Assembly: GCA_017303935.1 (NCBI GenBank)
Contig: JAFLBD010000001.1
Coordinates: 310,001 to 374,000 of the forward strand
Direction: 5' to 3'
DNA from: Armatimonadota bacterium
GTDB taxonomy: Bacteria > Armatimonadota > Fimbriimonadia > Fimbriimonadales > Fimbriimonadaceae
Length of the DNA stretch: 64,000 nt
The position numbers and the translations under genes are program-made. The notes beneath the pieces were generated by a model, which saw only the letters and a list, made by a program, of their open reading frames with translations, was not told the origin of the DNA and made no database searches. Shown in pieces: positions 1 to 64,000 of this stretch (the first letter of the stretch is position 1; each line of letters starts with the position of its first letter).

Positions 1-2
1 GC

Positions 3-341
3 GGCAGCGAAATCACCACGAACGCGACGCTCTGGGTTGTCACCGATTCGACTGCGACGGTGAGCTTCACGACTTCTCAAAAGTACGAAGTGATGGAAAA
101 CGCAGCGGTTGAAGTCGTGACCGATCCTGCTGATGCCGAAAACAAGGTTTCAACGATTTCGACCGGGGCTGGCAAGATGCAATTCAATCGCGAACAATCA
201 GTTTTGGACTACTACGAACTTAAGGCGCAAACCACGAGTACGGTCACTCCGATCGCTGGAGGTGAGACGTCGACGCGCAAAATGAGCTCTTTCTGGCGTA
301 TTCAAAGAAAGCTGACAGGCGGAGTGAAGCCGCCAAGGTAA
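3..341 (+). CDS. C-terminal part of an unknown protein (start lies before the window)
   Basis: The reading frame is open from the first bases of the window to a TAA at 339-341, so this is the 3' end of a longer gene; a GTG at 60 could only be an internal start. The 112 visible residues are rich in Thr, Ser and Val with alternating polar and hydrophobic stretches, as in beta-structure, and end in a basic tail (QRKLTGGVKPPR). I do not recognise the family. The next gene starts 2 bases after the stop and its ribosome-binding AAGG overlaps the end of this gene, so the two are probably co-transcribed. Confidence 0.6.
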   Translation, partial: GSEITTNATLWVVTDSTATVSFTTSQKYEVMENAAVEVVTDPADAENKVSTISTGAGKMQFNREQSVLDYYELKAQTTSTVTPIAGGETSTRKMSSFWRIQRKLTGGVKPPR

Positions 342-343
342 CC

Positions 344-832
344 ATGATCAAACTTTTTGCTTATCTCATCGGCGCCGCAATTGCAGTCTTTGCGTTCACG
401 GCAGTTCGCTCGAATTACGAAGCCAACAAGGCTAAGATCGACGGCGAGATTCAAAAGCAGGCGCAAAGCCTCGGAGACCAAGTCGCAAAAGAAGCCGAAA
501 AGAAGCTCGACCCGAAAGGATCAGTCCGGAGCGCGGTGACTGGAGTTCAAGAAGCGGATGAAGTACTCAAGAAGGTGCAGGCCGGAAAGTTCACCGATCC
601 GCAGGTCAAATCCTGGGTCGAAAAGAACTTGAACAATTCATCTGCAGCGGCTCAGAAGCTGTCTGTCCACTTGATCGAAGAAGCCCATAAGCACTCGCCA
701 GAAGCCAAAAAGTGGGCCGAAGCGCAAGTGAAAGAAGTGATGGGTAAATCAACCGGAGCCACGAAGCAGATGTGGCAAGACGTTTTGGATAACTGGCAGC
801 GCGCGGAATCGATCACGAAATCTCAGCTTTGA
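344..832 (+). CDS. Small membrane-anchored helical protein, unknown function
   Basis: The 162-residue protein has one N-terminal hydrophobic segment (about residues 3-20, LFAYLIGAAIAVFAFTAV) followed by a long Lys/Glu/Ala/Gln-rich region that should be mostly helical and partly coiled coil. It is probably anchored in the inner membrane with the soluble part outside or in the cytoplasm; the topology cannot be decided. ATG at 344 is preceded by AAGG at 335-338. It follows the upstream gene by 2 bases and overlaps the convergent DUF6265-like gene tail to tail by 10 bases. No known domain was recognised, so function is open. Confidence 0.7.
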   Translation: MIKLFAYLIGAAIAVFAFTAVRSNYEANKAKIDGEIQKQAQSLGDQVAKEAEKKLDPKGSVRSAVTGVQEADEVLKKVQAGKFTDPQVKSWVEKNLNNSSAAAQKLSVHLIEEAHKHSPEAKKWAEAQVKEVMGKSTGATKQMWQDVLDNWQRAESITKSQL

Positions 833-1245
833 ATTCGTTTGAATTCAAAGAGCTCGGAAATGAACTCGCCATCTTGATGGCCTGAAATCGTGCAATTGAT
901 TGCATCATTCCCAAGATGCTCATAGGTAATTTTGCTGGGGAAATCGTGTTCGGGATTCTCAAAAGTCAACATTTTTGAATCCGATTGGGTGAGTTCATAT
1001 CGAGTGACTTGTAACGGTTGTTTCGACAGCCGCGAGGGGATGATGAACATGGCGGCGCCCGAATCTGTAGGTTCGATGCTCATGAATTCCATGAAAGGCG
1101 GCCGGCTATCTTTGAGGTGATAGCCGGTTCCAACCCAAAATCCCGGCATGGCCTGTTTCCACGTCTCGGTGAACTCACCGCCCCAAATCGAACACCGCCA
1201 TTCCCCTTCTAGCCAATCCATTTCTGGCAGAATAGCCCAATTCAT
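823..1245 (-). CDS. DUF6265-like protein
   Basis: The 140-residue protein begins MNWAILPEMDWLEGEW and carries the family signature of a W-L-x-G-x-W start, a G-x-W-V-G-T-G centre and a late F-E-N-P-E-H-D-F-P block (about residues 97-105). This pattern is typical of DUF6265 proteins, small presumed beta-barrel proteins of unknown function. An in-frame ATG 20 codons further upstream exists, but that extension (MPSTPSSCHRRR...) is unlike the family and would run deep into apbE. With the chosen start, the ATG overlaps the apbE ATG on the other strand in one CATG. No signal peptide is seen. Confidence 0.7.
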   Translation of the reverse strand: MNWAILPEMDWLEGEWRCSIWGGEFTETWKQAMPGFWVGTGYHLKDSRPPFMEFMSIEPTDSGAAMFIIPSRLSKQPLQVTRYELTQSDSKMLTFENPEHDFPSKITYEHLGNDAINCTISGHQDGEFISELFEFKRIQS

Positions 1246-2083
1246 GCTTTGGAAATGGTCGAAAACCAAACGGCGGCGATGGCAACTTGAAGGTGTGCTA
1301 GGCACAAGTCTTGATCTTCAGATCAATGCCCCCGATCCAGAATCGGTGTTCGAACGTTGTATGGCGAGGATTGATGAACTCGAAGAGATATTCTCGTCGT
1401 ACAGAACAACCAGCGAGTTTTCACGCTTTCTGAACTCCAATGGTAAATCGATTCCATTGAGCGATGAACTTGCCCACGTCTTGAAAAAGGCTGCCGAATG
1501 GAGGCAACAGTCGGGAGGAGTATTCGATTCTTCCCTCGGTGAGCATCCGATAGACAAAGAGATTTGGACCATTTCCGGTTCTAGTGGTGTTTGTCACACG
1601 AGTGCTGCTTGCACGCTCAACGCAATCGCGAAGGGATACATCGTCGATCAAGTCGCCGAGAGGGCCATCGCCCTGGGTGCCACCGAAGTTTTAGTGAACA
1701 TCGGTGGAGACCTGCGCCACATCGGCCCCAAACCGGTAGTGATCGGGATCGCCAACCCGATGGCGGATAATCTCAAACCGTTGGCTGCGATCAAGCTTTT
1801 GAACCAAGGAATTGCGACCAGTGGCGGTGCATATCGCACGGATGGATCCGAGGATCGCTCGCACATTATCAATCCTCTGAAGAAGGAGGGAATCAGCAGA
1901 ATAGTCTGGTGCAGTTCAGTTGCTCACTCCTGCTTTGAGGCTGACTTCGCCGCCACGATTTTGACCGTAACGGAAGGCGCGATGATTCCACTGAACATTT
2001 CGGGACTGGAATTTGTCATTACTAGCTCGGACGGCGAACTAAAACAATCCTCCGGTTGGAGTAACCTCCTGAAATCAAAATGA
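1244..2083 (+). CDS. apbE: ApbE-like FAD:protein FMN transferase
   Basis: ApbE enzymes take FMN from FAD and attach it covalently to a Thr or Ser of extracytoplasmic redox proteins. The 279-residue protein shows the family landmarks in order: an N-terminal GVLGTSLDL strand, IAKGYIVDQVAERA, VNIGGDLRHIGP, SGGAYRTDGSEDRSHIINP (the HIINP step is diagnostic) and a late ADFAATIL matching the metal-binding A-D-x-x-x-T. No signal peptide or lipobox is visible, unusual for an enzyme expected to act outside the membrane, so either the start is mis-set (another ATG lies at 1148) or the protein is exported otherwise. Its stop overlaps the start of the DUF2271 gene (ATGA), which fits a substrate partner. 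Confidence 0.88.
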   Translation: MLWKWSKTKRRRWQLEGVLGTSLDLQINAPDPESVFERCMARIDELEEIFSSYRTTSEFSRFLNSNGKSIPLSDELAHVLKKAAEWRQQSGGVFDSSLGEHPIDKEIWTISGSSGVCHTSAACTLNAIAKGYIVDQVAERAIALGATEVLVNIGGDLRHIGPKPVVIGIANPMADNLKPLAAIKLLNQGIATSGGAYRTDGSEDRSHIINPLKKEGISRIVWCSSVAHSCFEADFAATILTVTEGAMIPLNISGLEFVITSSDGELKQSSGWSNLLKSK

Positions 2084-2664
2084 AATCATTGTATGAGCAA
2101 AGAGTTTCGCGCCGGAGATTCCTTTCCGGACTGGCTGGCCTCGGATTTGGGCTCGTCGGCCTGCGCGGACTTGCATCGGCCGCAGCCAAGTTCGATTCGC
2201 GATTCGAACTGATGGTTGAAGTCGAGATCAACTCGATCATGGAGCGCCGAGTCCACCGGCCGTACGTCGCGGTTTGGATCGAGGATGCCAAAGGTAACGC
2301 AGTTCGAACACTCGCGCTATGGGTACAGAATTCGGGACGCGGTCCTCGCTGGATTCCCGATCTACGACGATGGTTTGGCGAAGAAGAAACCAGGAAGCAA
2401 GCCAAAGGCGGCGACCTCGTCCAGTCGATTTCTAGCGCGACGCGCAACGCCGGAAAGTATCAGCTAGTCTTTAACGGCAAAGATGATGCCGGGCAAACCA
2501 TCAGCCAGGGCGATTACTACTTGTGCATTGAAGCCGCTAGGGAGCATGGCACTTATCAGCTGATCCGCGAGAAACTGTCGTTTGGAACCAAGTTGTACAA
2601 GAAAGACATCGAGGGCAACATAGAAATTAAGGGCGCGAAGGTTGACTTCAGAAAGCGAACCTAA
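2080..2664 (+). CDS. Tat-exported DUF2271 protein, probable flavinylation target
   Basis: The 194-residue protein starts with a twin-arginine signal (SRRRFLSGLAGLGFGLVG, about residues 10-27), so it is probably exported folded. The rest matches DUF2271: VAVWIEDAKGN, ALWVQNSGRGPRWIPDL, then GGDLVQSISSATRNAG and DDAGQTISQGDYYL. The ISSATR stretch (residues 117-122) resembles the S/T-G-A-T/S acceptor motif of FMN-carrying proteins, making Thr121 a candidate attachment site; this is inference. It overlaps apbE by 4 bases and the PepSY-TM gene by 23 bases, so the three are translated together. DUF2271 and PepSY genes are known companions of apbE in many bacteria. Confidence 0.85.
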   Translation: MKSLYEQRVSRRRFLSGLAGLGFGLVGLRGLASAAAKFDSRFELMVEVEINSIMERRVHRPYVAVWIEDAKGNAVRTLALWVQNSGRGPRWIPDLRRWFGEEETRKQAKGGDLVQSISSATRNAGKYQLVFNGKDDAGQTISQGDYYLCIEAAREHGTYQLIREKLSFGTKLYKKDIEGNIEIKGAKVDFRKRT

Positions 2665-3268
2665 GTCTCCCCAACGCAAGCGACCGTTTAAGCTGAGATT
2701 CCACTCAGCGATGCGGTGGCTCCACACCTACACCTCTATGATCGCGTTGATCCTAGTGCTGTTTTTTAGCATCACTGGGATCACCCTGAACCATCCTGAA
2801 TGGTCGTTTGGCGCACCAGATTCTAACAAGAAGGTCGAAGGGGAACTCAACATGACCTGGCTCCGATCTGACCAAATCGACTGGCTGGCCATTGCCGAAA
2901 CCCTTCGCCAGCGCCACGGTCTCAAGGGGATTGTCAGCGACAAACAAGCGGATGAAAATCAAGGGTCGATCACTTTCAAAGGCCCTGGATACAACGCGGA
3001 CTGTTTTTTCGATCGCAAGACGGGTTCTTATTCGCTGGACATTGAGCAGCAAGGGTGGCTCAACGTGATGAATGACCTTCATCGCGGCCGGGATGCTGGC
3101 AAGAACTGGGCGTTATTTATTGATGTTTCAGGAGTTATTCTTACACTTATCTCAATCACCGGGCTAGCAATGATCTTCTTCTTAAAGAAGGTTCGGTGGA
3201 GCGGACTAGCTTGGATGGTCGCGGGTGGAATCATCACCTATTACTTGGCAATTTTCGCAACGAAATAG
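2642..3268 (+). CDS. PepSY-associated membrane protein
   Basis: The 208-residue protein has a first membrane helix beginning RWLHTYTSMIALILVLFFS, an extracytoplasmic PepSY-like segment, and two closing helices separated by a short basic loop (ISITGLAMIFFLKKVRW). The L-H-x-Y at the head of helix 1 and the DLHRGRDAGKNWALFIDVSG block are typical of the PepSY_TM family, which passes electrons across membranes in flavin-linked systems. TTG is taken as the start because the first in-frame ATG (2711) falls inside the conserved RWLH block. It is the last gene of the apbE cassette and probably brings electrons to the DUF2271 protein. Confidence 0.82.
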   Translation: MTSESEPKSPQRKRPFKLRFHSAMRWLHTYTSMIALILVLFFSITGITLNHPEWSFGAPDSNKKVEGELNMTWLRSDQIDWLAIAETLRQRHGLKGIVSDKQADENQGSITFKGPGYNADCFFDRKTGSYSLDIEQQGWLNVMNDLHRGRDAGKNWALFIDVSGVILTLISITGLAMIFFLKKVRWSGLAWMVAGGIITYYLAIFATK

Positions 3269-3302
3269 TCCCAGAATCGCGCGAATTCGAACAGAACTGG
3301 GA
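3269..3302 (+). terminator. Possible hairpin terminator of the apbE cassette
   Basis: TCCCAG at 3269-3274 pairs with CTGGGA at 3297-3302 and is followed directly by TTTTT. The loop is long (22 bases) but contains a smaller AATCGCGCGAATT near-palindrome. It begins at the PepSY-TM stop codon, so it would separate this cassette from nuoG. The outer stem has only 6 pairs. Confidence 0.4.
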
Positions 3303-3360
3303 TTTTTGGCGTAAATCCTTCGCGTTTGCGGGGCGACTCGCTGGCACCAACCGTCCTGTC

Positions 3361-3375
3361 AAGGGTACAACCCTT
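3361..3375 (+). promoter_or_regulatory. Small hairpin in the nuoG leader
   Basis: AAGGG, a five-base loop and CCCTT form a small stem-loop that ends 22 bases before the nuoG start. The nuoG ribosome-binding site GGGAAGG (3384-3390) lies just downstream, 7 bases before ATG. The hairpin leaves that site free; a regulatory role is only possible. Confidence 0.25.
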
Positions 3376-3397
3376 TAAGGCCCGGGAAGGCTTCGCT

Positions 3398-5545
3398 ATG
3401 GCAGCTGTCGCAAACCAAGAACTCGTCACGATCACCATAAACGAGATCGAAATTCAGGTGCCCAAAGGTGAACTCATCGTAGAAGCGGTGAAGCGCCTTG
3501 GGCTCGAGATTCCGATCTTCTGTTATCATCCGCGTCTCAAGCCGGTGGGCATGTGCCGCATGTGCCTGGTCGAAGTTGGATTTCGACAGCCAGACGGCAG
3601 CGTACGCAAGATGCCAAAGCCTCAAGCAGGCTGTACTTTGCCTGCCAGCGAAGGCATGGCCATCTATACCGACACCGAAATGGTCCACCGAGACCGCAAA
3701 GGTGTCCTTGAATTCCTCCTGGTTAACCACCCACTCGATTGTCCGATCTGCGACCGCGGCGGCGAGTGCCCACTTCAAAACAACACGATTTTTTACGGCC
3801 CGAGCACTTCCAGGTTCACCGAACTCAAGCGGCACCTTCCCAAAGCCTATCCGCTCAGTGAATATGTAACTTTAGACCTGGAAAGATGTATTCAGTGCGG
3901 CCGATGCGTACGGTTTACTGAAGAAATCTCCGGAGACGCGCAATTGGCGTTTCGGTTCCGAGGAGCCCAGATGCAGCCCTCCACGTTCCAATTGCTCAAC
4001 TTCGAAAGTAAGTTCAGCGGAAACGTTATCGAAATCTGTCCAGTCGGTGCACTCACCAGCACCAAGTACCGATTCCGAGCGAGGCCATGGGACCTGGAGA
4101 CCAAGCCGTCGATCTGTACCGAATGCAGCAATCACTGTAACGTCTGGTTCGATACGCGCTCATCCAAGTTTGTCCGCATGAACGGCCGAACGAACGAAAT
4201 GGTCAACGAGGAATGGACTTGCGACAAGGGCAAGTTCGGCCAGGACTGGTACAACAGCGCCGACCGGTTGGGACAAGTTCTGATTCGGTCCGGCAGCGGA
4301 TTTACTCCGGCTGGTTGGAGCGAAGCCTACGATCAAATTCTTCCTGCATTCAAAGATGCAGGAAAGTCCGCTGCGATATTGATTGGAGGAAAGAACTCCA
4401 ACGAAGCGCTATTCATGCTTAAGAAATTCGGCGCCGAAGTCGTGAATACGCCGAATATCGATCACCGCTGGGCGAAAACTATCCCATCAGAGTCGGATTC
4501 GGTCGAGTCTGTATTCGGTACGAACGCGGTCCAAGATTCTATTGCTGACCTCGAATTCAAGAAGAGCATCATCGTCTTCGGAACGAATCTCGCCGAAGAC
4601 CTGCCGATGATCTATCTTCGGGTTCGCAAGGCTTGGTTCAATCACGGCGCGGTAGTCAGCTTCATGGGCCAATCTGCGAGCGAGGTGGAATCCTTCGCGG
4701 CGAACAAGCTGCGCTACAAGGCAAACAGTGAAGCCGCACTCGCGCTCGCCGTTCTAAAGAGCGCAGTCGACCAGCACGGTTACTCTGTTCCGGCTGGGGT
4801 GACCAGCGCGATCAGTTCTCGGTCACTAGAGTCGCTTTGCAAGGCGGCAGAAGTTGATCCCAAGGTAGTCGGTTCAATCGCTAGCTCGATCGTGGCCGGA
4901 GCTGCAATCATCACTTCATCCGGCATCTACGATTCGGTGAACGCGCAGGATACGGTCGAAGCTCTGGCCGGTCTTGCGATGATCTCGGGGGCAACGTTTA
5001 ATTGTTACGACACGACTCCTTCCGGCACAGCAGCAGGCGTGATCGGACTCGTGCCTGGAAAGGGTGGTATGAACACCAACCAAATCCTGGAAGCCTGCTC
5101 CGAGCACCGGATCAAGGCTCTTTGGCTCGTGAATTGCGACCCGTTTGAGCTTTGTGAGAACAAGCGACTAGTCGCCGACGCCCTCGAAAGCGTGGACTTT
5201 TTGGTTGTGCAAAGCGCGACCAAAAACAGCGCCTTGCCATACGCAAGCATTGTCCTCCCAGCATCTGGTCCTGCAGAGCAAGAAGGGACTTACACCAATT
5301 GTGAGCGACGCGTTCAACATGCCGGTGCCGTTTTGGCCGCTCCAGGCGAAGCAAAGGCAGGTTGGCGCATCTTTTCCGAGGTTCTGCTCCGCGCAAATCC
5401 GGGCAAGCCGTTCTTCAATTCGAAGGAAGTGTTCGAAGCGCTTTGTAAGGAGAATTCGCAGTTCAAATCGGTTAATTTGGACGAGCTCAGCGCAGAAGGG
5501 AGCATCGTTCAGGGCCGGGTAAAGTACGAGGTAACGAATGCCTAA
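3398..5545 (+). CDS. nuoG: NADH-quinone oxidoreductase subunit G
   Basis: NuoG carries most iron-sulfur clusters of the peripheral arm of respiratory complex I. In the 715-residue product the binding residues are all visible: Cys42, 53, 56 and 79 for the 2Fe-2S cluster; His111, Cys115, 118 and 124 for the His-ligated 4Fe-4S cluster; Cys164, 167, 170 and 214 for the next; and Cys240, 243, 247 and 275 for the extra cluster at the head of the molybdopterin-type domain, which fills the rest. ATG at 3398 is chosen because GGGAAGG stands 7 bases before it and the ferredoxin fold starts right after. It is the first gene of the cluster; nuoA-F are not in this window. Confidence 0.96.
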   Translation: MAAVANQELVTITINEIEIQVPKGELIVEAVKRLGLEIPIFCYHPRLKPVGMCRMCLVEVGFRQPDGSVRKMPKPQAGCTLPASEGMAIYTDTEMVHRDRKGVLEFLLVNHPLDCPICDRGGECPLQNNTIFYGPSTSRFTELKRHLPKAYPLSEYVTLDLERCIQCGRCVRFTEEISGDAQLAFRFRGAQMQPSTFQLLNFESKFSGNVIEICPVGALTSTKYRFRARPWDLETKPSICTECSNHCNVWFDTRSSKFVRMNGRTNEMVNEEWTCDKGKFGQDWYNSADRLGQVLIRSGSGFTPAGWSEAYDQILPAFKDAGKSAAILIGGKNSNEALFMLKKFGAEVVNTPNIDHRWAKTIPSESDSVESVFGTNAVQDSIADLEFKKSIIVFGTNLAEDLPMIYLRVRKAWFNHGAVVSFMGQSASEVESFAANKLRYKANSEAALALAVLKSAVDQHGYSVPAGVTSAISSRSLESLCKAAEVDPKVVGSIASSIVAGAAIITSSGIYDSVNAQDTVEALAGLAMISGATFNCYDTTPSGTAAGVIGLVPGKGGMNTNQILEACSEHRIKALWLVNCDPFELCENKRLVADALESVDFLVVQSATKNSALPYASIVLPASGPAEQEGTYTNCERRVQHAGAVLAAPGEAKAGWRIFSEVLLRANPGKPFFNSKEVFEALCKENSQFKSVNLDELSAEGSIVQGRVKYEVTNA

Positions 5546-6860
5546 TATCCCACAAGGCCTCGATTGGATGGCCCAAAATCAGCCGGCGTTGCTCGCACTC
5601 ATCCGAGTGCTGCTTTTCCTGGTTCCAATTTTGTTGTTGGTTCCTGGCTGTATCTGGTGGGAGCGGCGGCTTCTGTCTTGGATGCAAGATCGAATCGGGC
5701 CAAATCGCACGGGCACTCTCACCCTCAAGAACGGCAAAAAGATCCGGACTTTCGGCCTCTTGCAGCCGATTGCAGACGGCGTCAAGCTGTTTTTGAAGGA
5801 AGACATCACTCCGCGCGCGATTGATCGGTTCGTGTACTTTGTTGCACCAGCGCTCGCACTTTTTCCAGCGTTTGCGATCGCGGGCACCCTGCCATGGGGG
5901 CCGGTAACCGGACCTTATGGACATCTGACCCCGATTTGGAATCCAGAAATTGGACTTCTATACATGCTCGCGATCAGTTCGCTCGGCGTGTATGGCGTGG
6001 TTCTGGCCGGATACGCCTCGGACAATAAGTACTCATTGATGGGTGGACTCCGAAGTTCCGCTCAGCTCATCAGCTATGAACTGGCTATGAGCATGGCTCT
6101 TGCGACCGTGGTGCTGAGCACGGGCTCGCTCCGGATGTCCGAAATCGTTCTGGCACAAGAAAAGCCACTTTGGGGAGTCGTTCCGGCGATCCAGAATTGG
6201 TTCATCTTCACTCCGCACGGATTCGTTTCCTTCGTGATCTTCTTGATCTGTATGGTCGCAGAAACTAACCGCGCGCCATTCGATCTTCCTGAAGCTGAGA
6301 ACGAGATCATCGCCGGATATCACACCGAATACAGCTCGATGAAATTCGCGGTGTTCTTCATGGGCGAATATGCGGTGATGTTCATCTTCGGTGGTGTTCT
6401 GGGAACAGTCTTCCTGGGCGGGCACAATATTCTGCCGATCAACTGGGCGAACTTGGCCTCCGGCTATCCAGGGTACGACTTCTTCGACATCATGGCGAAT
6501 CTCACGTATTGGCTCGCGCCGCTCACATTCCTCGCCAAGTGTGTGACTGGAATCACATTCTTCATTTGGCTCCGGGCAACGCTCCCAAGGTTGCGATACG
6601 ACCAACTGATGTCCCTGGGTTGGAAGACCCTGCTGCCAGTTGCGGTCGCAAACTTCATTCTGGTTGCGGCTTGGATTCTGGCGCAAAAGGTTTACGGGAT
6701 GGCAGGCGCAGTCGGTGCTAGCATCGGCGCAGTGCTCCTAGTCACCATCCTATACAGAGCCGTGAAGAAGTCCATCAATTCCAAGCCGATTGCGATGGAA
6801 AAGCGCAAGGTGAAGCTAGTCGATGGAACCGAGCCGGTGAAGATGGAGGCTTCGGTTTGA
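5538..6860 (+). CDS. nuoH: NADH-quinone oxidoreductase subunit H
   Basis: NuoH is the membrane subunit that forms the quinone-binding channel with the peripheral arm. The 440-residue protein has the expected multi-helix profile with family signatures WWERRLLSWMQDRIGPNR near residue 40, GLLQPIADGVKLFLKED near residue 72 and the acidic loop ETNRAPFDLPEAENEIIAGY with the following EYSSMKFA. The ATG overlaps the end of nuoG by 8 bases. The C-terminus is extended by a basic cytoplasmic tail (about residues 410-440) beyond the usual end. Its TGA overlaps the TTG start of nuoJ, so no nuoI gene fits between them. Confidence 0.96.
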   Translation: MPNIPQGLDWMAQNQPALLALIRVLLFLVPILLLVPGCIWWERRLLSWMQDRIGPNRTGTLTLKNGKKIRTFGLLQPIADGVKLFLKEDITPRAIDRFVYFVAPALALFPAFAIAGTLPWGPVTGPYGHLTPIWNPEIGLLYMLAISSLGVYGVVLAGYASDNKYSLMGGLRSSAQLISYELAMSMALATVVLSTGSLRMSEIVLAQEKPLWGVVPAIQNWFIFTPHGFVSFVIFLICMVAETNRAPFDLPEAENEIIAGYHTEYSSMKFAVFFMGEYAVMFIFGGVLGTVFLGGHNILPINWANLASGYPGYDFFDIMANLTYWLAPLTFLAKCVTGITFFIWLRATLPRLRYDQLMSLGWKTLLPVAVANFILVAAWILAQKVYGMAGAVGASIGAVLLVTILYRAVKKSINSKPIAMEKRKVKLVDGTEPVKMEASV

Positions 6861-7402
6861 ACTTGCCAGAAATCACCCCGAACTTGGTCATTGTTTGCCT
6901 TCTGGGCGGAATTGCAATGCTCACCGCGATTGGGGTTGTGGCGTTCAACAGCCCGGTGCGCAGTTCGCTTTGCCTCGTCGCGAATTTCTTCACGCTGGCG
7001 TTTATCTACTTCAGCATGAACGCGGAGCTGCTCGGGATCTCACAGGTGATCGTTTACACCGGCGCGATTATGGTCTTGTTCCTGTTCGTCATCATGCTTT
7101 TGAATTTGAGCTCGGACAGCGTTTTGAGTTTGAAGAAGTTCGACGTCAAGCCGATTTTGGCGGTGCCGGTCGGGTTGGCTCTGTTCGTGGGGATCGGCAG
7201 CCAACTTCTGAAGCCGATGCTCGACATTACGTCCATCAGCGCGCCGAATAATTTTGGAACCGGTCCTGGTTGGGGCGCCCCACAAACAATCGGCCGAGTT
7301 CTTTTCACCGAGTACGTCTGGCCGTTTGAAATTATCAGCTTGTTGCTGATGGTCGGCGTGGTCGGAGCGATTTTGCTTTCGCGCAGGAGTGTTGAAGAAT
7401 GA
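6857..7402 (+). CDS. nuoJ: NADH-quinone oxidoreductase subunit J
   Basis: The 181-residue membrane subunit of complex I has five predicted helices and the family motif ELLGISQVIVYTGAIMVLFL in its third helix region. The start is TTG inside the nuoH stop (TTGA overlap), which implies translational coupling. The stop overlaps the ATG of nuoK in the same way. The loop between helices 4 and 5 (SAPNNFGTGPGWGAPQTIG) is typical in position. Canonical operons place nuoI before this gene; here it is missing. Confidence 0.95.
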   Translation: MNLPEITPNLVIVCLLGGIAMLTAIGVVAFNSPVRSSLCLVANFFTLAFIYFSMNAELLGISQVIVYTGAIMVLFLFVIMLLNLSSDSVLSLKKFDVKPILAVPVGLALFVGIGSQLLKPMLDITSISAPNNFGTGPGWGAPQTIGRVLFTEYVWPFEIISLLLMVGVVGAILLSRRSVEE

Positions 7403-7743
7403 ACGGAGTGCCACTCGCGGTCTACTTGGGGATCAGCCTTTTCATGTTCTTTACTGGGGCGGTGGGCGTTGTGGTTCGCCGAAACCCGGTCGTGGTTTTC
7501 ATGTGCGTTGAACTCATGCTCAACGCCGTGAACCTGACTTTCGTTGCATTCGCTCGCTACGCGCCTTCTCCGGCAATTGTGCCAGGGCAAGAATCCAGCA
7601 CATGGATGGCGGGCCAAATGGCAGTAATTTTTGTGATGGCTATCGCCGCCGCCGAAGTGGCAGTTGGACTGGGCATCATCATGGCGATCTACCGGCTCAG
7701 GAACAAGGTAGACCTGGACGAAATGAGCACGCTAAGAGGGTAA
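7399..7743 (+). CDS. nuoK: NADH-quinone oxidoreductase subunit K
   Basis: The 114-residue subunit has three membrane helices and carries the conserved membrane glutamates of the proton path: one in the second helix (FMCVELMLNAVNLTFVAF) and one in the third (IAAAEVAVGLGIIMAIYR). The ATG overlaps the nuoJ stop (ATGA), and nuoL starts 6 bases after its stop. It is slightly longer than the usual 100 or so residues because of an inserted stretch after helix 2 (APSPAIVPGQESSTW). Confidence 0.95.
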   Translation: MNGVPLAVYLGISLFMFFTGAVGVVVRRNPVVVFMCVELMLNAVNLTFVAFARYAPSPAIVPGQESSTWMAGQMAVIFVMAIAAAEVAVGLGIIMAIYRLRNKVDLDEMSTLRG

Positions 7744-7749
7744 TTCAGC

Positions 7750-9954
7750 TTGGATAATTCAGTTTTCAATTTGATTTGGTGGGTGCTCGGATTACCTCTT
7801 CTGGGCTTTCTGATCCAATGCTTCTTCGGTAAGGCTGTCATCGACTCGATGGGCGTCGCAAAGGGCAAGCGAGTCATGGGCGCCATCGCGGTCGCTGCAA
7901 TCGGTGGAGCGTTTGCCATCGGGCTGATGATCACCCAGGCGATGGTCGCCGCCCCAGAGGGGACTCGAAACTCAGTCAAGACGCTATTCTCCTGGATCCA
8001 CACCTTCGGGATCAATATTCCGTTCGAGTTCCGCATCGACCCGCTTTCGATGACCATGGTCCTGGTGATCACAGGCATCGGTTCGCTGATCCACCTGTAC
8101 GCGACGGGATACATGTCGGAAGAAAAGGACTACCCCCGATTCTTCGCGTATTTGAACCTGTTTGTCGCGTTCATGCTTGTGCTGGTGCTTGGAAACAACC
8201 TTCCGCTCCTGTTCATCGGCTGGGAAGGCGTTGGTCTCTGCTCGTACTTGCTGATCGGTTTTTGGTACAAGGATTTGGCCAACAGCCGAGCCGCGAATAA
8301 AGCATTCATTGTCAACCGAATCGGTGACGTCGGACTTGCGCTGGGGATGTTCCTCATTGTTTGCCTGGTCTCCAGCCAGAAGTCAGCGCTGGGTATCACA
8401 GATTCGCGCTGGTTGAGCTACGACGTCCTATTACCGCACTTGCCGAAGCTGCTTGAAGCCCAACCTGCTTTGGCGACCGCGATCGCACTTTGTTTGTTCA
8501 TTGGTGCTTGCGGAAAGTCGGCGCAGTTCCCGCTCTACATTTGGTTGCCAGACGCTATGGCTGGCCCGACTCCAGTTTCGGCTCTCATTCACGCCGCCAC
8601 GATGGTCACTTCCGGTGTCGTGCTTTTAAACCGATTTTCGGTAGTGTTCCAAGCCTCGTCGGTGGCAAGCGTCATCGTTGTGGTCATTGGATTGTTCACC
8701 GCGATCTGGGCTGCGCTCATTGCTTTCGGCCAAACCGACATCAAGAAAGTTCTGGCCTACTCGACCGTTTCGCAATTGGGATTCATGTTCATTGCGTGCG
8801 GAGCGGGTTACTACTGGGTCGGAATGTTCCACGTCATCACCCACGCGTTCTTCAAGGCGCTCCTGTTCTTGGGTAGCGGCGCGGTCATCCACTCAATGGC
8901 CCACGACCAAGACATGCGCAACTACGGCGGACTGCGAAAGTTCATCCCGATCACTTTCTGGACGATGTTCATCGGCCATATCGCGATTGCCGGTGTCCCG
9001 TTTACTTCCGGTTGGTTTAGTAAGGAAGAGATCATCCACAGCTCGCTCCACGGTCATCAAGCAGTAATCAACGGCGTGAACGTCGGGATGTATGCAGGCT
9101 GGATCGCTTTTGGTGCCGCATTGCTCACCGCGATCTACATGACTCGGATGATGATGCTCACTTTTGCCGGGCCGAGTCGCTGGCAGGAAATCCCAGTAGC
9201 GTCCCACGACCACGATCATCACGAGCACCACGATCATGCTCACCACGCACATCACGATCATGGTCCAGACGTCCACGGGTTCTTCTACACCGACGCCGAG
9301 TTGGCTTCAAAGCATGAAGAGCACGATCACCACCATGCCTTGGACAAGGACCATGTGCCTCACGAAGCTCCGATAAGCATGTGGTTGCCGCTGGTTGTAC
9401 TGGCGTTCTTCTCACTCATCGCAGGTGTCTGGCTGAAAGGCCATGCGATGATTTCTGGATTGCCAAAGAACCTTCTCGAAGGATGGTTGGCCTCGGGTAT
9501 GCCGGTTCACGCCGAACATGCTGAGGGACACGGTGCAGCAATCCCCTATCAGCACTTAGTTGAGCCTCTCGGCTACGGAATCGGCTTGCTTGGCATCGTC
9601 ATTGGCGTGATTTGGTATCTAAAAGGCTTGCCCCAAAGCGAAGGTTGGAACCTCAAAAAGTGGAGTCCATTCCGGCTCTCGGCTGGAAACCAGTTCGGAT
9701 ACGACCAAACCATGGTTGATGCTGGTGTCGACGGAGGCGGAGCGCTCGCCGAGTTCATGTGGAAATTCGTGGACAACAAAGTGGTGGACGGCACGATCGT
9801 CGGGCTAGGCAAACTCACTTTCGGCATTGGCAAGCTGGCCGGATTCTTCCAAACCGGAAAGGCGCGGGGCTACGCTCTGATGATGCTTACCGGGGTGGCG
9901 GCGATTGCCGGCTACTTGATCTACGCATTGAACCAAGTCGGAGGCAAAATCTAA
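7750..9954 (+). CDS. nuoL: NADH-quinone oxidoreductase subunit L with a His-rich loop
   Basis: NuoL is the distal antiporter-like proton-pumping subunit with the long lateral helix. The 734-residue product has the family core: FIGWEGVGLCSYLLIGFWY, SAQFPLYIWLPDAMAGPTPV and the YSTVSQLGFMF segment. It is longer than typical NuoL (about 610-660 residues), mostly because of an insertion at residues 486-538 that holds 20 histidines in 53 positions (nucleotides 9205-9363), between two membrane segments. Such a loop could bind metal; nothing like it is part of the core complex I mechanism. Start is TTG at 7750; no ATG occurs before the first helix. Confidence 0.95.
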   Translation: MDNSVFNLIWWVLGLPLLGFLIQCFFGKAVIDSMGVAKGKRVMGAIAVAAIGGAFAIGLMITQAMVAAPEGTRNSVKTLFSWIHTFGINIPFEFRIDPLSMTMVLVITGIGSLIHLYATGYMSEEKDYPRFFAYLNLFVAFMLVLVLGNNLPLLFIGWEGVGLCSYLLIGFWYKDLANSRAANKAFIVNRIGDVGLALGMFLIVCLVSSQKSALGITDSRWLSYDVLLPHLPKLLEAQPALATAIALCLFIGACGKSAQFPLYIWLPDAMAGPTPVSALIHAATMVTSGVVLLNRFSVVFQASSVASVIVVVIGLFTAIWAALIAFGQTDIKKVLAYSTVSQLGFMFIACGAGYYWVGMFHVITHAFFKALLFLGSGAVIHSMAHDQDMRNYGGLRKFIPITFWTMFIGHIAIAGVPFTSGWFSKEEIIHSSLHGHQAVINGVNVGMYAGWIAFGAALLTAIYMTRMMMLTFAGPSRWQEIPVASHDHDHHEHHDHAHHAHHDHGPDVHGFFYTDAELASKHEEHDHHHALDKDHVPHEAPISMWLPLVVLAFFSLIAGVWLKGHAMISGLPKNLLEGWLASGMPVHAEHAEGHGAAIPYQHLVEPLGYGIGLLGIVIGVIWYLKGLPQSEGWNLKKWSPFRLSAGNQFGYDQTMVDAGVDGGGALAEFMWKFVDNKVVDGTIVGLGKLTFGIGKLAGFFQTGKARGYALMMLTGVAAIAGYLIYALNQVGGKI

Positions 9955-9955
9955 A

Positions 9956-11647
9956 ATGGGCATCCTTTCACTTCTCATTTTCATTCCGCTACTTGGCGCG
10001 GCGATCATTGGATTTGTGCCTGAAAAGGATAAGCAGCTCATCCGCTGGATTTCGCTGTTCACTTCGCTGGTCGCGTTCGTTGCCAGCCTTGCGATCTTTG
10101 CCAACTTCAACAGCAACACCTTCCACTTCCAAATGGTCGAAAAGACCGATTGGATCAAGCAGCTCGGCATCAGCTACTCGCTCGGAGTGGATGGAGTCAG
10201 CATCTGGCTGGTGATGCTCACCACATTTTTACAGGTGATTTCGACCGCGTTTAGCTTCTATGTCGAAGACCGAGCGAAGCAATATCACCTTTGGCTTTTG
10301 GTCCTTGAATCGGCCATGTTGGGAGTTTTCCTATCGCTCGACATGATCCTGTTCTTCGTGTTCTTCGAAGCGACCTTGATCCCGATGTTCTTCTTGATCA
10401 ACATCTGGGGTGGCGCGAATCGAGCGTACGCGGCAATCAAATTTATCCTGTTCACGGCAACGGGTTCGATCCTGATGCTGGTCGGAATGTGCGTCATGGC
10501 GTACATCTACGGGCAGCAAACAGGTGCGCCGTCGTTTGACATCATCGCGATTCAAAGCATGGTGGCAAAGGGCTCATTCTGGCAAGGTTTCATGCACCTT
10601 CAGGCTGTGGTCTTCTGGACCTTCCTGCTCGCATTTCTTGTCAAGGTGCCGATGTTCCCGTTCCACACGTGGCTCCCGGATGCCCACGTTGAAGCTCCAA
10701 CCGCCGGTTCTGTGATCCTGGCAGGCGTGCTGCTCAAGATGGGTACCTACGGAATCTTGAGGTTCGTGTTGCCGCTGTTCCCAGATGTGGTTGGCCAATT
10801 CGTGGTTCCGGTCATTGCCATTGCTGTGGTCGGAATTCTGTATGGCGGCATAGTCGCAGCGGTACAGCCGGATGTCAAAAAGCTGGTGGCGTATTCCTCG
10901 GTGGCTCACATGGGTTTCGTGATGCTGGGAATCTTCTCGCTCACCTACACCGGCATGTTGGGAGGGGCGTTGCAACAACTCAGCCACGGCGTTTCCACTG
11001 GTGCATTGTTCCTTTTGATCGGCCTCATTTATGAGCGACGCCACACCAGGCAGTTCTCCGACTATGGTGGGCTCAAGTCACAGATGCCGATCTACTCGAT
11101 GCTCTTCTTGATCGTCATGCTCTCGAGCGTCGGATTGCCAGGCACCAACGGATTCATAGGCGAATTTATGGCCCTGATGGGTGCATTCCAAGCCGGATAC
11201 TTTGGGATCAATGGCATGAACATCGTGTTGCCCGCCATCGCAGCAACAGGCGTGATCATCGCCGCGGTTTATCTGCTAATCATGTTCATGAGGATGTTCT
11301 ACGGCCCGAACACCAACCCCGAAAATCAGCGACTAAAGGACCTGAAGCCATGGGAAATTGGCATCGTCGGTGCGCTGGTCGTGTTCATCTTCTGGGGTGG
11401 CTTGTATCCGAACACCTTCTTCAAACCGATGGAAGCGTCCATCCAGGCCACGAGACTCATGGCTACTGGTGAAGCCGGTGCTCGGCCGCTCTGGGCGAAT
11501 CCGGATCACGAAATTAGCGATCAAGGAGATCTGGTTCTCGTGAGCCGGTCCAAAGATGGCAAGAACTACGACGTCGTGGATAAGATCGCTGACGGCAATT
11601 TGAACTATGAGAATCAGCCCGGCAAAATGGCGGTGAGTGCTCGGTGA
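9956..11647 (+). CDS. nuoM: NADH-quinone oxidoreductase subunit M
   Basis: NuoM is a second antiporter-like pump subunit. The 563-residue protein shows the key regions FFVFFEATLIPMFFLINIWG (with the essential Glu in the fifth helix), KVPMFPFHTWLPDAHVEAPT and KKLVAYSSVAHMGFVMLG. About 60 C-terminal residues after the last helix (from RLMATGEAGARPLW onward) form a hydrophilic tail that ordinary NuoM lacks. It begins 1 base after the nuoL stop and its TGA overlaps the GTG of the next gene, a non-complex I protein. Confidence 0.95.
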   Translation: MGILSLLIFIPLLGAAIIGFVPEKDKQLIRWISLFTSLVAFVASLAIFANFNSNTFHFQMVEKTDWIKQLGISYSLGVDGVSIWLVMLTTFLQVISTAFSFYVEDRAKQYHLWLLVLESAMLGVFLSLDMILFFVFFEATLIPMFFLINIWGGANRAYAAIKFILFTATGSILMLVGMCVMAYIYGQQTGAPSFDIIAIQSMVAKGSFWQGFMHLQAVVFWTFLLAFLVKVPMFPFHTWLPDAHVEAPTAGSVILAGVLLKMGTYGILRFVLPLFPDVVGQFVVPVIAIAVVGILYGGIVAAVQPDVKKLVAYSSVAHMGFVMLGIFSLTYTGMLGGALQQLSHGVSTGALFLLIGLIYERRHTRQFSDYGGLKSQMPIYSMLFLIVMLSSVGLPGTNGFIGEFMALMGAFQAGYFGINGMNIVLPAIAATGVIIAAVYLLIMFMRMFYGPNTNPENQRLKDLKPWEIGIVGALVVFIFWGGLYPNTFFKPMEASIQATRLMATGEAGARPLWANPDHEISDQGDLVLVSRSKDGKNYDVVDKIADGNLNYENQPGKMAVSAR

Positions 11648-12294
11648 CAGGTCGAGAGCGGTTACTGGCAGTCGTTGCTGGAAATGCCGTCGACCGGCAA
11701 CCAGTGGTTTGCATTTGCTGCGATTGCGAATGCTCCGATCTCGTATTGAGTTCTTTTGGTGCAGAGCCAAATGGTCGCGCCGAGTTTGTCAGCATCGACT
11801 CTCCGTTCAAGCGCGCGATCGACAGCGGAGTTGATCTTAACGCACTAATTGCAGAGAACCCAGAGGTGGGTAATGCCAAACTCGATGAGTTCGTCGAAGC
11901 CACACGAACTGCCATCGCAGATGCCGCGAACGTTGACGGGATTGTCTATCACTTGCACGGTGCCGAACCCGAATTCAACACTCCGATGCAGTACGGTGGG
12001 TTGTATCTTGAGCGCGACCGCGAAATCCTTGAATCCCTGCCTAGCTCCCAAATCTCGCTCTTGATCATCCACGGTAAGCAAGAACCGTACTTGGATTTTG
12101 TCAGCGATCTTCCGGCGACCTTTTTTGGCTGGAGCCTGAGCGAAGCTTGGTCAGTCAACGCCGTTCGAGAACTTCGATCTGGCCTTTTGGCAACTTCGTC
12201 AAGTGATGCAGACATCTTCCTGGTTCAGAACGCCGAAGAAAAGCAACAGTTTATGAACTCGAATCGAGTGCCTTGTGAGGTAACAAACCGATGA
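11644..12294 (+). CDS. Short UroD-like (uroporphyrinogen decarboxylase family) protein inside the nuo operon
   Basis: The 216-residue protein opens MTGRERLLAVVAGNAVDRQP, the hallmark start of the uroporphyrinogen decarboxylase superfamily, which includes methyltransferases such as MtaA. The middle (VDGIVYHLHGAEPEF) and the later ISLLIIHGKQEPYLDFVSDL and TFFGWSLSEA follow the order of the barrel strands in that family. At 216 residues it is far shorter than the usual 340 or so, and the N-terminal part between the motif and the middle strand is compressed, so catalysis is doubtful. Its start overlaps the nuoM stop (GTGA) and its stop overlaps nuoN (ATGA), so it is translated as part of the complex I operon. 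Function unknown. Confidence 0.7.
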   Translation: MTGRERLLAVVAGNAVDRQPVVCICCDCECSDLVLSSFGAEPNGRAEFVSIDSPFKRAIDSGVDLNALIAENPEVGNAKLDEFVEATRTAIADAANVDGIVYHLHGAEPEFNTPMQYGGLYLERDREILESLPSSQISLLIIHGKQEPYLDFVSDLPATFFGWSLSEAWSVNAVRELRSGLLATSSSDADIFLVQNAEEKQQFMNSNRVPCEVTNR

Positions 12295-13778
12295 TTTATT
12301 CCGCTCCTCCACTCATTGATTGGTCGGTGATCATGCCGATCGTAGTGGTCTCACTCGGAGGCGTGATCGCGCTGATGCTCGAGATGTTCCGGCCAAAAGC
12401 CAACAACATGCTCATTGTTTGGACGAGCGTGATGACGCTGGTCGTAGCAGCGATCGCGGTTGTCGTTCAGTTCCCACTCCCGGCATCAGACACCTTCGCC
12501 AAAATGGCGTATCGTGACCAATTTGGCTTGTTGCTCCAAGGCGCGATAGTCCTCTCAACGCTCTTGGTGGTGATATTCAGCGAGGCGTACTTGCGGGCAA
12601 AGAGAATTCCATTTGCCGAGTTCTATCCCTTGGCGCTGTGGTCTGCAGCAGGCGCGATGATCATGGTTTCGACTAAGAACCTCTTGATGATCTTCGTGGG
12701 TCTCGAAGTGCTTTCCATCGCGCTATACGTTATGGCCGGTATGAGCAAGAAGGAGATGAAATCGGAGGAATCCGCGATCAAATACTTCCTGCTCGGCGCC
12801 TTTGCCAGCGCGTTCATGCTCTTCGGCATCGCCTACGTTTTTGGCGCTACGGGCAGCTTGCATCTCGATGCGGTCGCCGCAGCGTCCGGCACCCTGAGCT
12901 CAGGTTTCCAAGTGGCGCTGATTTTCGGCATCACAATGATGCTCGTCGGTTTGATGTTCAAGTCCGCCTTCGCGCCGTTCCATCAATGGACTCCCGACGT
13001 TTATCAGGGCGCGCCGACGAACGTCACCGCATTCATGGCGTCTGTGAGCAAAATCGCCGCAATTGGGACACTATTCAGAGTGCTCAGCTCGGTGATGCCG
13101 CTGAACAACTACTTCATCCCGCTGCTTTCCGCGGTAGCAATTCTGACGATGGTCGTCGGTAACTTCGTCGCCCTTGGCCAAAAGGATGTCAAGCGAATTC
13201 TTGGATATTCCAGCATCGCCAACGCCGGGTACCTCCTGGTGGCGGTAATCGCGCACCTGAAATCGCCCGAGACTGTCAGCACCACGACCACGGTCTATTA
13301 CTTGATCAGCTACGCACTGATGACGGTGGGAGCTTTTGCCGTCCTCACGGTTCTTGCTAAGCGTGGTCAAGAATCCACCGACCTCAAGGATCTTCGTGGC
13401 CTCATGCGCCGCGACCCGGTAGCGGGCAGCACTTTGCTCGTGCTCATCGTTTCTATGATGGGAATCCCGCCATTCGCTGGATTTATGGGCAAGTTGCAAA
13501 TCTTCTTCGACGCGATCAATGCGCAGCTATTGCCACTTGCTGTCGTACTTGCGTTGTCATCGGTCGCCGGCTTGTTCTATTACGGCGGCATCCTCAAGGC
13601 GGCTTGCATGGACGATGCCGACGAGCAAGGCGGAGTCTCGCAGTCGTTGCCAGAAAGTGCTCGGTTTGCTGCGCTGATGTGCACGCTCGCGATCCTAGCG
13701 CTTTCGTTCGCTGTAACACCAGCGAGAAACTTCATCGAAGGCTCAAAAGCAGACCAAACTCTGACTGCACAGCGATAA
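12291..13778 (+). CDS. nuoN: NADH-quinone oxidoreductase subunit N
   Basis: NuoN is the third antiporter-like membrane subunit. The 495-residue protein has the family features LMIFVGLEVLSIALYVMAGM (with the key Glu), KSAFAPFHQWTPDVYQGAPT and KRILGYSSIANAGYLLVA. It closes the cluster; a strong hairpin follows within 16 bases. ATG overlaps the UroD-like stop. The protein ends with a short polar tail. Nothing unusual is seen in its core. Confidence 0.96.
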   Translation: MIYSAPPLIDWSVIMPIVVVSLGGVIALMLEMFRPKANNMLIVWTSVMTLVVAAIAVVVQFPLPASDTFAKMAYRDQFGLLLQGAIVLSTLLVVIFSEAYLRAKRIPFAEFYPLALWSAAGAMIMVSTKNLLMIFVGLEVLSIALYVMAGMSKKEMKSEESAIKYFLLGAFASAFMLFGIAYVFGATGSLHLDAVAAASGTLSSGFQVALIFGITMMLVGLMFKSAFAPFHQWTPDVYQGAPTNVTAFMASVSKIAAIGTLFRVLSSVMPLNNYFIPLLSAVAILTMVVGNFVALGQKDVKRILGYSSIANAGYLLVAVIAHLKSPETVSTTTTVYYLISYALMTVGAFAVLTVLAKRGQESTDLKDLRGLMRRDPVAGSTLLVLIVSMMGIPPFAGFMGKLQIFFDAINAQLLPLAVVLALSSVAGLFYYGGILKAACMDDADEQGGVSQSLPESARFAALMCTLAILALSFAVTPARNFIEGSKADQTLTAQR

Positions 13779-13793
13779 CCTTGCGGCATTCAC

Positions 13794-13837
13794 AAACAGT
13801 ATAGGGGCGGCGCATTCGCGCCGCCCCTATACTGTTT
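13794..13837. terminator. Strong bidirectional terminator hairpin
   Basis: A perfect 20-base-pair stem (13794-13813 with 13818-13837) closes a four-base ATTC loop. The top 8-10 pairs are almost pure G-C and the stem base is A/T-rich, giving a T-run on both strands. It lies between the convergent nuoN (+) and the ABC permease gene (-), 15 bases after one stop and 13 bases before the other, so it can end both transcripts. Confidence 0.88.
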
Positions 13838-13850
13838 TCTAACTCCGGGC

Positions 13851-15587
13851 TTACCGACCGCCGAGTCCGCTTAGCGATACACCCTCGATAAAGTACTTCT
13901 GTGCAAAGAAGAACAGCGCGAGCACCGGCACCATCGTCATGGTGGCAAACGCCATCAGCAATCCAGGTTCACCTCCGCGCTCGCCATTGAAGAGCTGCAG
14001 CGCATACGCAATCGGCATCTGCTCCGGCGAGTTGATGTAGATCAGAGGACCCATGAAGTTGTTCCAAGTACCCATGAATGTCCAGATCGCGATCACCGCG
14101 AGTGCAGGCTTGATCTGGGGCATCATCACACGCCAAAAGGTCGTGAGGTAGTTGCAACCATCGATTTTTGCGGCATCTTCAAGCTCCATCGGAATCTGCC
14201 CAAAGAACTGTCGCAGCAAGAACACGTTAAACGCGCCCGCAAAGCACGCAGGGACCCAAAGCGGTAGCAACGTGTCGATCCACCCCAATGACTTGAAAAT
14301 CAAGAATTGAGGCATGAGCGTAACCGCGCCTGGCAGCATCATCGTGGAAAGAAGCACTGAGAACAGGAATCCGCGTCCAGGGAATCGGAGCCTACTAAAT
14401 CCATAAGCAACCACTGAGCAGCTCAATACGGTGCCAATAACGCTGAGCACGACAAGGATCAAGGTGTTCTTTAGATACACCAAACCGAACTGCGTTTCCG
14501 GCGGAAGGTACTGCAGCGCTTCGGGATAGTTCTTCCACCGCAGCCCGTTGGGCCTAGATTCGACGACCTTATCTCCCGGGAAGTCGCTTGTCTTGTCTTT
14601 CAGCGAATCAGGAGAAAGGAACTTGACCGTTTTACTCCCGTCCTCTTTGTTGCCGATGACCATGCCTCGGAATGCGACGCCATTTTGCTCGCCGGTGACG
14701 ATCGGCACCAGTTTCGGAACCTCTTTCAATGAATCCATCGGAGCGTCAACCGTGCGCCCACGCATGCTCATGGGTTGAACCACATCCAGTCGCGCGATGT
14801 TGTTGGGCAGATTCTCGATGAGCGTGGCCGTGACTTGTACCCCTTCAAAGTTGGTTTCAAATCGACGCTCTTTCGGGTCAAAGTAGGGAACCTCTTCGGT
14901 GACCCGCGGAATCCATACGATGCCGCCGGACATGTCCTTGTCCTCTTTGAATGAACTGCTCAAAAGCCAAGCGAACGGCATCCCGAAAAGCACACAGCCG
15001 ACAAGCAAGGTGAGATGCGTCCAAATCGTTTTGCCACGAGTTCTGGATTCGGCCCGCTTCGCCGAAAACGCGATAAACGCCAAAGAGATCAAGAGCACCA
15101 CCGCCATCGCGGCGAGTGTCGAAATCTGGAAGTTGAATGCCCCGCGGAAGATGGTTACTGTGAGCCCTATTTTATAGAACTGATAGTAAGCGAATCCTCC
15201 AAAAGCAAGCCATCCGGTTGCAATGTAGAGTTTGCGACCCCTTTCAAAATTGCTAATAGCAGTTCGCGCTTGGATCAGCAGCATCACGATTGCAACGGCA
15301 CTGACAGCTACCGCCCATCCCCAAAAGTGCGTGTAAATCCAAACAACCGGCACCGTGATGCCATTGCCTTCGATCACCCGACCGATTGGCACAGGGTTCA
15401 TCTTGAACGCTAACAGCAACACTGCAGCAATTCCCAGCGACAGCACCATCTGGTTCGACAATGCATCTGGACGATCTCCAGGTGCTTTTGCCATCCAGCG
15501 GAAGGCCAGGAGTGCAGCCCGAGCGGCGAAGAAAACTCCCGCCCATAACGCCAAAGTAGAAAGCGCAAATTGCAATTCGACGCTCAT
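13851..15587 (-). CDS. MalG-like sugar ABC permease with N-terminal extension and extracytoplasmic insert
   Basis: The C-terminal half (from about residue 370) is a normal MalG-type permease of the carbohydrate-uptake CUT1 group, with the ATPase-contacting EAA loop MELEDAAKIDGCNYLTTFWR. Two additions make it 578 residues instead of about 280. The first 190 residues add about five membrane helices of no known family. An insert of about 150 polar residues follows the first MalG helix (from about residue 220 to 365), which would lie outside the membrane. The start overlaps the stop of the upstream fusion gene by 4 bases. No ATPase gene is next to it; CUT1 systems often share a remote MsmK-type ATPase. 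Confidence 0.88.
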   Translation of the reverse strand: MSVELQFALSTLALWAGVFFAARAALLAFRWMAKAPGDRPDALSNQMVLSLGIAAVLLLAFKMNPVPIGRVIEGNGITVPVVWIYTHFWGWAVAVSAVAIVMLLIQARTAISNFERGRKLYIATGWLAFGGFAYYQFYKIGLTVTIFRGAFNFQISTLAAMAVVLLISLAFIAFSAKRAESRTRGKTIWTHLTLLVGCVLFGMPFAWLLSSSFKEDKDMSGGIVWIPRVTEEVPYFDPKERRFETNFEGVQVTATLIENLPNNIARLDVVQPMSMRGRTVDAPMDSLKEVPKLVPIVTGEQNGVAFRGMVIGNKEDGSKTVKFLSPDSLKDKTSDFPGDKVVESRPNGLRWKNYPEALQYLPPETQFGLVYLKNTLILVVLSVIGTVLSCSVVAYGFSRLRFPGRGFLFSVLLSTMMLPGAVTLMPQFLIFKSLGWIDTLLPLWVPACFAGAFNVFLLRQFFGQIPMELEDAAKIDGCNYLTTFWRVMMPQIKPALAVIAIWTFMGTWNNFMGPLIYINSPEQMPIAYALQLFNGERGGEPGLLMAFATMTMVPVLALFFFAQKYFIEGVSLSGLGGR

Positions 15588-18013
15588 TTCTTCACCTCGG
15601 TATAGACGAACTTATTGCCAATCCAATATTGAATCCCAGTCAAGAGGAGAACCACAAAGAACACCACCCAGGCGAGCGCGCTGGCATAGCCCATCTTGAA
15701 GAATGCAAATGCGTTTTGGAACAAATAGTAAACCGGAACTAGCATCGTATCGTTTGGACCGTAACCCTCACCACCGCTGATCACATACACTCGATCGAAT
15801 TCATTGATCGCGCCGATGAGCCCCATAATCGTGCTGAACAAGATGTACGGCGAAAGCATCGGCAACGTGATCTTAAAGAACTGCTGCCTTGGAGTTGCGC
15901 CGTCGATCCCCGCCGCTTCATAGAGAGTGGAGGAGATTCCCTTGAGGGCAGCGAGCCACATCATCATGCCGCTCCCTGCACCCCAAAGCCCCATAAAGAG
16001 CAGCGCCGGTTTTGCCCAACTTTCGACACTTGTCCATCCGGGAGGTTGAACTCCGAAAGCTGGCGTTAGGTACTGCAACCAGAAGCCGTTAACGATGCCT
16101 CGTGCTGGATCGGGCGAGAGGATGTAAACCCACAGGATCGTGCCTGCCATCGCGGGCACGATCGCGGGAAGATAGTAGACCGTTCGGTAATACCGGAGGC
16201 CCTTCACACCAGTGTTCAGAAGCATGGCTACGGCGAGTCCGGTGATGATTCCAAGAGGAATTCCGATCCCGCCAAGGTAGAGAACGTTCTCAAAGCTCTT
16301 GAGCACTCGTTCCTTATCCATGTCAAAGATCGTGTTGTAATTCTGGAATCCCACCCACCGTGGCTCAGTGAGCACGCTGTATTGTGTAAAGCTGAAGATC
16401 AGCGAGACGATCATTGGGCCGACGGTGAAGATCAGAAATCCGATGATCCAGGGCGAGATGAAGGCATAGCCCCAGAGAGCTTCGTGCCGCTCCAGTTTGC
16501 CGAGATTTGCTCGTTTGAACCCGATGACGCCTGCAACGACCATCGCCACAGCGCAGATCACGCCGATCCAGACCGGGATCGCCATATCGAGTACTGGGTA
16601 TTTCTCCTTGTTGAACTCGGCATCCAAGTCTTTCTGAACTCGGCTTTGCCCTTCTTGAAGGGCGGCCTTGGGCGTCATGACCTTGAGGCCTGCTTTGTCC
16701 ACGGCTTGAACGTGCTCGTTCCACAGCACCTGACCTACAAAGGTCACGGGCCGAATTCGGGCGACGTTACTCACTTCGATGTGCATTCGAAGCGCTTCGG
16801 CAACAGTTTTCGAGTTCGGCTTTAACAGGTCGAATGACTTTTCGTTGGCGACTTTGTTTGCGAGAATTCGGGGAACAAACTCCCGTCCTCGTCGGCGCTC
16901 CCACTCGGCTTGTGCCGAGAATTCGAGTACGCGAGCCTCGGCGCACTGGAGCCACTTTAGAAGTTGCCAGGCCCCTTCCAGATTCCGCGCGCCCTTCGGG
17001 ATCGCCCAGCTGAATCCTCCGACCCATGTGACGAACTGATCTTTCTCGTTGGCGAATCGCCCTGTCCTGTTGTATCGATCATCGGGCACGGGCGGATAGC
17101 CGACGCCAAAGTCAAGGTTAGGGGCGAATCGCAAGAAGCCGGGCAAGATCCAGTCGCCGTCAATCTTCATCGCGATCTGACCGGTGTAGAACGGGTCAAA
17201 CTCGTTGCCGCGGAAGCTTGCCTGGAATTTCTGTGCGTTCTCGTATCCGCCGACAAGGTCGTAGCCGCGGACCATGAATTCGAGAGCCTCTTCAGCCTCT
17301 TTCGAATCTAGAGTGCAGGTGCGGCCATCGGGACTGATGAACTGAGCGTTGTTTTGGAAGGCGTACAGGTAAAGCCAGGAGTTACCGTAATTCGGCAAGA
17401 ACCCCGCACGAACCAGCCGACCATTTTTGTCGAACTTCGTGAGCGCTTTACCGTATGCCAAAAGCTCGCTCCAGGTTCGAGGAGGCCGATTTGGATCCAG
17501 TCCTGCTTTCTTGAGGGTCTCGGCTTCGTCGCGGAAAATCTTGCGATTGTAATACAGCACGCGGGTGTCGCAGCCGAACGGGATGCCGTACAACTTGCCG
17601 CCGAAACTCGCTTCTTCGACGGTCGCCGGAACGTAAGTGCTGAGGTCAGGAGTGAGCGGATCCTTGCCTTTGTCCCGTGCAATGAGGTCATCCAGAGGTC
17701 GGAATGCGCCGCGATTTGCCCAGTCGCTGATCGTAAATCGGTCTTGATATACAACATCCGGCGGCACATTTCCGACGATCGCAGTCATCAGCTTTTGCGG
17801 ATTCATTCGGCCCGCGCCCATGCTCAAAACTCGGACGCGATATTGTGGCCATCGCCGTTCGAATTCGCGGATGGTGGCCTCAAACCCCTTGCTGTCTCGC
17901 CCAAAGCTCTGCCCCCAGAAAATGATCTCGGACCGAGGCTGCTGTGCCAAAGCGGCGGTTCCGAGCAAAAAGGCGGACAACACCAGCGTCGTCCAGAGCA
18001 AAATCGTGCGCAT
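15584..18013 (-). CDS. Sugar-binding protein fused to MalF-like ABC permease
   Basis: The 809-residue protein starts with a signal peptide (MRTILLWTTLVLSAFLLGTA) and continues as an extracellular solute-binding protein family 1 domain to about residue 475: IIFWGQSFGRDSKGFEAT, PDVVYQDRF and the late WLQCAEARVLEFSAQ. A first anchor helix near residue 485 leads into a MalF-type permease with the EAA loop SSTLYEAAGIDGATPRQQFF. In standard importers these are two proteins; here the receptor is tethered to its channel. ATG at 18013 is chosen over one at 18082 because the signal peptide starts there. The MalG-like gene follows with a 4-base overlap. The substrate is probably a sugar or oligosaccharide; which one cannot be read. 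Confidence 0.9.
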   Translation of the reverse strand: MRTILLWTTLVLSAFLLGTAALAQQPRSEIIFWGQSFGRDSKGFEATIREFERRWPQYRVRVLSMGAGRMNPQKLMTAIVGNVPPDVVYQDRFTISDWANRGAFRPLDDLIARDKGKDPLTPDLSTYVPATVEEASFGGKLYGIPFGCDTRVLYYNRKIFRDEAETLKKAGLDPNRPPRTWSELLAYGKALTKFDKNGRLVRAGFLPNYGNSWLYLYAFQNNAQFISPDGRTCTLDSKEAEEALEFMVRGYDLVGGYENAQKFQASFRGNEFDPFYTGQIAMKIDGDWILPGFLRFAPNLDFGVGYPPVPDDRYNRTGRFANEKDQFVTWVGGFSWAIPKGARNLEGAWQLLKWLQCAEARVLEFSAQAEWERRRGREFVPRILANKVANEKSFDLLKPNSKTVAEALRMHIEVSNVARIRPVTFVGQVLWNEHVQAVDKAGLKVMTPKAALQEGQSRVQKDLDAEFNKEKYPVLDMAIPVWIGVICAVAMVVAGVIGFKRANLGKLERHEALWGYAFISPWIIGFLIFTVGPMIVSLIFSFTQYSVLTEPRWVGFQNYNTIFDMDKERVLKSFENVLYLGGIGIPLGIITGLAVAMLLNTGVKGLRYYRTVYYLPAIVPAMAGTILWVYILSPDPARGIVNGFWLQYLTPAFGVQPPGWTSVESWAKPALLFMGLWGAGSGMMMWLAALKGISSTLYEAAGIDGATPRQQFFKITLPMLSPYILFSTIMGLIGAINEFDRVYVISGGEGYGPNDTMLVPVYYLFQNAFAFFKMGYASALAWVVFFVVLLLTGIQYWIGNKFVYTEVKK

Positions 18014-18116
18014 TGAAATCACTAATTTCGATATTACTGGACTTTGAAAAAAATCGCTAGAGAATAGGAATTCACGGTTCAAAATTAGTCGAAAACGCGC
18101 TGCAATTCAGGTGCCC

Positions 18117-19358
18117 ATGAGAGTGCGAATATGCCATTCTAAATGCAGTTTGTCCAAGCCAAAACCGATTGTCGCCATTTTCCTCACCGTGCTCATCGAT
18201 ATGTTAGCGTTCGGGATGGCGATACCGGACATCCAACTCCGCGGAAAATCATTAGGGCTTGATGGTTGGGCACTCGGCGCCGCGATGGCCAGTTTCAGCT
18301 TGGCGCAACTCCTAACCGCGCCGTATCTTGGCCAAGAAAGCGACCGAATCGGCCGGCGAAAGATCCTGTTGATCACATGCGTGCTCAGCACGATCAGCTT
18401 TATTTTGTACGCTCACGCGAGTTCCATTCCGATCCTGATCGCGTCGAGAATTCTGGGTGGAATCGCAGGAGCAAATATCGGCGTGGCGTTTGCCTACATC
18501 GCGGATGTCACCACCCCAGCAGAACGCGCCAAAGGCATGGGATTGGTGGGAGCAGCATTTGGTCTTGGGTTCATCTTTGGCCCGCCCATCGGAGGCCATC
18601 TCATCTCGCTCGGAGGAGGCCAGCCTCACATTCTGGGTTACACGGCCGCCGCTGCGTCACTACTGAACTTATATTTCGTTTGGCAATTTTTGTCGGATGT
18701 GAAAAGGGAAGGGCCTGTGCCGCCGAGAGCCAAGAATGCGCTCGCGGCAAATTGGCGCATGGTCGGCAAGGCGCTATCCCATTCTGAATTGCGTATCTTG
18801 ATCACGCTCTTCTTTATGGCGACGCTGGCATTCAGCAATTTGGAAAGCACCTATTTTCGGTTGATCAGCGATCAGTGGAAGATGAGTCTGGAAAGCGGCG
18901 GGTACGTCCTCGCATGGGTAGGCGTTGTTGCGGCTTTCATGCAAGGATTTTTGATCCGTCGCCTTACGCCTAAGTTTGGCGAGGCGAATCTGATGCGGTT
19001 CGGCTACACACTTCTAGTGCCATCGCTGTTATTGGTTCCTTACTCTGGACCATGGTTACCGATGCTCACGGGCGCGATGTGTCTTGGAATCGCGAACGGC
19101 GCGGCCCAGCCATCCACCAGTAGCCTGATTTCTAGGTCAACGCCCGCCGCAATTCAAGGTGGCATTTTTGGAGTGACGCAAAGCGTGGGCGCGCTGGCGC
19201 GGGTGATTGGACCGCAACTCGGGATGTCGCTTTATGCGAAGAATCCGGCATATCCCTATCTGTGCGGCGGGTTGCTGATGCTCATTCCGGCGGCGTTGGC
19301 TTATTTTGTGAAGTTTGATCCGAATGCAGAGCCGGTCGAGCACGCGCCAACTCATTGA
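18117..19358 (+). CDS. Major facilitator superfamily transporter (TetA/Bcr-like)
   Basis: The 413-residue protein has about 12 membrane helices. Between helices 2 and 3 it has the MFS signature GQESDRIGRRKILL, and helix 5 carries the antiporter-type GAAFGLGFIFGPPIGGHL. This places it with drug/proton antiporter-like members of the TetA branch, but the substrate is unknown. GTG at 18111 and ATG at 18117 are both possible starts with an AGG just upstream; the difference is two residues. It is divergent from the sugar importer, with about 100 bases between the start codons. Confidence 0.87.
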   Translation: MRVRICHSKCSLSKPKPIVAIFLTVLIDMLAFGMAIPDIQLRGKSLGLDGWALGAAMASFSLAQLLTAPYLGQESDRIGRRKILLITCVLSTISFILYAHASSIPILIASRILGGIAGANIGVAFAYIADVTTPAERAKGMGLVGAAFGLGFIFGPPIGGHLISLGGGQPHILGYTAAAASLLNLYFVWQFLSDVKREGPVPPRAKNALAANWRMVGKALSHSELRILITLFFMATLAFSNLESTYFRLISDQWKMSLESGGYVLAWVGVVAAFMQGFLIRRLTPKFGEANLMRFGYTLLVPSLLLVPYSGPWLPMLTGAMCLGIANGAAQPSTSSLISRSTPAAIQGGIFGVTQSVGALARVIGPQLGMSLYAKNPAYPYLCGGLLMLIPAALAYFVKFDPNAEPVEHAPTH

Positions 19359-19381
19359 TTGCCGGGTAAATTGCAATCACA

Positions 19382-19729
19382 GTGCAGCAACGCGATCCCA
19401 TCGGACTTCTTGTTGGAATCATCGTCTTTTTAGGTGGTGTTGGCCTGTTGTTGTTGACCTTTAAGCAGGCATCTGAACTGTTTCTTGCTCCCCCGAGCCA
19501 AGCACTCGGCTTGAAAGAAGGAGCAGCGATCGACATGAATTCCGCCGGTCAGTCGGTTGTGGCCCTCGTCTTCCGGGTTTCGATGCTGCTGCTCATGTGC
19601 ATCGTCGGTTCCGTGATCAGCAACCGAGGGATTCGGCTCTATCAGGCCGCGATCGGTGAACCTGGAAAGAAGAAAGACCGAAAAGGAACCGGGCAATCTG
19701 CCGAGCCCGCCGAATCCACAGAACCATGA
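19382..19729 (+). CDS. Small membrane protein with two helices, unknown
   Basis: The 115-residue protein has two hydrophobic segments (about residues 8-27 and 59-78) joined by a polar loop, and ends in a Lys- and Glu-rich tail. It may be a small inner-membrane protein; no family recognised. The start is GTG. Its TGA overlaps the ATG of the YifB gene (ATGA), so the two are translated together, but no functional link is known. A weak 7-pair inverted repeat at 19356-19379 lies before the start. Confidence 0.65.
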   Translation: MQQRDPIGLLVGIIVFLGGVGLLLLTFKQASELFLAPPSQALGLKEGAAIDMNSAGQSVVALVFRVSMLLLMCIVGSVISNRGIRLYQAAIGEPGKKKDRKGTGQSAEPAESTEP

Positions 19730-21243
19730 TCGCACGATCTCACAGCGCGACTTTGGTCGGTATCGACGCTGCACATGTCGAAATCGAAGTCGACCTGCAA
19801 TCTGGATTGCCTGGATTCGTGTTGGTGGGTCTGCCCGATAAGGCCGTTGAAGAAAGCCGGGAGCGAGTCCGCGCTGCGATCAAGAACAGCGAACTGCGGT
19901 TCCCATCCACCAGCAAGATCATTTGCAATCTCGCTCCTGGTGATATTCGAAAGGAGGGCCCTTCGTTGGATCTTCCAATCGCTGCGGCCATTTTGGCGGC
20001 CGTTGAAGAAATTCGCGCCGACGATCTTGAAGGCATCCTGCTGGTCGGGGAACTTGGGTTGGATGGCAAACTCCGCCGCATTGATGGCGCGCTCAATACA
20101 GCGATCTTTGCTGCTCAAGCGGGATTCAAGCGGTTGGTATTGCCCGCAATGAATGCCGATGAGGCGGCGATTGTTCCAGAGATTGAAGTGTTTGGCATCG
20201 AATCGCTGGCTGATTTGGTTCGGTTGCTCAATGTGGGTGATCTCGAACCAGTGCAGATTCCGAAGGAGGCTTCGCTCGAGGCGCTCAGCTACGAAGTCGA
20301 TTACGACGAGGTTAAAGGGCAGAAACACGCGATCCGAGCACTCGAAATTGTGGCGGCGGGTGGACACAACGTTCTCATGGTGGGGCCGCCAGGAAGCGGA
20401 AAGACAATGCTGGCTCGTCGGATTGTCAGCATTTTGCCGCCGCTCAATCTGGATGAGTCGATCGAAGTCACAAGAATTTACAGTGCCGCAGGGCAAAAAG
20501 GGGAAGTGCGTGGATTGTTGTGGCAACGCCCGTTCCGATCACCCCATCACACAAGTTCTTACGCCGCAATTGTGGGCGGAGGAAAGGTTCCAAAGCCTGG
20601 CGAGGTAAGCCTTTCGCACAATGGAGTGCTGTTCTTGGACGAGTGTGCTGAATTTCAGCGAGATGTTTTGGAAGCCTTGCGGCAGCCACTCGAAGACGGA
20701 ATGATCACGGTCAGCCGAGTTGAAGCATCGCTGACGTTTCCTGCTGGTTGCATGTTGGTGGCTGCAATGAACCCATGTCCATGCGGATTCAAAGGGTATC
20801 CCGAGGCGCAATGCATCGGTTCGCCCGCCAGTTGTGGACGATATTTGAACAAGTTGAGCGGTCCTCTGCTCGACCGAATCGACTTGCATATCACCGTCCC
20901 TAGACTGAAGCCATCCGAACTTACTGAGATGCCGGTCGGAGAGAAGAGTGCGGTGATTCGAGAGCGGGTGATGCGCGCGCGGGAACTCCAGGCGGCAAGG
21001 CTAGGTTCGGGCAAGATCAACGCAAAAATGAGTCCCAAAGATATTCGCGACACGATCCGGTTGGACGATGAGGCAAAGGAATTTATGAAGCAAGTCGCCG
21101 CAAAAATGAACCTCAGTGCCCGGGTTTACGACCGAGTTTTGAAGGTCGGTCGCACGATTGCGGACCTTGCGGAGCAACCTGATCTCAAGAAAGTCCATCT
21201 GGCCGAGGCGATCCAATATCGAGAGCGCTCCGAAGCGCTTTAG
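19726..21243 (+). CDS. comM: YifB/ComM family Mg-chelatase-like AAA+ ATPase
   Basis: ComM is a hexameric helicase that widens branch migration during natural transformation. The 505-residue protein has the family N-terminal Lon-like domain (PGFVLVGLPDKAVEESRERV and GDIRKEGPSLDLPIA), a Walker A motif GPPGSGKTMLARR near residue 220, a Walker B VLFLDECAEF, the cysteine set MNPCPCGFKGYP with a later CIGSPASCGRY, and a C-terminal Mg_chelatase_C domain. Length is normal. It overlaps the small membrane gene upstream and the DUF454 gene tail to tail by 4 bases. A DprA-like gene also occurs in this window (48637-49515), consistent with some DNA-uptake ability. Confidence 0.92.
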   Translation: MIARSHSATLVGIDAAHVEIEVDLQSGLPGFVLVGLPDKAVEESRERVRAAIKNSELRFPSTSKIICNLAPGDIRKEGPSLDLPIAAAILAAVEEIRADDLEGILLVGELGLDGKLRRIDGALNTAIFAAQAGFKRLVLPAMNADEAAIVPEIEVFGIESLADLVRLLNVGDLEPVQIPKEASLEALSYEVDYDEVKGQKHAIRALEIVAAGGHNVLMVGPPGSGKTMLARRIVSILPPLNLDESIEVTRIYSAAGQKGEVRGLLWQRPFRSPHHTSSYAAIVGGGKVPKPGEVSLSHNGVLFLDECAEFQRDVLEALRQPLEDGMITVSRVEASLTFPAGCMLVAAMNPCPCGFKGYPEAQCIGSPASCGRYLNKLSGPLLDRIDLHITVPRLKPSELTEMPVGEKSAVIRERVMRARELQAARLGSGKINAKMSPKDIRDTIRLDDEAKEFMKQVAAKMNLSARVYDRVLKVGRTIADLAEQPDLKKVHLAEAIQYRERSEAL

Positions 21244-21620
21244 CGTTTATTCGGGCGAGTGCAGACGTACAGCACGCCAGCCAAACCGATGAGATACCAG
21301 GCAATCTGGCCCGCTACGGAAGGAATCACTCGGGCGGATGAACCCACCGCGATCAGAATCACACTGGAGATGAACACCTTTAGCCAAGGCCTGATGCTGC
21401 CAGTTTCTCTCCAATCGCGCAGTCCCGGCCCCATCTTTGGATGATTGAGCATCCAACTTTCCATTTTTGGGTCTGAGCGCGTGAAACACGCCAGAGACAG
21501 AATGAGGAAGATTGTCCCGGGCATGACGGGCAAAATCAAACCAGCGATGCCGAGTCCCAAGAGTAAGAAACCAGCACATTTGTATGCGGGACGGATGATA
21601 TTTGCCGGCATCAATGACAT
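21240..21620 (-). CDS. DUF454 (YbaN family) membrane protein
   Basis: The 126-residue protein matches YbaN/DUF454: GLGIAGLILPVMPGTIFLIL in the first membrane region, then LACFTRSDPKMESWMLNHP, a P-x-x-G-x-x-x-x-D-W/R-x-x-G-x-I centre and two C-terminal helices. It is an inner-membrane protein of unknown function. AGGA stands upstream of ATG at 21620. It converges on comM with a 4-base overlap. Confidence 0.85.
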   Translation of the reverse strand: MSLMPANIIRPAYKCAGFLLLGLGIAGLILPVMPGTIFLILSLACFTRSDPKMESWMLNHPKMGPGLRDWRETGSIRPWLKVFISSVILIAVGSSARVIPSVAGQIAWYLIGLAGVLYVCTRPNKR

Positions 21621-21700
21621 GAATTTCCTACTTCCTGAAGCTTAGGTCAACAAAGTTCAAAATTCTATGACAGTCCTGACGAATCTTGCGCGTTTTTAAC

Positions 21701-21733
21701 TACAATAGCGAAAGCAGTTCGCTGTTGTTAGGA
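21701..21733 (+). promoter_or_regulatory. -10 element and ribosome-binding site of the YbjN gene
   Basis: TACAAT at 21701-21706 is a good -10 hexamer; a weak -35-like CTGACG lies upstream with 18 bases spacing. TTAGGA at 21728-21733 is a ribosome-binding site 7 bases before ATG. A small hairpin, AGCGAA with TTCGCT at 21707-21723, sits near the expected transcription start. Confidence 0.5.
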
Positions 21734-21740
21734 ATAAAAC

Positions 21741-22241
21741 ATGAAAGCAAGATTAGTGGGTGTGACGTTGGCTTTGGCTTTGGCTCTGTGCTCGATGTCG
21801 ATGGTAGCTTGGACTCCGAGTGCAATGGCCGACAAAGATAAAACAATGTCTGCTAGTGAATTCCGCGAAGTCCTGAAGGACTTGAAGTGCGAATTTACAG
21901 AGGAAAAGGATGGTGAAGACAAGACGATGTTCAAGATCACCAAGCCAGTTCCTACGACCTTGCTACAATATGGTGGTGAAGGTGATGTCGGTTCAAGCAT
22001 CGCGCTTTCGAGCACGCTGGAACTCCCCTACGACATCGATGACATCAATGCTTGGAATTACGGCGAGCGCTTCACCAAGGCCTACATCGACGACGACGAG
22101 AACGTCGTTTTTGAGAGCGATTTGGATGTGAGCGTCGCTCCAAACAAAGCGATTGTCAAGAAGTTCATCGAGCAGTACATCGCCGGTTTCAAGAAGTTCA
22201 CTCTCTCGGAAGACAAAGAAGACGCAAAACCAGAACGGTAA
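21741..22241 (+). CDS. Secreted YbjN-domain protein
   Basis: The 166-residue protein has a signal peptide (about residues 1-30, ending TPSAMA) and a YbjN-type domain, related in fold to type III secretion chaperones: SSTLELPYDIDDINAWNYGERFTKAYIDDDENVVFESDLDV is the characteristic pattern of Ile-x-x-W-N, RF and a D-D-x-x-x-V-x-x-E-x-D-L turn (quoted in pieces: INAWNYGERF, AYIDDDENVVFESDLD). YbjN proteins are linked to stress and motility control in enterobacteria, but exported members have no known role. It has its own promoter and ribosome-binding site. Confidence 0.8.
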   Translation: MKARLVGVTLALALALCSMSMVAWTPSAMADKDKTMSASEFREVLKDLKCEFTEEKDGEDKTMFKITKPVPTTLLQYGGEGDVGSSIALSSTLELPYDIDDINAWNYGERFTKAYIDDDENVVFESDLDVSVAPNKAIVKKFIEQYIAGFKKFTLSEDKEDAKPER

Positions 22242-22267
22242 TCTAGTATCCCGGCTCGCACGCGTCG

Positions 22268-22273
22268 TACAAT
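22268..22273 (+). promoter_or_regulatory. -10 element placed for leaderless hsp20 transcription
   Basis: TACAAT ends 7 bases before the hsp20 ATG (22281) and no ribosome-binding site fits between. Transcription would start at or next to the start codon. No good -35 is seen. Confidence 0.5.
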
Positions 22274-22280
22274 ATGATGT

Positions 22281-22727
22281 ATGGCGAAGCGAGACCTAGA
22301 ACGCTGGCTCTGGCAGCTAGGTAACGAACCTCGAGATCCAAATTCGGACCTCGGGGTTGCGTTTTCTCGGTTGGCGCATGGCCACGGATGGACTCCGCGA
22401 GTGGATGTTTATGAGACGGACCAGAATGTCCTGGTCTTGGTTGAGCTCGCTGGCGTTTCTGAGTCAGATGTGCGAATCGGCATTGATCCTGAAATGGGCC
22501 GGATTTTGATTCGCGGTCGGCGCGATCTCCTTAGCCTTCATCGCTGCCAGCCTCACCAAATCGAAATCCCGTCTGGCGAGTTCGAGCGTGATCTTCCGAT
22601 TCCGCCAGGCGTATATGATCTTGGACGCACCGATGCAAAGCTCAGCCATGGCCTCTTGATCATCGAATTTCCCAAGTCCGAACCCGAATTCCAGATCGTT
22701 GAACGACGTTGGATCACCCTCAGTTGA
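22281..22727 (+). CDS. Hsp20/alpha-crystallin small heat-shock protein
   Basis: Small heat-shock proteins hold unfolding proteins in a refoldable state. The 148-residue protein has a short N-terminal arm and an alpha-crystallin domain from about residue 35: PRVDVYETDQNVLVLVELAG, the GRILIRGRR strand and the closing SHGLLIIEFPK, which is this family's version of the G-L-L-x-I/V motif. It is followed after 6 bases by lon, so chaperone and protease are probably made together under stress. The start is supported by a TACAAT element 7 bases upstream. Confidence 0.9.
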   Translation: MAKRDLERWLWQLGNEPRDPNSDLGVAFSRLAHGHGWTPRVDVYETDQNVLVLVELAGVSESDVRIGIDPEMGRILIRGRRDLLSLHRCQPHQIEIPSGEFERDLPIPPGVYDLGRTDAKLSHGLLIIEFPKSEPEFQIVERRWITLS

Positions 22728-22733
22728 ACCTAA

Positions 22734-25181
22734 ATGACTTCTAATTTTGAACCTGTTTCTTCAGATATTGACGAAAGACCCATCGATGAATTGGGTTCGG
22801 TTGCTCCTGCCGAACCAGAAGAGTCGGACAAGCAATCGACCACCGTTCCCGAAATTCTCAACATTTTGCCTCTGCGAGAATCGGTGATCTATCCGATGCT
22901 GATCGCGCCGCTTTCAGTCTCGCGCGAGAGCGGCATTGCGGCGCTCGATGACGCCGTTGCCACACGCGACCGAATCATCGGAGTTTTAACCCAGCGTGAG
23001 CCAATGATGGACACGCCGACGATGGATGATTTGTACGACTTCGGTTGCGCTGTGATCATCCGAACACTGGTCAAATCTGCAGACGGAACTCGGCTCATCG
23101 TTCAGGGATTGACTCGGTTCAAAGTTCTGGAAGTCCTTCAAACGACCCCATTCATTCAGGTTCGTGTCCAACCGATTGAAGAACCGAAAATTGCGCCAGA
23201 GAAAGAAGAAGAAGTCGAGGCGCTTCGACGATCGGTCGCCGCAATGTTCGAGCAGGCTGTGCGCCTGACGCCGATGTTGCCAGACGAGCTCAAGGACCTG
23301 ACTAACGCGGTCGACGAGCCGAATGTGATGGCAGATTTGGTTGCTGCTCACATGTTCTTGCCCACAGAAGACAAGCAAAGGGTGCTCGAAACGGTTTCGA
23401 TGCCTGAGCGACAGAAGACGCTCTTGGCGCTCCTTTCGAGAGAAGTCCGAGTGCTTGAACTGAGTTCAAAGGTCCAAAACGAAGTCAGCCACGAACTGAG
23501 CAAATCACAGCGCGAATACTATCTTCGAGAGCAGCTGAAGGCGATTCAACGCGAACTGGGTGAGTTCGACGATGTTGCCGGAGAATTGGATGAGATTCGA
23601 GAGCGCATCGAGGACTCAGGAATGAGTGCCGAAGCGCACAAGGAAGTTCAGCGTGAGTTCGACAGGCTGAAGAGAATCAATCCTGGCTCGCCCGAATACA
23701 ACGTGGCGCGAACCTACATCGACACGATGCTGGCGATGCCTTGGAAGAAGATGACCGAGGACCTTTTGGACTTCGATCACGTCAAGTCGGTCCTCGATGA
23801 TGAGCATTTCGGTCTTGAGAAGATCAAGGATCGAATTCTCGAGTTTTTGGCGGTGCGTAAGGTCAAGACCGATGGACGCGTGCGCCAGCCGATTCTGTGC
23901 TTTGTGGGACCTCCCGGCGTTGGCAAGACCTCACTTGGGCGCTCGATCTCGACGGCGATCGGCAGAGAATTTGTCCGGATTTCTTTGGGAGGCATGAGGG
24001 ACGAAGCTGAGATTCGGGGTCACCGCCGAACCTACATCGGCGCACTTCCGGGCCAGATTATGCAGGGACTCCGTCGGGCAGGAGTCAAAAATCCACTGTT
24101 CGTCTTGGATGAAATTGACAAACTGGCAAGTGATTTCCGGGGTGATCCAGCGTCCGCTCTTCTCGAAGTCTTGGACCCCGAACAGAATGCCCATTTCAGG
24201 GATCACTACCTCGACACGCCGTTTGACCTCGGTCAGGTGTTCTTCATCGCCACGGCAAACCGGCTCGATACCATTCCGCCAGCGCTGCTAGACCGAATGG
24301 AACTTGTCGAAATCGGTGGGTACACCGAGGAAGAGAAATTCCAAATCGCTCGGCAACATCTGATCCCGAAGCAGGTGGAAGAACATGGACTCAAGCAATC
24401 GAAAATCAAGTTCGCTGATGAGGCCGTGACGGAGCTGATTCGGCACTACACCCGAGAATCTGGGGTCAGAAATCTCGAGCGGATGGTGGGTTCAGTCGTG
24501 AGAAAGGCGACTCGTAGCTTCGCTGAGGGTCGAAAGTCGTCGGTCACCGTCAATCGTGCTTTCATCCACAAGCATCTTGGCGCGCCGAGATTCCTGCGCG
24601 ACGAAGTGATCGAACGAAAATTGATTCCAGGCATGGCCGTGGGTCTGGCATGGACTCCAGTTGGTGGAGACGTTCTGTTTATCGAATCCACACGAATGCC
24701 GGGCAAGGGAATGACGATCACCGGTCAACTTGGTGATGTCATGAAGGAGAGCATTACCGCGGCGATGAGCTATATCCGAACCCATGCCAAAGACCTGGAG
24801 ATTGACTCTGAGTTAATTTCAGAAAGCGAGATTCACGTCCATGTCCCTGCCGGCGCGGTTCCAAAGGATGGCCCGAGTGCAGGTGTGACGATGTTGACCG
24901 CTCTGGTTTCACTGCTGACTGGCAAGTTGGTGAAGCAGCGGCTCGCGATGACTGGGGAAATGACCTTGACGGGCCAAGTCCTACCGGTTGGGGGCATTAA
25001 GGACAAAGTTTTAGCGGCGTATCGAGCGGGGGTGAAGACGCTGATCTTGCCGGAAGATAACCAAAAAGATTACGAGGAAGAAGTGCCCGAAGAGATTCGA
25101 AAGCAGCTGAAAACACACTTCGTTTCCAACGCTTCGGAAGTTCTTTCCATCGCCATAAATCTAAAGCAAGTAAAAAAGTAA
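22734..25181 (+). CDS. lon: ATP-dependent protease Lon
   Basis: Lon unfolds and degrades damaged proteins in the cytoplasm. The 815-residue protein has the LON substrate-binding domain (about residues 35-235: ILPLRESVIYPMLIAPLSVS), a coiled-coil linker, the AAA+ module with Walker A GPPGVGKT near residue 390 and Walker B FVLDEIDKL, and the C-terminal protease domain. The catalytic pair is present: Ser715 in PKDGPSAGV and Lys758 in GGIKDKVLAA, with the normal 43-residue spacing. Length is normal. Co-transcription with hsp20 fits a stress operon. Confidence 0.97.
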   Translation: MTSNFEPVSSDIDERPIDELGSVAPAEPEESDKQSTTVPEILNILPLRESVIYPMLIAPLSVSRESGIAALDDAVATRDRIIGVLTQREPMMDTPTMDDLYDFGCAVIIRTLVKSADGTRLIVQGLTRFKVLEVLQTTPFIQVRVQPIEEPKIAPEKEEEVEALRRSVAAMFEQAVRLTPMLPDELKDLTNAVDEPNVMADLVAAHMFLPTEDKQRVLETVSMPERQKTLLALLSREVRVLELSSKVQNEVSHELSKSQREYYLREQLKAIQRELGEFDDVAGELDEIRERIEDSGMSAEAHKEVQREFDRLKRINPGSPEYNVARTYIDTMLAMPWKKMTEDLLDFDHVKSVLDDEHFGLEKIKDRILEFLAVRKVKTDGRVRQPILCFVGPPGVGKTSLGRSISTAIGREFVRISLGGMRDEAEIRGHRRTYIGALPGQIMQGLRRAGVKNPLFVLDEIDKLASDFRGDPASALLEVLDPEQNAHFRDHYLDTPFDLGQVFFIATANRLDTIPPALLDRMELVEIGGYTEEEKFQIARQHLIPKQVEEHGLKQSKIKFADEAVTELIRHYTRESGVRNLERMVGSVVRKATRSFAEGRKSSVTVNRAFIHKHLGAPRFLRDEVIERKLIPGMAVGLAWTPVGGDVLFIESTRMPGKGMTITGQLGDVMKESITAAMSYIRTHAKDLEIDSELISESEIHVHVPAGAVPKDGPSAGVTMLTALVSLLTGKLVKQRLAMTGEMTLTGQVLPVGGIKDKVLAAYRAGVKTLILPEDNQKDYEEEVPEEIRKQLKTHFVSNASEVLSIAINLKQVKK

Positions 25182-25286
25182 GGGAATTTGCCCCGACCCT
25201 GTTAATTTCGCATGGCGGTGTGGAAGTAATTACCAGGTACCCGCAAAAAGTGCACCTTTGTTTTGCGTGGTTCCGGGGCAAAAGAC

Positions 25287-25724
25287 TTGACACATCGTTT
25301 CCGATTGCTTGCGCAGGGAATGGTCATAGCCGCAGTGGCTATGGCGGTGTCTGGGTGCCAATTGCTCGGCCTTGATGCTCCACAAGTCGACACTCCTCGG
25401 CCCAAAAACGAGGCTGTCGCTTCCATTGACAACGCTCAATCGAGCCTAGATTTCTTCTTTGATGAACTCCGCCATCGCCGCGGTGATAAGTTCTACGCCA
25501 AGGTCAGTTTGCCCGGCCTTGCGGGACGGCCAGAAGACATTTGGGTGAGCCAAGTTGTTGCCAAAGGCGACAAAGTGACCGGGAATCTCGCTCAGGCTCC
25601 TCGAAAAATCCCCGGTGCTCGCAAAGGCTCGAAGGTCAAATTCAGCAAGGCCCAAGTACTTGACTGGATGATTGTCAAGGACGGTAAGGTCTACGGGGCG
25701 TTTACTGGCAGGCCTAAGCTTTAG
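25287..25724 (+). CDS. DUF2314-like lipoprotein
   Basis: The 145-residue protein has a lipoprotein signal with lipobox VSGC (Cys near residue 24), so it is probably anchored to a membrane by lipid. The rest, FYAKVSLPGLAGRPEDIWVS, then KVTGNLAQAPRKIPGARKG and VLDWMIVKDGKVYGAFTGR, follows the DUF2314 pattern (I-W-V, G-x-L-x-N/Q-x-P, D-W). Function unknown. TTG at 25287 is chosen because the signal peptide begins there and GGGG lies upstream; an earlier TTG at 25263 adds 8 residues. It overlaps msrB tail to tail by 4 bases. Confidence 0.72.
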   Translation: MTHRFRLLAQGMVIAAVAMAVSGCQLLGLDAPQVDTPRPKNEAVASIDNAQSSLDFFFDELRHRRGDKFYAKVSLPGLAGRPEDIWVSQVVAKGDKVTGNLAQAPRKIPGARKGSKVKFSKAQVLDWMIVKDGKVYGAFTGRPKL

Positions 25725-26293
25725 GACTTTTCCTTCACGAACTTCATTGCGTTGCCATTGATGCAGAATCGCAATCCGCTCGGCTGAGGACCATCCGGAA
25801 AAACATGTCCTAGATGCCCATCGCATCTGGCGCAAAGCACTTCCACTCGCACCATGTTGTACGATTTGTCTGTGCGGAACCACACGTTCTTGCGATCTAC
25901 AGGAAGAATGAACGAGGGCCATCCGGTGCCTGAATCAAACTTGTCTGCGCTTTGAAACAGCTTCAAATCGCAACCGGCGCAATGGTAGATCCCCTTATCC
26001 TTCGTGTTCTCGAGGATGCCGCAGAACCTTGGATCGGTACCGTGCGACCGAAGAATGTTGTATTGCTCTGGCGTCAGTTTTTTCTTCCACTCTTCGTCGG
26101 TCAGCACAACCTTGTCGTCGCGCTTCGGGCTCTTTTCTTCAGGCTTCAAGGTGTCCCAGGTCAGCATTTTAGTTTTGTCCTCTTTCACAGTCGGGTTGCT
26201 TTTGGCAGGTGGGTCAGAAGCGGGAATGTGCATGGTGTTGCCAACAAGTAGTCCTGCTCCGGTGAGGATAGCCAAAATTGCAATCGCCTTCAT
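25721..26293 (-). CDS. msrB: Exported peptide-methionine (R)-S-oxide reductase
   Basis: MsrB reduces the R form of oxidised methionine in proteins. The 190-residue protein has an N-terminal hydrophobic segment (MKAIAILAILTGAGLLVGN) that should export or anchor it, then a complete MsrB domain: TPEQYNILRSHGTDPRFCG, the zinc cysteines of CAGC and CARC, FDSGTGWPSF, and the catalytic Cys in RFCINGNAMKF. The exported form suggests repair of envelope proteins. It is divergent from citrate synthase. Confidence 0.93.
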   Translation of the reverse strand: MKAIAILAILTGAGLLVGNTMHIPASDPPAKSNPTVKEDKTKMLTWDTLKPEEKSPKRDDKVVLTDEEWKKKLTPEQYNILRSHGTDPRFCGILENTKDKGIYHCAGCDLKLFQSADKFDSGTGWPSFILPVDRKNVWFRTDKSYNMVRVEVLCARCDGHLGHVFPDGPQPSGLRFCINGNAMKFVKEKS

Positions 26294-26445
26294 GAGTATT
26301 TGATCAAACGAAAAAGTTTAAGAGTGTGTTCCGGAAAAATGCGTAGAAGAATCGGTGCAGTCTGGAAGGTAAAATATGCCTACTGGATTTGCGCCTTGCA
26401 GAATCGTATAAGAAAGACGCACCTTCCAACCAAAAATTTAAGATC

Positions 26446-27588
26446 ATGAGCGCAACGACTTATCCAAATTACAGCCCTGGACTGGAGGGCGTGATCGGTG
26501 GAATCACCACCATTAGCGAGATTGTCAGCGAAACCAGTAGCCTCATCTATCGTGGATATAACGTCCACGACCTCGCCAGCAAAGGCTCGTTTGAAGAAAC
26601 CGCCTACTTGCTCATCTATGGCAAGTTGCCAAACATGGCAGAGCTGACGGCATTCAAAAAAGTGCTTGCCGACGAGCGAGAAGTTCCAGAGCAGGTCTAC
26701 ACCGCGCTCAAGCAACTTCCAAAGAGCACTCATCCGATGGACATCGCAAAGGTTGGCTTTGCCGTCTATGCTCCATACGATCCAGATTACGCTGCTCCGG
26801 CTGGCGATGACGCTGCAAACGTTCGAAAGGCTGTGCGGATTCTCGCCAAGGCTTCGACCATCGTGGGCAACGGACACCGAATTCGATCGGGTCAAGAGCC
26901 GCTTAAGCCGATGGCCGAGCACACGATTGCACAAAACTTCCTGTACTTGATCACTGGTCAAGCACCAGATGCCAAGACGGCACACGTTTTGGATAGTTCG
27001 CTCACGCTCTACGCAGAGCACGGATTCAACGCATCCACTTTTGCTTGCCGAGTCACTGTGGCGACCCTCAGCGACTTGTATAGCGGTATCGCAAGCGGTA
27101 TCGGAACCCTTAAGGGCCCTCTACACGGAGGCGCTAACGAGGAAGCCATGAAGATGCTCGAAGAAATCGGTTCGGTCGATAAGGCTGAAGCGTGGATTCG
27201 AGATGCTCTCGCTACCAAGAAGAAGATCATGGGCTTTGGTCACCGCGAATACAAGAAGCGCGACCCACGAGCGATCTATCTCACCAAGGTGGCCAAGGAG
27301 CTTTGCGCAGAATCCGGCCAAACAAAATGGTCCGAGATCGCCGACATCCTCGAAAACGTGATGGAAACCGAAAAGGGAATCTATCCAAACGTCGACTTCC
27401 CAGCGGCTTACGCTTACTACATGCTCGGCATCCCTGTTGACCTGTACACCCCGATCTTCGTGATCGCACGTGTTAGCGGTTGGAGTTCACACATGATCGA
27501 GCAGTTGCGCAACAACCGATTGATCCGACCTGGATGCATCTACGAAGGTCCAACCTCCGCCGAGTTCGTTCCAGTCGAAAATCGCTAA
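26446..27588 (+). CDS. gltA: Citrate synthase
   Basis: The enzyme condenses oxaloacetate with acetyl-CoA at the entry of the citric acid cycle. The 380-residue protein is of the short dimeric type found in Gram-positive and many other bacteria. Catalytic regions are seen: His in LYAEHGFNASTF, His in LKGPLHGGANEE, and Asp in FGHREYKKRDPRA. Its sequence alone does not exclude 2-methylcitrate synthase (prpC), but no propionate genes are nearby. ATG at 26446 is chosen because the citrate synthase fold starts just after; an upstream frame from 26389 adds 19 atypical residues. Confidence 0.93.
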   Translation: MSATTYPNYSPGLEGVIGGITTISEIVSETSSLIYRGYNVHDLASKGSFEETAYLLIYGKLPNMAELTAFKKVLADEREVPEQVYTALKQLPKSTHPMDIAKVGFAVYAPYDPDYAAPAGDDAANVRKAVRILAKASTIVGNGHRIRSGQEPLKPMAEHTIAQNFLYLITGQAPDAKTAHVLDSSLTLYAEHGFNASTFACRVTVATLSDLYSGIASGIGTLKGPLHGGANEEAMKMLEEIGSVDKAEAWIRDALATKKKIMGFGHREYKKRDPRAIYLTKVAKELCAESGQTKWSEIADILENVMETEKGIYPNVDFPAAYAYYMLGIPVDLYTPIFVIARVSGWSSHMIEQLRNNRLIRPGCIYEGPTSAEFVPVENR

Positions 27589-27609
27589 GTTCTCTTAGCT
27601 TGAAAGCAG

Positions 27610-27638
27610 TTCAGCCACGCAGGTATTGCGTGGCTGAA
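27610..27638 (+). terminator. Rho-independent terminator of the citrate synthase gene
   Basis: TTCAGCCACGCA (27610-27621) pairs perfectly with TGCGTGGCTGAA (27627-27638) around a five-base loop, and TTTGTTTT follows. It lies 22 bases after the citrate synthase stop and just before the end of the opposing gene, so it may serve both strands. Confidence 0.85.
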
Positions 27639-27644
27639 TTTGTT

Positions 27645-28199
27645 TTAGAACAACGTCACGCCTAGAGATTGCCGGTCCTCGACGGTTGAAACTCCGATCA
27701 CCGAGTCTTGTGGCAAGCCATTTTTATCAAGAACCGCGCCAGGGACGGTTTCAGAATAGGGAACGCCAGGCATGAGCACATTCTGCTGGATCAGCCGGCG
27801 TGTATAAACTTCGTCAGGGGCGGCCTTCCAATCCGGCGCGTGCTCCGGATTCAGAAAGTAAACCGGGTCAGATCCTTCCCAACCCGTGGCTTCGTAAGCT
27901 TCGAGCCAAGTCGCGACGAATAGTCCTCCTTTGAATTCCTCGACAATCCTGTAGAACGGCGACAGCAACCAGATCACACAAAAGAGGGCTTGGTCAGGAT
28001 CGTCGTAGTGGGTGTGCCACCGCTGAGCAGAGATCATAACCTCATCGCCCTCGTCGTAAATCGACACTGCAAATGAGTTCGGAACGCTCGGCGTGACAAT
28101 GACGGTGCCCTGTCGCCGAGTGACCGAAATTCGGTCTCCAGCGACTTTTTCAAGCGAGCTGGCAACGTGGTCCAAAATCGTGCTGGCGACACTGCTCAT
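27645..28199 (-). CDS. Hypothetical cytoplasmic protein, 184 residues
   Basis: I do not recognise a family. There is no signal peptide or membrane helix. The first 120 residues look like a compact alpha/beta domain (ISVTRRQGTVIVTPSVPNSF, then EVMISAQRWHTHYDDP and WLLSPFYRIVEEFKGG). A TAAACT element ends 6 bases before the ATG on this strand, which supports the start and suggests leaderless transcription. It is divergent from yajQ across only 36 bases, with the two -10-like elements facing each other. Confidence 0.75.
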   Translation of the reverse strand: MSSVASTILDHVASSLEKVAGDRISVTRRQGTVIVTPSVPNSFAVSIYDEGDEVMISAQRWHTHYDDPDQALFCVIWLLSPFYRIVEEFKGGLFVATWLEAYEATGWEGSDPVYFLNPEHAPDWKAAPDEVYTRRLIQQNVLMPGVPYSETVPGAVLDKNGLPQDSVIGVSTVEDRQSLGVTLF

Positions 28200-28205
28200 G
28201 ACCTC

Positions 28206-28226
28206 AGTTTATCTGAACGGTAAACT
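28206..28226. promoter_or_regulatory. Mirror-image -10 elements between two divergent genes
   Basis: AGTTTA (28206-28211) and TAAACT (28221-28226) are inverted copies 9 bases apart. Read on the minus strand the first is TAAACT, 6 bases before the start of the hypothetical gene; read on the plus strand the second is TAAACT, 9 bases before yajQ. The plus-strand copy is followed by AGGAG. Two polymerases could not easily use both at once. Confidence 0.5.
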
Positions 28227-28235
28227 AGGAGCGTT

Positions 28236-28730
28236 ATGGCGGCGAGTTCATTTTCGTTCGATATCGTGAGTAAAGTAGATCAGCAAGAAGTGCGCAATGC
28301 GGTCGATCAGGCTCAAAAGGAGCTGATGAACCGCTGGGATCTGAAGAACACCAATACCGAAATTTTGTTTGAAAAGGATCAAATCACATTGGTTGGTGGC
28401 GACGAAGGCAAGTTGTCGCAAGTGCGCGATATCCTATTTAGCAAGCTCATCAAGCGCGGGATCGACTCGCGGCAGATCGAGTACGGCAAGGAAGAACCTG
28501 CCTCCGGTATGAGCGTGCGGCAAAAAGTCGAGTTCAAGAACGGGATCGAACAAGAGGTCGCGAAGAACATCACCAAGGCACTCCGGGACAGCGGAATCAA
28601 GGTGACTTCGCAGATTCAAGGCGACGAATTGCGTGTGAGCGGGAAGAGCAAAGACGATCTTCAAAAGGCGATTACCTTCGTGAAAGGGCTCGATTTGCCA
28701 GTGCCAGTGCTCTTCACTAACTACCGATAA
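28236..28730 (+). CDS. YajQ family nucleotide-binding protein
   Basis: YajQ proteins have two ferredoxin-like (RNP-type) folds and bind nucleic acids or cyclic di-GMP in some species. The 164-residue protein fits in length and pattern: SFDIVSKVDQQEVRNAVDQA at the N-terminus, RWDLKNTNTEI, GIDSRQIEYGKEEPASG in the middle, and a C-terminal KDDLQKAITFVKGLDLPVP. AGGAG stands 4 bases before ATG. It is likely monocistronic; the sigma factor gene follows after about 100 bases with its own promoter. Confidence 0.93.
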   Translation: MAASSFSFDIVSKVDQQEVRNAVDQAQKELMNRWDLKNTNTEILFEKDQITLVGGDEGKLSQVRDILFSKLIKRGIDSRQIEYGKEEPASGMSVRQKVEFKNGIEQEVAKNITKALRDSGIKVTSQIQGDELRVSGKSKDDLQKAITFVKGLDLPVPVLFTNYR

Positions 28731-28775
28731 TCTGCGCGCATCCATACTTTTTTGTAGGAAAAAATTCGAATGTCC

Positions 28776-28800
28776 GGAACTATTGCTGGGCTTGGGTTGT
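28776..28800 (+). promoter_or_regulatory. ECF-type promoter before the sigma factor gene
   Basis: GGAACT (28776-28781), 14 bases, then GTTGT (28796-28800). GGAAC is the common -35 core of ECF sigma factors. The same GGAACT-N14-GTYGT pattern occurs before the desaturase gene at 29493-29517. A ribosome-binding site TAGGAG follows at 28814-28819. Autoregulation by the encoded sigma factor is the natural reading. Confidence 0.55.
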
Positions 28801-28828
28801 TCTTATCCACTGTTAGGAGCCACTGAAT

Positions 28829-29410
28829 ATGAAATTTAAAGCTCAGCAAGATTCAAAGAGGAACGAGCGTTTTGACGCTCTAGCCGAGAGATCGCACCGA
28901 AAGGTGTACAACCTCGCCTATCGCCTTTCGATGAATAAGCAGGATGCCGAGGATCTCACCCAAGAGGCTTTTTACCGGGCGTATCGGAATTTCAACGATT
29001 TCGAGGGCGATCGGCCTTTCGAAAATTGGATTTTCCGCATCGTGACGCGGTTGTTCCTGGACTTGAACCGCGCTCGAAAGCGCCGTGTTCAGACGGTGAG
29101 CTACGATGCGCCAAAGCGTCCAGACGGTTCGGATGATCTCTTGCTCGTTGAAGCTGCGGATCAATCGCCGACCGCAGAGCAAATTTTGGTCAACGAGACC
29201 ATGAGCGAAGAGCTTGAAATGGCATTGAACACATTGAAGCCTGAGCAGCGCATGCTGGTCATCTTGGCCGACGTTGAGCAGATGCCATACAACGAAATCG
29301 CACAGGTTGCTGGCGTTCCGGTCGGCACTGTTCGAAGTCGCTTGCACCGCGCACATCGAAAGCTGAAGGAGATGCTCGAACGAACTCGAGTCAACCCTGC
29401 TTTCGCCTAA
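28829..29410 (+). CDS. ECF RNA polymerase sigma factor
   Basis: The 193-residue protein has region 2 (YNLAYRLSMNKQDAEDLTQE, then FENWIFRIVTRLFLDLNR) for -10 recognition and core binding, a short linker, and region 4 (LNTLKPEQRMLVILADVEQM, then IAQVAGVPVGTVRSRLHRAH) with the helix-turn-helix that reads the -35. No membrane anti-sigma gene is next to it; the following gene is a desaturase carrying the same promoter motif. This suggests control of membrane lipid composition, by inference. ATG is 9 bases after TAGGAG. Confidence 0.94.
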   Translation: MKFKAQQDSKRNERFDALAERSHRKVYNLAYRLSMNKQDAEDLTQEAFYRAYRNFNDFEGDRPFENWIFRIVTRLFLDLNRARKRRVQTVSYDAPKRPDGSDDLLLVEAADQSPTAEQILVNETMSEELEMALNTLKPEQRMLVILADVEQMPYNEIAQVAGVPVGTVRSRLHRAHRKLKEMLERTRVNPAFA

Positions 29411-29492
29411 TACAGACTTTTCGACTGACCCTCTCCAAGCAGGATAATCCTTGGTGTCCATCTCCCGGCGCCAGGGATTCCTGCCACTAGTT

Positions 29493-29517
29493 GGAACTTC
29501 CCGCCCTGCCCGGTCGT
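29493..29517 (+). promoter_or_regulatory. ECF-type promoter before the desaturase gene
   Basis: GGAACT (29493-29498), 14 bases, then GTCGT (29513-29517), matching the element before the sigma gene in both boxes and in spacing. The second box ends 10 bases before ATG at 29528 and there is no ribosome-binding site, so the mRNA would be leaderless or nearly so. The in-frame GTG at 29516 lies inside this box, which argues against it as the start. Confidence 0.55.
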
Positions 29518-29527
29518 GATAAATATT

Positions 29528-30601
29528 ATGTCCACCGTGATGGATCGCGAGGTCGCGCCAGAAGAGAGAAAGATTCCGAACTACCGCCAGCAGATTCGGC
29601 GAGAACTACCGGATTACGTTTTCAAGCCTGACTACTCGAACCTATGGTGGCTTCCGGTTCATTTTCTGTTGATTGGTGCCTCACTTTTCGTTATCATCAA
29701 CCACTTCAACCCGTGGACGGCGATCCTCTGTTCGGTAGTGATCGGCCATTCGATGGGATGCCTTGGTTTCATCGCACACGACATCTCGCATGGAGGAAGC
29801 ATCAAGAATCTCTTCCTTCGAGACTTCCTCACCTTGGTAGGATTCAGCACGCTGGGGATCAGCCCGCTTCTATGGCGAAAGTGGCACAACGCGGACCATC
29901 ACAACAACACTCAGATTCGAGGCGTAGACCCCGATCACCTGTTCACCTTGGAGGACCACAAGAACAATCCGGTCCTAAAGTGGCTGTACAAAATACATCC
30001 TTTGGCAAGAAACTTGGTCATTTTTAGTAGTTTTGCCTACCGGATGTCACAACAGCAGATTAGGATGCTGATCACCTATTTGCGAGACAAACACACTCGT
30101 GGTAGCGAGAAGATCTCGATGCTCTTGCAAGTCGCGGCTCAGTTGACGCCTTGGATTGTATTGACCTGGCTCGCGGGACCGCACGTGTTTGCTTTCGGAT
30201 ATTTCATTCCGCTGCTCATCACCAACGCGATGGTTATCTGCTATATCGCTACGAACCACTTTTTAAATCCTCTGGCGGACGAGAACGATGTGCTGGCCAC
30301 CTCACTGACCGTGACATTGCCGAAGGGGCTCCGCTGGCTGGATGCATGGCACCAACATTTTGGAGCGCACGTCGCGCACCATCTTTTCCCCGGCGTCAGT
30401 GGACGATACACGCGTTTGATTGAAGACACCGCCGCACGGCTCTTTCCAGACCGGTACTACTCGATGCCGATCACCCAGGCTCTCAAACTGCTATGGGATA
30501 CCCCTTGGGTGTATGAATCCAATGAAACGTTGATCGATCCTCACCGCGAAATTCGGGTCAAAACCCTGGGCGCGGGAATGGAAAAGCAGATCAAGAAGTA
30601 G
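29528..30601 (+). CDS. Membrane fatty-acid desaturase
   Basis: Desaturases of this di-iron family insert double bonds into acyl chains and keep membranes fluid. The 357-residue protein has four to five membrane helices and the three histidine boxes: HDISHGG, HNADHHNN and, late, HFGAHVAHHLFP. This arrangement is shared with acyl-lipid desaturases and some beta-carotene ketolase/hydroxylase relatives, so the exact substrate is uncertain. It follows the ECF sigma gene and carries the same promoter-like motif. ATG at 29528 is chosen since an earlier GTG overlaps that motif. Confidence 0.88.
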   Translation: MSTVMDREVAPEERKIPNYRQQIRRELPDYVFKPDYSNLWWLPVHFLLIGASLFVIINHFNPWTAILCSVVIGHSMGCLGFIAHDISHGGSIKNLFLRDFLTLVGFSTLGISPLLWRKWHNADHHNNTQIRGVDPDHLFTLEDHKNNPVLKWLYKIHPLARNLVIFSSFAYRMSQQQIRMLITYLRDKHTRGSEKISMLLQVAAQLTPWIVLTWLAGPHVFAFGYFIPLLITNAMVICYIATNHFLNPLADENDVLATSLTVTLPKGLRWLDAWHQHFGAHVAHHLFPGVSGRYTRLIEDTAARLFPDRYYSMPITQALKLLWDTPWVYESNETLIDPHREIRVKTLGAGMEKQIKK

Positions 30602-30659
30602 CATCGGGCAAGCGATGACGCGCTTTGGGGGGATATCCTAGAGTGCAGTTTCTCAGCTT

Positions 30660-31694
30660 ATGCGACTCGCTACCATCCCCAACGCCTCAAGCAAAAAGTG
30701 GAATCCGATGACTTGGATGCTCAATCAGGGCCTCCAAAAATTAGGCGTCGAAGTGCACGATTTGACTCTGGAATCGTTGGAGTCGGAGCGATTCGACCTG
30801 CTTCATATTCACTTTTTTGAGCACTACACCGAATATCGAAATCCGTTCCGAGTGCTCAAGCGGGTTCGTGGACTCCTCGCAGGGATCGACAAGCACCGTG
30901 CTGCGGGTGGCAAGTTGGTGTACACCGCACACGATGTGATCGGACACGATGTACCTTGGCGCAGCATCGAGCGGTGGTTCCTCGACCGGTACATGTCCAA
31001 AGTCGATGGAGTGATTTTCGTCAGTGAAGCGAGCATCAAAATGGTGCGAGACCGATTCCCACAACTGACTTCCAATCAAACCATCATTCCGCTCAGCGAT
31101 TATGGGGATTGGTACCCCGACACGATTTCGCGAGAGGGCGCCCGCGCAAAATTTGGCATTTCCGACGATGAGTTAGTAATCACTCACGTGGGTTTGGTCA
31201 AGCGATATAAGAACGTTTCGCAACTCGTGAAGGCGTTTACCGAGACGCCAGGGAAGTATCGACTCCTCCTCGCCGGACGAGTGATTCCGGATGAATTGCG
31301 CGACGAAATCGACAATTTGTGTAAGGCCGATCCTCGGATCATCTGGAAGCCTGGGCATATCGATGACGCGGAAATGCAGAACTACTATCGGGCGGCGGAC
31401 CTCGCGATTTTCCCCTATCGCGCGATTCTGAACAGCGGATCCGCGATGCTCGCGTTGACATTTGGACTGCCGATTGTCGTGCCACAGCTCGGCTCGATGC
31501 CCGAACTTCAGAAGCTGATCAGCCCGGATTGGGTGCACCTACAATCGGATGAAATCAATTCAAAGGTACTTCGGGAATCTTTGGACTGGCTCGAGAACAC
31601 AAATCGATCAGAAAAGCCCCCAATGGAAGCATTGACGGTGGACGCGATTGCGCAAAGGCACTTCGAGTTTTATCAGAAAGTGCAATCTGGATAG
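30660..31694 (+). CDS. Glycosyltransferase (GT4-like)
   Basis: The 344-residue protein has the two Rossmann domains of GT-B glycosyltransferases: an N-terminal domain with DLLHIHFFEHYTEY and VYTAHDVIGHDVPW, and a C-terminal nucleotide-sugar domain starting at LVITHVGLVKRYKNVSQLV and ending with the typical LALTFGLPIVVPQLGSMPE, which is the late acceptor/donor-site region of GT4. It is cytoplasmic and may act on polysaccharide or glycolipid at the membrane face. Sugar and acceptor are not readable. The N-terminus begins MRLATIPNASSKKWNP, so the start is probably correct. Confidence 0.87.
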   Translation: MRLATIPNASSKKWNPMTWMLNQGLQKLGVEVHDLTLESLESERFDLLHIHFFEHYTEYRNPFRVLKRVRGLLAGIDKHRAAGGKLVYTAHDVIGHDVPWRSIERWFLDRYMSKVDGVIFVSEASIKMVRDRFPQLTSNQTIIPLSDYGDWYPDTISREGARAKFGISDDELVITHVGLVKRYKNVSQLVKAFTETPGKYRLLLAGRVIPDELRDEIDNLCKADPRIIWKPGHIDDAEMQNYYRAADLAIFPYRAILNSGSAMLALTFGLPIVVPQLGSMPELQKLISPDWVHLQSDEINSKVLRESLDWLENTNRSEKPPMEALTVDAIAQRHFEFYQKVQSG

Positions 31695-31751
31695 ATTTTT
31701 GAAGCCCAAAACCTAAAGTGGTTTGTTCAATTCGCCGATGATTGGAATGTC

Positions 31752-32660
31752 ATGCAATCGGCAATTCAGGTTTCAGACCTCGTTGTAAATTACCGGCAAA
31801 AGAACGGGCAACAGGTCGAAGCGGTCAAAGGCCTCTCATTTTATGTTGGCGCAGGTGAGATCGTTGGCTTTTTGGGCCCAAACGGCGCAGGGAAGAGCTC
31901 CACGCTAAAGGCTCTCATGGGGTTTGTCAAACTCGCTGCAGGGAGCTGCCAAGTCTTCGGAATCGAATCTTGGACCGAAGAAGCGCGCAAACGAATCGGC
32001 TACCTACCCGAGGTGGCGATGTACTACCCATTTTTGAACCCCAAAGAGACCTTGACTCTGTACGGTGAGTTGCAAGGGCTGGGGGGATCTCGGCTGAAGA
32101 GCGAGGTCGATCATTTGCTTGAAGTTGTCGGGCTTAAGGATGCCACCCACAAACTAAACAAGAACCTTAGCAAAGGCATGCTTCAGCGGGTCGGCATTGC
32201 ACAGTCGTTGCTTGGAAATCCTGAACTTTTGATCCTTGACGAGGTGACCAGCGGCCTTGATCCAGTCGGTCGAAAGGAACTTCGGACTCTCCTCAAGTCC
32301 AAGCAGCAAAACGGCACCACACTCTTTTTCAGTTCGCATGAACTCGCCGAAGTTGATCTGCTGTGCGATCGATTGCTCTTTATCCACAAGGGCAAGTTGA
32401 TTCAAGAAAAGCGGATTTCGGACTTGCACGGTGAACTCTCCAAATATGAGATCGTGTTCACGTCGAAGACGACGATCAATCTTGACGGCGCAGCCATTCT
32501 GAATCACATCGACGGATCGCTGATTGCCAATTTCGAATCGAAGCCCGCGTTCTTGGCTGGAATCGAGACGATCAACCAAAAGGGCGGACAGATCCTTGAC
32601 CTCACGTCGACGCCAGGATCGCTCGAAGACTATTTCATCCAACAAGTGGAGGCTGCTTAA
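31752..32660 (+). CDS. ABC-2 type exporter, ATP-binding subunit
   Basis: The 302-residue protein has Walker A GPNGAGKSSTLKAL, a Q-loop near YLPEVAMYYPFLN, signature LSKGMLQRVGIAQ, Walker B LLILDEVTSGLDPVGR and the H-switch FFSSHELAEVD. The C-terminal 80 residues form the regulatory tail usual for drug, lipid or Nat-type exporters. It pairs with the membrane subunit starting 4 bases later. The substrate is unknown. Confidence 0.94.
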   Translation: MQSAIQVSDLVVNYRQKNGQQVEAVKGLSFYVGAGEIVGFLGPNGAGKSSTLKALMGFVKLAAGSCQVFGIESWTEEARKRIGYLPEVAMYYPFLNPKETLTLYGELQGLGGSRLKSEVDHLLEVVGLKDATHKLNKNLSKGMLQRVGIAQSLLGNPELLILDEVTSGLDPVGRKELRTLLKSKQQNGTTLFFSSHELAEVDLLCDRLLFIHKGKLIQEKRISDLHGELSKYEIVFTSKTTINLDGAAILNHIDGSLIANFESKPAFLAGIETINQKGGQILDLTSTPGSLEDYFIQQVEAA

Positions 32661-32664
32661 TCAT

Positions 32665-33444
32665 ATGAACAAATTCAAAATTATCTGGGTCATCGCCCGG
32701 GGAGTCATCGTCGAGAGCCTTCGGCGCAAGGACCTTTGGGTCGTCGCCATTTTGGGATTCTTGATTGTTTTGAGCGCAGGCGCACTTGGGTTCTTCGGCA
32801 TGCAGGGACTCGAATCGTTCGCGAAGGACCTCGGTACAACGGTTCTCGGTGGCCTTAGCACAATTTTGGCGATCACTTCGACCGCGCGATTGATGCCCGA
32901 TGAGATCAAGAACCGAACGCTTTATCCGCTCCTAGCACGACCGATCAGCCGGTTCGATCTTCTTGCCGGAAAGCTACTTGGCGCGGTGGCCATCTCTTGG
33001 ATCAGCTTTGCGATTTTGGCGGCTCTGACAGGTGTTGCGCTCGCCATTTTTGGCGTGCAGTTTGAACCTGTGATGGCCCAATACGTGCTCTGCAAGATGA
33101 TGGGGCTTGTCATTATTTGCTCAGTGACACTCGCGCTGAGTCTGCTAATCACAGCCAACGCCGCTGTCACCATGAGTTTCATCTTGCTATTTGGCGCCGG
33201 GATGATTACACAAGCGCTGAGCATGGCCTATGAAAGTGGACAAACGGGAATGGCTCCGGTTTTCCGATTCGTGAATGCGATTCTGCCACAGACAAATCTG
33301 TTTGACCTAGGCAGCCGGGCAGCCAATAGCAATTGGGGCACAGTGCCTGCTTGGGTGGTCGGTTCTCTCGCCGTTTACATGGCGCTCTATTCGGCAGCGA
33401 TGCTCGGCCTCGGCTGGTCCAAGTTCAAGAATCAGGCGGTGTAA
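32665..33444 (+). CDS. ABC-2 type exporter, membrane subunit
   Basis: The 259-residue protein has six membrane helices, starting with a cytoplasmic amphipathic N-terminus (MNKFKIIWVIARGVIVESLR), and the LMPDEIKNRTLYPLLARPIS segment after helix 2, a common feature of ABC-2 permeases. ATG at 32665 is chosen because it begins the family start and follows the ATPase stop by 4 bases; the frame is open further upstream but only within the ATPase gene. It forms an exporter with the preceding ATPase. Confidence 0.9.
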   Translation: MNKFKIIWVIARGVIVESLRRKDLWVVAILGFLIVLSAGALGFFGMQGLESFAKDLGTTVLGGLSTILAITSTARLMPDEIKNRTLYPLLARPISRFDLLAGKLLGAVAISWISFAILAALTGVALAIFGVQFEPVMAQYVLCKMMGLVIICSVTLALSLLITANAAVTMSFILLFGAGMITQALSMAYESGQTGMAPVFRFVNAILPQTNLFDLGSRAANSNWGTVPAWVVGSLAVYMALYSAAMLGLGWSKFKNQAV

Positions 33445-33447
33445 CCC

Positions 33448-34434
33448 ATGAACCTATCACATTTTGTTGTTGGGACGGCATTGCTTGGCGCGATTGGCGC
33501 CGGAACAAAGGTCGCAGATCTGAAAGAAACGATCACTCCCAAAGGCCAATACACCGGATTAGAAGCGCACGAAACACATGCTTCAGCATCATTATTGGGT
33601 CAGTTTCGCACGAGTGTGAGCGGATGGCTATGGGTTCGAACGGATTTGTATTTGCACAACGGCGTTGAGATGCGACCGTTGACTGAAGCTGAAATAAATC
33701 TGGGACGAACCGGTGTCGGAAACAACGAGGGTGACCACTCAATCATGGACGACAGTAAGATCGTTACTGTCATTCCAAGCCGGGACCGCGATTTTAGAGG
33801 GATCTTTGGAGACATTGAGCGTGCCACTAAGGCGTACAAGGACATGACCAACCACAGTCACAATAATCCAAAACAAGCGCTTCCATTGTTTCGATTGATG
33901 ACGATTCTGGATCCGAATTTCGTGCCAGGCTGGTCTACCGGCGCGGCTGTTCTCGCCCTCGGGAAGGACAAGCCGTCGTATGTACGAGCCGTCGAATTTT
34001 TGAAAGAAGGGCTGGAACACAACCCGAAAAGTGTGAGCATTTGGAATCAGCTAGGATTCACCTACACGGCTCGGTTACACGATTATCCGAAAGCGACCCA
34101 TGCCTTTGAAGAGGCTGTGAAGAGCGGAGAAACAGTCCAATTGGCGATTCTCTCTGAGGATGACCAAGAATCCTTGCAGTATGCCTATCGCTGGCTCGCA
34201 ATGATGTATCGGGAAAGCGGTGACCTGAAGAACTATTACACGACCCTGAGAAAGGGGCTGAAGAAGTTTCCCGCCGATATCCCAATGGAGCGAATGTTGA
34301 ACCGGCCACCGCTTGTTTTGGCGCATCCAAAGGCTGCACCAACTGAGCTTGAGGCGAAGCCAAATCCAATCGAAGAAGAACATGCCCACGATGATCACGA
34401 AGATCACCATGGGCACGAACACCATTCGGATTGA
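33448..34434 (+). CDS. TPR-repeat protein with His-rich tail
   Basis: The 328-residue protein has a hydrophobic N-terminus (about residues 5-20) that may be a signal or anchor, a middle region with tetratricopeptide-like repeats (about residues 135-275: LFRLMTILDPNFVPGWSTGA, then LEHNPKSVSIWNQLGFTY and YAYRWLAMMYRESGDLKNYY), and a short acidic, histidine-rich tail (HAHDDHEDHHGHEHHSD). It starts 3 bases after the exporter membrane subunit, so it probably belongs to that operon and may help assembly or bind metal. No enzyme motif is seen. Confidence 0.78.
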   Translation: MNLSHFVVGTALLGAIGAGTKVADLKETITPKGQYTGLEAHETHASASLLGQFRTSVSGWLWVRTDLYLHNGVEMRPLTEAEINLGRTGVGNNEGDHSIMDDSKIVTVIPSRDRDFRGIFGDIERATKAYKDMTNHSHNNPKQALPLFRLMTILDPNFVPGWSTGAAVLALGKDKPSYVRAVEFLKEGLEHNPKSVSIWNQLGFTYTARLHDYPKATHAFEEAVKSGETVQLAILSEDDQESLQYAYRWLAMMYRESGDLKNYYTTLRKGLKKFPADIPMERMLNRPPLVLAHPKAAPTELEAKPNPIEEEHAHDDHEDHHGHEHHSD

Positions 34435-34440
34435 CCGAGA

Positions 34441-36285
34441 TTATTGGTCGATGAGGCCGTAGTTCTGAACGACGAGATCGAAGTCGCCAGAGCCAATTTC
34501 TCCGTCGCCATCGAGATCGCCAAAGATCAACGCGAGCGGATCATTCGCCGCAGTATCACCGTAGTCAGCAACGACTGTATCAAAGTCGTTGCTACCGACT
34601 TCGCCGTCTTGGTCGATGTCGCCAGCGAGCAATGAGGCACTGACGGTTCCAGGTGATGTCGCGTTGTAAGAAGCTCGCAACGAGCGTCGCTCTTCAACCT
34701 TCACCGTGACCGCTCCGACCAAGAAAGTCTTGATCGTAAATTGGCCATTGTTGACCTTAACGGTGTAGTTCTCCGTTCCAGTGTTGTTGGAAACGGTTAC
34801 ATTCAGCTTGAGCAAGTTCATGTTGCCCATGAATCCTGGATAGTTGAGTGTTCCGTTGATAGTGTTTGGCTTCACGCCCAAAATTCCGTATCCATCAGAA
34901 AGCCCTGCGTGAACGTTTGTCGATCCGCCCGTAGCTCCATTTTGGTAGACGCTGATGTGCCCGCCCGAATCATCGGTGCAGATATCGTATCGACCCTTTG
35001 CTTCGGCGATGCTATAGACGAACGATGGATTCGTGATTCCGAATCTTTCGATACCATCTCGAGCAATCCCAGCTTGCATCACCACGCCCGTAGTAATGGA
35101 CCGAGAATCAAATCCGCCGATGTACATCCCTTCGCCCGAGGTCTCTGCACGTAGGAATGAGGGTTGGTTCGAGTTGTTGCCGATGACCGTGACGCCGCTA
35201 TTGCCCCACGCCAGGCTGGCTGGCCGAGAATAAAGCGGTGGAATCACGCGTTGTGCCTTGATAGCGTTCACGGATTGAGTGCCGGAATCGGTTTCGTAGC
35301 CGACAACATAGTATTCGTCATTGAACCTATCGTACGACGCACTTGCCGAGAGTACGATTCGCGGGGCAACGCTAAAGCAAGGGAGGCCATGAGTCACAAA
35401 TCGCACTGTTCCGTTCGACAAGACGTGTTGCAAATACGCGTTGCGTGGAGTCGAAGTGGTGTACCAAGCGCACACGAATCCTCCGACGTCATCAGGCTCG
35501 ATGGTTGGGAAGTAGCCGGTTTGGATTGAATAGGCATTCGTACCTCCAAAGAACGTGGTTGAACCTACCGCTGTGCTCCATTGCGGTACGAGCGACAAGT
35601 TGTACTTTTGACTTGCGAGCCATTTGGCAGAGGTGGACAATGTTCCGCCGGGCCGCATCCACATGGCCAAAATTTGATTGTCCGCCGAGGTTTCTAGGTC
35701 GGAGAGAACAAGATTACGGCTAGTTTCCGTGATGGTTGCTTGAACAGGCAAAATCGCACCAGATTCAGAAACCCGCTTAATGATGGGTGTCGCACCTTCA
35801 GTCCACCCAACAGCTAGGCTATTGTCGGCAAGGACGCAGACCTTAGGATTGTTCTTCGAGGCGGTTCCGCTGGAAAGCACCAGTCCGGTACCAAAGTCCA
35901 TCGTGCCATCAGGGCGAATTCGTTGGACTGTGATCTGGTTTGAGCCTGGTCGGTCGTCGTTGAAAATGACCACAGCTCGTCCTTGATTGTCGACGGCGAG
36001 ATCGTAGTCAACCGTTGACGAGAAGTTGCGGTCGGCAACAAGGACCCCGTCGGGCGTGAGTTGAGGTACGCCTTGATCGTTCAAAGCTTGGACATAAACG
36101 TCGTAACCGCTGACCCGGTTGTCGAACCAGCTCACCCATTGGGAGTGGTTGTTCGACCGAACTTTTGGTTGAATTTGGTCTCCGACTGCGCCTGAAACAG
36201 CGAATGGAGTGAAATCGTCATCGGGGTACTGGGCAAAACTGGCACTCGAAAGAAGAGCACAACTCAGAAAAAGAACTCGTCGCAT
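34441..36285 (-). CDS. Large secreted protein with C-terminal dockerin-like repeats
   Basis: The 614-residue protein has a signal peptide (MRRVLFLSCALLSSASFAQ). Most of it is beta-rich with many Asp and Gly, in a pattern that suggests a propeller (repeats such as WVSWFDNRVSGYDVYVQALN and VVIFNDDRPGSNQITVQRI). About residues 490-550 form an Ig-like module, and the last 60 hold two dockerin-like repeats: GDIDQDGEVGSNDFDTVVAD and GDLDGDGEIGSGDFDLVVQN. The repeats have the D-x-D-x-D-G calcium loop. It may be a cell-surface or secreted protein. It lies downstream of the subtilisin gene, separated by 60 bases with a possible hairpin. Confidence 0.85.
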   Translation of the reverse strand: MRRVLFLSCALLSSASFAQYPDDDFTPFAVSGAVGDQIQPKVRSNNHSQWVSWFDNRVSGYDVYVQALNDQGVPQLTPDGVLVADRNFSSTVDYDLAVDNQGRAVVIFNDDRPGSNQITVQRIRPDGTMDFGTGLVLSSGTASKNNPKVCVLADNSLAVGWTEGATPIIKRVSESGAILPVQATITETSRNLVLSDLETSADNQILAMWMRPGGTLSTSAKWLASQKYNLSLVPQWSTAVGSTTFFGGTNAYSIQTGYFPTIEPDDVGGFVCAWYTTSTPRNAYLQHVLSNGTVRFVTHGLPCFSVAPRIVLSASASYDRFNDEYYVVGYETDSGTQSVNAIKAQRVIPPLYSRPASLAWGNSGVTVIGNNSNQPSFLRAETSGEGMYIGGFDSRSITTGVVMQAGIARDGIERFGITNPSFVYSIAEAKGRYDICTDDSGGHISVYQNGATGGSTNVHAGLSDGYGILGVKPNTINGTLNYPGFMGNMNLLKLNVTVSNNTGTENYTVKVNNGQFTIKTFLVGAVTVKVEERRSLRASYNATSPGTVSASLLAGDIDQDGEVGSNDFDTVVADYGDTAANDPLALIFGDLDGDGEIGSGDFDLVVQNYGLIDQ

Positions 36286-36298
36286 AAAATTGACCTAC

Positions 36299-36322
36299 GG
36301 AATGGCGCTATCGCACCATTCC
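36299..36322 (-). terminator. Possible hairpin between the two secreted-protein genes
   Basis: GGAATGG (36299-36305) pairs with CCATTCC (36316-36322) around ten bases. It lies between the end of the subtilisin gene and the start of the next secreted protein gene on the same strand. There is no clear T-run, so it may be a weak attenuating terminator or a processing site. Confidence 0.35.
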
Positions 36323-36344
36323 ATTGTAAGCCAGAAATTCGCGA

Positions 36345-38756
36345 TTAGTTGTCGGCTAATCCAAAATTTGCGACGATTAGATCGAAGTCAGCTGAGCCGA
36401 CCTCGTCATCATCGTTAATATCGCCTTGACTTGGGGTTGCTGGGCTCAATCCGTAATTCGCAACAACGATATCGAAGTCCGTCGAACCGACCTCTCCGTC
36501 ATCGTTGATGTCACCGTTCACCAAAGTAACGACTCCCGTACTGGTGAAGAGATCGGTGAGTGCAGATGCACTTGGCGAAGGGAACACTTTTCTCAAGAAC
36601 GTGCCGAAATTGACCGCGAATCGGTAAGGCGGATCCACGTTCACAGGGGCAACCACTGTGAATGCTCCAGTGGTCGGATTTACGGAAGCGTTCGCGACTG
36701 CTCCAGCGATCGGCACCGAAGAGCTATTCAAGAACTGAACCGAAACCGTCGTTGGCCAAAGTCCGAGGAATCCGGGCGAACCCAGCGAGCCTGTGATTTC
36801 TGACCGAATCACGTTGCCGGTGACAGCGACGCCATATCCGATTGTTGAGCCTACATTGACCGTTGGTGCGCTCACTTTGACTTCGTAAGTTCCAGCTGGA
36901 CCGGAAACCCAGTTAACCACTTCAACCGAATTGATTGAATCGGGCGTGCCACCCGTAACGCTCGATCCACCCGAGAGCACGTTGCCGAAGTAATCGAATG
37001 AACCAAGCTTGACCGTGAGATTCGCGTCATTCACCGGCGCGCTAGCGGCCGAAACTGCAGCGGGATAGTCGGTGAATGCCATTGCGATTCGAAGAGGTTG
37101 ACCTGCGGTCACTACTTTGAACTTGAACGATTGGGTTTGTCCCTGGCTCGGGCCATTCATCCGGCGAACATCCTTAACAATCAGCTTCCGAGTTTCGCCA
37201 TTGAAGCTCAGCGCGTTGTCTAGGATTAACCGACCGAAGCCTTCTCGGGTCGAGGGCCAACCGCTCACGGAGGTGATGTCTTGACCGCCAGTAACGGCGA
37301 TGGCTCGGAGCAATGCTCCACTCGGAACAAAGCCAAAGTTTGCGTTTGGTAACCCGTCTGAGTGTCGGCCTTCTCGGAGGTACTGCCGGGCTAATCCAAG
37401 CGCGGCGGCTACTGCAGGAGTAGCCATGCTCGTCCCACTCAAGTTAATCACACCAGTAGTCGAACCAGCTTGCGAACTTGTGATCACGGCTCCAGGGGCA
37501 ACAATTTCCGGTTTGGTGCGGCCATCCGCTGTCGGTCCTAGTCCAGAAAAAGTAGAGAAAGAATCTTGGTCTGGATAATCTCGAACTGCGCCAACCGCGA
37601 GTTGATTTTTGGCGTTCTCAGGAATTTTGAGCACGTTGAGCAAATTGGTGATCGCGAACAGCACCAAGTTATCTTCGTTGTCATAGACAAAAGAATCGAT
37701 GCCTCGGCACATCCCGGTGTAAACGTTGGTTGAGTCATCACCCCAACTGTTGGTGTGAATGCGTGCGCCGACGCCTGCATGCGTCAAGAACGCGTTGTAA
37801 ATATCTGCTTCAACGTAAGCAGGTTCGATTGAGCAGGCGAATTTGCCTTGGTAGGCGGTGCCGCGTCGATCGTCGAAGACTCCGGCGTCCCCAGCCAAAA
37901 TTCCGGCCACGTGGGTTCCGTGCGTATTCAGTCCTAGCGTGCCGCCGTAATAAACAATCTTGCGGTGGCTCGGCCCGATTGGGTTAGTGTCCGAAAAGCT
38001 TGAATGGTTGACGTCCACTTTGCCATCGAGGATGCCAAATATCTCGCCCGTTCCAGTTAATCCTGCAGCGTACACAGGAGTGGAATTGAGGGTGTTGCTC
38101 TGCATCAACCACCGGACGGTATTGTTCCGGTCGACCAATTCGCTTGCCTCGTGAATGAACTGCACCGAATCGTACGATGCCAATGACGAGACTCGGGTTT
38201 GCGGAACGGTGGCGATAAAAACGTACTGTGTGCCATTCCAGTTTGAATGGAGTATGGATACTCCAGGCACAGCATCAAGTTCTGCACGCACAATCTCTGG
38301 GCTCGAATCGCGAGTCGCATAGATCGCGACTCTGACCAGTCCTTGATTTCGTTCGAAGATTCTCTGCTCAGACTTAAATGCGCGCGTTCCAATCGAGGGG
38401 TCTAACTTGAAAAATGGCGCAAAAACTGTCGCAGAGGTCACGCCTTCGACCTTCATTGCCTCAGACGCTTTGCCTCGAACTAGCCATGAGTTTTCGGGCA
38501 GGTATTCAAGCACTTCAAATCCTGCATCTTTCAATCGCAACTGAAGGGTCTGATTGAGGGTGCCGTCTGCTTGTACGATGGTCAGTCCGCCGTCGTGATC
38601 GCTGCCCTTCAACCCTACCGGAATCGATAATGAGCTGACTCCAGGTTCAAACGTTCCAGCGACCAGCCGAACCGGAGAGCTCCAGCCGCCTGCCGCTAGT
38701 CCGGAGGCCAAGATAAATGCAAAGAACCGAGTGCTCATGGATACGTTTTTAGACAT
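36345..38756 (-). CDS. Subtilisin-like (S8) protease with dockerin-like tail
   Basis: The 803-residue secreted protease has an N-terminal signal (about residues 7-27) and a propeptide-like region to about residue 230. The S8 catalytic triad is visible: Asp244 in GILDGKVDVNH, His279 in THGTHVAGILAG and Ser443 in NLSGTSMATPAVAA. After the catalytic domain come a beta-sandwich, an Ig-like module and two C-terminal dockerin-like repeats (GDINDDGEVGSTDFDIVVAN and GDINDDDEVGSADFDLIVAN). The Asp motif reads LDGKVD in place of the common LDTGVD. An ATG at 38738 is an alternative start. A 14-base palindrome (38766-38779) lies 9 bases upstream. Confidence 0.92.
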   Translation of the reverse strand: MSKNVSMSTRFFAFILASGLAAGGWSSPVRLVAGTFEPGVSSLSIPVGLKGSDHDGGLTIVQADGTLNQTLQLRLKDAGFEVLEYLPENSWLVRGKASEAMKVEGVTSATVFAPFFKLDPSIGTRAFKSEQRIFERNQGLVRVAIYATRDSSPEIVRAELDAVPGVSILHSNWNGTQYVFIATVPQTRVSSLASYDSVQFIHEASELVDRNNTVRWLMQSNTLNSTPVYAAGLTGTGEIFGILDGKVDVNHSSFSDTNPIGPSHRKIVYYGGTLGLNTHGTHVAGILAGDAGVFDDRRGTAYQGKFACSIEPAYVEADIYNAFLTHAGVGARIHTNSWGDDSTNVYTGMCRGIDSFVYDNEDNLVLFAITNLLNVLKIPENAKNQLAVGAVRDYPDQDSFSTFSGLGPTADGRTKPEIVAPGAVITSSQAGSTTGVINLSGTSMATPAVAAALGLARQYLREGRHSDGLPNANFGFVPSGALLRAIAVTGGQDITSVSGWPSTREGFGRLILDNALSFNGETRKLIVKDVRRMNGPSQGQTQSFKFKVVTAGQPLRIAMAFTDYPAAVSAASAPVNDANLTVKLGSFDYFGNVLSGGSSVTGGTPDSINSVEVVNWVSGPAGTYEVKVSAPTVNVGSTIGYGVAVTGNVIRSEITGSLGSPGFLGLWPTTVSVQFLNSSSVPIAGAVANASVNPTTGAFTVVAPVNVDPPYRFAVNFGTFLRKVFPSPSASALTDLFTSTGVVTLVNGDINDDGEVGSTDFDIVVANYGLSPATPSQGDINDDDEVGSADFDLIVANFGLADN

Positions 38757-38765
38757 TGGAGAATC

Positions 38766-38779
38766 GGCGAACGTTCGCC
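38766..38779. promoter_or_regulatory. Perfect 14-base palindrome before the subtilisin gene
   Basis: GGCGAACGTTCGCC is its own reverse complement and lies 9 bases upstream of the subtilisin ATG, in the short region shared with the gyrA end. Its position fits an operator for a dimeric regulator. No such regulator is encoded nearby. Confidence 0.4.
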
Positions 38780-38831
38780 TGACACCAATCTACAAGCAAT
38801 TGTTGTGCCAAGCCTAGTAGAAAATACAGCG

Positions 38832-38861
38832 CGGCCCCAAAATCTAGCGATTTCAGGGCCG
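38832..38861 (-). terminator. Terminator of gyrA
   Basis: A 13-base-pair stem (38832-38844 with 38849-38861, two of the pairs G-U on the minus-strand RNA) closes a four-base loop, 14 bases beyond the gyrA stop. The tail after the stem on the minus strand (CGCTGTATTTTCT) is only weakly T-rich. Confidence 0.6.
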
Positions 38862-38875
38862 AATGGTGACGAGTC

Positions 38876-41371
38876 TTAGGCTTCAGATTCCGGGCCGACC
38901 GGTTCGTCTGAACCTTCGACGCCGTCCAAATCTCCGTCATCAGCTTCCTTCACGACGCGGGCAAGCGAGATCACATGATCATTCGCCGCGAGTGAAATGA
39001 GCTTGACGCCTTGCGCAACTCGACCGGTGAGGCGAATATCCTTCACCTTCATTCGAATCGCCTTGCCAGAGACCGTCATCAGCAACAGCTTGTCGTCTTC
39101 GTCCACGACTTCCGCACCAACGATGTGTCCCGTTTTATCGGTGACATTCATGGTGAGGATGCCGCTACCGCCGCGGCCCTGTACGCGATATTCTTCGCAC
39201 AAGGTTCGCTTTCCGTAGCCGTTCGAACCGACCACGAGCAAGCTAGCCGCATCGCGCACGATTCCGCAGGCAACGACGCAGTCATCCGGATTACCTTCTT
39301 TGAATCGAACCGCCTTTACACCGCCGGCGGCTCGGCCACGGCCTCTTGCTTCGGTTTCGTGGAAGCGGATGGACTGACCTTCTCGGGTCACGAGCAAGAC
39401 GTCGTCTTGGCCGCTGGTCTTGAGCACCCATCGCAAGTCGTCGCCTTCTTCGATATCAAACGCGATCAAACCGTTCGAGCGAATATTGCCAAACGCAGAC
39501 ATTTCTGTTCGCTTGATTTCGCCCATCTTGGTGATCATCGTAAGGAAGCCAGGATCCTTGATGTCCTTCACGCTCACGGTCGCCGTCACTGATTCTTCGC
39601 TTTCGATGGCGATGTAATTGATGACCGGCATGCCCTTGGCATATCGTCCAGTTTCTGGAATATCGTAAGCCCGCAGTCGGTACACCCGTCCTCGGTTCGT
39701 GAAGAAGAGGATGTAGTGATGTGTGTTCACCTGGAAGAGGTGCGCCGGTTCATCATCGGCCTTGAGCGTATTGCTGACACCCTTTCCGCCGCGCTTTTGC
39801 TGGCGATAAGCGTCAATGCTCACTCGCTTGATGTAGCCGTCTCGGCTGATGCTGATGATCGCTTCTTCTTCTGGGATGAGGTCTTCGTCGCTGAAGTCGC
39901 CGGCCTCTCGGGCGATGATCTTTGTTCGCCGTTCATCGCCAAACTTGTCTCGCAGCAAGATCAATTCTTGTTCGATTTCCCGTTGCAGTCGCATTGGGTC
40001 GCTCAAGATGTCCATGAGGTTTTGAACGCGAAGGATGCACTCCTTGAATTCTTGCTCCAGCTTGGATTGTTCCAACTGGGTGAGTCGGCGCAGTGGCATC
40101 GCCAGAACAGCGTTTGCCTGCAATGGCGACATGCTGAATTCGCGCACCAACGCAACACGCGCCACGTTCGGATCGGCTGAGCTGCGGATCGTTTTGATGA
40201 TGTCGTCCAGGAACCGGCGAGCGATCTGATACCCTTCGTTGAGATGGACTTCTTCGAGGGCTCTGTACAGTTCGTACTTGGTCTTTCGCTCGATGACATC
40301 TTTGCGGTGCTTGAGATGCTCGTCGAGAAGCAATAGGATTGGCGCGGTGCGCGGTGCTCCATCAACAAGCGAGAGCATGATGGTGCCGAACGTGGTGCGC
40401 AATTGCGTGTGCTTCAGCAAGTAGTTGAGCGCCTTGTTCGGATTGACATCGCGCCGAATTTCGACTTCAACTCGCATTCCGCGCTTGTCGCTAAAGTCGT
40501 CCACGCGGAGGATGCCGTCGAACTTTCGATCCTTGGCAATCACCGCAATCGACTTGATCAAATTCTCTTTGTTGACCTGGTATGGAAGCTCTGTGATGAC
40601 GATGAGCGACTTGCCCATTTCGCCAGGCTCGATCATGGTCTTTGCCTGCATGACGATGCTGCCGCGACCTGTGTTGTAGGCATTCTTGATGCCTTGCGCG
40701 CCCATGATGATTCCGTAGGTCGGGAAGTCCGGACCCGGCATCAATTCCATCACTTCTTCGACCGTGCATTCTGGATTTTCGAGCCGCATCAAGAGTGCAT
40801 TGCAGACCTCGGTCAAGTTGTGTGGTGGCAGGTTGGTCGCCATACCCACAGCAATGCCTTGGTTACCGTTACAGATCAGGTTCGGGAATTTGCCAGGGAG
40901 CACCATCGGCTCCTTGGTGTTGTTCGCATAGTTATCCGCCCAATCAATCGTTTCCTTTTCTAGGTCTTCGAGGACCTGCATCGCGATTGGGGTCAATCGG
41001 CATTCGGTATATCGCATCGCAGCCGGCGAGTCGCCGTCGACGGATCCAAAGTTGCCTTGACCATCGATCAACGGGTATCGCAAGCTCCACGACTGTGCCA
41101 TTCGAACGAGAGTGGGGTAGATCACTTGCTCGCCGTGGGGGTGGTACTTCGCCATGGTTTCGCCGCAGACGGCAGCGCACTTGGAATACCCCTCTTCTGG
41201 CGTCAAGTTCATCTGCCGCATGGCATACAGAATTCGGCGCTGGACAGGCTTGAGGCCATCGCGGACGTCGGGCAGAGCGCGGGCAATGATGACCGACATC
41301 GCGTAGTTCACATAACTACGGCTAAGCTCGTCTTCGACGTTTATGCTTTCAAGGGAAAAATCTTCAGACAT
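38876..41371 (-). CDS. gyrA: DNA gyrase subunit A
   Basis: GyrA cuts and rejoins DNA during supercoiling. The 831-residue protein has the active-site tyrosine at 121 (AAMRYTECRL), the conserved N-terminus (DVRDGLKPVQRRILYAM), a tower and coiled-coil region, and a C-terminal pinwheel with the GyrA box as QQKRGGKGV, which separates it from ParC. In the quinolone pocket, the positions matching E. coli Ser83 and Asp87 are Gln82 and Pro86 (HPHGEQVIYP). The C-terminus is acidic. gyrB is not adjacent. Confidence 0.96.
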   Translation of the reverse strand: MSEDFSLESINVEDELSRSYVNYAMSVIIARALPDVRDGLKPVQRRILYAMRQMNLTPEEGYSKCAAVCGETMAKYHPHGEQVIYPTLVRMAQSWSLRYPLIDGQGNFGSVDGDSPAAMRYTECRLTPIAMQVLEDLEKETIDWADNYANNTKEPMVLPGKFPNLICNGNQGIAVGMATNLPPHNLTEVCNALLMRLENPECTVEEVMELMPGPDFPTYGIIMGAQGIKNAYNTGRGSIVMQAKTMIEPGEMGKSLIVITELPYQVNKENLIKSIAVIAKDRKFDGILRVDDFSDKRGMRVEVEIRRDVNPNKALNYLLKHTQLRTTFGTIMLSLVDGAPRTAPILLLLDEHLKHRKDVIERKTKYELYRALEEVHLNEGYQIARRFLDDIIKTIRSSADPNVARVALVREFSMSPLQANAVLAMPLRRLTQLEQSKLEQEFKECILRVQNLMDILSDPMRLQREIEQELILLRDKFGDERRTKIIAREAGDFSDEDLIPEEEAIISISRDGYIKRVSIDAYRQQKRGGKGVSNTLKADDEPAHLFQVNTHHYILFFTNRGRVYRLRAYDIPETGRYAKGMPVINYIAIESEESVTATVSVKDIKDPGFLTMITKMGEIKRTEMSAFGNIRSNGLIAFDIEEGDDLRWVLKTSGQDDVLLVTREGQSIRFHETEARGRGRAAGGVKAVRFKEGNPDDCVVACGIVRDAASLLVVGSNGYGKRTLCEEYRVQGRGGSGILTMNVTDKTGHIVGAEVVDEDDKLLLMTVSGKAIRMKVKDIRLTGRVAQGVKLISLAANDHVISLARVVKEADDGDLDGVEGSDEPVGPESEA

Positions 41372-41468
41372 GAGGAGAAACCGGTGGGTCTTTCAGAACA
41401 AACGAGCCGAATTCCGGCCCGCAATTTCAACCTAAATTGTACCTAATGAAGGGACGATTCAACCGAGA

Positions 41469-42050
41469 TTATTGGAGCACGGCTTTGCGGATGATGTCGC
41501 GATTTACAGTGCTTTGGGCGCCAACCAGTTTGGCTTCGCGGTCAACAACGACAAAAGTGGGGACTCCGCCAATGGACCACTCTTTGGCAAGGCGGTCTCC
41601 GTAACAAGCCATCGGGATGGAAAGCGAATAGTCTTTGGCGGCGTTTGAAGCAGCGTTTGCGCTTGATTCAAACATTTGGGTCTCTGAGGCGCCGGGGGTG
41701 GTGTTCTCGAAAACGTTCACCGCGATCACGTTGGTCTTGCCTTTGGATTCCTTAGTAGCTTGATCAAAATCACGTAGATGCTCAGTACTGGATTGATCCC
41801 ACGAGGCCCAAAAGTACAAGATTATTCTATCGTACTTGCTGAAATCTATTTGAATCGATTCCCGGCTCGCGGCGGTGAGGGAGTTCAATTTAAGCGGGAT
41901 TCCTGGGTTGCCGAACACGTTGATGCTCGATTCTGCTGGCTGTTGAACCGATGGTTCCACTTTTGTCCCCTTTGAAATCTCGGATGAAGTCGAATTACAG
42001 CCGATTGCCAATCCGGAGAGCAAAATCATGGCGAGCCTAGTAACCTTCAT
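41469..42050 (-). CDS. TlpA/thioredoxin-like lipoprotein without the CxxC pair
   Basis: The 193-residue protein has a lipoprotein signal (MKVTRLAMILLSGLAIGC; lipobox AIGC) and a thioredoxin-like fold: IILYFWASWDQSSTEHLRDF at the active-site position, then IAVNVFE and the cis-proline strand GGVPTFVVVDREAK. In TlpA proteins WCxxC should follow the first strand; here it is WASWDQSS, so the thiol pair is missing and no disulfide chemistry is expected. A single other Cys (MACYGD) lies in the middle. It is divergent from the membrane protein gene, with 5 bases between start codons. Confidence 0.8.
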   Translation of the reverse strand: MKVTRLAMILLSGLAIGCNSTSSEISKGTKVEPSVQQPAESSINVFGNPGIPLKLNSLTAASRESIQIDFSKYDRIILYFWASWDQSSTEHLRDFDQATKESKGKTNVIAVNVFENTTPGASETQMFESSANAASNAAKDYSLSIPMACYGDRLAKEWSIGGVPTFVVVDREAKLVGAQSTVNRDIIRKAVLQ

Positions 42051-42055
42051 CAATC

Positions 42056-43315
42056 TTGAGGATACCAGCGGGCTCGAAAACCGAAAAGTGGTGCGCATGG
42101 GCCGTCATCGCCGCCCTGTGGACTTTGATGTTCGCGGCATCGTGGGGCGGAACGAAGGATGCCTTGGCCGATTCGGACACTCGGGCTATCCTGCTTGGAA
42201 TCGAATCTAGGAGCAATTGGCTTTCTTGGTTTTGGACCGACTGGCCGTTGCAAAACCATTTCTACCGCCCAGTTCCAACACTTATTTTTGCGGCTGATTT
42301 GGCACTCTTCGGACGTCAGAATGCTGCCGGATTCAGTTTCACGAATACGCTCCTCGCGGCGATATCAGTGACCCTCCTGTATTTGTGGAGCGGTGAGCTC
42401 TTTCAGAATCGCAAGCTCGGCCTGATCGCACCAACGGCCTTCTGTGCGTGGACACTGGATTCATCGGGATGGCTCCAATTATTCGTGCTGGTGGGTGGCA
42501 TCGGATTCTTGGTCGTGAAGCGAAAGGAGATTCGAGCAATCCATCTAGCTCTCCTGTTTCTCCTTTATATTGAAGTGGTCGCGATTTCGCCGCTTTTCTA
42601 TGGCACTGTACTTTGGCTTCCGGGTCGCACTGCTACGGCGATGACCTTTTTTTGCCTAGCTGCCTGTTGGTGCCAGTCAATTCTCTTTCGGAAGGAGTCC
42701 AAGCTCGCCACGTTCGGGCTGTTGGGCTCCGTGTGTTTGGCATTGATGTCCTATGAGCAGGCGGTGATGCTGCCACTCGTGCTCACCGGTTTGGCGTACG
42801 GGTTTGCCGCGAAGGGCGCGAAGTCTGTCTGGAGGCCAACACTCGGTTCCTGGGTGATATTGGTTGGATATCTTGCGGCTAGGACCGCAATAATGCCGGT
42901 ATCAACGAGTCGGTATCAGGATCAGCAGCTTCGGTTTGGAACCGGAGTTGTGATCTCGCTTTTGGATTATCTCAGCAAAATTCTAAAGTCTTGGACCCAA
43001 TTTCTGGCGGCGTTCGAGATTGGATGGGACAGCATTTTGCTCCCCGAGCTCTGGATCACAGCCATTTTGTGGATTCTGCTTGGACTTTCACTCGCAATGC
43101 TCCGGAAGGCGCAAAGTAGAAAGCGTCTCTTGGTGATTTGGATGGCCTCATTTGTGGCCTTCGCGCCGATGACCTTTTTGAAGCCATTTGCGCACTATCA
43201 CTTCTGGCCGATGTGCATTCGAGCGATGTTGGTCGCGGTGCTCATTGGTGAGCTTACGAACTGGCAGAAGAATAACTGCTCATCGCCCGATTCCATGCCA
43301 GCCGAGACGCCATAA
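42056..43315 (+). CDS. Polytopic membrane protein, GT-C-like, unknown function
   Basis: The 419-residue protein has about ten membrane helices. The early loop TDWPLQNHFYRPVPTLIFAA, an F/W-Y-R-P motif after the first long extracytoplasmic loop, recalls GT-C glycosyltransferases and related lipid-linked sugar proteins, but no full family match was recognised. The start is TTG, the only start codon before the first helix. Its end overlaps the convergent ABC-2 permease gene by 62 bases. A GT-C-like gene lies nearby at 44084. Confidence 0.65.
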   Translation: MRIPAGSKTEKWCAWAVIAALWTLMFAASWGGTKDALADSDTRAILLGIESRSNWLSWFWTDWPLQNHFYRPVPTLIFAADLALFGRQNAAGFSFTNTLLAAISVTLLYLWSGELFQNRKLGLIAPTAFCAWTLDSSGWLQLFVLVGGIGFLVVKRKEIRAIHLALLFLLYIEVVAISPLFYGTVLWLPGRTATAMTFFCLAACWCQSILFRKESKLATFGLLGSVCLALMSYEQAVMLPLVLTGLAYGFAAKGAKSVWRPTLGSWVILVGYLAARTAIMPVSTSRYQDQQLRFGTGVVISLLDYLSKILKSWTQFLAAFEIGWDSILLPELWITAILWILLGLSLAMLRKAQSRKRLLVIWMASFVAFAPMTFLKPFAHYHFWPMCIRAMLVAVLIGELTNWQKNNCSSPDSMPAETP

Positions 43316-44039
43316 AGAGCACAATCGCCCAGGCCGCGCCGATCCCAACCATGGTCCAATTTGCGCCGAGAGCGATCTGCCGCGCTGGCATCGAGGCCAA
43401 AAATGCCACTGGAAGCGCGAAGATCAGCACTCTCTGAATGCCCGCCGTATACATTTCGGTGGGGTACCTCGCGATCGACATCACCGTCTCGCCTAACACC
43501 CAAAGATTGTCCACACGAACCCAGTAGATCGCGAGCGTCATCAGCAAGAAATTGAACGCGTAGAAGATCGTAATGCTGCTGATGAGCAAGATCAGAAATG
43601 CCGCCCACTGACCGATCGATGGAACCACACCTTCCGTTCGCAGTCCCACCCCGATGAGGATCATGCTCGCGATAATTGGTCCGAATTGATCAAAGTTAAA
43701 TCGCCGGAGCGAGACCCAAAATTGGCTGTCGACCGGCTTTGTCACCACAAAGTCGAGCGTGCCTTTCCGAACCTGCTCAGGGATTTCGATGAGCGACATG
43801 AAAAATGCGATGAAGATCGAATGCATGCCGAAGGCCACGGCGGCGAGTACGAATGCGTGGCCGCGTTTCCAGCCTGCGATATCATTGGCGTTGCTGAAAA
43901 TCACCACAACGATCAGCAGAAAGAATCCGAGCCAGACACAACCTTGCAACATTTTCGCCCAGAAATTCGCCTTGAATTCCAGCTCACGGATGAGTGAGCT
44001 AATCCAAAATCGCTTGTAAATTCGGAGCAAACGGCGCAT
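43254..44039 (-). CDS. ABC-2 type permease (DUF990-like)
   Basis: The 261-residue protein has six membrane helices and starts MRRLLRIYKRFWISSLIREL with the family LEFKANFWAKML, then PEQVRKGTLDFVVTKPVDSQF, typical of DUF990/ABC-2 exporter membrane subunits. No ATPase or second permease gene adjoins it, so partners must be encoded elsewhere. ATG at 44039 matches the family start; an ATG at 44063 adds eight residues. The gene is divergent from 44084 with 44 bases between starts. Confidence 0.82.
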   Translation of the reverse strand: MRRLLRIYKRFWISSLIRELEFKANFWAKMLQGCVWLGFFLLIVVVIFSNANDIAGWKRGHAFVLAAVAFGMHSIFIAFFMSLIEIPEQVRKGTLDFVVTKPVDSQFWVSLRRFNFDQFGPIIASMILIGVGLRTEGVVPSIGQWAAFLILLISSITIFYAFNFLLMTLAIYWVRVDNLWVLGETVMSIARYPTEMYTAGIQRVLIFALPVAFLASMPARQIALGANWTMVGIGAAWAIVLFMASRLAWNRAMSSYSSASS

Positions 44040-44083
44040 GTCGAACCCGGATTCTACCGGCATAGTAGACTGTCTGGAATAGC

Positions 44084-46015
44084 ATGTGGGTTGTTCTTGT
44101 AGTGATCGCGTTCTTGCTCGGGCTTTCTGGTGTCCTCGGGCGAATGCTTGGTCGCTTTGAACTTGATCCTGCCGAGAAGTTCGCTCTCGGAGGGTTGCTA
44201 CTCACGATTATTGGTGGATTAGCAGGTTGGGCTGGCACAGCCGCGCCAATTGTTTGCATCGCTTCTTTGGCACTAGGAATCACCGTCGCTATCAAGATTG
44301 GCGGTCTGCCAGGGAAAGCTGATCTTCCAAAATTCCATCCGGCTTCGTTGGCGATTGTGGCGTGTCTGCTCATCCCAATGGTCAAAGCCGCGAGTCCGAG
44401 CGATATGTTGGACTGGGACACGCTGGCGTATCACTTCGCGGTCCCCAAATACTGGCTGGAGACAGGGACTTACCAGCCGCTCCCATTCATTCATCAAAGC
44501 CATTTTCCGGTTCTGATTGATAACCTGTTCTTGTATGGGTTGATGGTCTCGGAGCCCGCGGCAAAAGCGATCACAGCGGCACTTTTTCTGCTTGCGACGG
44601 TATGGGTATTTGGAGTGGCGCGGCGGCGGATTTCGACTGAGGTCGGCTGGTGGAGCGCGATCGTGTTTGCGAGTTCTCCACTTGTCCTATGGTCGAGCGG
44701 TTCGGGTTATATCGACGTTGCTAATGGGTGGTTCGCGGCGATTGGACTACTGTATTCGGCTGAGGTTGGATTTGGCCGTCAGCGGCCCAACAACCTTCTT
44801 ATCCTCAGCGGCCTTGGTTTCGGCGCGGCGATGGCTAGCAAATATACGGGCATCCAGCTTTTTGCTATCGGTGGAATCGTACTTGTGGCCGGACTCCTGA
44901 TCACAAAAGCGAAGCCTGATTCCTGGAAGTTTTTGGCGATTTCGGCTGCATTGGGGATTGCGATTGCGGCTCCTTGGTACGTACGCAATGCTCAACTTCG
45001 GCACAACCCAGTGTTTCCGTTCTTCTATGAAAAGCTTGGAGGTACCGGATGGGACGACTGGCGCGCGGCAACGTACAAGAACGAGCAGCAAACCTTTGGC
45101 GTCGGCCGCACCGAATCAGGTCGCGATCCGTTTGCGCTCGGCCATTCGATTTTCGGATTGGCGTACCAGCCTGGAAGGTTCATCAATCCGGGGCAAGAGC
45201 AAGGCCTCGGAGTACCGATGGGCTCGGTTGGAATTGGTGCATTTATCGGGTTGCTCGGGCTACTAATTCTCGCCCGCCATAGCCCTGTTTATGCTGCGCT
45301 CGGGGCGCAAGCATTACTCTTCTTTGTCGCCTGGTTCTTTCTGAGTCAACAAGTTCGCTACCTATCCGCGCTGATGCCGATTCTTGCGGTGTTAGCTGGG
45401 GGGACGCTGTCCTGCGTGCGCCCTCAATCAGCGATTCGAGCGCTTCTCGGATTCCAGGCTGCACTCGGCTGGGGCATGGTCTATATTTATCAAACTCAAG
45501 AGCAACTTCCCGTTGCTCTGGGCGCCGTAGATCGACAGGCGCATCAAGAAAAGGTGGTCGGATTTGCGTCCCGGGCAAAAGAGATCAACTCGCTAGATGA
45601 CGTTAAGAAAGTCGCGCTTTATGATGAAGTTTTTGGCTATTTCCTGAACAAAGATTACATCTGGGCGAATCCGGGTCACTCCATGTTGATTGCCCATGAA
45701 GGTTCGACGTCTGCTGGGGAGTATCTCGATTCCCTCAAGAATAACGGAGTGACGCATGTTTACTTATCACTCCAATATCAACCACCAGATCGTTCGGAGT
45801 TGGTCGGTCGGGCACTAGGAATTGGTGGTGCGGCAACACCCATTGACCCTGAGATTCGAGCCAAAATGGACCGAGATTTGAACCTAAAGTGGTTGAGATT
45901 GGTGACCGATTCGATCGCCGAAGGGAAGTTGGTCCCCGAAAAGGCATGGGGCAGGCAAAGAGGCCCAAACGACCAGCCGATGCCACGATTTTTGTTGCTG
46001 AAAATTTCGGATTAA
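44084..46015 (+). CDS. GT-C type glycosyltransferase-like membrane protein
   Basis: The 643-residue protein has about 12 membrane helices and a C-terminal soluble domain of about 170 residues. The first large extracytoplasmic loop has the D-x-D-like DMLDWDTLAYHFAVPKYWLE, as expected for a GT-39/83-like lipid-sugar transferase, and YVRNAQLRHNPVFPFFYEKL resembles later conserved loops of such proteins. It is probably in surface glycan or protein glycosylation; substrates are unknown. It is followed by the ACT protein after 7 bases. Confidence 0.72.
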   Translation: MWVVLVVIAFLLGLSGVLGRMLGRFELDPAEKFALGGLLLTIIGGLAGWAGTAAPIVCIASLALGITVAIKIGGLPGKADLPKFHPASLAIVACLLIPMVKAASPSDMLDWDTLAYHFAVPKYWLETGTYQPLPFIHQSHFPVLIDNLFLYGLMVSEPAAKAITAALFLLATVWVFGVARRRISTEVGWWSAIVFASSPLVLWSSGSGYIDVANGWFAAIGLLYSAEVGFGRQRPNNLLILSGLGFGAAMASKYTGIQLFAIGGIVLVAGLLITKAKPDSWKFLAISAALGIAIAAPWYVRNAQLRHNPVFPFFYEKLGGTGWDDWRAATYKNEQQTFGVGRTESGRDPFALGHSIFGLAYQPGRFINPGQEQGLGVPMGSVGIGAFIGLLGLLILARHSPVYAALGAQALLFFVAWFFLSQQVRYLSALMPILAVLAGGTLSCVRPQSAIRALLGFQAALGWGMVYIYQTQEQLPVALGAVDRQAHQEKVVGFASRAKEINSLDDVKKVALYDEVFGYFLNKDYIWANPGHSMLIAHEGSTSAGEYLDSLKNNGVTHVYLSLQYQPPDRSELVGRALGIGGAATPIDPEIRAKMDRDLNLKWLRLVTDSIAEGKLVPEKAWGRQRGPNDQPMPRFLLLKISD

Positions 46016-46022
46016 TTGCACG

Positions 46023-46517
46023 ATGGATTATTCAAATGAGTCGATGAGATTCCGCGAAACCGCGTTCGAAAAGAAGCGCGGAGTAAGCAAAGTTGAACTT
46101 GGAGTTGGCTTTGCCCAGGTTCACGTCGCCGATTTGCCCGAGCCGATCCACACCGGGCGGCTGGTCGCATTACAGTGTGTAAAGGAGTGCGAGATCGGGA
46201 TTTTCTTCCTGAAAATGACCTCCACGGGACTCTCTTTCTTGGTGAAAGAGGAGGTGGTCGAACGGCTGTCTGAGCGATTCGCCAAGGAATTTACCAACTT
46301 CACCGTAGACAAAGGTCGGAGTGTGGTGTTCGTTCACGCGGTCAATCTGCGCGATGAAGAAGGGCTGCTCGCAAACATCTTGAGTGAAGCGATTTCAACT
46401 GGCGCGAGGCTCGAACACATCGGCGATTTGCACGATTCGGTCTGCATTTCGGCCAGTCACGAGGATGCTCAAAAGATCGCGAAGGCGATTGAAGGCAAGG
46501 AGTTCGTGACCTTATGA
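46023..46517 (+). CDS. Stand-alone ACT-like regulatory protein next to aspartokinase
   Basis: The 164-residue protein shows two ACT-like modules: GVSKVELGVGFAQVHVADLP with GIFFLKMTSTGLSFLV, and SVVFVHAVNLRDEEGLLANI with ARLEHIGDLHDSVCIS. These resemble the regulatory half of aspartate kinases. Its stop overlaps the start of the aspartokinase gene (ATGA), so it is likely a separate subunit or sensor for amino-acid feedback. The binding ligand is unknown. No catalytic motif is seen. Confidence 0.72.
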   Translation: MDYSNESMRFRETAFEKKRGVSKVELGVGFAQVHVADLPEPIHTGRLVALQCVKECEIGIFFLKMTSTGLSFLVKEEVVERLSERFAKEFTNFTVDKGRSVVFVHAVNLRDEEGLLANILSEAISTGARLEHIGDLHDSVCISASHEDAQKIAKAIEGKEFVTL

Positions 46518-47869
46518 GCAATATCGTCGTGATGAAGTTCGGCGGCACCAGCGTCTCGACTCCAGAAGCGAGGCTCGCCAGCGCGAGCCGTGTGGTTTCG
46601 GCGAGAGAGCAGGGATTTAGCCCGGTCGTCGTGGTGAGCGCGATCGGTCGGCGTGGCGCCCCGTACGCAACGGACACTTTGCTGGGTGAACTCAACGCGG
46701 TTGATCCGAGCACTCCGCCAGATCCTCGCGAGCAAGACCTAATGGTGGCGTGCGGGGAGATTTTCAGCGCCGTAATTTTCAGCCAAACCCTTCGGAGTCT
46801 TGGCCAGAAAGCTCAGAGCTTTCGAGGAGGTCAAGCCGGGATTCGAACCGATGGCGTCTTTGGAAATGCTCGAATCGCGAGCATCAATCCGGTCGCCCTC
46901 CACAAAGCGATTGAGGCTGGATTTGTGCCAGTGATTTGCGGATTTCAAGGCGTTTTTGTCGGGGATGACAAGCTTCCGGGCAGCGAACTTACGACTCTTG
47001 GCCGTGGTGGAAGCGATACTACTGCAGCCGCGATTGGCGCCGCGCTCGGAGCCAGCGCGGTCGAAATTTATACCGACGTCGACGGAGTAAAAACTGCCGA
47101 CCCCGACTTCGTGGCCGGCGCGCCGACATTGAGCGCGATGAGCTACGAAGAAGTCGCCGAAATCGCGCACTTAGGAGCGAAAGTGTTGCATCCTCGGGCC
47201 GCCGAGATTGCGATGCGATACAACACCCCGCTTTGGGTAAAGAACACCTTTTCGGACCACATCGGCACCAAAATTGTGAGCCTCGAAGAACTCGGAAACC
47301 GGCATGTGACCGGGGTCACTCACTCTGGAAAGTTGGTTTACCTACAATTCCTTTTCGGCGGAATCGCGGAAGAACATCGCTCGGCGCTCAAGAGTGAAGT
47401 CTTTGGGATTTTGGCGAAGTATGGGATCAATCTCTATCTGCTCAATATCAGTCCGGAGAACCTTGGATTTGCGGTTCAGCGTGACCAGTATCCGGTCGTC
47501 AAAGATCTGATCGACGGATTGGTTTTGCCGCAAGACGGCGCAAAACCCGGGATTTACATGTTCCAGATTGGCGGGGTGCCAAGCAAAGAAGCGGAGACGC
47601 AAGCGCATCTTCTCAAGGGGCTGGGCGAGGTGCATCGGGTGGAAATCGAGCTCACAGAAGGCTGCACAATGGTCTCACTTGTGGGCGCGCAATTCCGGCC
47701 TGTTCCTGGCGTATTTTTCTCGGTGCTGACCACGCTCAACGAAGCAAAAATCCAGGTGTTGCAAACGGGTGATAGCGATCTCAGCATGAGCGTACTGATT
47801 CCCGAAGCAGAAACTCGCCGAGCGGTCAAGCTTCTCCACGACAGGTTCCAACTGGAAACGCTTCAGTGA
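46514..47869 (+). CDS. lysC: Aspartate kinase
   Basis: Aspartate kinase phosphorylates aspartate, the first step to lysine, methionine, threonine and isoleucine. The 451-residue protein has the catalytic start MKFGGTSVSTPEARL, LTTLGRGGSDTTAAAIGAAL and EIYTDVDGVKTADP, and a C-terminal half with ACT domains (LVYLQFLFGGIAEEH, EVHRVEIELTEGCTMVSLVG). It overlaps the ACT protein by 4 bases upstream and the folP gene by 4 bases downstream. Confidence 0.94.
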   Translation: MSNIVVMKFGGTSVSTPEARLASASRVVSAREQGFSPVVVVSAIGRRGAPYATDTLLGELNAVDPSTPPDPREQDLMVACGEIFSAVIFSQTLRSLGQKAQSFRGGQAGIRTDGVFGNARIASINPVALHKAIEAGFVPVICGFQGVFVGDDKLPGSELTTLGRGGSDTTAAAIGAALGASAVEIYTDVDGVKTADPDFVAGAPTLSAMSYEEVAEIAHLGAKVLHPRAAEIAMRYNTPLWVKNTFSDHIGTKIVSLEELGNRHVTGVTHSGKLVYLQFLFGGIAEEHRSALKSEVFGILAKYGINLYLLNISPENLGFAVQRDQYPVVKDLIDGLVLPQDGAKPGIYMFQIGGVPSKEAETQAHLLKGLGEVHRVEIELTEGCTMVSLVGAQFRPVPGVFFSVLTTLNEAKIQVLQTGDSDLSMSVLIPEAETRRAVKLLHDRFQLETLQ

Positions 47870-48642
47870 CCATTCTCGGAATTCTGAATTTGACCCCGGA
47901 TAGCTTCAGTGATGGAGCCAGCTATCCGACGCCCAAATCGGCGCTTGATGCTGCGAAATTGATGCTCGATCAAGGTGCTGACATGATTGATGTCGGCGGG
48001 GAATCCACCCGGCCAGGAGCTGCTCCGGTAGAAGCCGATGAAGAATTGCGCCGAGTGATGCCGGTGATCGAGCTGCTACACCAACACGCTATTCCATTCT
48101 CCATTGACACGATGAAAGTGGCCGTTGCCGAAGCCGCGCTCGATGCGGGGGCGGCTGTAGTCAACGACGTCTCGGGATTGCGCGATCCTGCAATGTTCGA
48201 TCTCGTGGTGCAGCGTGGTTGTGGCGCGTGCGTGATGCACATGCAGGGTTCTCCGGCGAACATGCAAATCGATCCGACTTACACTAACGTGGTCGATGAA
48301 GTGAAGAACTGGTTGGTCACTCAGTCCAACCGGCTTGTCGCCGCTGGTTTGCCAGCAGAGAAAATCTGGATCGATCCGGGATTCGGGTTCGGCAAAACCG
48401 CTGAACACAACTTTCTCTTGCTAAAATCTTTGAAGGCGTTGACGACCACTCCCTATGCGGTGATGGTTGGATTTAGCCGAAAGTCGATGCTCAATATCGA
48501 TGGCGAGACGCTTGCAAAAGATCGAGTTGCCGCAGGAATTGCCGCCCAAACGATCGCTCAAATTGCGGGTGCTAAGGTGATTCGCACCCACGATGTTCTG
48601 GCAACAAAAAGGGCTTGCGCTTTTGTCGAGAATTACCTATAG
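47866..48642 (+). CDS. folP: Dihydropteroate synthase
   Basis: The enzyme joins p-aminobenzoate to dihydropterin pyrophosphate in folate synthesis and is the sulfonamide target. The 258-residue protein has ILGILNLTPDSFSDGASY at the N-terminus, DMIDVGGESTRPGA, INDVSG-type VVNDVSGLRD, and DPGFGFGKTAEHN, followed by VGFSRKSML and a late IRTHDV. Start GTG overlaps the lysC stop (GTGA). The stop overlaps the DprA-like gene tail to tail by 6 bases. Confidence 0.95.
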   Translation: MTILGILNLTPDSFSDGASYPTPKSALDAAKLMLDQGADMIDVGGESTRPGAAPVEADEELRRVMPVIELLHQHAIPFSIDTMKVAVAEAALDAGAAVVNDVSGLRDPAMFDLVVQRGCGACVMHMQGSPANMQIDPTYTNVVDEVKNWLVTQSNRLVAAGLPAEKIWIDPGFGFGKTAEHNFLLLKSLKALTTTPYAVMVGFSRKSMLNIDGETLAKDRVAAGIAAQTIAQIAGAKVIRTHDVLATKRACAFVENYL

Positions 48643-49515
48643 CTCGAGCATTTTTGCGCCGTACCGAGTCCATTCTCTTGCGCCCAAGTGAGCGTCGGAA
48701 ATCCGCACTGGTCGGCCGGCCTTTAGGGCTGTTCGAGCTAACTTTTCCATGTTGCCGCCGGGGTTGATCGCTATGAAATCGAGCCGTTTGCTAAGCGCCG
48801 CGATCAACTGGTCGCGCTTCGCATTCGCGCCTTTGATGTACCCTTTCGAAGGTGGTACTGTGCTGATCGCTAGGTCCGTTCGAAGATCGAACTCATAACG
48901 CCACAGCCGGGCGGTGCGGAACGGTTCTTGTCTGAGATCTTCGCCAAGTGCTCCATAGAATCCCTGGTCGAAACACAAGATTCTCGGCGCACCCCATCGG
49001 AGCGGAACAACCGCCGCCCGCTGATACTCTGGTGTGTCGTGGCCAGTAACCAAGATTTCGCCATTGAGAACAGCCTCGCTTACCAATGACTCGATCATTT
49101 CTAGTGCATTTGGCGAAGAGCTCCGCGAGCTTAGAACGGTGAAGGTCGCGGCTCCGAGGAGTCGATGGTTTCCCGCCAAAAACAGCACGCCCGGCGGATC
49201 GCTGCTGAATTCCTCCAGCATGGTCGGGTAGCCCGCATCTGCCGCGGTTAGCATCAAAATCCCTCGTGCATCAAGCTCCTTCTCAAGCTCACTGGCGGCT
49301 GATAGTTGCTCTGTCTTGAGAGACATCCAGCGAATCGCTTGCCCCGCCGTAAACCGAAATTCCTCTTTGAGTGCGAGCTCGCCGCAACCTAGAAATTCCC
49401 GGATGCTCGTTCCCAGCAAGTCCATTCTTGCCAAGGTTCTGCTCACAGTTTTGCCGCCGATACCTGGCGTGAGTGCCAAGGCGAGCGCCAAGGTTCGGCG
49501 ACCGGGTTCAGGCAT
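48637..49515 (-). CDS. Divergent DprA/Smf-like DNA-processing protein
   Basis: DprA loads RecA onto incoming single-stranded DNA in transformation. The 292-residue protein has the N-terminal helical part (LALALALTPGIGGKTVSRTL), GYPTMLEEFSSDPPGVLFLA and a Rossmann-like domain, ending in ANAKRDQLIAALSKRLDFIA and MEKLARTALKAGRPV, which follow the DprA order. The key G-S-R at the start of the Rossmann fold reads SSR, and R-N-R reads AKR, so DNA binding may differ. There is no C-terminal winged helix. It overlaps the phosphorylase gene by 8 bases. Confidence 0.72.
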   Translation of the reverse strand: MPEPGRRTLALALALTPGIGGKTVSRTLARMDLLGTSIREFLGCGELALKEEFRFTAGQAIRWMSLKTEQLSAASELEKELDARGILMLTAADAGYPTMLEEFSSDPPGVLFLAGNHRLLGAATFTVLSSRSSSPNALEMIESLVSEAVLNGEILVTGHDTPEYQRAAVVPLRWGAPRILCFDQGFYGALGEDLRQEPFRTARLWRYEFDLRTDLAISTVPPSKGYIKGANAKRDQLIAALSKRLDFIAINPGGNMEKLARTALKAGRPVRISDAHLGAREWTRYGAKMLEL

Positions 49516-50254
49516 GGCTCAACTCGCCAATCGCACCAAACAGAATTTTCACGGCTTTCTCGCCCGAACTTTCCATGACCTCGACCACCTCTTCGTGGGT
49601 CAGTTCATAGCCAGCAAGACCCGATCCCAGATTCGTGACGATCGCCAAGCAGGCATAGCCAATGCCGAGTTCTCGGAAAGCAATTGCCTCGCTGCTTGCG
49701 GTCATTCCGACGATATCTCCTCCAAGCTTGCGATACATCTGAATCTCTTCGGGAGTTTCATACCGAGGCCCGTCTCCGCAGACATACACCGCTTTTGAGT
49801 GGCAATCGACTCCAAGTCGATTACAGGATTCCGAGATTGAAGTCCTGAGTGCAGGCGAAAATGGCTCCGTGAAGTCGATGTGCCTTACTTCACGATCCCA
49901 CATGGTCAGCCGCCGGAACGATAGATCGAGAAAATCGGAACAAGCGGCGAACGTGCCCGGACCCCAGTCTTCACGAAGCGAACCTACTGCCGCAGTTGCA
50001 AACACGTTTTCAATACCGAGAGCCTTGCAACCCAGTGCCGCAGCTTTGTAGTTCACACGATGGGGTGGAGTTTTGTGCCCTGCTGAATGCCGTTGGAACA
50101 GGTAGACCGATCGACCTTCGATGGTGACGTGCTTCGCACGAAGCGGTCCTTCTGCGGTGGGAACCATGATTGGCTTTCCGGGCAAAAGTGCCAAGCGATT
50201 GCCGATTCCAGTTCCGCCAATAATGGCAATAGATGAGCGCATTGTAGCGTCCAT
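49508..50254 (-). CDS. MTAP/PNP-family nucleoside phosphorylase
   Basis: These enzymes cleave 5'-methylthioadenosine or purine nucleosides with phosphate. The 248-residue protein has IAIIGGTGIGNRLALLPGKP at the N-terminus, FQRHSAGHKTPPHRVNYKAA, the base-site GDGPRYETPEEIQMYRKLGG and DIVGMTASSEAIAFRELGIG. The position that is usually RHG is RHS. The sequence alone does not settle between methylthioadenosine, methylthioinosine and purine use. ATG at 50254 is chosen over 50242 because AGG stands 9 bases upstream. A GTG/ATG further back at 50275 is less likely. Confidence 0.85.
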   Translation of the reverse strand: MDATMRSSIAIIGGTGIGNRLALLPGKPIMVPTAEGPLRAKHVTIEGRSVYLFQRHSAGHKTPPHRVNYKAAALGCKALGIENVFATAAVGSLREDWGPGTFAACSDFLDLSFRRLTMWDREVRHIDFTEPFSPALRTSISESCNRLGVDCHSKAVYVCGDGPRYETPEEIQMYRKLGGDIVGMTASSEAIAFRELGIGYACLAIVTNLGSGLAGYELTHEEVVEVMESSGEKAVKILFGAIGELSHA

Positions 50255-50316
50255 AATACACCTGCGAACCCTCAATCGTCTGTGACTTAGAGTCCGCAGC
50301 CAGCAATCAGAAGTCC

Positions 50317-51102
50317 ATGCTCACCTTACTCGCCCAATCATCGCCGAACCTGATGGGACTCTTTGGTTGCCTCTTGATCATTCCGATGTCGGTCTGGTGC
50401 ATTGTTTTGACCCGCTGGATGATCTCGGGCGACATCGATGTGATCTCCGGCACTGTGGGGTGTATGGTGGCGGTTTTGGCGGTGTTTGTTTCGTTCAACA
50501 CGAAAGTGCCCTGGATACCGCCGCTCGTTTTTTGCGGAATGGTGATCTTCGGGGCTCTGTTCCCATCGATCAAAAGGAAGTTCACGCAGCTCGAACTTCG
50601 ATCCATTGAGGCAGATCGGTTACTCACCTATTTGAACTCAATTTCGCAAAAGCCAGACCTTCTTCAAGCTCGGATAGAGGCGGCGAGAATCTTATGGAAC
50701 TTGGGCTACCCTCTGCAATGTGTTGAACTCGCGCGTCCGGTTGAATCAGTGACGAGCGACGCCTTTGTTGCCGAGCAACGCGAGTTTGAAATCTGGAAGG
50801 CAAAACTCGCGTTATATCCATCCAGACCTCTGACATGCCTCAATTGCGGCGCAATCACCGATCCCGGAAACGTTCATTGCCCAAAGTGCTTCGAGATTTA
50901 TCTTGTGCGATATGTTCGTGGAAGCGGCGATGCAAAGCAGGCGGGGAAGATGGTGGCCAGTTGGGCGGTCATCGTGGGAATTTTTGTGCTCATTCCATCG
51001 ATCGCCGCCAGCGCGCGATTTGAAGTTTCTATCGTAGCAATCCCGATTCTGCTGCTGCTCGGCGGATACACTGGGTACCAGAAATTTATTGCAAAGGAAT
51101 GA
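50317..51102 (+). CDS. Membrane protein with zinc ribbon, unknown
   Basis: The 261-residue protein has three N-terminal helices, a soluble helical middle (about residues 95-165) and, near residue 173, a zinc-ribbon-like CLNCGAITDPGNVHCPKC, then two C-terminal helices. No family recognised. It precedes the LptF/G gene by 3 bases, so it may be co-translated with it, but the link to lipopolysaccharide export is only by position. It is divergent from the phosphorylase gene. Confidence 0.7.
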   Translation: MLTLLAQSSPNLMGLFGCLLIIPMSVWCIVLTRWMISGDIDVISGTVGCMVAVLAVFVSFNTKVPWIPPLVFCGMVIFGALFPSIKRKFTQLELRSIEADRLLTYLNSISQKPDLLQARIEAARILWNLGYPLQCVELARPVESVTSDAFVAEQREFEIWKAKLALYPSRPLTCLNCGAITDPGNVHCPKCFEIYLVRYVRGSGDAKQAGKMVASWAVIVGIFVLIPSIAASARFEVSIVAIPILLLLGGYTGYQKFIAKE

Positions 51103-51105
51103 GGA

Positions 51106-52185
51106 TTGTTCAAGCAGCTTGACCGCTATCTCTATCGAGAAATGCTCGCCCCACTGATCATCGGTGTGGTGTTTGTGGTCCTGCTTTTCCAGGCAAATTT
51201 GCTCATTTATCTGTACAAAGAGATGAACATGGCGGGGGTTCCGGGCAAGGCCATTGCTCAGTTCATCCTGTACAAAACCCCGGGATTTATGGTGCTGACG
51301 CTGCCCGCTGGAATGGCGCTAGCGTCGTCCTTGGCAATCTCTCGGCTCGCGCGAGAATCTGAGTTGATCGCCATGCGAGCTGGCGGCGCATCGATTCTCA
51401 GGATTTTGCGGCCCGTCTTAGTGCTCTCGATCGTCGCATCCGTCGCGAACTGGTTGATCAACGAACGAGTCGCCCCTCCGGCCGAGCTAGAAGCACGCAA
51501 GATTCAATCTGAAATCGGGGTCTTGTCGGTCATGCCAACGTTCAAGCAGAACGTGACACTAAGCCTTGCGAACAAATACACCGCGGTCTTTGGGACCGTC
51601 GAAAGGCTGCCCAACGACACAATTTCACTCACGGATATCTTGCTGATTGAGCGCCGTGCGCTGGGTGAGAACCTGGTCATCCTCGCGACAAAAGGTAGGT
51701 ATGAGGCTGGAAATTGGACATTTAGTTCGCCTCTCGCCCATGTGATTCGCGGGGCCACGGTGATGAGCACGGAAACCAAATCCGATATGGTCATCAGAGA
51801 GCCAATCAAGATTCAGCAGATGTTCTTCTCGCAGCAGAGTAATGAACAATCGACCGACGAACTTCGCGAGCTTATCAAAGTCTATCGATCTCAGCGGCGA
51901 GACGCCTCGAAGTTAGAATTCGACTACGCGTCCAAGTTCAGCGTGCCGATGGCGTGCTTTGCGTTTGCACTGATCGGAGCTTCACTTTCCGTCTGGCTCG
52001 GTCGTCGAGGTCCGTTCATCGGCGTACTCGTCAGCGTCGGCGCGGTTTGGATTTTCTTCAATCTGTTTGTGATTTCTAAGGAGATCATCGCACCAAGAGG
52101 CTGGGTGAATCCGGCTCTTGCCGCTTGGATTCCGAATCTACTACTGATTGGCGCCGGGCTATTCATCGTTCGGAGATCTGAATAA
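51106..52185 (+). CDS. LptF/LptG family lipopolysaccharide export permease
   Basis: The 359-residue protein has the six-helix YjgP/YjgQ pattern: YLYREMLAPLIIGVVFVVLL, then FMVLTLPAGMALASSLAISR, LARESELIAMRAGGASILRI, a periplasmic jellyroll (about residues 130-270) and closing helices. LptF and LptG form the transmembrane part of the LptB2FGC pump. Only one of the pair is here. The start is TTG with GAGGA just upstream. The LptD-like gene starts immediately after the stop. Confidence 0.88.
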   Translation: MFKQLDRYLYREMLAPLIIGVVFVVLLFQANLLIYLYKEMNMAGVPGKAIAQFILYKTPGFMVLTLPAGMALASSLAISRLARESELIAMRAGGASILRILRPVLVLSIVASVANWLINERVAPPAELEARKIQSEIGVLSVMPTFKQNVTLSLANKYTAVFGTVERLPNDTISLTDILLIERRALGENLVILATKGRYEAGNWTFSSPLAHVIRGATVMSTETKSDMVIREPIKIQQMFFSQQSNEQSTDELRELIKVYRSQRRDASKLEFDYASKFSVPMACFAFALIGASLSVWLGRRGPFIGVLVSVGAVWIFFNLFVISKEIIAPRGWVNPALAAWIPNLLLIGAGLFIVRRSE

Positions 52186-54426
52186 GTGGCGCGATTCTGG
52201 GCTCTAATACTGGGCGTAGGCTTCATTTGCGCTGCAAATGCTCAGATGCCTCGGCTGGATAGTGCGGTGAGAGTTGCGCTCGAAACACCCAAACCTGAGC
52301 CTCCACTAACGATCACGCCAGCCGGAACAAACAAGCTCAGCGTTAAACGGGCTGAGAATTTTGATCTTGACGGAGATAACGTCCAGCTTTCCGGCAATGT
52401 TGAGTTCACTTATGGCGAGTACACCGGGACCTGCGACGACGTCGTTGGGAACCTAAACACCGAGGAATTTACGCTGAGAGGCCATGTCAAGCTGGTCGGG
52501 CCGGACATCAGCTACGAGGGCGAGAAGATTGAAGCGAACTTCAAATCTGAGCAATTTAAATTCAAATCGGCCAAGTCAGCCCTAAAACCTGCGCTGATAC
52601 AAGGCAAGCTGAACGACGATCTGTACGTCACTGGGCAAGCGGGGGACGGTACTCAAAAGGACTTCACTCTAACCGACGGTACCGCGACGACATGCGAATA
52701 TGACGACCCGCACTACCAAATCGCGGCTAGGAGCATTCGGGTTTTGCCAGGTGATCGGATCGTGCTTCGCGATGCTCGTCTCGAACTATTGGGCAAGACA
52801 ATTCTGGGCTTGCCATACATGAGCTTTCCTCTGGGTTACACCGCGCCGCGCTATATCCCAGAAGTAGGTCAAACACGAGATGAAGGGTATTTCATCAAGA
52901 CACGATTTGGTGTTGACGTGCCTGGAGATAACCTTCTGGATGGACGCCTCGACTATATGTCAAAGCTCGGATTCGGAATTGGATCGGAGTATTTCTATCG
53001 CGCAAAAGGCCAAGATGGCGCGCTAAAGCTATACAAATTGTTCGGGCCAAACCCGAGTACAACAGCAAATCTAAACCACGTTCAGCAGATTGGAAGGCTC
53101 TCGATCAACTCCAATCTAGATTTTTCGGAGCGGAACTACCTCACGAGTCCAAAAAATACAACTTTTAACGGCAGAACTTCTCTTTCTTGGAGTCAGATTG
53201 GATCCCAAACAAGATTGACCCTGGGATATCAAGACACGAAGTCTCCGAACTTCAGGAACACAAATCAGACCGCTACCCTCAGCGACACGCGCACTTTCAA
53301 AGGCGGATTGCAGTCGAGCATTGATCTCAATTTCACCGACTACAAATCAGCCTCCACCAGCTTCAATCAGACTCGAAAGATATTGGACGTTCGGACCCGG
53401 CTAACGAAGAAATTCAAGACGATGGACGCGGAGTTGGCTTACTTGCGAACGGTCCCGATCAGTGAAATCGTGAACTTCTTCAGTGCAACAGACCAGACGC
53501 CGATGTTCACCCTCCGATCGGACACCGCTCGAATGTTCGGCTGGAAATCTTTGCCGATTCAGACCCAGTTCTCGATTGGCGAACTCGTGGATTCGATCCG
53601 AAGGCAGCCGCTCACGCGGACCGTGTTTGAAGCGATTGTCCCACAACAGAATTTGAAACTTGGCTCGTCCACTTTGAACCTTGCTGGGCGATTCAAGCAA
53701 GGTATCTACAGCGATAATACAGCGCAATTTGTCTTTGGCGCGGATGCCAATTACAATCTCCCGATAAGTAAAGGTACAGGGTTAAATATTAGATATAACT
53801 ACCTGCGTCCACAAGGATATTCCCCGCTGAGTATCGACCGAACAGGCCGAACCGATGCCTTTGGTGGGGACGTCACCATGCAGATCGGAAACCAGTTGAA
53901 GGCAGCCGTGACCGCGGGATACGACCTCTTGGCGCAAGACCGGAATTTCGAATCGAGTTGGCAAAGCGTCGGCACTCGTCTGGAGTGGAATCCGAGCAAG
54001 AATTTGTTGTTGCGGTCTAGCGCAAACTACGATACTTTCAGCCAGGTCTGGAGCAATGTTCGATTGGACCTCCAGCTCATGCAAGGTGAGACTCGGCTGT
54101 CAGTCGGCGCGAGATTCGACGGTCAACGCCACACCTGGGGGACGGTCAATTTCTACGGTGAAGGAATGCGATGGGGGCGGCTCACCACTCAGGCGCTCTT
54201 CTCATATAACGGTTACACCGAGAAGTTTGAGAGCCGGCAAGTGGCATTCCTCTACGACCTGCACTGCATGGAGGCGATTGTGGAAGTTCGGGATCAACGA
54301 ACCGGATTCCGAAACGGAACTTCGTTTGCGTTTTATCTCCGAATCAAGGCTCTGCCGTTCAAGACGCCGTTCGGATTCGGCACTCAAGGTCAAGGGTTCG
54401 GCACCGGAACAGGCACTGGATTCTAA
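52186..54426 (+). CDS. lptD: LptD-like outer-membrane LPS assembly protein
   Basis: LptD is the outer-membrane barrel that inserts lipopolysaccharide. The 746-residue protein has a signal peptide (ARFWALILGVGFICAANAQ), a LptA/OstA-type beta-jellyroll (LDGDNVQLSGNVEFTYGEYT), the link region with LGLPYMSFPLGYTAPRYIPE, which is typical of LptD, and a long C-terminal barrel with alternating aromatic strands. The last residue is Phe (FGTGTGTGF), the usual signal for barrel assembly. Start is GTG directly after the LptF/G stop. This is good evidence for an outer membrane with LPS-like lipids. Confidence 0.85.
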   Translation: MARFWALILGVGFICAANAQMPRLDSAVRVALETPKPEPPLTITPAGTNKLSVKRAENFDLDGDNVQLSGNVEFTYGEYTGTCDDVVGNLNTEEFTLRGHVKLVGPDISYEGEKIEANFKSEQFKFKSAKSALKPALIQGKLNDDLYVTGQAGDGTQKDFTLTDGTATTCEYDDPHYQIAARSIRVLPGDRIVLRDARLELLGKTILGLPYMSFPLGYTAPRYIPEVGQTRDEGYFIKTRFGVDVPGDNLLDGRLDYMSKLGFGIGSEYFYRAKGQDGALKLYKLFGPNPSTTANLNHVQQIGRLSINSNLDFSERNYLTSPKNTTFNGRTSLSWSQIGSQTRLTLGYQDTKSPNFRNTNQTATLSDTRTFKGGLQSSIDLNFTDYKSASTSFNQTRKILDVRTRLTKKFKTMDAELAYLRTVPISEIVNFFSATDQTPMFTLRSDTARMFGWKSLPIQTQFSIGELVDSIRRQPLTRTVFEAIVPQQNLKLGSSTLNLAGRFKQGIYSDNTAQFVFGADANYNLPISKGTGLNIRYNYLRPQGYSPLSIDRTGRTDAFGGDVTMQIGNQLKAAVTAGYDLLAQDRNFESSWQSVGTRLEWNPSKNLLLRSSANYDTFSQVWSNVRLDLQLMQGETRLSVGARFDGQRHTWGTVNFYGEGMRWGRLTTQALFSYNGYTEKFESRQVAFLYDLHCMEAIVEVRDQRTGFRNGTSFAFYLRIKALPFKTPFGFGTQGQGFGTGTGTGF

Positions 54427-54487
54427 TTGATAACGGAAAAGCCAATTTTTTCACGATAGAAATTTGGAGCGGGAAGGCTTTGAATCG

Positions 54488-54493
54488 TAAGAT
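54488..54493 (+). promoter_or_regulatory. -10 element for leaderless transcription of the 54500 gene
   Basis: TAAGAT ends 6 bases before ATG at 54500; no ribosome-binding site is between. Confidence 0.45.
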
Positions 54494-54499
54494 AGCGAT

Positions 54500-55660
54500 A
54501 TGAAGTTGCGCTCTTTCTTATGTTTGGCATTAGTCGCCGGGTCAATTGGTTTTGCAAACGCCCAAGTGATCTACGAAGACGACTTCACGACCGGAGCAAA
54601 CCGTAGCGCTCTTTCGCCCCTCCACAACACGGCTGTGCCATTTGGAAGTGGCGCAGGAGCACCCTGGAGCGTAGAAACAGTGTTCGGAACGGGGAATCTG
54701 CTGTTCGGGAATGGCGCGAATGCTGGCCGGGTGCAGCCGACAGCCGGGCACCACTCGGAGGTTGCTTATCTTCCATTCACGCCAAATGGCACGGCATGCT
54801 ATAAGGTGAGTTTGGACATGCATCTGCCAGCAACGGGAGGTCCGGTGAATACTGCTGCTGTTGGTTTCTTTAATAACAGTGGCGGTTGGGTTTGGACCGG
54901 TCGGACATTGCTTAACACTCGTGCAGAAGGTCTCGAACTTCAATTGGGCGGCACCCCTCCGGGCGACGTCCTCCAAAAGTTTGCGTGGACCGGTTTCGAT
55001 GAGTATTTGCCCCGAAACTATGGGCTTATCTACGATTCTGAAAACCAGGAAGCCTATCTCACAATCAATGACCAGATTTGGATGGGACCTACAAACGTCA
55101 GCTACTTCCAGCCAGGAGATGTCACCCGTGTTGGATTCTATCGAGACAACGACTGCAACACTCAGAGCTGGTTTGACAATTTCAAGTTTGAAGAAGTCGA
55201 TGTCCCGCGCACCTACAAGGGCACGATCGATATTCCGAACTTTGCCGGGCCAGATGCTTGGGCAAGTAGCTATGAAGCGCAAATCAAGGACGACAATGGC
55301 AACTGGTTAGGTGGTCTTGGTGGTGGACTCGTTGGGTTCGATTGGACATTCCGATTCATGGGAGACTGGATGACTCCTGGACAGCAATATTGGCTGTACT
55401 TCCGAAGCGATACATCGCTCTACAACCGAATCGCTTTTACACTTTTGCCTTCAGGAATGACCACCATCGGAACGATTACATTGACCATTGGTGATGTCGA
55501 TCGAGATGGCGAAATCGGGGCTGCTGATTTTGACGCTGTGGTCTCGCGATTTGGCGATTCGACAAGCGACCCAGTGGATGTGGATCGAGATGGAGAAGTC
55601 GGTTCGTCAGATTTTGATATCGTCGTTCAAAATTACGGTGCAGAAGGATTCATCCCTTAA
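54500..55660 (+). CDS. Secreted protein with dockerin-like tail
   Basis: The 386-residue protein has a signal peptide (MKLRSFLCLALVAGSIGFAN) and a beta-sandwich (about residues 25-240) of lectin- or LamG-like look: YEDDFTTGANRSALSPLHNT, then TACYKVSLDMHLPATGG and RNYGLIYDSENQEAYLTIND. An Ig-like module of about 90 residues follows, and the last 50 hold two dockerin-like repeats, GDVDRDGEIGAADFDAVVSR and VDVDRDGEVGSSDFDIVVQN. The same tail occurs at 34441 and 36345. Ligand unknown. The gene has a TAAGAT element 6 bases upstream. Confidence 0.85.
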   Translation: MKLRSFLCLALVAGSIGFANAQVIYEDDFTTGANRSALSPLHNTAVPFGSGAGAPWSVETVFGTGNLLFGNGANAGRVQPTAGHHSEVAYLPFTPNGTACYKVSLDMHLPATGGPVNTAAVGFFNNSGGWVWTGRTLLNTRAEGLELQLGGTPPGDVLQKFAWTGFDEYLPRNYGLIYDSENQEAYLTINDQIWMGPTNVSYFQPGDVTRVGFYRDNDCNTQSWFDNFKFEEVDVPRTYKGTIDIPNFAGPDAWASSYEAQIKDDNGNWLGGLGGGLVGFDWTFRFMGDWMTPGQQYWLYFRSDTSLYNRIAFTLLPSGMTTIGTITLTIGDVDRDGEIGAADFDAVVSRFGDSTSDPVDVDRDGEVGSSDFDIVVQNYGAEGFIP

Positions 55661-55692
55661 CAAAAAAATAGAAAACGCATATCAATTCATTC

Positions 55693-55714
55693 GGGTGAGG
55701 CAACTGCCTCACCC
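55693..55714 (+). terminator. Rho-independent terminator after the 54500 gene
   Basis: GGGTGAGGC pairs with GCCTCACCC over a four-base loop, followed by ATATTTTT. It is 32 bases after the stop and before the rdgB promoter. Confidence 0.82.
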
Positions 55715-55725
55715 ATATTTTTGGA

Positions 55726-55731
55726 TATCCT
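55726..55731 (+). promoter_or_regulatory. -10-like element before rdgB
   Basis: TATCCT ends 7 bases before ATG at 55739, with no ribosome-binding site, consistent with leaderless transcription. It lies directly after the terminator of the previous gene. Confidence 0.4.
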
Positions 55732-55738
55732 GGTTGCC

Positions 55739-56350
55739 ATGAAGCTTGTCATCGCGACTCATAACCGGAAAAAAGCTGGAGAAATGGTGCAGATTCTGCA
55801 GGGCCGGTTCCCAAACGTGAAAATCGAGACGCTGGCAGACTTTAATGGTGCTCCTGAACCAGATGAAACAGGAACCACATATCAGGAGAACGCAGCGATC
55901 AAGGCCGAGAGTGCGTGCGATTTCACCGGGGAGTGGTGCTTGGCGGATGATGCGGGCTTAGAGATAGATGCGATGAACGGCGAACCCGGACTTTATAGCA
56001 AGCGGTTTGCTGGAGAAGAAACACCGTTCCCTGAAAAGATGAAAGTGATTTTGGACCGACTCAGCGAAACACCTGATCCACAAAGGTCAGCACGATTTCG
56101 ATGTGCAATCGCACTTGCAAGACCCGGACACCCGACAAAACTCTTTGAATCTACATGCGAAGGGATGATCGCCGCAAGCCCGAGCGGGGCGGGCGGATTC
56201 GGATACGATCCAATCTTCTGGTTGCCGGAACAGAACTGCACTATGGCCGACCTGACTGCTGATCAGAAGCATGCCATCAGTCATCGCGGCAAGGTTTTGC
56301 GAGAATTCTCGGCTTGGTTAGAAGCTGAGTTGGCATCGCCAGCAGGCTAA
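55739..56350 (+). CDS. rdgB: XTP/dITP pyrophosphatase (RdgB/HAM1)
   Basis: The enzyme removes non-canonical purine nucleotides (XTP, ITP, dITP) and keeps them out of DNA. The 203-residue protein begins KLVIATHNRKKAGEMVQILQ and has ENAAIKAESACDFTGEWCLADDAGLEIDAM (quoted in pieces: ENAAIKAESA, LADDAGLEID), then GFGYDPIFWLPEQNCTMADL and ISHRGKVLREF, all typical. ATG at 55739 is the normal family start; an ATG at 55721 adds six residues. Confidence 0.94.
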   Translation: MKLVIATHNRKKAGEMVQILQGRFPNVKIETLADFNGAPEPDETGTTYQENAAIKAESACDFTGEWCLADDAGLEIDAMNGEPGLYSKRFAGEETPFPEKMKVILDRLSETPDPQRSARFRCAIALARPGHPTKLFESTCEGMIAASPSGAGGFGYDPIFWLPEQNCTMADLTADQKHAISHRGKVLREFSAWLEAELASPAG

Positions 56351-56374
56351 AAACGGATATAGTTACAAGTGGCC

Positions 56375-57826
56375 ATGAATTGGACATCACTGCTGAATCT
56401 TTTGAGCGACAAGTTTGGATTGGGTGCCAAATCCGGCGACTTTTTGGACGAGATCATTTACATCATCCGCCATTCTGAGGGTGGCGCCGACGGATTTTAT
56501 GCGCGTGTTCGAACGATGGGTTTTGGTTCGATGCTCCAACGCTGGCTCGATGGCTCGAACTTCGATGGGATAAGCAGCGGTGGTGCTGCGCAGCTCTTTG
56601 GAGTCGACAATATGCGGCGAGTTGGCGAGCTCTTCGGATTGTCTTCCGAGCGAGCTAATCAGATTTCAGGTTCGATTCTGCCATTTTTGACACGCGCTAT
56701 CGGTGTGAACGGATCGCTTCCAGAAGGCGACGACCTGGACAAAAAGTTCATCGCGCTCAAGAGCCAGTCGAATACTACGGTTGCGGCAGTCGCGGCGCCA
56801 AGTGTAGCTTCGGCAGCAAATTCTGGTGCCGTTCTGAAATCGGATTTCCCCCCTGTGTTTGGCTTGATCGCCGCTGGCACGATCCTGTTTTTGCTCGCAG
56901 GCTCCTTCTTTAGCGGTCAAAAGCCGGCAGAGGTTCATAGCGAACCAGCCCATGATTCTGCAAAGGTCGAACATTCCTCAGTCGAGGGCGCAGCCCATTC
57001 AGTCAAGCCGGCTATCGAATCTCACGAAACTGCTAAGGTCGTCGACCCTGTGCTGTTGATATCGAAAACTAGCGATGGCATCCAGGTTCGAGGCCTGATG
57101 GAAGCTGGTCAGCAAAAGATTCTAGAAGAGCAAGCGAAAGCTCAATTCGGCGAAGCAAAAATCCAAGGCACATTGAACGTTGGCGCAGATTCTGGTTTGT
57201 TCAGTTGGTTCGAAAATAGTTCGCAAATTCTCGCACTCTTGAACTCAAAGGCGACACAGATTTACGCTGAGGGCAAAAAGTTAGCGATTACCGGCAATTG
57301 GTCGAATTCCGAAGAGGAATCGCTCAGAGCAAAATTGGCCGGTTTGGTCGGACCAGATTGTGAGCTCGACCTTACGAAGGCGTTCCAAGGATTGCCTGCC
57401 TCGACCCCAGCGCGCAGCGAAGCTGCAGCGAACGCCGCTCTTTCGAACCTAGAAGAGGGATTCACTGCAGAAGAATTGGTCGCAGCTCTCAACCTTTGCG
57501 TCATCAATTTCAACACGGGTAGCGCGACGATAAGCCCTACCAGCATGAGCCTACTCAAGAGGGCCGCAGAAGCCATGAAAAAGGCTCCGGCTGGAACTCG
57601 AATAGAAGTCGGCGGGCACACGGACAGCGTCGGTAACCCAGGATTGAATCTAAATTTGTCGACCGCTCGCGCGCAGGCCGTGGTCAAAACCCTGAAGGGG
57701 CTAGGGGTTTCTCCTCGAATGCTCGATTTCAAGGGCTACGGCTCCGCCAAACCGGTGAAGGACAACGGGACTCCTGCGGGCCGCGCCGCAAATCGCCGCA
57801 TGGAATTCACCCTAATCAATCCGTGA
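56375..57826 (+). CDS. YidB-like/OmpA fusion protein
   Basis: The 483-residue protein has an N-terminal YidB/DUF937-like domain (about residues 1-125: GADGFYARVRTMGFGSMLQR, then ISSGGAAQLFGVDNMRRVGE and LPFLTRAIGVNGSLP), a single membrane helix near residue 165 (FGLIAAGTILFLLAGSFF), a middle region resembling tandem BON domains and a C-terminal OmpA domain that binds peptidoglycan: INFNTGSATISPTSM, GGHTDSVGNPGLNLNLSTAR, and a final NRRMEFTL. GTG at 56369 is a possible start, with TATAGT 5 bases upstream of it. DusB follows with a 4-base overlap. Confidence 0.8.
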   Translation: MNWTSLLNLLSDKFGLGAKSGDFLDEIIYIIRHSEGGADGFYARVRTMGFGSMLQRWLDGSNFDGISSGGAAQLFGVDNMRRVGELFGLSSERANQISGSILPFLTRAIGVNGSLPEGDDLDKKFIALKSQSNTTVAAVAAPSVASAANSGAVLKSDFPPVFGLIAAGTILFLLAGSFFSGQKPAEVHSEPAHDSAKVEHSSVEGAAHSVKPAIESHETAKVVDPVLLISKTSDGIQVRGLMEAGQQKILEEQAKAQFGEAKIQGTLNVGADSGLFSWFENSSQILALLNSKATQIYAEGKKLAITGNWSNSEEESLRAKLAGLVGPDCELDLTKAFQGLPASTPARSEAAANAALSNLEEGFTAEELVAALNLCVINFNTGSATISPTSMSLLKRAAEAMKKAPAGTRIEVGGHTDSVGNPGLNLNLSTARAQAVVKTLKGLGVSPRMLDFKGYGSAKPVKDNGTPAGRAANRRMEFTLINP

Positions 57827-58845
57827 CCGTGTTCCACGTCGGCGAGGTGCCGATTTCCAACCGACTGATACTCGCACCGATGGAGGATGTGAGTAACCTG
57901 CCGTTTCGCTTGATCGCCAAAGAGATCGGCGGTCCCGGGTTGATGTTCACTGAGTTTGTCAGTGCGATGGCGATACACTATAAGGCGAAAAAGACCTATA
58001 AAAAGCTGCGTATTCATCCGCTCGAACGACCGCTAGGCATTCAGATTTTTGGCGGTGAGGTCGCGTCGATGGTCGAAACGGCTCAAATCTGCGAAGAAGC
58101 CGGCTGCGATATTTTGGATATCAACATGGGATGTTGGGTACCAAAGGTCTGCAAGACTGGGGCCGGTGCTGCTCTGCTCAAGAATCCTGATCTGGCGGTA
58201 GAAATCGTTTCATCAGTAGTTAATGCAGTGAAGATTCCGGTAACTGTCAAGGTGCGAGCTGGGTGGGACTGGTCGTTGTTTGCCGCGCCAGAACTTGCCG
58301 AGCGGTTCCAAGATGTCGGTGTGAAAATGATCACACTGCACGCTAGGTTTGCCAAGCAAGGTCTAGATGGTCAAGCCGATTGGAACTTGATCCGGGCTAT
58401 GCGTGAGCGGGTCAAAATTCCTTTGATCGGCAATGGCGATGTCAAAACTCCGGACGATGCGCTCCGGATGTTATCCGAGACAGGGTGCGACGGCGTGATG
58501 GTTGGTCGGGCCGCGATCAGCAATCCTTGGGCGTTACAACGGATCGATGACGCCCTTGAGGGTCGGCCTATTTCCGCATTGCCAACCATCGACGAGCGTA
58601 TCAAAGTGGCGTTGCATCACCTCAAGCTGATGATCGACTACGAGTCTCATGAGGAAGACCCGAAGAGCACGATGCCCGCTGAGCAACGCGCGGTGCGCCA
58701 TCTTCGAGGACAGCTCCCGATGTACATTAAGAGCGAGCCCGGCGCGGCAGAAGCACGCAAAGCGTTGACCCAATGCAACTCCTACTCCGAAGTAGAGAGC
58801 CTGTTGCACGAATTCGCGCACAGAATCAATGCCGGAGTAAGTTGA
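57823..58845 (+). CDS. dusB: tRNA-dihydrouridine synthase (DusB family)
   Basis: The flavoenzyme reduces uridines in tRNA D-loops. The 340-residue protein has the TIM-barrel start NRLILAPMEDVSNLPFRLIA, GIQIFGGEVASMVETAQICE, DINMGCWVPKVCKTGAGAAL (with the catalytic Cys), VTVKVRAGWD, ITLHARFAKQG and IPLIGNGDVKTPDDAL, ending with GVMVGRAAISNPW. Start GTG overlaps the OmpA-family gene. The end overlaps the opposing MBL gene by 20 bases. Confidence 0.93.
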   Translation: MTVFHVGEVPISNRLILAPMEDVSNLPFRLIAKEIGGPGLMFTEFVSAMAIHYKAKKTYKKLRIHPLERPLGIQIFGGEVASMVETAQICEEAGCDILDINMGCWVPKVCKTGAGAALLKNPDLAVEIVSSVVNAVKIPVTVKVRAGWDWSLFAAPELAERFQDVGVKMITLHARFAKQGLDGQADWNLIRAMRERVKIPLIGNGDVKTPDDALRMLSETGCDGVMVGRAAISNPWALQRIDDALEGRPISALPTIDERIKVALHHLKLMIDYESHEEDPKSTMPAEQRAVRHLRGQLPMYIKSEPGAAEARKALTQCNSYSEVESLLHEFAHRINAGVS

Positions 58846-60217
58846 CGGTCTGTCCGTGCGATGGGATTATCACTTCCCAGCCAAGTTCTGTTCGGATCTT
58901 TTCTGCAAGAACTTCTTGAGCTGGCGGCTCCCCATGCACGATGAAGGTCATTTTCGGCGGCGTTTGGAATCCTCGTAGCCAGTTCATGATCTCACCTTGA
59001 TCGGCATGTGCGGAAAGCGAATTTAGCTTGTCAACTTGCGCGCGAACTTCGATGTCTTGACCATGAATGCTCACCGTCGGTGAACCTTCCAACAGTTCCC
59101 GGCCCAGCGTGCCTTCACCTTGATAGCCCGTAAAGAGCACCAACGTATTCTCCTTTCCGAGTCGGTTCTTGAGGTGGTGGACGATTCGGCCGCCGTTGGC
59201 CATTCCGCTTCCAGCGATCACCATCATCGGCCCGTTCATCGAATTGATCGCCTTGCTTTGGTTCTTGTCCCGAACCAGCACGAGTCCATCCGGGGACATT
59301 GGATCGTCGCCTTCGTCCAATCGAATCTTCATGTCGCGGTCCTGATCTTCTGTGGTCTTGGCGTACAGTTCGGTCGCGCTGACGGCCATTGGGGAGTCCA
59401 AGTAGATCGGGAGTTTTGGCAGACTGCCTTCGCGTTGAAGTTCATTGATGAAGTAAAGCAACTCCTGGGTTCGACCGATGCTGAAGCTCGGAATCAGAAC
59501 GACCATATGCTCTCTGACCGCACGAGTCATGATTTCTCGTAGCCTTCCGATAGTGTCCTCTTGGGCGTGGAATCTGTCGCCATACGTGCTTTCCACGACC
59601 AAGAAGTCGGCTCCCGAAACCATCTCTGGGTCCCGAATAATTGGCGTATCGAATCGCCCCAAATCGCCCCCCATCAAGAGAGTTTCACCGCTCGCCAACG
59701 TAATCTTTGCGTACGCAGAACCCAAAATGTGACCTGCAGGAATGAACTCGAATCGGCATCCGCCCGGTGCCGCGGTCTCCTCAAAATAGTGGACCGGCCG
59801 CATCAACTTGAGGACTTCAAACGCGTCTGCCTCGGTGTATAGCGGAAGTGCGGGCTGGTGCGACGAAGTGAGATGCTTGTTGTGGTACTTCGCCTCTTCT
59901 TCTTGCAGCCTACCGCTATCTGGCAAGCTGAATCGGCTGATACCAATCGTGCCCGGCGTTGCATAGATCGGGCCCTTGAAACCGTCTCGGATCAACTTTG
60001 GAAGCAAGCCGATGTGGTCGATATGTGCATGGGTGACGATGACCGCATCAATCTCGGTTGGATCGAATCCAAATGGCTCCCAGTTTCGCTCTCGCAGAGC
60101 TCGGCCTCCTTGAAACAGTCCGCAATCGATCAGGATTTTCTTGCCAGACGTTGTGAGTAAATGCTTGCTACCGGTGACCGTTTGCGCCGCACCATAAAAG
60201 CCGAGTGTATGAGACAT
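58826..60217 (-). CDS. MBL-fold beta-CASP RNA hydrolase
   Basis: The 463-residue protein has the metallo-beta-lactamase core (IVTHAHIDHIGLLP, LMGGDLGRFDTPI, PAGHILGSAY) and a beta-CASP insert (VLIPSFSIGRTQELLYFINE), closing with the RMMBL-type VDKLNSLSAHADQGEIMNWL and VHGEPPAQEVLA. These are RNA-cleaving enzymes related to CPSF73 and YSH1-like bacterial nucleases. The TAGAAT element 6 bases before the start (60224-60229 on the plus strand) supports the ATG. It probably acts in RNA processing. Confidence 0.92.
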   Translation of the reverse strand: MSHTLGFYGAAQTVTGSKHLLTTSGKKILIDCGLFQGGRALRERNWEPFGFDPTEIDAVIVTHAHIDHIGLLPKLIRDGFKGPIYATPGTIGISRFSLPDSGRLQEEEAKYHNKHLTSSHQPALPLYTEADAFEVLKLMRPVHYFEETAAPGGCRFEFIPAGHILGSAYAKITLASGETLLMGGDLGRFDTPIIRDPEMVSGADFLVVESTYGDRFHAQEDTIGRLREIMTRAVREHMVVLIPSFSIGRTQELLYFINELQREGSLPKLPIYLDSPMAVSATELYAKTTEDQDRDMKIRLDEGDDPMSPDGLVLVRDKNQSKAINSMNGPMMVIAGSGMANGGRIVHHLKNRLGKENTLVLFTGYQGEGTLGRELLEGSPTVSIHGQDIEVRAQVDKLNSLSAHADQGEIMNWLRGFQTPPKMTFIVHGEPPAQEVLAEKIRTELGWEVIIPSHGQTVNLLRH

Positions 60218-60223
60218 ACCTGA

Positions 60224-60229
60224 ATTCTA
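60224..60229 (-). promoter_or_regulatory. -10 element for leaderless MBL-gene transcription
   Basis: On the minus strand TAGAAT is followed by six bases and then ATG at 60217. There is no ribosome-binding site. Confidence 0.45.
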
Positions 60230-60278
60230 TTCGACATCTGGTTTTGCGCGCCGAAATGAGCCAAAATGTTGAAAAGCC

Positions 60279-61184
60279 ATGCCCTACCGCGTACTTTTGT
60301 ACTACTACTTTTGCAAAATTGATGATCCGGCGGAATTCGCAGCGGGACATGATGCGTTTTGCCGAGAGCTAGGATTGCGCGGTCGAATCTTGGTCGCGGA
60401 TGAAGGGATCAACGGCACCGTTTCCGGCACGACTGAGTCCTGTGATGCCTACATCGCAAAGATGCGCGAACTGTTTCCAAACATCGAATTCAAGATTGAC
60501 GAGGTCGACGCTCATCAATTCAAGAAGCTGTTCGTGCGGGTTCGAGATGAAGTGATCACGCTTGGTGTCCCTATCGAGCACCGCCCCGAAGAGTTGACTG
60601 CGCCGCACCTCAGCCCGTCGGAATGGAAGCAAAAGATGTCCGAGCCGGACACCGTGATCGTGGACACAAGAAACGATTACGAATGGTCTTTGGGACGATT
60701 TGAGGGGGCGATCTGTCCACCAATCGAGAGCTTCCGAGAGCTTCCAAACTGGCTGTTAGAGCATAAGGAAGAATGGGCCGGCAAGCAGATTCTGACCTAT
60801 TGCACTGGCGGGATTCGGTGCGAAAAGCTGACCACCTGGATGCTGGAAGCTGGCTTTGAAAATGTGTACCAACTCCATGGCGGGATTGTGATGTACGGCA
60901 AAGATCCAGTAACCGCCGGAGAGAATTTCGAGGGCGTCAACGTCGTCTTTGATGATCGAGTGGTCACCGAAGTGGGTCAGAAAGCGAGTCCGTTGATCAC
61001 GACTTGCATGGAGTGCGGTGCGCCGAGCGCGAACTATGTGAATTGCGCTAACACGATGTGCAACGCACGCATCATTCTCTGCGCAGACTGTGAAGTTTCA
61101 ACCGGTCGGTGCTGCTCGGATTCATGCCGAGAAGCTCCGACAAAACGCGAAAAGAACCGCAAAGTGTACGAATCTATCCGATAG
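60279..61184 (+). CDS. trhO: tRNA uridine(34) hydroxylase TrhO (rhodanese-like)
   Basis: TrhO hydroxylates wobble uridine 34 in tRNAs as a step to 5-methoxyuridine. The 301-residue protein has the N-terminal acylphosphatase-like part (LLYYYFCKIDDPAEFAAGHD, LADEGINGT-type VADEGINGTVSGT), a rhodanese domain with the active Cys in ILTYCTGGIRCEKLTTWMLE, and a C-terminal cysteine-rich zinc part (CMECGAPSANYVNCAN, CADCEVSTGRCCSDSC). Length is close to the usual range. It stands alone, upstream of the metallopeptidase. Confidence 0.93.
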   Translation: MPYRVLLYYYFCKIDDPAEFAAGHDAFCRELGLRGRILVADEGINGTVSGTTESCDAYIAKMRELFPNIEFKIDEVDAHQFKKLFVRVRDEVITLGVPIEHRPEELTAPHLSPSEWKQKMSEPDTVIVDTRNDYEWSLGRFEGAICPPIESFRELPNWLLEHKEEWAGKQILTYCTGGIRCEKLTTWMLEAGFENVYQLHGGIVMYGKDPVTAGENFEGVNVVFDDRVVTEVGQKASPLITTCMECGAPSANYVNCANTMCNARIILCADCEVSTGRCCSDSCREAPTKREKNRKVYESIR

Positions 61185-61187
61185 AAT
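61182..61187 (+). promoter_or_regulatory. -10 element for leaderless transcription of the metallopeptidase
   Basis: TAGAAT, six bases, then ATG at 61194. The element overlaps the stop codon of trhO. Confidence 0.45.
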
Positions 61188-61193
61188 AGCTTC

Positions 61194-62039
61194 ATGCGCT
61201 GGAAAGGCAATCGCGAAAGCGACATGATCGAGGATCGTCGCGGAATATCAACTGGCAAAGCCGTCGGAGGCGGGGGAGTCGGAATCCTCGTTATCGCGTT
61301 GGTAGTCATGCTCCTGGGCGGAGATCCGAGCCAAGTTCTCAACGCGGCACAAGGGAGCCCGACCCAGCAATCGTCGAATTATCAGCCGACTGCTCAGGAC
61401 AAAGAGATCAAAGAATTTGTGGGGGTAGTGCTTGGCGAGACCGAGGACGTTTGGACCGAAGTCCTGCCCAAAGTTGGGAAGGTATATCGCAAACCGAAGC
61501 TAGTTTTGTTCTCTGGTCAGGTTCAAAGTGCATGCGGAATGGCCAGTGCCGCTGTGGGTCCATTCTATTGCGGGGAAGACGAAACAGTCTATTTGGACAC
61601 CAGCTTTTTCAATGAAATGTCGAAACGGTTTAACGCTGCTGGAGATTTCGCGAGAGCATACGTGGTGGCACATGAAGTCGGGCATCACGTTCAAAAAATC
61701 ACCGGTACGCTCGATAAAGTCCATCGAGCCCGCGAGCAGATGGACGACGCCGAGTACAACGCCCTGAGTGTCCGATTGGAGCTTCAGGCAGACTTCTATG
61801 CTGGTGTTTGGGCACACTACGCTCGCAAAGACCTAGAGCTCAATGAAGAAGATGTTCGCGAGGCAATGGTTGCGGCGGACGCGATTGGAGACGACAAGCT
61901 CCAGATGCAAGCTCAAGGATATGTCGTGCCGGACAGCTTTACACATGGCACGAGCGAGCAGCGCGTCAGATGGTTCCTAAAAGGATGGAATTCGGGTAGC
62001 CCGAGCGAAGGAAATACTTTCCAAGCGCGTCAGCTCTGA
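61194..62039 (+). CDS. YpfJ-type neutral zinc metallopeptidase
   Basis: The 281-residue protein has a cytoplasmic basic start (MRWKGNRESDMIEDRRG), one membrane helix (VGILVIALVVMLLG) and a periplasmic domain with the zinc site HEVGHH, plus QVQSACGMASAAVGPFYCGE and DTSFFNEMSKRF, as in YpfJ. Substrate unknown. The ATG is 6 bases after TAGAAT. It overlaps plsY tail to tail by 10 bases. Confidence 0.9.
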   Translation: MRWKGNRESDMIEDRRGISTGKAVGGGGVGILVIALVVMLLGGDPSQVLNAAQGSPTQQSSNYQPTAQDKEIKEFVGVVLGETEDVWTEVLPKVGKVYRKPKLVLFSGQVQSACGMASAAVGPFYCGEDETVYLDTSFFNEMSKRFNAAGDFARAYVVAHEVGHHVQKITGTLDKVHRAREQMDDAEYNALSVRLELQADFYAGVWAHYARKDLELNEEDVREAMVAADAIGDDKLQMQAQGYVVPDSFTHGTSEQRVRWFLKGWNSGSPSEGNTFQARQL

Positions 62040-62641
62040 TCCTTCGACTTCTTGAAGCTAAACTTTCGCTCGGTTCCAGCTTTGAGCCGGGCGATATTCT
62101 CTCTGTGCCGGTACACAATGAAGACCGCCATCACAGCATAGGCTCCGATCACAAACGCTGGCATGTGAAAGGCAATTCCCAGCCCAACCAGCGAGATCAC
62201 GGCGATGATGCTGCCGAGGCTAATGTAGCGGGTCAGTGCGACGATCAGCGCAAAGATCGCGAACACGATGCCTGCAATAATGGGTGCGCTTCCGACCAAT
62301 GCGCCGAAAGCGGTTGCGACCCCTTTGCCCCCTTTGAACTTCAAAAACGGGGAAAAGGTGTGTCCGATGATGGCCAAAATTCCAGCGACCAAGCCGAAGC
62401 TCGCATCCTTTGAGAGCCACAAAACGATCGCTGCCGGAACAGCGCCTTTGAGCGTGTCCGTCAGAAAGACTGTAAATCCTGCCGCTGGCCCGAGCGTCCG
62501 CCAGACATTCGTCGCGCCGGGATTCCCGCTGCCGACGCTCATGATGTCGACCCCCTTGGCTTTCGCGATGAGCACGCCAAACGGAATCGAGCCGCACAAG
62601 TAGCTGGCAATTGCAGCTATCGCAAGTTCAATCGGAGTCAT
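62030..62641 (-). CDS. plsY: Acyl-phosphate:glycerol-3-phosphate acyltransferase PlsY
   Basis: PlsY makes lysophosphatidic acid from acyl-phosphate in the first step of phospholipid synthesis. The 203-residue membrane protein has its conserved loops: SIPFGVLIAKAKGVDIMSVG with GSGNPGATN, then GHTFSPFLKFKGGKGVATAF, and a C-terminal RHRENIARLKAGTERKF. The gene starts inside the last bases of glnE (14-base overlap). Confidence 0.95.
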   Translation of the reverse strand: MTPIELAIAAIASYLCGSIPFGVLIAKAKGVDIMSVGSGNPGATNVWRTLGPAAGFTVFLTDTLKGAVPAAIVLWLSKDASFGLVAGILAIIGHTFSPFLKFKGGKGVATAFGALVGSAPIIAGIVFAIFALIVALTRYISLGSIIAVISLVGLGIAFHMPAFVIGAYAVMAVFIVYRHRENIARLKAGTERKFSFKKSKDQS

Positions 62642-64000
62642 GGACGACCTCTCCTCTTAGCTTGTTCATCTTTCGTTCGAAGATACCGCGAACTCCAAGA
62701 ATGGTTTCCGTAAAAGTCACACGATCAATCTTTCCAGGCAGTTGATCGAGCATCAGATCAAACTTGTCATCCGCATCTGGAAGGAGGTTGTGTTCCCATC
62801 CGTGGAGTTCGATGATCCATCGTGATCGGTGATAAATCTGGTGCGCATCGGCAAGTATGGCGTGCTCATCGTTCGAAAGCGCACCGCTCTCTCGTAGCCC
62901 GGCGAGCTTCTGTTGAGTGGTCAACGCGCCAGGTCTGATCGCCTGATTTTGATGGGCTTCCAGCAAGTAAATCAGCCAATGGATATCATCCAGCATCCCC
63001 TCGCTAAATTTCAGATGCCGACCAAATTGAGATGACGGCACTCGTTCACGGACGACCCGGTTTCTCATCTCGATCAAGCTGACCAGCCGTTCGTAGTTGA
63101 GCGGAGTCCCGTATGCGGCATCGCGAACCAGTTCCAACGATTGTGGCGATCCGAAAATCAATCGGTGGCGACTGCACGCAAGGCGCTCCCAAGGATCCAT
63201 GTCCTTCTGGATGTAGTTCGAGAATCCGCTGTGGGTGCGAGCCAGGAGTCCGCTTCTTCCTTCCGGCCTGAGGCGCAAATCGACACGCAATCCAGAACCT
63301 TCTTGAGCCAGCGAGTCGATATGCCGGATGAACTCTTGTGCGGCTTGCTCGGCTTCAAGATGGCGAATTCCTTCCGGACAGAACAGGACGAGGTCGCAAT
63401 CGGATGCCGGGGTGGTTTCATGGGAAGCATAGCTCCCCATCGCAACGCATTCCAACGGAAATCCCCCGAGCAGAGTTCGTAGCAATTTATCCGTGATTGA
63501 ATCGAGGTTATTGCTGGGATTGCCGTTCGGATCGAGGCTCCAGCGAGTGATGTGGGCCAACTTTGCTCGGCGGTACCTCTTGCCAGCATCGGGTCCGAAC
63601 TGGACGTCTCGCGCCTCGGCTTCTTCCAAAATCTCGCCAGTCAAGATCAATTCTGAGATTGAAATCTCGTTTTTGAATTCTGGAATCAACGCCGGAGAGC
63701 GACCGCACAACGTCCGAATTCGAGCTTGAGACTCCGGATTTTGATCGATCGCGGCGATGAACGATTCCGCTTCCGGAAGAGAATTGATCCAATCCTTAGC
63801 AAGTTCCGGCAGCATCGCGAATCCGCTGATGCTATGACCGTCCTCGGGTGAAGAGGGGAGCACCGAATTGAAAATCGCCCGAATCGAAGCACGATGCCGG
63901 TTGAGCTCGGTTACAAACAATTCATATGAATCAAACCCCAATGACCTTGCGAGCCTGAGCTGATCGTCAGGCGAATCTGGGAGGCTGTGACGCTGCTGGT
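62628..64000 (-). CDS. glnE: C-terminal half of glutamine synthetase adenylyltransferase (GlnE), 5' part outside the window
   Basis: The frame is open to the right edge, so this is the 3' part (about 457 residues) of a larger gene. GlnE adds or removes AMP on glutamine synthetase to set nitrogen assimilation. Visible features match its second nucleotidyltransferase half: GSYASHETTPASDCDLVLFC (the G-S-x-x-x-x-E-x-x-x-x-S-D-x-D-L motif), RVDLRLRPEGRSGLLARTHS, DPWERLACSRHRLIFG and FSEGMLDDIHWLIYLLEAHQ. Upstream QLRLARSLGFDSYELF also fits. A TTG at 63941 is not the real start. It overlaps plsY. Confidence 0.85.
   Translation of the reverse strand, partial: QQRHSLPDSPDDQLRLARSLGFDSYELFVTELNRHRASIRAIFNSVLPSSPEDGHSISGFAMLPELAKDWINSLPEAESFIAAIDQNPESQARIRTLCGRSPALIPEFKNEISISELILTGEILEEAEARDVQFGPDAGKRYRRAKLAHITRWSLDPNGNPSNNLDSITDKLLRTLLGGFPLECVAMGSYASHETTPASDCDLVLFCPEGIRHLEAEQAAQEFIRHIDSLAQEGSGLRVDLRLRPEGRSGLLARTHSGFSNYIQKDMDPWERLACSRHRLIFGSPQSLELVRDAAYGTPLNYERLVSLIEMRNRVVRERVPSSQFGRHLKFSEGMLDDIHWLIYLLEAHQNQAIRPGALTTQQKLAGLRESGALSNDEHAILADAHQIYHRSRWIIELHGWEHNLLPDADDKFDLMLDQLPGKIDRVTFTETILGVRGIFERKMNKLRGEVVHDSD

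Follow-up and report, generated by a model that had tools for sequence, protein, structure and literature searches.

Introduction

In corynebacteria and mycobacteria, the promoter consensus of SigE, an ECF sigma factor of cell-surface stress, is GGAAC-N18-19-GTT (PMC10012870). The corynebacterial sigE gene shares an operon with cseE, which encodes the anti-sigma factor, and autoregulation of sigE is apparently rare (PMC10012870). ECF sigma factors are usually autoregulated (PMC8103513); those that are generally consist of the sigma2 and sigma4 domains only, with a promoter of their own type upstream of the gene, and are typically co-transcribed with an anti-sigma gene. A role in membrane lipids is on record in Pseudomonas, where an ECF sigma factor alters fatty acids and membrane fluidity (PMC3875570). 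Literature searches found no characterised ECF regulon in Armatimonadota.

Here I describe a locus in a 64-kb stretch of Armatimonadota DNA (the whole of which is hereafter referred to as the window), from a genome of 2.56 Mb. It encompasses an ECF sigma factor gene followed on the same strand, after a gap of 117 nt, by a fatty acid desaturase gene (Table 1). The initial annotation had noted the same bipartite motif upstream of both genes, and proposed that the sigma factor drives itself and the desaturase. The best explanation overall, from the comparisons below, is that the sigma gene possesses a conserved promoter read by its own product, and that the copy upstream of the desaturase is less likely to be functional than to resemble this promoter by chance or in degenerate form. 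I would give this reading a probability of about 75%.

Table 1. Features of the sigma factor-desaturase locus, in window coordinates.
Feature	Position	Strand	Basis or remark
-35 element GGAAC, ECF-type promoter of the sigma gene	28776..28780	+	Fixed spacing in orthologs; weight-matrix score
-10 element TTGTTC, core GTT 28799-28801	28797..28802	+	GTT 18 nt after GGAAC
Shine-Dalgarno-like AGGAG	28815..28819	+	Sequence; 9 nt ahead of the sigma ATG at 28829
ECF sigma factor gene, SigE-like, 193 aa	28829..29410	+	Pfam PF04542/PF08281; NCBIfam
Strong stem-loop, no T-run after it	29439..29484	+	RNA fold of the gap, z = -3.1
Desaturase-proximal look-alike GGAAC-N18-GTG, partial match	29493..29518	+	8.2 bits
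Membrane fatty acid desaturase gene	29528..30601	+	PF00487; ATG start 29528, no Shine-Dalgarno

The sigma factor gene and its distribution

Pfam searches with the sigma protein identified Sigma70_r2 (E 4e-16; region 2, residues 18–86) and Sigma70_r4_2 (E 2e-16; region 4, residues 127–179), in agreement with the initial assignment of this reading frame as an ECF sigma gene. The two domains stand alone, joined by a short linker and with no extension, as is characteristic of ECF (group 4) proteins and of autoregulated ECF sigma factors generally. A -35 element with an AAC core ahead of its own gene is a further feature shared with this group. The nearest NCBIfam model is that of SigE (PRK09647), yet the score of 148.9 bits is under the curated cut-off of 265.

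An ortholog with 53–69% identity is present in most Fimbriimonadaceae genomes, and also in most genomes of a sister family; the third family of the order has distant paralogs only. The named relatives that possess the gene belong to Fimbriimonadaceae and other Armatimonadota. Four genus mates of the window genome (G047, G048, G049 and G050) are without a close ortholog; the last has only a 48% relative, and no GGAAC site was found upstream of that gene. One sister-family genome encodes the ortholog in three tandem copies (L098, G002:C1:93400-95587). A contig labelled Methanoregulaceae archaeon (L190, JADZEW010000001.1) bears the Fimbriimonadaceae sigma gene, and is probably a misassigned MAG.

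The promoter of the sigma gene

The motif initially described, GGAACT-N14-GTYGT, is present twice with identical spacing, as GGAACT (28776–28781) and GTTGT (28796–28800) ahead of the sigma gene, and as GGAACT (29493–29498) and GTCGT (29513–29517) ahead of the desaturase. These two copies compare to 0.07 expected from shuffles of the 64-kb window, an excess to be read in the light of the pattern having been defined only after both copies had been seen. Across the whole genome there is no enrichment, with six copies against four for the reversed control pattern, and I dropped it as a marker for a regulon across the genome. Of the four further copies, two sit within long reading frames, one overlaps a thiolase gene at its start, and the last is found before a GDP-mannose dehydratase gene, both names being read off translations rather than obtained by family search.

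Comparison of the 200 nt upstream of the sigma orthologs identified a slightly different register. The comparison encompassed 70 rows, that is non-identical loci all oriented to the gene strand, which are related to each other and include a few near-duplicates. GGAAC-N18-GTT is found in 52 of these, while any other spacing between 8 and 24 occurs in five at most; the longer form GGAAC-N16-KNGTT is found in 44 of the 70, against 0–1 in 200 shuffles. The GTTGT initially taken as the second half of the sigma motif is therefore slightly out of register; GGAAC-N15-GTYGT is present in 5/70 rows. Carriers of GGAAC-N18-GTT are spread over the whole sigma tree, and the 18 rows missing the exact motif fall mostly within certain subclades. 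In a weight matrix built from 57 ortholog sites, with the window site left out, the sigma site ranks first of 127,930 window positions, at 19.5 bits, with the next at 10.2 bits. A paralogous family of lone ECF sigma factors (labeled P0001) has the promoter in just one of 30 loci, the one being the window genome's own copy.

Judged by this comparison, the sigma gene has a real ECF-type promoter, kept across the family and particular to its sigma lineage. An alternative sigma factor of Armatimonadota thereby gains a promoter, and a specificity, with comparative support. Because the promoter is both conserved and specific in this way, autoregulation of the sigma gene is likely, and its identity to the consensus published for corynebacterial and mycobacterial SigE makes conserved autoregulation the best reading. 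The element spanning 28776–28802 would most likely be read by the encoded SigE-like protein. Transcription is predicted to start near 28808–28811, producing a short leader that includes the AGGAG ahead of the start codon. Positive autoregulation would then be an old trait of this sigma lineage in Fimbriimonadaceae.

The promoter might instead be read by another ECF sigma factor, in a form of cross-regulation or cascade. The genome has more than a dozen ECF-like sigma genes, which provide other possible readers, and one of these (C2:718597) also possesses a GGAAC-N16-GCGTT site; however, the promoter follows the lineage of the encoded sigma factor and not that of the paralog, and autoregulation is the usual pattern for ECF proteins (PMC8103513). 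I consider such cross-regulation very improbable, and retain reading by the encoded protein as the preferred explanation.

The site of C2:718597, a P0001-type gene, lies at G000:C2:718539-718564 and is absent from the 29 other loci of that family; outside these 30 loci, a copy in G081 (L258) has a GGAAC-N16-GTGTT site. It is possible that the sites before the P0001-type gene form a lineage-specific cascade. In a separate case (L031, from G018), the sigma ortholog has no GGAAC and apparently retains GTGTTC together with a GGTTAAC-like -35 element, a change that possibly represents a shift of specificity in a subclade.

The desaturase gene and its upstream site

The assignment of the downstream gene as a desaturase agrees with a match to the Pfam FA_desaturase family (PF00487, E 1e-22); a DesB-like model (NF052549) also matches, with 290 bits, under its cut-off. 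The protein has an N-terminus of the MST/MAT type, common to the L104 and L105 loci.

The upstream site of this gene is a much poorer match to the sigma promoter. Where the sigma site reaches 19.5 bits, this one has 8.2, lower than 56 of the 57 ortholog sites, and it ranks sixth among the 127,930 window positions. Its core reads GTG, while the third base in the ortholog sites is T (GTT, 51 sites) or C (GTC, six sites); since these 57 sites were chosen for GT at the core, only this third base is informative. Nor is the arrangement conserved. No convincing copy of the motif was found within 220 nt upstream of the gene in any of 24 desaturase relatives, one of which (L101) has a single loose match at -137, and no sigma ortholog lies within 1.5 kb of any of the 24 genes. 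In two relatives, both from one genus, another ECF gene is found downstream. The desaturase is present in 24/113 genomes of the order, whereas most Fimbriimonadaceae genomes have the sigma ortholog.

It is thus more probable that the GGAACT and GTCGT elements before the desaturase resemble the promoter by chance, or in degenerate form, than that they serve this sigma factor as a promoter. With the broken core, the low score, and neither a convincing site nor a sigma neighbour in the 24 relatives, the proposal that the desaturase belongs to the sigma regulon is not supported, and the "membrane-fluidity regulon" put forward with it comes down to a single weak site. Of the claim that the sigma factor drives both genes, the self-directed part is supported, owing to the conserved and lineage-specific promoter, and the desaturase part is not. 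The locus illustrates that, of two neighbours with a common motif, only one may have a real copy.

I consider it unlikely that the sigma factor controls the desaturase through the latter's own site, but the wider proposal this would support deserves to be set out, namely a small, lineage-specific membrane-lipid regulon where GGAAC promoters place both the sigma gene and the desaturase under the sigma factor, with a leaderless transcript for the latter gene. The desaturase site does keep GGAAC and, at exactly N18, the GT of the GTT core, and a site this good is expected by chance in about 0.5% of 118-bp stretches. It ends 9 nt before the ATG, hence a transcript starting there would have almost no leader; the initial statement that there is no room for a 5' leader was correct, and the gene indeed has no Shine-Dalgarno sequence. 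ECF promoters 0–1 nt from the start codon exist (PMC10012870), and the Pseudomonas ECF sigma factor is a precedent for effects on fatty acids and membrane fluidity (PMC3875570). Against this stand the GTG core, seen in 0/57 ortholog sites, the lack of a convincing site or of conserved adjacency in the desaturase relatives, and the different distributions of the two genes, and I regard a two-target regulon as improbable.

The desaturase may have a recent, lineage-specific promoter. In its most specific form, this would mean that a lone self-activating SigE-like sigma factor with no anti-sigma gene linked to it, conserved in Fimbriimonadaceae, newly recruited the adjacent desaturase in this genome through a leaderless promoter. 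This seems a rather unlikely event; if true, membrane unsaturation would be under a minimal switch that amplifies itself. SigX of Pseudomonas aeruginosa, which acts on fatty acid synthesis and membrane fluidity, is comparable in being an ECF sigma factor linked to membrane lipids; in the present case the only such link consists of a single weak site and of two genes being neighbours in one genome.

The intergenic region

With the desaturase site read as a resemblance, transcription of the desaturase would more likely begin at another promoter, perhaps without a leader, or reach it by read-through of the sigma gene. The latter could place it under the sigma promoter solely as the second gene of an operon: the two genes are close and on the same strand, and a search for a canonical terminator in the gap found none. 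However, the gap includes a strong stem-loop, the desaturase lacks a Shine-Dalgarno sequence, and the adjacency of the two genes is not conserved. A two-gene operon is therefore possible but doubtful.

The stem-loop is present in a single copy within the window, and is possibly a transcription boundary. It has no match in Rfam, and I dropped it as a candidate for a known riboswitch or other RNA.

Other sites in the genome

Counted over whole genomes, the promoter is no more frequent than control patterns, whether as GGAAC-N16-KTGTT across 62 genomes (574 against 624) or as GGAAC-N18-GTT in the window genome (87 against 110). The regulon beyond the sigma gene is therefore small or degenerate.

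An individual GGAAC-N18-GTT site of 18.7 bits was found on the minus strand at C2:829053-829078 (L374, G000:C2:818000-831500). It lies 35 nt ahead of a small Cys-rich secreted protein heading a copper-type cluster, which encodes YHS, cupredoxin, DUF305 and DUF2231 proteins. A site also precedes a Cys-rich protein and an RND efflux operon in G071. A metal-stress regulon as a general rule was rejected, as GGAAC-N18-GTT is present in 0/29 other loci with the efflux outer-membrane gene. Other single sites near gene starts in the window genome are those of gmd, dxs, a Wzz-like gene, a TlpA-like gene and the ECF paralog, which may all be due to chance.

The possible anti-sigma partner

As the initial annotation stated, there is no anti-sigma gene adjacent to the sigma gene, the desaturase being the next gene. 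This differs from corynebacterial sigE, which has its linked anti-sigma gene and where autoregulation is apparently rare, whereas here the autoregulatory-type promoter is widespread; it also departs from the co-transcribed anti-sigma partner that is typical, though not required, of ECF sigma factors. Among 40 relatives, no neighbour gene is common to most of the sigma orthologs, and the lack of a linked anti-sigma gene thus seems general in the family.

One may ask what holds a self-activating ECF sigma factor in check when no anti-sigma gene is linked to it. Its activity may be set by an unlinked partner, or by transcription of the sigma gene itself. Several other ECF genes of the window genome have an overlapping candidate anti-sigma gene directly after them. 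The genome has three zf-HC2 matches: two are in ECF operons, and the third, a weak match (C2:489110) beside which no sigma gene was found, is a possible candidate for an unlinked anti-sigma partner.
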